A DNA stretch of 8,590 nt from DRGV01 sp018903055 [NCBI: bacterium] (GTDB taxonomy: Bacteria; UBP18; UBA7526), in the NCBI GenBank assembly GCA_018903055.1, contig JAHIPW010000021.1, forward strand, positions 1 to 8,590, given 5' to 3'. Shown one piece after another: positions 1 to 8,590 of the stretch. The notes beneath the pieces were generated by a model, which made no database searches, was not told the origin of the DNA, and saw nothing but the letters and a program-made list of their open reading frames with translations. Within the stretch, counting starts at the first letter, position 1. The number at the start of each line of letters is the position of its first letter. Made by a program: the position numbers and the translations under genes.

Positions 1-100
1 AAAGCTTGCCCCGTTTCTGTCTAGCGACAGATAACGGCGCGCTAAAGCTTGCCCCGTTTCTGTCTAGCGACAGATAACGGCGCGCTAAAGCTTGCCCCGT
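1..100. repeat. 43-bp tandem repeat with internal hairpin, 2.3 copies
   Basis: Two full 43-bp copies (1-43, 44-86) are identical, and a third (87-100) stops after 14 bases. The array probably continues upstream of the window. Each unit contains a stem-loop: CCGTT and CTGTC on the 5' arm (11-15, 17-21), a TAGC loop (22-25), then GACAG and AACGG (26-30, 33-37). The units abut without spacers, so this is not CRISPR. Function unknown; it could be an expanded dispersed hairpin element or a structured leader upstream of the response regulator. Confidence 0.9.
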
Positions 101-197
101 CTTTTACTTATTGAAGTTCCGATACCTTAAAATGAGTCTTCGTGGCTAGCGCCACTGGAAGCCTCTTTTGCTTATTGAAGTCCCGATACCTCAAAAT
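100..197. repeat. Direct repeat pair (27 bp, 64-bp period) around a hairpin
   Basis: Positions 107-133 and 171-197 are near-identical 27-mers beginning CTTATTGAAGT and differing at two positions; similarity extends left into TCTTTT. Between them lies a hairpin, GTGGC-TAGC-GCCAC (143-156), flanked by CTTC and GAAG. It has the same TAGC loop as the 43-bp units just upstream. The first 16 bases recur exactly at 6616-6631. The second copy ends immediately before the ribosome binding site of the response regulator, so it lies in that gene's 5' leader. Confidence 0.85.
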
Positions 198-202
198 AGG
201 AG
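198..202 (+). promoter_or_regulatory. Ribosome binding site fixing the response regulator start
   Basis: AGGAG at 198-202 sits 7 nt upstream of the ATG at 210. An in-frame ATG at 168 would add 14 residues encoded by the repeat element and has no such site, so 210 is preferred. Confidence 0.8.
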
Positions 203-209
203 AATAAAT

Positions 210-602
210 ATGGCACAGGGAGCAAACATTCTAGTTGTTGATGATGAGCAGGTTATTCTGGATCTTTTTTCCAGAGTCTTGGGTACCAGGGGACATAAGA
301 TCACCACAGCAAAGGATGGCTATCAGGCAATAGAGGAAGTAAAGAAAGGTAAATTCGATATCATCTTCCTGGACATTGTTATGCCGGGAATAAATGGCCT
401 GGAGACCTATAAGAAGATTAAAGAAGTCGATCCTAATGCCCATACCATTATGATGACCGGTTACTCTGTAGCAGAACTTGTTGAACAGGCTTTATTAGAA
501 GGGGTTCAGGATTGTCTGCATAAGCCATTCGACATTATGGAGATTATGAAGACCGTGGAGAAGGTTTTAGAAATTAAGAAGTTAGAAGGGGACAAAAAAT
601 AG
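210..602 (+). CDS. Single-domain response regulator (CheY/Spo0F-like receiver)
   Basis: A 130-residue protein consisting of one receiver domain and no output domain. Such proteins take a phosphoryl group from a histidine kinase and signal by protein-protein contact in the cytoplasm. Visible signature residues are the acidic pair D11-D12 in LVVDDE, the phospho-acceptor D55 in FLDIVMPG, the switch threonine T83 in MMTGY and the conserved lysine K105 in HKPF. The C-terminus after about residue 120 is a short lysine-rich tail. The start is set by AGGAG 7 nt upstream. No kinase gene is in the window, so the partner is unknown. A hairpin at 662-687 follows the gene. The receiver assignment is firm; the pathway (chemotaxis, relay, development) cannot be told. 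Confidence 0.95.
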   Translation: MAQGANILVVDDEQVILDLFSRVLGTRGHKITTAKDGYQAIEEVKKGKFDIIFLDIVMPGINGLETYKKIKEVDPNAHTIMMTGYSVAELVEQALLEGVQDCLHKPFDIMEIMKTVEKVLEIKKLEGDKK

Positions 603-661
603 ATACGAATTAACACGAATTTAAAAATGCACCGGAGCAGAATAAAGCCCTGCCCTTCTCC

Positions 662-687
662 ACCCCGCTCCCCTACGAGGGCGGGGT
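662..687 (+). terminator. GC-rich hairpin after the response regulator
   Basis: ACCCCGC (662-668) pairs with GCGGGGT (681-687) around a 12-nt loop. It lies 60 bases after the stop codon and is followed by TTCACTTTC rather than a strong T run, so it is a weak candidate terminator or a repeat-derived hairpin. Confidence 0.4.
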
Positions 688-702
688 TCACTTTCAAAGA
701 TT

Positions 703-730
703 GCCGCGGTGGTGGAATCCCGCACCATTT
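703..730 (+). repeat. Inverted element, left copy, flanking tRNA-Leu
   Basis: GCCGCGG (703-709), about 10 bases, then CCGCACCATTT (720-730), ending three bases before tRNA-Leu. The same two blocks occur in reverse complement at 860-891 on the other side of the tRNA. Confidence 0.7.
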
Positions 731-733
731 TAG

Positions 734-820
734 GGGCGAGTGGCGGAACTGGTAGACGCGCATGGTTCAGGGCCATGTGGTAGTAATATCGTGGAGGTTC
801 GAATCCTCTCTCGCCCACCA
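734..820 (+). tRNA. tRNA-Leu, anticodon CAG
   Basis: An 87-nt class II tRNA. The acceptor stem GGGCGAG (734-740) pairs with CTCGCCC (810-816), followed by A817 and an encoded CCA (818-820). The anticodon stem CATGG/CCATG (761-765, 773-777) encloses loop TTCAGGG with anticodon CAG at 768-770, reading CTG. The long variable arm (about 778-792) is typical of leucine tRNAs, and the T-loop TTCGAAT is at 798-804. It lies alone between the response regulator and smpB, enclosed by inverted repeats. Confidence 0.97.
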
Positions 821-859
821 TATTGAAAATTTCTTCAGAGTCATTAGAATTACTAAGCC

Positions 860-898
860 AAATGGTGCGGAGCAGGCGGGTCTCCCGCGGCACCATTT
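860..898 (+). repeat. Inverted element, right copy, and hairpin after tRNA-Leu
   Basis: AAATGGTGCGG (860-870) is the exact reverse complement of 720-730, and CCGCGGC (885-891) of 703-709. The segment also folds on itself: AAATGGTGC (860-868) pairs with GCACCATTT (890-898), with an inner stem GCGGG/CCCGC (876-880, 884-888). It is followed by TTCTGTTTTTC, so it could end the tRNA-Leu transcript. Pairing with 720-730 and with 890-898 are mutually exclusive. Confidence 0.7.
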
Positions 899-944
899 CT
901 GTTTTTCTTGCAAATTTAACCAAGATATGATAAGTTAATAAAAT

Positions 945-1400
945 ATGAAGATTGTTGCCACCAATCGAAAGGCGCTCTATAACTATCATATCCTGGATAG
1001 TTTCGAGGCCGGGATGGTATTAAGGGGCAGCGAGGTGAAGTCCCTGCGCCTGGGGAGGGTGAGCCTGAGGGAGAGTTTTGCGAAAGCCGAAGGGAATGAG
1101 GTCTTTATATATAACTTACATATTACTCCCTATATCCATCAGAGTATTCCCGGCCCAGAACCCACCAGACCCAGAAAGCTCCTCCTCCATAAAAGGGAGA
1201 TAAAGAGATTAATTGGTCTGACAAGCCAGAAGGGTCTGACCTTAGTTCCCTTAAAGATTTACTTTAAGGCGGGAAGGGCAAAAGTTGAGATTGCCTTAGT
1301 AAAGGGTAAGAAAAAGTACGACAAGAGGGAGAAGTTAAAGAAAAAGGCCGTTCAGAGGGAGATGACACGAGCACTAAAAAGTAGAAGAGTAGGAAAGTAG
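945..1400 (+). CDS. smpB: SsrA-binding protein SmpB
   Basis: A 151-residue protein of normal length for the family. SmpB binds the tRNA-like domain of tmRNA, brings it to stalled ribosomes and occupies the decoding centre during trans-translation. The start MKIVATNRKA and the following block GSEVKSLRLGRVSLRESFA (about residues 29-47) are characteristic. So are NLHITPY (about 57-63) and KLLLHKREI (about 79-87). The lysine/arginine-rich C-terminus matches the family's tail that enters the mRNA channel. There is no strong Shine-Dalgarno before the ATG, but the start matches the family. ssrA lies 122 bp downstream on the same strand, so both components are adjacent. Confidence 0.98.
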   Translation: MKIVATNRKALYNYHILDSFEAGMVLRGSEVKSLRLGRVSLRESFAKAEGNEVFIYNLHITPYIHQSIPGPEPTRPRKLLLHKREIKRLIGLTSQKGLTLVPLKIYFKAGRAKVEIALVKGKKKYDKREKLKKKAVQREMTRALKSRRVGK

Positions 1401-1407
1401 AAGAGTA

Positions 1408-1513
1408 TCAGATTATCAGAATACCAGATGGAGAAGGTCAGTTATCAGAAGGCCAGATGGAATCTGATATTCTGAATTCTCATTCTGATGGTCTGATATA
1501 CTGATAATCTGTA
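1408..1513. repeat. Degenerate inverted repeat between smpB and ssrA
   Basis: The left half (about 1408-1455) repeats variants of TATCAGA and CCAGATGG. The right half (about 1456-1513) carries their reverse complements, TCTGATA and GATAATCTG. Together they could form a long imperfect hairpin with a centre near 1460. It occupies almost the whole gap between smpB and the mature tmRNA 5' end. It may be a dispersed intergenic repeat, and any ssrA promoter must overlap it. Confidence 0.75.
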
Positions 1514-1522
1514 GAAAGAAAG

Positions 1523-1915
1523 GGGGGCGAAAAGGTTTCGACAGGGATATTTGATCTAAAAGGAGCATGCCGGCCTCGTCAGGTCGCCGTCCCTAACGGG
1601 ATCCTGAAGTCCCAACTTTGTTGGGGCTGAAGGGTAAAATACCTGGCAAAAACTTAATTGCCAACGAGCAGTTAGCTTACGCCTGCTAAAGAGCAGGCGC
1701 GCTCCTCCCATCTTGTCTGTGGAATGGGATGTGGGCGTCAGAGACACAGGATAGTCTCCCCTTCTCGTTTGAGGGATAGGAGATGAAAATTCATCAAACT
1801 GGTTCCGATCAATCCCACTAACAGGAGTGATCGGGATGAGAAAAAAATGTTGGCTAAGCATGTAGGGCCTTTAGAAAGATGTTCTTGGACACGGGTTCGA
1901 TTCCCGTCGCCTCCA
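1523..1915 (+). ncRNA. ssrA: Transfer-messenger RNA (tmRNA), one-piece
   Basis: This is the RNA that rescues stalled ribosomes by acting first as alanyl-tRNA and then as a short mRNA encoding a degradation tag. The 5' end GGGGGCG (1523-1529), followed by AAAAGGTTTCGACAGGGAT, is highly characteristic and pairs with CGCCTCC (1908-1914). The T arm is ACGGG-TTCGATT-CCCGT (1891-1907). The tag frame at 1660-1689 reads ANEQLAYAC and ends in a hairpin (GCCTGCT/AGCAGGC). Downstream hairpins at about 1700-1850 fit the pseudoknot region. After discriminator A1915 the genome reads CGC, so CCA is not encoded, unlike the four tRNAs here. No permutation into two pieces is seen. It lies 122 bp after smpB. 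Confidence 0.97.
1660..1689 (+). other. tmRNA proteolysis-tag reading frame
   Basis: From the likely resume codon GCC at 1660 the frame reads ANEQLAYAC and stops at TAA 1687-1689. The ANE start is typical of bacterial tags, but the C-terminus is YAC rather than the usual LAA or similar small hydrophobic end. The resume position is inferred from the usual GCN-AAN start and the position before the stop-codon hairpin. The frame is open upstream (GKNLI), so the exact resume codon is not proven. Confidence 0.75.
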
Positions 1916-1941
1916 CGCTATAATATATTTCTTGAATAATC

Positions 1942-2030
1942 ACAGATTCAAACGGATTTAAGCAGATGCAAACGGATAAATCGTTGTGAAGAGAATCTGT
2001 CTACATCCGCAATAATCTGTCTGCATCCGC
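1942..2030. repeat. Degenerate intergenic repeats upstream of the amidase
   Basis: Variants of CAGAT..AAACGGAT occur twice on the left, and variants of TCTGTCTRCATCCGC occur twice on the right, in inverted orientation to the left pair. This resembles the short degenerate repeats that fill other gaps in the window. No gene is seen between ssrA and the amidase start. Confidence 0.65.
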
Positions 2031-2069
2031 TTTTTGCCGAACGAAGTGAGGCTTTTTTATGAGGGAGAA

Positions 2070-3539
2070 ATGGTGAAGAAAATTTTGATTGGGCTAATGG
2101 TCACAGCCCTCATAACATTAGTTGCCTTGCCTCTCCTGGCTCAGCAAGAAGAAATCAGGGTCATCTACGATGAGGGTCAGGCACAGGCAACCATAAAGTC
2201 CCTCACCTTTCAGGGAACGAACTTCATTTATTTAAAAGAGATGGTCAATCTCTTCCGGCTTGATCTAGAATGGGAGGCCATTACCAAGAAGGTTATTCTG
2301 ACTTCTGGACCCGACCAGGTCATCTTCTTCGTGGGCAGCTCTCAGATCATGGTCAATGATAGAATCAAAAAGATCATTCAGCCTCCCCGCTTTAGCAATG
2401 GAGCCATTGTTTTGCCCGTAGAGTTCCTGAGTGAAATCCTGGATGGGGTCTTAAAAGCCAAAATCGACTGGGATCCCAAGACGAGGATCTTGAAGGTCAG
2501 CGGGGGAAGGCTCAATGTCCGGGAAGTGAGACATTCCTCCTATCTCGATTCCACAAGAATTGTCATCGATCTCTTAAAGCCTTTGAATTATAGGGTGAGA
2601 AAAGATCTTCCTGCCCAGGTCACTATAGATATCTATGATGGGGAGTGCAATCCGGATCAGCTATCTCTGGAGATAAACGATGGCCGGGTAAAAAACATCC
2701 AGGCCTTCCAGCTCCCCAATGCTACTCAGATAGTAATAAAATTGCCTAAAGATCTCCCCTACAAGGATTTCACCCTAAAAAATCCCGATCGCATCATCTT
2801 AGACATCAACCCTCCCCAGAAGAGGTTGGGTTACAAGATCACCACCATCGTTATCGATCCGGGACATGGAGGGAAGGATCCGGGAGCCATAGGTAGAGGG
2901 GGGACAAGAGAGAAGGATGTTGTCCTGGCCATTGCCAAGGAATTAAAGAATCTAGTTAGTGAGAGACTGGGAATAAGGGTGGTCTTAACCAGGACCGGGG
3001 ACTACTTCGTTCCCTTGAGAGAGCGCACCGCTATGGCAAATAATGAGAAAGCCAACCTATTCATCTCCATCCATGCCAATGCCGCTCTGGGAAGAGCGCG
3101 CGGGGAAGGCTTTGAGACCTACTACCATTCCCTGGCCTTAACCAAAGAGGCCAAGGCAGTAGCCAGGTTTGAGAATTCGGCCATTAAGCTGGAAAAGGGA
3201 AGTGAAGAGCCTATGGATCAGGCGGAGTTCATCCTGTGGGATATGGCCCACAATACTTATTTGAATGAGAGCAGTGAGCTGGCCATTCTGGTTCAGGAGG
3301 AGCTAAGTAAGAAACTAAAAATTAGGAATAGAAAAGTGGGCCAGGCCCACTTCTATGTCCTATCTGGAGCAGATATGCCTTCTATTCTGGTGGAGGTGGC
3401 CTTCATCTCTAACCCCAGAGAGGAGAATATGTTGAGGAACCCCGATTTTCAAAAGAGGGTGGCAGAAGGTCTATATAATGCTATCGTCGTCTATAAACGA
3501 AGCTATGAGAGAAGTATGGGCCTAGTAGGCGCAGATTAG
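2070..3539 (+). CDS. Secreted N-acetylmuramoyl-L-alanine amidase (AMIN + Amidase_3)
   Basis: A 489-residue zinc amidase that cleaves the bond between N-acetylmuramic acid and the stem peptide of peptidoglycan outside the cytoplasmic membrane. A signal peptide is visible: KK, a hydrophobic run, then LPLLA, with likely cleavage after A24. Next come a copper-amine-oxidase N-terminal-like domain (about 29-142), an AMIN cell-wall-targeting domain (about 145-245) and the catalytic Amidase_3 domain (about 255-475). Zinc ligands are H266 (DPGHGG), E281 (REKD) and H335 (SIHAN); catalytic E442 is in LVEVAFIS. All are present, so it should be active. ATG 2070 is preferred over an upstream in-frame ATG at 2034 because GAGG lies just upstream and the signal peptide then begins properly; GTG 2073 is also possible. 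It heads the GerMN-murI-rph-rdgB cluster. Confidence 0.95.
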   Translation: MVKKILIGLMVTALITLVALPLLAQQEEIRVIYDEGQAQATIKSLTFQGTNFIYLKEMVNLFRLDLEWEAITKKVILTSGPDQVIFFVGSSQIMVNDRIKKIIQPPRFSNGAIVLPVEFLSEILDGVLKAKIDWDPKTRILKVSGGRLNVREVRHSSYLDSTRIVIDLLKPLNYRVRKDLPAQVTIDIYDGECNPDQLSLEINDGRVKNIQAFQLPNATQIVIKLPKDLPYKDFTLKNPDRIILDINPPQKRLGYKITTIVIDPGHGGKDPGAIGRGGTREKDVVLAIAKELKNLVSERLGIRVVLTRTGDYFVPLRERTAMANNEKANLFISIHANAALGRARGEGFETYYHSLALTKEAKAVARFENSAIKLEKGSEEPMDQAEFILWDMAHNTYLNESSELAILVQEELSKKLKIRNRKVGQAHFYVLSGADMPSILVEVAFISNPREENMLRNPDFQKRVAEGLYNAIVVYKRSYERSMGLVGAD

Positions 3540-3640
3540 CGCAGATGGCAAGGGAGAGTAAACGGGATAGAGACGCAGATGCCGGATGCGCTTCGCTGAC
3601 ATCCGAGAGAGCACGAATATCAAGCAATGGCCGCAGATAA
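3536..3640. repeat. Repeat-rich gap with nested hairpin between amidase and GerMN gene
   Basis: GCGCAGAT and GCAGATG variants recur at about 3530-3583 and 3632-3638. CGGATG (3583-3588) pairs with CATCCG (3600-3605), with a small GCG-CTT-CGC hairpin inside. No T run follows, so it is not a convincing terminator; it could be an mRNA processing or attenuation point within the cluster. Confidence 0.55.
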
Positions 3641-3658
3641 AAATGGGGGGGTAAATCT

Positions 3659-4204
3659 TTGAAGAGGAAAAGAATCGTAATAATTCTGGGAGTCTTGATT
3701 CTTTTAATTATTATTATTTTGATCTCCCAAAGGGAGAGGGTATTCTATCGCATTCCCTTCCTTGCTCCAGAGGAGAATGTCAAATTGGTTCGTCTCTATT
3801 TTGCCTCTCCAGATGCCGACTATCTCAAAGTTGAAGCACGAAGAATATTGAGAGAAAAGAGAATAACTGATGAGGCAAAGGTGCTGGTTAAGGAACTCAT
3901 CAATGGTCCCCGCGAGAACCTGGACCCCACCATCCCACCAGAGACCCAGTTGCGTGAACTATACATCGTTCCTGAGGAGAAATGTGCCTATTTGGATTTC
4001 AACCAGGCCTTCCAGACCAATCATCCTGGCGGAAGTGCCGGGGAGCTTCTCACCATCTATTCCCTGGTCAATACCCTGATAGACAATCTTGAGGGAATAG
4101 AGAGAGTTCAGATTTTAGTTGAGGGCAAGACCATCGAAACCCTGGCCGGCCATATCGATATTACCAGGCCTCTTCCTCGGGATAGCACAATTGTTGAGTA
4201 TTAG
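3659..4204 (+). CDS. GerMN-domain membrane-anchored protein
   Basis: A 181-residue protein with a single N-terminal membrane segment (about residues 6-23, RIVIILGV onward, very rich in I and L). One GerMN domain follows (about 38-175), with motifs VRLYFASPDADYL, ELINGP, TQLRELYIVPEEKCAYLDF and GSAGELLTIYSLVNTL. The domain is named for Bacillus GerM (spore germination and sporulation) but is also found in lipoproteins and wall-linked proteins of non-sporeformers. Its position between an amidase and murI suggests a role in envelope or peptidoglycan metabolism. The start is TTG: seven G residues (3645-3651) lie 7 nt upstream, and an ATG at 3642 runs at once into a stop. No catalytic residues are known for the domain. 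Biochemical function not established. Confidence 0.88.
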   Translation: MKRKRIVIILGVLILLIIIILISQRERVFYRIPFLAPEENVKLVRLYFASPDADYLKVEARRILREKRITDEAKVLVKELINGPRENLDPTIPPETQLRELYIVPEEKCAYLDFNQAFQTNHPGGSAGELLTIYSLVNTLIDNLEGIERVQILVEGKTIETLAGHIDITRPLPRDSTIVEY

Positions 4205-4216
4205 CGTACTTAGTTG

Positions 4217-4290
4217 ATGCGTTTATGCGTTTATGCGTTTATGCGTTGATGAGTTGATGCATTTCGCATTCCGCTTAACGCATTCCGCTT
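4217..4290. repeat. 8-bp tandem repeat and duplicated 12-mer
   Basis: Six consecutive 8-mers of the form ATGCGTTT occupy 4217-4264; three are exact and the last three have substitutions. CGCATTCCGCTT then occurs twice (4265-4276, 4279-4290). AACGCAT in the second part is the reverse complement of ATGCGTT in the first, so the two parts can pair. The block fills the gap between the GerMN gene and murI. Confidence 0.85.
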
Positions 4291-4311
4291 TTACCAAAGT
4301 AAGGATTGAAT

Positions 4312-5106
4312 ATGGATAATCGGCCCATTGGGGTCTTCGATTCTGGGGTAGGGGGGCTGAGCGTAGTAAAGGAGATCGTAAGACAACTTCCCCAGGAGGA
4401 TATTATTTATTTCGGGGATACCGCCCATCTTCCCTATGGTCCAAAAACCTCTCAAACCATCAAGCGTCTGGTTCGGGATAATGTCCGCTTCCTTCTCAAA
4501 AAGAAGGTAAAGGCCATCATCCTTGCCTGTCATACCGCATCCGCCTTTACCTTGGAAGAGATAAGGGAAGATAATCCCATCCCTATCATGGGAGTCATCG
4601 GTCCTGGGGCAGAAGAGGCCTTGAGGGTTACTAAGAACAGGCGAATCGGGGTAATCGGAACCTATGGGACCATAAGAAGCGGGGCATATGCCAAGGAGTT
4701 GAAGAGATTAGAACCTGAGGCCTCTGTGATTGAAAAGCCCTGTCCCCTCTTCGTTCCCCTGGTGGAGGAAGGCTGGATAAAAAAAGAAGCGACCCGTCTC
4801 ATTATCAGGGAGTATCTGGAGCCTTTAAAAGAGGAAGGGATAGATACCCTCATCCTGGGTTGTACCCACTATCCCCTTTTGAAAGAAGAGATTGCTCGGG
4901 TTATGGGAGAGGTATACCTGATCGATTCTGCCCGGGCAACCGTTGCCCAGATGAGGGGAATATTAGAAGGAAAGAATCTTCTAACAAGGAAAGAGGTTTC
5001 CAGACATTCCTTCTTTGTGAGCGATGCTCCAGAGAAGTTTGCTCGCCTGGGCCGGATATTTTTAGGGAAAGAGATTGAAAAGGTGGAGAAAGTAAATGCG
5101 TACTGA
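4312..5106 (+). CDS. murI: Glutamate racemase
   Basis: A 264-residue cytoplasmic enzyme that converts L-glutamate to D-glutamate for the peptidoglycan stem peptide, using two cysteines as acid/base catalysts and no cofactor. Catalytic C73 (LACHTAS) and C184 (LGCTHYPLL) are present, together with the N-terminal [13 protein letters not shown] block (D10, S11), [11 protein letters not shown] (about 36-46) and H186. Length is normal. ATG 4312 is chosen because AAGG (4301-4304) lies 7 nt upstream; a TTG at 4306 would be only one base away. Its stop overlaps the rph start by 11 nt, implying translational coupling. Grouping with an amidase fits a cell-wall role. Confidence 0.98.
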
Positions 5107-5824
5107 TGGCAGAGCACCAGATAGAATGCGTAAGGTAAAGATTACCAGGAACTATATCAAGCCTGCCGAGGGCTCCTGTCTCATCGAGGTGGGGGAGACT
5201 AAGGTCATCTGCACCGCTTCTATTGAGAAGAAGGTTCCTCCTTTCTTGAGGGGCTTGGGGGAGGGGTGGATTACTGCAGAGTATGGAATGTTGCCGAGGG
5301 CTACATCGGATAGGTCGTCTCGCGAAGCATCCCGGGGACGAATTGGTGGAAGGACCCATGAGATTCAGAGGCTGATCGGCAGGTCCTTAAGAGCAGTAGT
5401 TGATTTAAAGGCCTTGGGAGAAAGAACCATCTGGTTGGATTGCGATGTCATTCAGGCAGATGGGGGGACGAGAACGGCGAGTATTACCGGGGCCTTCGTT
5501 ACCTTAATCGATGCCCTGAAATGGCTGAAAAAAGAGGGTAAGCTAACCTCTTGGCCCATAAGAGACTTTGTGGCTGCTACCAGCGTAGGAATTGTGGATA
5601 ATAATGTCCTTCTTGACCTAACATATGAAGAGGACTCCAAAGCAAGTGTCGATATTAATGTAGTCATGACGGGAGAAGGGAAGTTCGTTGAGGTTCAGGG
5701 GACAGCAGAGGAGCACCCCTTCACAGAGTCCGAGATGGATAAGTTGATAGACTTAGCGAAGAAAGGGATTGGAGAATTAATCGCTATCCAGAGAGAGGTT
5801 TTAGGAAAGCTTCCGTGCAAATAG
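5096..5824 (+). CDS. rph: Ribonuclease PH
   Basis: A 242-residue phosphorolytic 3'-to-5' exoribonuclease that trims tRNA precursors at the 3' end; the family forms hexameric rings. The start MRTDGR is diagnostic. Phosphate-binding residues R86 (GRIGGR) and G124-T125-R126 ([14 protein letters not shown]) are present. So are the paired aspartates D180 and D186 in [19 protein letters not shown]. Length is normal and no key residue is missing. The gene starts inside the murI end (11-nt overlap) with GGAG (5085-5088) 7 nt upstream, and its last codons contain the rdgB start. The murI-rph-rdgB block is therefore probably one transcript. Confidence 0.98.
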
Positions 5825-6411
5825 TCTTAGCAACCAGAAACCTCAAGAAAGTAAAAGAGATAAGAGAGATTCTAAAAAGGCTGGATGTAGAATTTTTATT
5901 CCTGAAAGACTTTCCTGAAATAAAAGAAATCGAAGAGAAAGGAAAGACTTTTTCTGAGAATGCCACCCTTAAAGCAAGGAAGGTTACCCACTTAACAAAG
6001 AAAATTACCTTAGCAGATGATTCTGGCCTGGAGGTAGATGCCTTAGGAGGAAGGCCGGGGATTTATTCTGCCAGGTTTGCCAGAAATGACAGAGAAAGGA
6101 ATAGAAAACTCTTAAGATTATTAAAAAATGTTCCCGCGAGCAAGAGGGGAGCGACCTTCAGGTGCGCAGTAGCCATCGCCTGGCCAAATGGTAAGATTAG
6201 GGTTTTGGAAGGCAAATACCAGGGAAAAATTGCTTTCAAAGAGAGGGGCAAGGAGGGCTTTGGCTTTGACCCGGTTTTTATTGCTCCCAGATATGATAAG
6301 ACTTTTGCTGAACTGGGCCTGAAGAAGAAGAATAGAATTAGCCACAGGTCCCAGGCCTTCCGAAAAGCAAAGAAGCTACTAAAGAAAATGTTACATCAAG
6401 ATACAAGATAG
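5815..6411 (+). CDS. rdgB: XTP/dITP pyrophosphatase (RdgB/Ham1 family)
   Basis: A 198-residue enzyme that hydrolyses non-canonical purine triphosphates (ITP, dITP, XTP) to monophosphates, keeping them out of DNA and RNA. Family signatures are [12 protein letters not shown] (about 5-16), FSENATLKA (about 46-54), [22 protein letters not shown] (from about 66, with D68 and D69), FGFDPVF (about 149-155) and SHRSQAF (about 176-182). The start codon is GTG at 5815, inside rph, giving a 10-nt overlap; AGGA (5803-5806) lies 8 nt upstream. The next ATG is far downstream and would remove the nucleotide-binding N-terminus. It closes the five-gene cluster. Confidence 0.97.
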
Positions 6412-6414
6412 GTA

Positions 6415-6615
6415 ACCACGGATTCCATTCACCCCGCACCTTACAAGGTGCGGGGCAGGGATTCTCACAAGATTCTAAAAATCTTCTTTAAATTTTACCA
6501 CTGAACTCACTGAAGACACAGAAAAAATAATAAGCTCTTAATTCAGTGCTTTCAGTGTTCTCAGTGGTTAATTATCTTAAAGAATTCTTGTGTTAATCTG
6601 TGTAATCTTGTGGTT
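6415..6615. repeat. Nested degenerate inverted repeats downstream of rdgB
   Basis: ACCACTGAACTCACTGAA (from 6497, to 6523) is matched in reverse complement by 6542-6568 (ending TCAGTGGT) with several mismatches. Outside it, AACCACGGATT (6414-6424) is opposed by AATCTGTG and CTTGTGGTT (to 6615). This gap of about 270 bases before tRNA-Pro shows no gene, only such repeats. Confidence 0.75.
6432..6455 (+). terminator. Strong hairpin after rdgB, possible end of the operon
   Basis: CCCCGCACCT (6432-6441) and AGGTGCGGGG (6446-6455) form a perfect 10-bp stem with a TACA loop, 20 bases after the rdgB stop. No T tract follows, so intrinsic termination is uncertain. Its CCGCACC core resembles the elements flanking tRNA-Leu, so it may instead be a member of a dispersed palindromic repeat. 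Confidence 0.5.
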
Positions 6616-6631
6616 CTTATTGAAGTTCCGA
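6616..6631. repeat. Third copy of the CTTATTGAAGTTCCGA dispersed repeat
   Basis: Sixteen bases identical to 107-122 and one mismatch from 171-186. As at 107-143, it is followed some bases later by AAATGA and then CGTGGC, suggesting a longer shared element of about 40 bp ending in a hairpin or tRNA-like sequence. Confidence 0.8.
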
Positions 6632-6644
6632 AGCTGTGAAATGA

Positions 6645-6672
6645 CGGGGCGTGGCGCAGTTCGGCTTAGGCG
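6645..6672 (+). pseudogene. Truncated tRNA-Pro-like 5' half
   Basis: CGGGGCGTGGCGCAG followed by TTCGGCTTAGGCG aligns with the acceptor and D-arm of the intact tRNA-Pro that begins 44 bases further on (CGGGGACTGGCGCAATTTGG), and resembles tRNA-Pro 5' halves in general. No anticodon arm or 3' half follows. Instead comes a perfect hairpin, TCCCGA-TGG-TCGGGA (6673-6687). It could be a decayed tRNA gene copy, or a mark left by recombination at the tRNA. Confidence 0.55.
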
Positions 6673-6688
6673 TCCCGATGGTCGGGAA

Positions 6689-6766
6689 CGGGGACTGGCG
6701 CAATTTGGTAAGCGCGCCTGGTTTGGGACCAGGAGGTTCGCGGTTCAAATCCGCGGTCCCCGACCA
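6689..6766 (+). tRNA. tRNA-Pro, anticodon TGG
   Basis: A 78-nt tRNA. The acceptor stem CGGGGAC (6689-6695) pairs with GTCCCCG (6756-6762), followed by A6763 and encoded CCA (6764-6766). The anticodon stem CCTGG/CCAGG (6717-6721, 6729-6733) encloses TTTGGGA with anticodon TGG at 6724-6726. The T arm is CGCGG-TTCAAAT-CCGCG. A tyrosine-recombinase fragment begins within about 20 bases of its 3' end, so this tRNA may once have served as an integration site. Confidence 0.97.
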
Positions 6767-6771
6767 TACGA

Positions 6772-6882
6772 AACTTTGCGAATTTCTGGCGGAAAAAGGC
6801 AGGCATTACTAAACATGTGACTGTTCACACCTTGCGCCATAGTTTTGCTACTCATCTTTTAGACGGATTAAAAGCCCTTTAG
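6772..6882 (+). pseudogene. Tyrosine recombinase (XerC/IntI-like) fragment, box II only
   Basis: The frame reads WRKKAGITK and then [16 protein letters not shown] before a stop at 6880-6882. This is the box II region of tyrosine recombinases; the HxLRH motif (codons at 6826-6840) supplies a catalytic His and Arg. There is no start codon, no N-terminal domain, no upstream active-site Arg/Lys, and no C-terminal Tyr. In the same frame after the stop, VGHKRST (around 6937-6957) could be a degraded box III, but the spacing is wrong. The fragment begins directly after tRNA-Pro. XerC/D-like, phage and integron integrases share this motif, so the subclass is not decided by the fragment alone. Confidence 0.75.
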
Positions 6883-7046
6883 ATTTTGGCAGCAGATGAA
6901 AATAGCAAAAAGTTACAATTTGAGGTTTCACCTAGAGTTGGGCATAAACGAAGTACTTCGCAAAACATGCCATTTTGGGAGCATAGACGAACTATTTCGG
7001 TTATTTTAAGTTATCGTAAATTGTGGGCATTAATAAGCGTGAAGAT

Positions 7047-7649
7047 ATGAAAAATATAGGAATCGGTCCTCTTTGTTTGTTGCTTATATTCTGCTTATTG
7101 GTTTTTGCTTTACTGGCCTATGCCTTTGATTCCGAATTGTGGCCAGGGGAAGGTAGGCCAGTGTTTCGGTCAAAAACTGATCACTTGGTTTTATACAAAC
7201 AGCCTTCAAAGACATCAGGCATCGTTGATAAATTCAAAATAAATAAAGGGGAGGTTATAATTTTTGACCAAACACGATATCGAAATATAAAGGCAGGAAA
7301 AATCAAAGTGCTAAAATTAAGCATCTTACAAGGAAGGAGCTTAGGCAATATTACATATCTTTCTGTTGAAAAGTATTATCATTCAGGTATCCCTTCAAAA
7401 GATTTTTTATTTAACAGAGGAGACATTTTTGACTATCTTCAAGATAGGGCTGAAGGAAGTGGTATAATCAGATGGAAGGGTGAAATTATTGATTTAGAAT
7501 ACTGTCCATGGTTTGACCGCGAAAACAGAAATTTTAATGTCATGTCAGAGCCAATCAATGAGTGGTGGATAAGAGTTATTAAAAATCAAAAACCTGTTGG
7601 CTGGCTTTTAGTTGATGAAAATATAGTGGAAAAAGACCGTACATTTTGA
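7047..7649 (+). CDS. Secreted protein of unknown function, SH3-like C-terminus
   Basis: I do not recognise this protein. From ATG 7047 it has 200 residues: an N-terminal signal peptide (MKNIGIG, a long hydrophobic run of L, I, F and V, then AYA with likely cleavage after A26), and so an exported mature part of about 174 residues. The C-terminal end, NEWWIRVIKN then PVGWLLVDENIVEK (W173, W174, G185, W186), resembles a bacterial SH3 repeat, where W..V...G..GW is common. The middle is rich in aromatic and charged residues with no obvious catalytic motif. A GTG at 7023 would add eight residues (MGINKRED) but overlap the unit's terminal repeat; ATG 7047 gives a cleaner signal peptide. Base composition is more AT-rich than the core genes, suggesting acquisition. 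It is the only gene in the cassette-like unit. Confidence 0.7.
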   Translation: MKNIGIGPLCLLLIFCLLVFALLAYAFDSELWPGEGRPVFRSKTDHLVLYKQPSKTSGIVDKFKINKGEVIIFDQTRYRNIKAGKIKVLKLSILQGRSLGNITYLSVEKYYHSGIPSKDFLFNRGDIFDYLQDRAEGSGIIRWKGEIIDLEYCPWFDRENRNFNVMSEPINEWWIRVIKNQKPVGWLLVDENIVEKDRTF

Positions 7650-7678
7650 TACAAAGGAAGGAAAGATTTTATTTTGAA

Positions 7679-7775
7679 AATGCCCACAACTTCCGATAAT
7701 ATGATGTAAAAGACTTCATTTCACTTTGTCTAAATCCGCCTTTGACGGACTTCTTTTACATCAGGAACGTTAGGC
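7679..7775 (+). other. attC-like recombination site (imperfect palindrome)
   Basis: The outer arms are AACTTCC (7688-7694) and GGAACGTT (7764-7771), which pair with one extra C. The inner arms GATGTAAAAGA (7703-7713) and TCTTTTACATC (7752-7762) are a perfect 11-bp match. A small TCCG/CGGA hairpin (7735-7738, 7746-7749) sits in the centre. The site ends in GTTAGGC, an exact match to the attC core GTTRRRY, and begins with GCCCACAAC in place of RYYYAAC. Extrahelical bases and an asymmetric unpaired stretch (gataatat opposite one A) are compatible with attC but more irregular than usual. It could alternatively be a terminator-like palindrome, though no T tract follows. Confidence 0.5.
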
Positions 7776-7876
7776 GAAATACGAATTTATGGAAGAGCAG
7801 TCTTTAAAACCAGCTTAAAATTGATGGGCAAAATTTGACCAAAAAAGAAACAGACAGAGAAAATGTGAGTGACAAG
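7776..7876. other. Gap between attC-like site and tRNA-Arg; possible truncated second cassette
   Basis: An ATG at 7789, 18 bases after the GTTAGGC core, opens a frame of only nine codons (MEEQSLKPA, stop 7816-7818). This is what the start of a further cassette cut short would look like, but it is far too short to call a gene. Nothing else is seen up to the tRNA. Confidence 0.35.
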
Positions 7877-7954
7877 GCGCCTGTAGCTCAGTCTGGATAG
7901 AGCATCGGATTTCTAATCCGACGGTCGCAGGTTCGAATCCTGCCGGGCGCGCCA
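7877..7954 (+). tRNA. tRNA-Arg, anticodon TCT
   Basis: A 78-nt tRNA. The acceptor stem GCGCCTG (7877-7883) pairs with CGGGCGC (7944-7950) with one G-T pair, followed by G7951 and encoded CCA (7952-7954). The anticodon stem TCGGA/TCCGA (7905-7909, 7917-7921) encloses TTTCTAA with anticodon TCT at 7912-7914, reading AGA. The D arm GCTC/GAGC and T arm GCAGG-TTCGAAT-CCTGC are regular. It is followed closely by tRNA-His, probably on one transcript. Confidence 0.97.
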
Positions 7955-8000
7955 TTCCGACCAGAGGTCGGGATGATCTCGAGGCCATAAGGCCGAGAGA
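7954..8000 (+). other. Two hairpins in the tRNA-Arg/tRNA-His spacer
   Basis: ATTCCGACC-AGA-GGTCGGGAT (7954-7974) forms a 9-bp stem starting at the tRNA's last A. TCTC-GA-GGCC (7977-7986), loop ATAA, GGCC-GA-GAGA (7991-8000) forms a second stem with tandem G-A mismatches. They may guide processing between the two tRNAs; no T tract marks them as terminators. Confidence 0.6.
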
Positions 8001-8013
8001 CCTTAATTAAAAT

Positions 8014-8091
8014 GGTGAGCGTAGCTCAGTTGGTTAGAGCACTTGACTGTGGCTCAAGTGGCCGGGGGTTCGAATCCCCTCGCTCACCCCA
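8014..8091 (+). tRNA. tRNA-His, anticodon GTG
   Basis: Acceptor stem GTGAGCG (8015-8021) pairs with CGCTCAC (8081-8087). The extra 5' G (8014) opposite C8088 is the hallmark of tRNA-His and the main recognition feature of its synthetase. CCA is encoded (8089-8091). The anticodon stem CTTGA/TCAAG (8042-8046, 8054-8058) encloses CTGTGGC with anticodon GTG at 8049-8051. The T arm GGGGG-TTCGAAT-CCCCT is regular apart from a terminal G-T pair. It lies 59 bases after tRNA-Arg. Confidence 0.97.
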
Positions 8092-8166
8092 ATAATTAAA
8101 ATCGGGATCAGCCACCCCAAAAACACGAGTTATACCCGCGGTAATGATTTATATGAATCTAATGTC

Positions 8167-8590
8167 ATGAGAAAAATAGTTTATTTATTTTTTATAATGT
8201 GTCTTTTATGCGCTTGTAATAAATTTAAAGAGAGAGAAGCATTAGATAGAACTGGGACAACAGAAACAAGTGATATTGATGTATACAATGATCAAGCAAG
8301 AGAAATTTTATTTCTAAAAGATCGCATTAAACAGTTAGAGAGAAAGATGAAAGAAAGCGATAAGAGACCTACATTCATTGATCGTGCTAAAAAGAACTTT
8401 ATCGTCAAACAATACGGTGGTACAGAAACAATTGACAGATTGAATGTAAGGGTAGTCTATTTTGTCCCCAAAGGAAAAATAATAGATAGGGATTGGGAGA
8501 AAAAGATATCTTGGGTAATGGGTAAATGTAAGAATTTCCATGAGGCTGAGTTTGAATTACATTCGCTTTTTGAATATAACCTTTATCCCA
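8167..8590 (+). CDS. Partial lipoprotein gene of unknown function, runs off the window
   Basis: A frame from ATG 8167 is open for 141 codons to the window end with no stop, so the C-terminus is missing. The N-terminus is a lipoprotein signal: MRKIVYLFF, a hydrophobic run, then LCAC with the likely lipid-modified cysteine at C17. After a polar linker comes a short coiled-coil stretch (about 43-63, LKDRIKQLERKMKE), then VRVVYFVPKG (about 94-103) and a W, K and F-rich region. YFVP followed by charged residues recalls some secreted proteins of planctomycete-like bacteria, but this is a weak impression. There is no good Shine-Dalgarno. Local composition is very AT-rich (10 G+C in 50 bases at 8171-8220), unlike murI or rph, suggesting acquired DNA. 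Function not assigned. Confidence 0.7.
   Translation, partial: MRKIVYLFFIMCLLCACNKFKEREALDRTGTTETSDIDVYNDQAREILFLKDRIKQLERKMKESDKRPTFIDRAKKNFIVKQYGGTETIDRLNVRVVYFVPKGKIIDRDWEKKISWVMGKCKNFHEAEFELHSLFEYNLYP

What the first reader, a model, noticed from the sequence alone, without database searches (positions are those of the whole stretch)
7021..7769. Ends of the AT-rich unit are exact complements in the way an integron cassette requires
TTGTGGGCATT at 7021-7031 is the reverse complement of AATGCCCACAA at 7679-7689. If G7769 is joined to T7021, as in a circular cassette, the match becomes 12 bp (GTTGTGGGCATT against AATGCCCACAAC) and completes the attC-like palindrome. A chance repeat or ordinary transposon would not place the left partner at the unit start and the right partner about 80 bases inside the end. 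One gene with a 26-base leader lies between. The non-standard core may mean a divergent integron type or a degraded one.
Basis: partly seen in the sequence, partly recalled or inferred. Interest (0 to 1): 0.75.

Follow-up and report, generated by a model that had tools for sequence, protein, structure and literature searches.

The report
Gene inserted beside proline tRNA gene
A small AT-rich gene sits in a spot beside a proline tRNA gene where related bacteria carry other genes or none; its mirror-image ends are real, but tests do not bear out that it is an ordinary integron gene cassette.

Summary
The inverted repeat is real: 7021-7031 against 7679-7689 is exact, 12 bp if G7769 is joined to T7021, and part of a longer 19/21 repeat (7011-7031/7679-7699) that 0 of 200 shuffles matched. 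The reading as an integron cassette with ends at 7021 and 7769 is only partly borne out. An attC covariance model built here does not find the proposed site and finds none in this genome at E<=1. No genome of the six held from this phylum has an integron integrase over cut-off. The repeat runs straight through 7021: 8 of the next 10 bases pair, against 0-4 of 10 in 30 control cassettes. The left arm overlaps a decayed copy of a repeat dispersed in the lineage. The unit's last 21 bases and the 54 beyond 7769 recur together in G003 and, more weakly, G004. What is shown: the tRNA-Pro/tRNA-Arg gap is empty in two relatives and holds a methyltransferase gene in a third; other tRNA-Pro genes also have variable cargo, often with the same flanking modules. 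I read it as a tRNA-Pro cargo hotspot, possibly with relics of integron-like sites.

The parts
6689..6766 (+). tRNA-Pro(UGG), left border of the variable gap
   Evidence: ARAGORN; 0 and 1 base from tRNA-Arg(UCU) in G003 and G004
6790..6864 (+). 25-codon fragment of a tyrosine recombinase (box [15 protein letters not shown])
   Evidence: TIGR02249 positions 250-274, 32.7 bits; as a 35-aa peptide integron integrase 37.2, XerD 35.6, XerA 34.1 bits; family not decidable
6938..6975 (+). 5' palindromic module containing ATAAACGAAGTACTTCG
   Evidence: found with <=3 mismatches in 5 of 7 tRNA-Pro loci with cargo and 0 of 8 without; 79% match over 6921-7007 at G000:C183; its fold is not more stable than shuffles (z -0.66, 55 of 200)
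7000..7022 (+). decayed copy of the lineage's dispersed repeat GTTATTTTAAGGTATCGGAACTT...
   Evidence: 20/23 identical; 200 shuffles of 6767-7876 reach at most 17; other copies
   Evidence: 19/21 complementary to 7679-7699
7047..7649 (+). cargo ORF, 200 aa from the in-frame ATG, N-terminal helix, no known family
   Evidence: no Pfam match at E<=1, best NCBIfam E 0.39, no PDB match at E<=1; weak PHROG 90 match E 0.007; model mean pLDDT 41, only the N-terminal helix confident
7679..7699 (+). right arm of the inverted repeat
7694..7700 (+). CGATAAT, the place corresponding to an inner attC core in the aligned relatives
   Evidence: alignment of four loci
7702..7763 (+). palindrome: 12-bp arms 7702-7713 and 7752-7763
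   Evidence: 7690-7775 folded as DNA: minus strand z -3.2 (1 of 200 shuffles as stable), plus strand z -2.3 (5 of 200)
7749..7823 (+). 3' block shared with other loci; crosses the proposed unit end at 7769
   Evidence: 79% at G003:C36; the G003 copy matches G004:C4 at 75%; alignment
7877..7954 (+). tRNA-Arg(UCU), right border of the variable gap
   Evidence: ARAGORN

Best explanation
The stretch 6767-7876 is a cargo insertion in a hotspot directly downstream of tRNA-Pro genes in this lineage. A single AT-rich gene lies between flanking modules that recur at other loci: a 5' palindromic module with pieces of a dispersed repeat, and a 3' palindrome with a conserved tail. Relatives carry other genes or none at the same kind of place. 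Shown: presence and absence, cargo turnover, and recurrent flanks. Inferred: cargo is exchanged by recombination between the shared flanks or by a recombinase acting in trans, since no integron integrase was found. The 3' palindrome may be a decayed integron-type site that my attC model no longer recognises.
For: Empty gap in G003 and G004, methyltransferase in G002, 200-aa ORF here. tRNA-Pro(GGG) locus: GIY-YIG, DUF2334 deacetylase and GNAT genes in G000, methyltransferase in G003, an ORF cut by the contig end in G001, a 175-aa ORF in G005, no ORF of 80 aa or more in G002 and G004; tRNA-Pro(CGG): 145-aa ORF in G004:C4, no ORF of 80 aa or more in G000, G002, G003 and G004:C33. 5' module in 5 of 7 loci with cargo and 0 of 8 without (Fisher p 0.007). 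3' block at three tRNA-Pro loci. No attC-model site in G000, no IntI over cut-off in 0 of 6 genomes exceeded, repeat runs through 7021, dispersed-repeat match at 7000-7022.
Against: No mobilising enzyme is identified. Neither tRNA end is repeated in the insert (longest shared word 8 bases), so no integration footprint is seen. The 5' module does not fold better than shuffles. The motif G-TTA-NNN-GAA(A/G)T stands at 6 cargo edges of 9 occurrences in 216 kb of partly overlapping loci, which looks like a shared cassette core, although I chose the motif after seeing those loci. An attC-like right half (CGTTAGGC) does end the palindrome. G003 and G004 could have lost the insert. With few bases in empty loci, the 5-of-7 against 0-of-8 count is partly built in.
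Confidence: 0.52

Rival explanations
1. A relic integron cassette (single attC without integrase) with ends G7010|T7011 and G7769|T7770. Inner core CGATAAT pairs with its own start TTATCG; it was inserted by an integrase that is gone or acted elsewhere.
For: G|TT at both ends; the start GTTATCGTAAAT resembles GTTANNNGAAAT at other cargo edges; the inner-core place aligns with CGATAAC in G001:C3 and AACTAAC in G004:C4; the inverted repeat begins exactly at 7011; 6 of 7 core bases pair.
Against: Complementarity continues at 12 of the next 14 bases, against at most 7 of 14 in 31 control cassettes. Dispersed-repeat identity crosses 7010|7011 (9/12 after it). No attC-model hit at the site. The 3' block continues past 7769. 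The own-end rule is weak in other loci (5/7 in G004:C4 and G001:C3, my reading).
Confidence: 0.28
2. One reading: a cassette with ends at 7021 and 7769 and core GTTGTGGGCATT/AATGCCCACAAC.
For: 12 exact pairs, then chance level, much like control cassettes, whose longest exact run from the start is 10.
Against: 8 of 10 bases outside the boundary also pair, controls 0-4 of 10; A at 7020; core departs from GTTRRRY/RYYYAAC; left arm overlaps a dispersed-repeat copy; no attC-model hit at the site.
Confidence: 0.07
3. Homing-type turnover: GIY-YIG genes at tRNA-Pro break the site, and repair brings in neighbouring genes.
For: A GIY-YIG gene follows tRNA-Pro(GGG) in G000:C183, and the match to the window's 5' module begins at its stop codon.
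Against: I saw no GIY-YIG gene at the other loci with cargo (their main ORFs; G001 and G005 ORFs not searched against a library); no cleavage site known.
Confidence: 0.08
4. The insert is a remnant of a tyrosine-recombinase or IS91-type element integrated at tRNA-Pro.
Against: The fragment is 25 codons and was seen in G000 only; local scores are 95 for two IS91-linked sequences and up to 100 for IntI; neither tRNA end is repeated.
Confidence: 0.05

Closest known systems
tRNA-linked genomic insertion hotspots (recalled)
   Same: Variable cargo directly downstream of tRNA genes, empty in relatives
   Different: Mostly single genes; no integrase gene, no repeat of the tRNA end; shared flanking modules at three tRNA-Pro genes
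Integron gene cassettes without integrase (CALIN; single attC)
   Same: Single gene followed by a palindrome ending CGTTAGGC; own-end complementarity
   Different: No attC-model hit, inner core and left boundary base off, conserved tail beyond the end, no integrase over cut-off in the lineage
GIY-YIG genes next to tRNA genes (recalled)
   Same: One of the same hotspots carries a GIY-YIG gene with the same 5' module
   Different: The window's insert has none

Membership tests
Integron cassette / attC site | Match to an attC covariance model | tested here: not met
   R1, 29 sites: here only a different pairing (7728-7775) at 5.4 bits, E 9.6; 0 sites at E<=1 in G000. R1 has limited breadth: sites in 10 of 12 IntI+ genomes, 4 of the 6 not used in training. 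IntegronFinder and HattCI themselves were not available
Integron cassette / attC site | R' = GTTRRRY with crossover G|TT at the right end | tested here: met
   G7769|TTAGGC; consensus as printed in PMC12901181
Integron cassette / attC site | R'' = RYYYAAC, and G|TT at the left end | tested here: not met
   CCACAAC or CGATAAT; A7020 precedes T7021; G7010|T7011 would meet G|TT but not the R'' consensus
Integron cassette / attC site | Inner core complementary to the cassette's own start, and no further outside | tested here: inconclusive
   Start 7021: 12 of 12 inside, but 8 of 10 outside, controls 0-4 of 10. Start 7011: 6 of 7, then 12 of 14, controls at most 7 of 14
Integron cassette / attC site | Two box pairs with short spacers and extrahelical bases | tested here: inconclusive
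   Stem folds, but between core and stem there are 11 nt (CCACAAC) or 1 nt (CGATAAT) on the left against 5 on the right
Integron | IntI with its additional domain | tested here: not met
   0 of 6 genomes over cut-off; Xer-like genes (two in G000, G003, G004, G005, one in G001 and G002) plus the window fragment. Five of the six genomes are under 90% complete
Integron | Array of two or more attC sites | tested here: not met
   0 sites in the window's genome at E<=1
tRNA-linked insertion hotspot | Gap empty in some relatives, different cargo in others | tested here: met
Tyrosine-integrase island at a tRNA | Integrase gene and direct repeat of the tRNA 3' end | tested here: not met
   25-codon fragment only; longest word shared with the tRNA-Pro 3' 40 bases is 8, inverted
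Integron cassette | Excision or insertion by IntI | not testable with these tools
   needs a recombination assay

The most novel reading that the evidence does not exclude
This lineage has an integron-like single-gene cassette system of its own: divergent attC-like palindromes with core G|TTANNNGAAAT, insertion sites beside tRNA-Pro genes with a 5' module acting like attI, and a recombinase that is not IntI (possibly a resident Xer protein) or acts in trans.
Probability: 0.1. Interest if true: 0.75.

Novelty: new variant of a known kind. Interest (0 to 1): 0.36.

Why it matters
It documents gene turnover beside three tRNA-Pro genes in a poorly sampled small-genome lineage, with shared flanking modules that may mark a capture mechanism. 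It also shows how an inverted repeat with cassette-like geometry can mislead: controls from real arrays (complementarity inside and outside the core) give a simple test for proposed lone cassettes.

Tried and rejected
Cargo protein relatives: none in genome contigs, plasmids or viral contigs. Motif scans of viral contigs gave one match inside a phage contig's genes and five matches whose surroundings I read as coding chance matches. The attC-like right-half pattern in 52 genomes hit only G000 and G003. Structure prediction was too poor to use. No further copy of the 21-nt arm with 4 or fewer mismatches in 299 kb of lineage loci, partly overlapping (not whole genomes). The recombinase fragment cannot be assigned. 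R1 does not find the other 3' blocks either. My own box-pair score gave the candidate 7.5-7.7, below several other places in the window, up to 10.0. I first took 7010|7011 as a junction shared with G001, G002 and G003; the dispersed-repeat match across it weakened this.

Rows dropped or doubtful. Control cassettes: 25 of the 31 pairs come from one Marinobacter array with many near-copies; the other six from two genomes; two pairs touch a partial model hit and are out of register (kept in the 31; that site was left out). Occupancy leaves out G005:C50 (masked stretch), G005:C72 CGG (a 156-aa ORF close by, but another neighbour gene) and the G001 TGG and CGG loci (not found); the two CGG contigs of G004 are counted apart. 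One search took 48 of the 80 loci, whose list was itself capped. One search took 28 of the 54 handles, and in large genomes scored only 150 candidates. Corrections found on checking: my notes give 13/14 and 7693-7699; the calls show 12/14 and 7694-7700.

Full report
Observation. The two 11-base arms are exact at the stated coordinates. They belong to a 21-base inverted repeat, 7011-7031/7679-7699, with 19 pairs. None of 200 dinucleotide shuffles of 6767-7876 reached 19/21; the best was 18. Joining G7769 to T7021 gives the 12-bp stem and closes over a palindrome.

Where it lies. The window is one contig (C186) of a 1.09-Mb draft genome, 85% complete, in a phylum with six genomes held. The gene order is rph, rdgB, tRNA-Pro(UGG), the AT-rich stretch, tRNA-Arg(UCU), tRNA-His (protein names by my reading). 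In G003 and G004 the Pro and Arg tRNA genes stand 0 and 1 base apart; in G002 the gap holds a methyltransferase gene. So 6767-7876 is an insertion relative to two relatives (or was lost in them), and the content differs in a third.

The hotspot. The other tRNA-Pro genes look alike. GGG locus: GIY-YIG, deacetylase and GNAT genes in G000; methyltransferase in G003; an ORF cut by the contig end in G001 and a 175-aa ORF in G005 (not searched further); no ORF of 80 aa or more in G002 and G004. CGG locus: a 145-aa ORF in G004:C4; none of 80 aa or more in G000, G002, G003 and G004:C33. That makes 7 loci with cargo and 8 without. A 5' module, ATAAACGAAGTACTTCG with up to 3 mismatches, is in 5 of the 7 and 0 of the 8 (Fisher p 0.007). 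Elsewhere in the 216 kb scanned there was one weak match (L193). As a hairpin it is no more stable than shuffles (z -0.66). A 3' block (window 7749-7823) recurs at G003:C36 (79%); the G003 copy matches G004:C4 (75%) and an 18-base piece at G001:C3. At G001:C3 it sits behind a 122-aa ORF next to an FtsK-like gene, not at a tRNA (name by my reading).

Is it an integron cassette? I tested this with controls. Of 48 genomes reached through rph relatives, 12 had an integron integrase over cut-off and one more a weaker match. From arrays in six of them I took 29 attC sites and built model R1. R1 gives 46 matches at E<=1 in nine array loci, training sites included and one site counted twice. In the window, with filters off, it gives nothing for the proposed site: 8 matches at E<=10, the best 9.9 bits inside the tmRNA gene, and 5.4 bits for a different pairing at 7728-7775. 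Over 28 whole genomes it finds sites in 10 of 12 IntI+ genomes, including 4 of the 6 not used for training; in the lineage one at E 0.97 in G003 and none in the other five; and in 2 of 10 genomes without an IntI match. IntI is over cut-off in 0 of 6 lineage genomes; lower-scoring matches are Xer-like genes and the window's 25-codon fragment.

Boundaries. In 31 consecutive control cassettes the inner core is fully complementary to the cassette's own start in 23; agreement per position is 0.81-0.97 in the core and 0.06-0.48 from position 10 on. These controls come from three genomes, 25 of them from one array. The window with a start at 7021 gives 12 pairs and then chance, which looks right. But in 30 controls the 10 bases outside the boundary pair at 0-4 positions, and here at 8. 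With a start at 7011 the 7-base core has 6 pairs, but 12 of the next 14 also pair, against at most 7 in controls. Neither boundary behaves like the controls. Bases 7000-7022 match the dispersed repeat GTTATTTTAAGGTATCGGAACTT at 20/23, against at most 17 in 200 shuffles, and this match crosses both candidate boundaries. The repeat was found at 15 places in fetched loci with up to 8 errors, 14 of them with up to 5, two of these in this window. On the right, the block shared with G003 and G004 continues 54 bases past 7769 in the G003 match, where a cassette should end.

What remains cassette-like. The right junction CGTTAGGC is canonical. The motif GTTANNNGAA(A/G)T occurs 9 times in 216 kb, 6 of them at cargo edges, but I defined it from those loci. 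The alignment of four 3' blocks places the inner core at CGATAAT, CGATAAC and AACTAAC in three of them. A decayed integron-type site is therefore possible, and R1 may be too narrow: published taxon-specific attC models had a mean sensitivity of 66.1% (PMC8352920, passages seen).

The recombinase fragment scores 37.2 bits for integron integrase and 35.6 for XerD, and aligns about as well to sequences near IS91-type transposases (score 95) as to IntI (up to 100). It carries no weight for an integron.

Literature. IntegronFinder 2.0 reports clusters of attC sites without integrase (CALIN) from two sites up and leaves single sites to the user (PMC9024848, passages). attG insertion of cassettes into genomes is mentioned in passages of PMC12901181; the original paper, Loot et al. 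2024, was seen only as a citation. PMC9668308 was seen in passages; PMC11023631 gave only reference-list passages. I made five searches, none aimed at tRNA-Pro hotspots, so I make no claim about what is in print on those.

Verdict. The repeat is real and the unit is part of a variable, cargo-bearing spot beside tRNA-Pro. The specific claim of an integron cassette joined at 7021 and 7769 fails several tests. Integron ancestry of the 3' palindrome stays open.

Noticed in passing
window 107-136 and about 6609-6642; L165, L167-L170, L172, L173 and others: A repeat, GTTATTTTAAGGTATCGGAACTTCAATAAG, is dispersed in the lineage, often next to GC-rich palindromic spacers.
   Followed up: partly
L006 2740-3132 (G000:C183): A GIY-YIG gene follows tRNA-Pro(GGG), and a module like the window's 6921-7007 starts at its stop codon.
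   Followed up: partly
window 1523-1916: The tmRNA tag is read as ANEQLAYAC, against ANEQLAFAPA in G001; the ending is unusual and may be a misread or a real change.
   Followed up: no
window 1-100: Two exact 43-base tandem copies and the first 14 bases of a third, at the contig edge.
   Followed up: no
window 4213-4260: Short tandem repeat with an 8-base unit, such as GTTTATGC, between genes.
   Followed up: no
G024:C42:47609-48262: Two neighbouring attC-model hits (E 0.053 and 0.036) in a genome without an IntI match at E<=1e-70, the genome of L068, titled Candidatus Omnitrophota: a possible cluster without integrase.
   Followed up: no
G004:C4 and G004:C33: Two tRNA-Pro(CGG) contigs with a similar downstream gene, one with cargo and one without: strain mixture in the draft genome or a duplication.
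   Followed up: no
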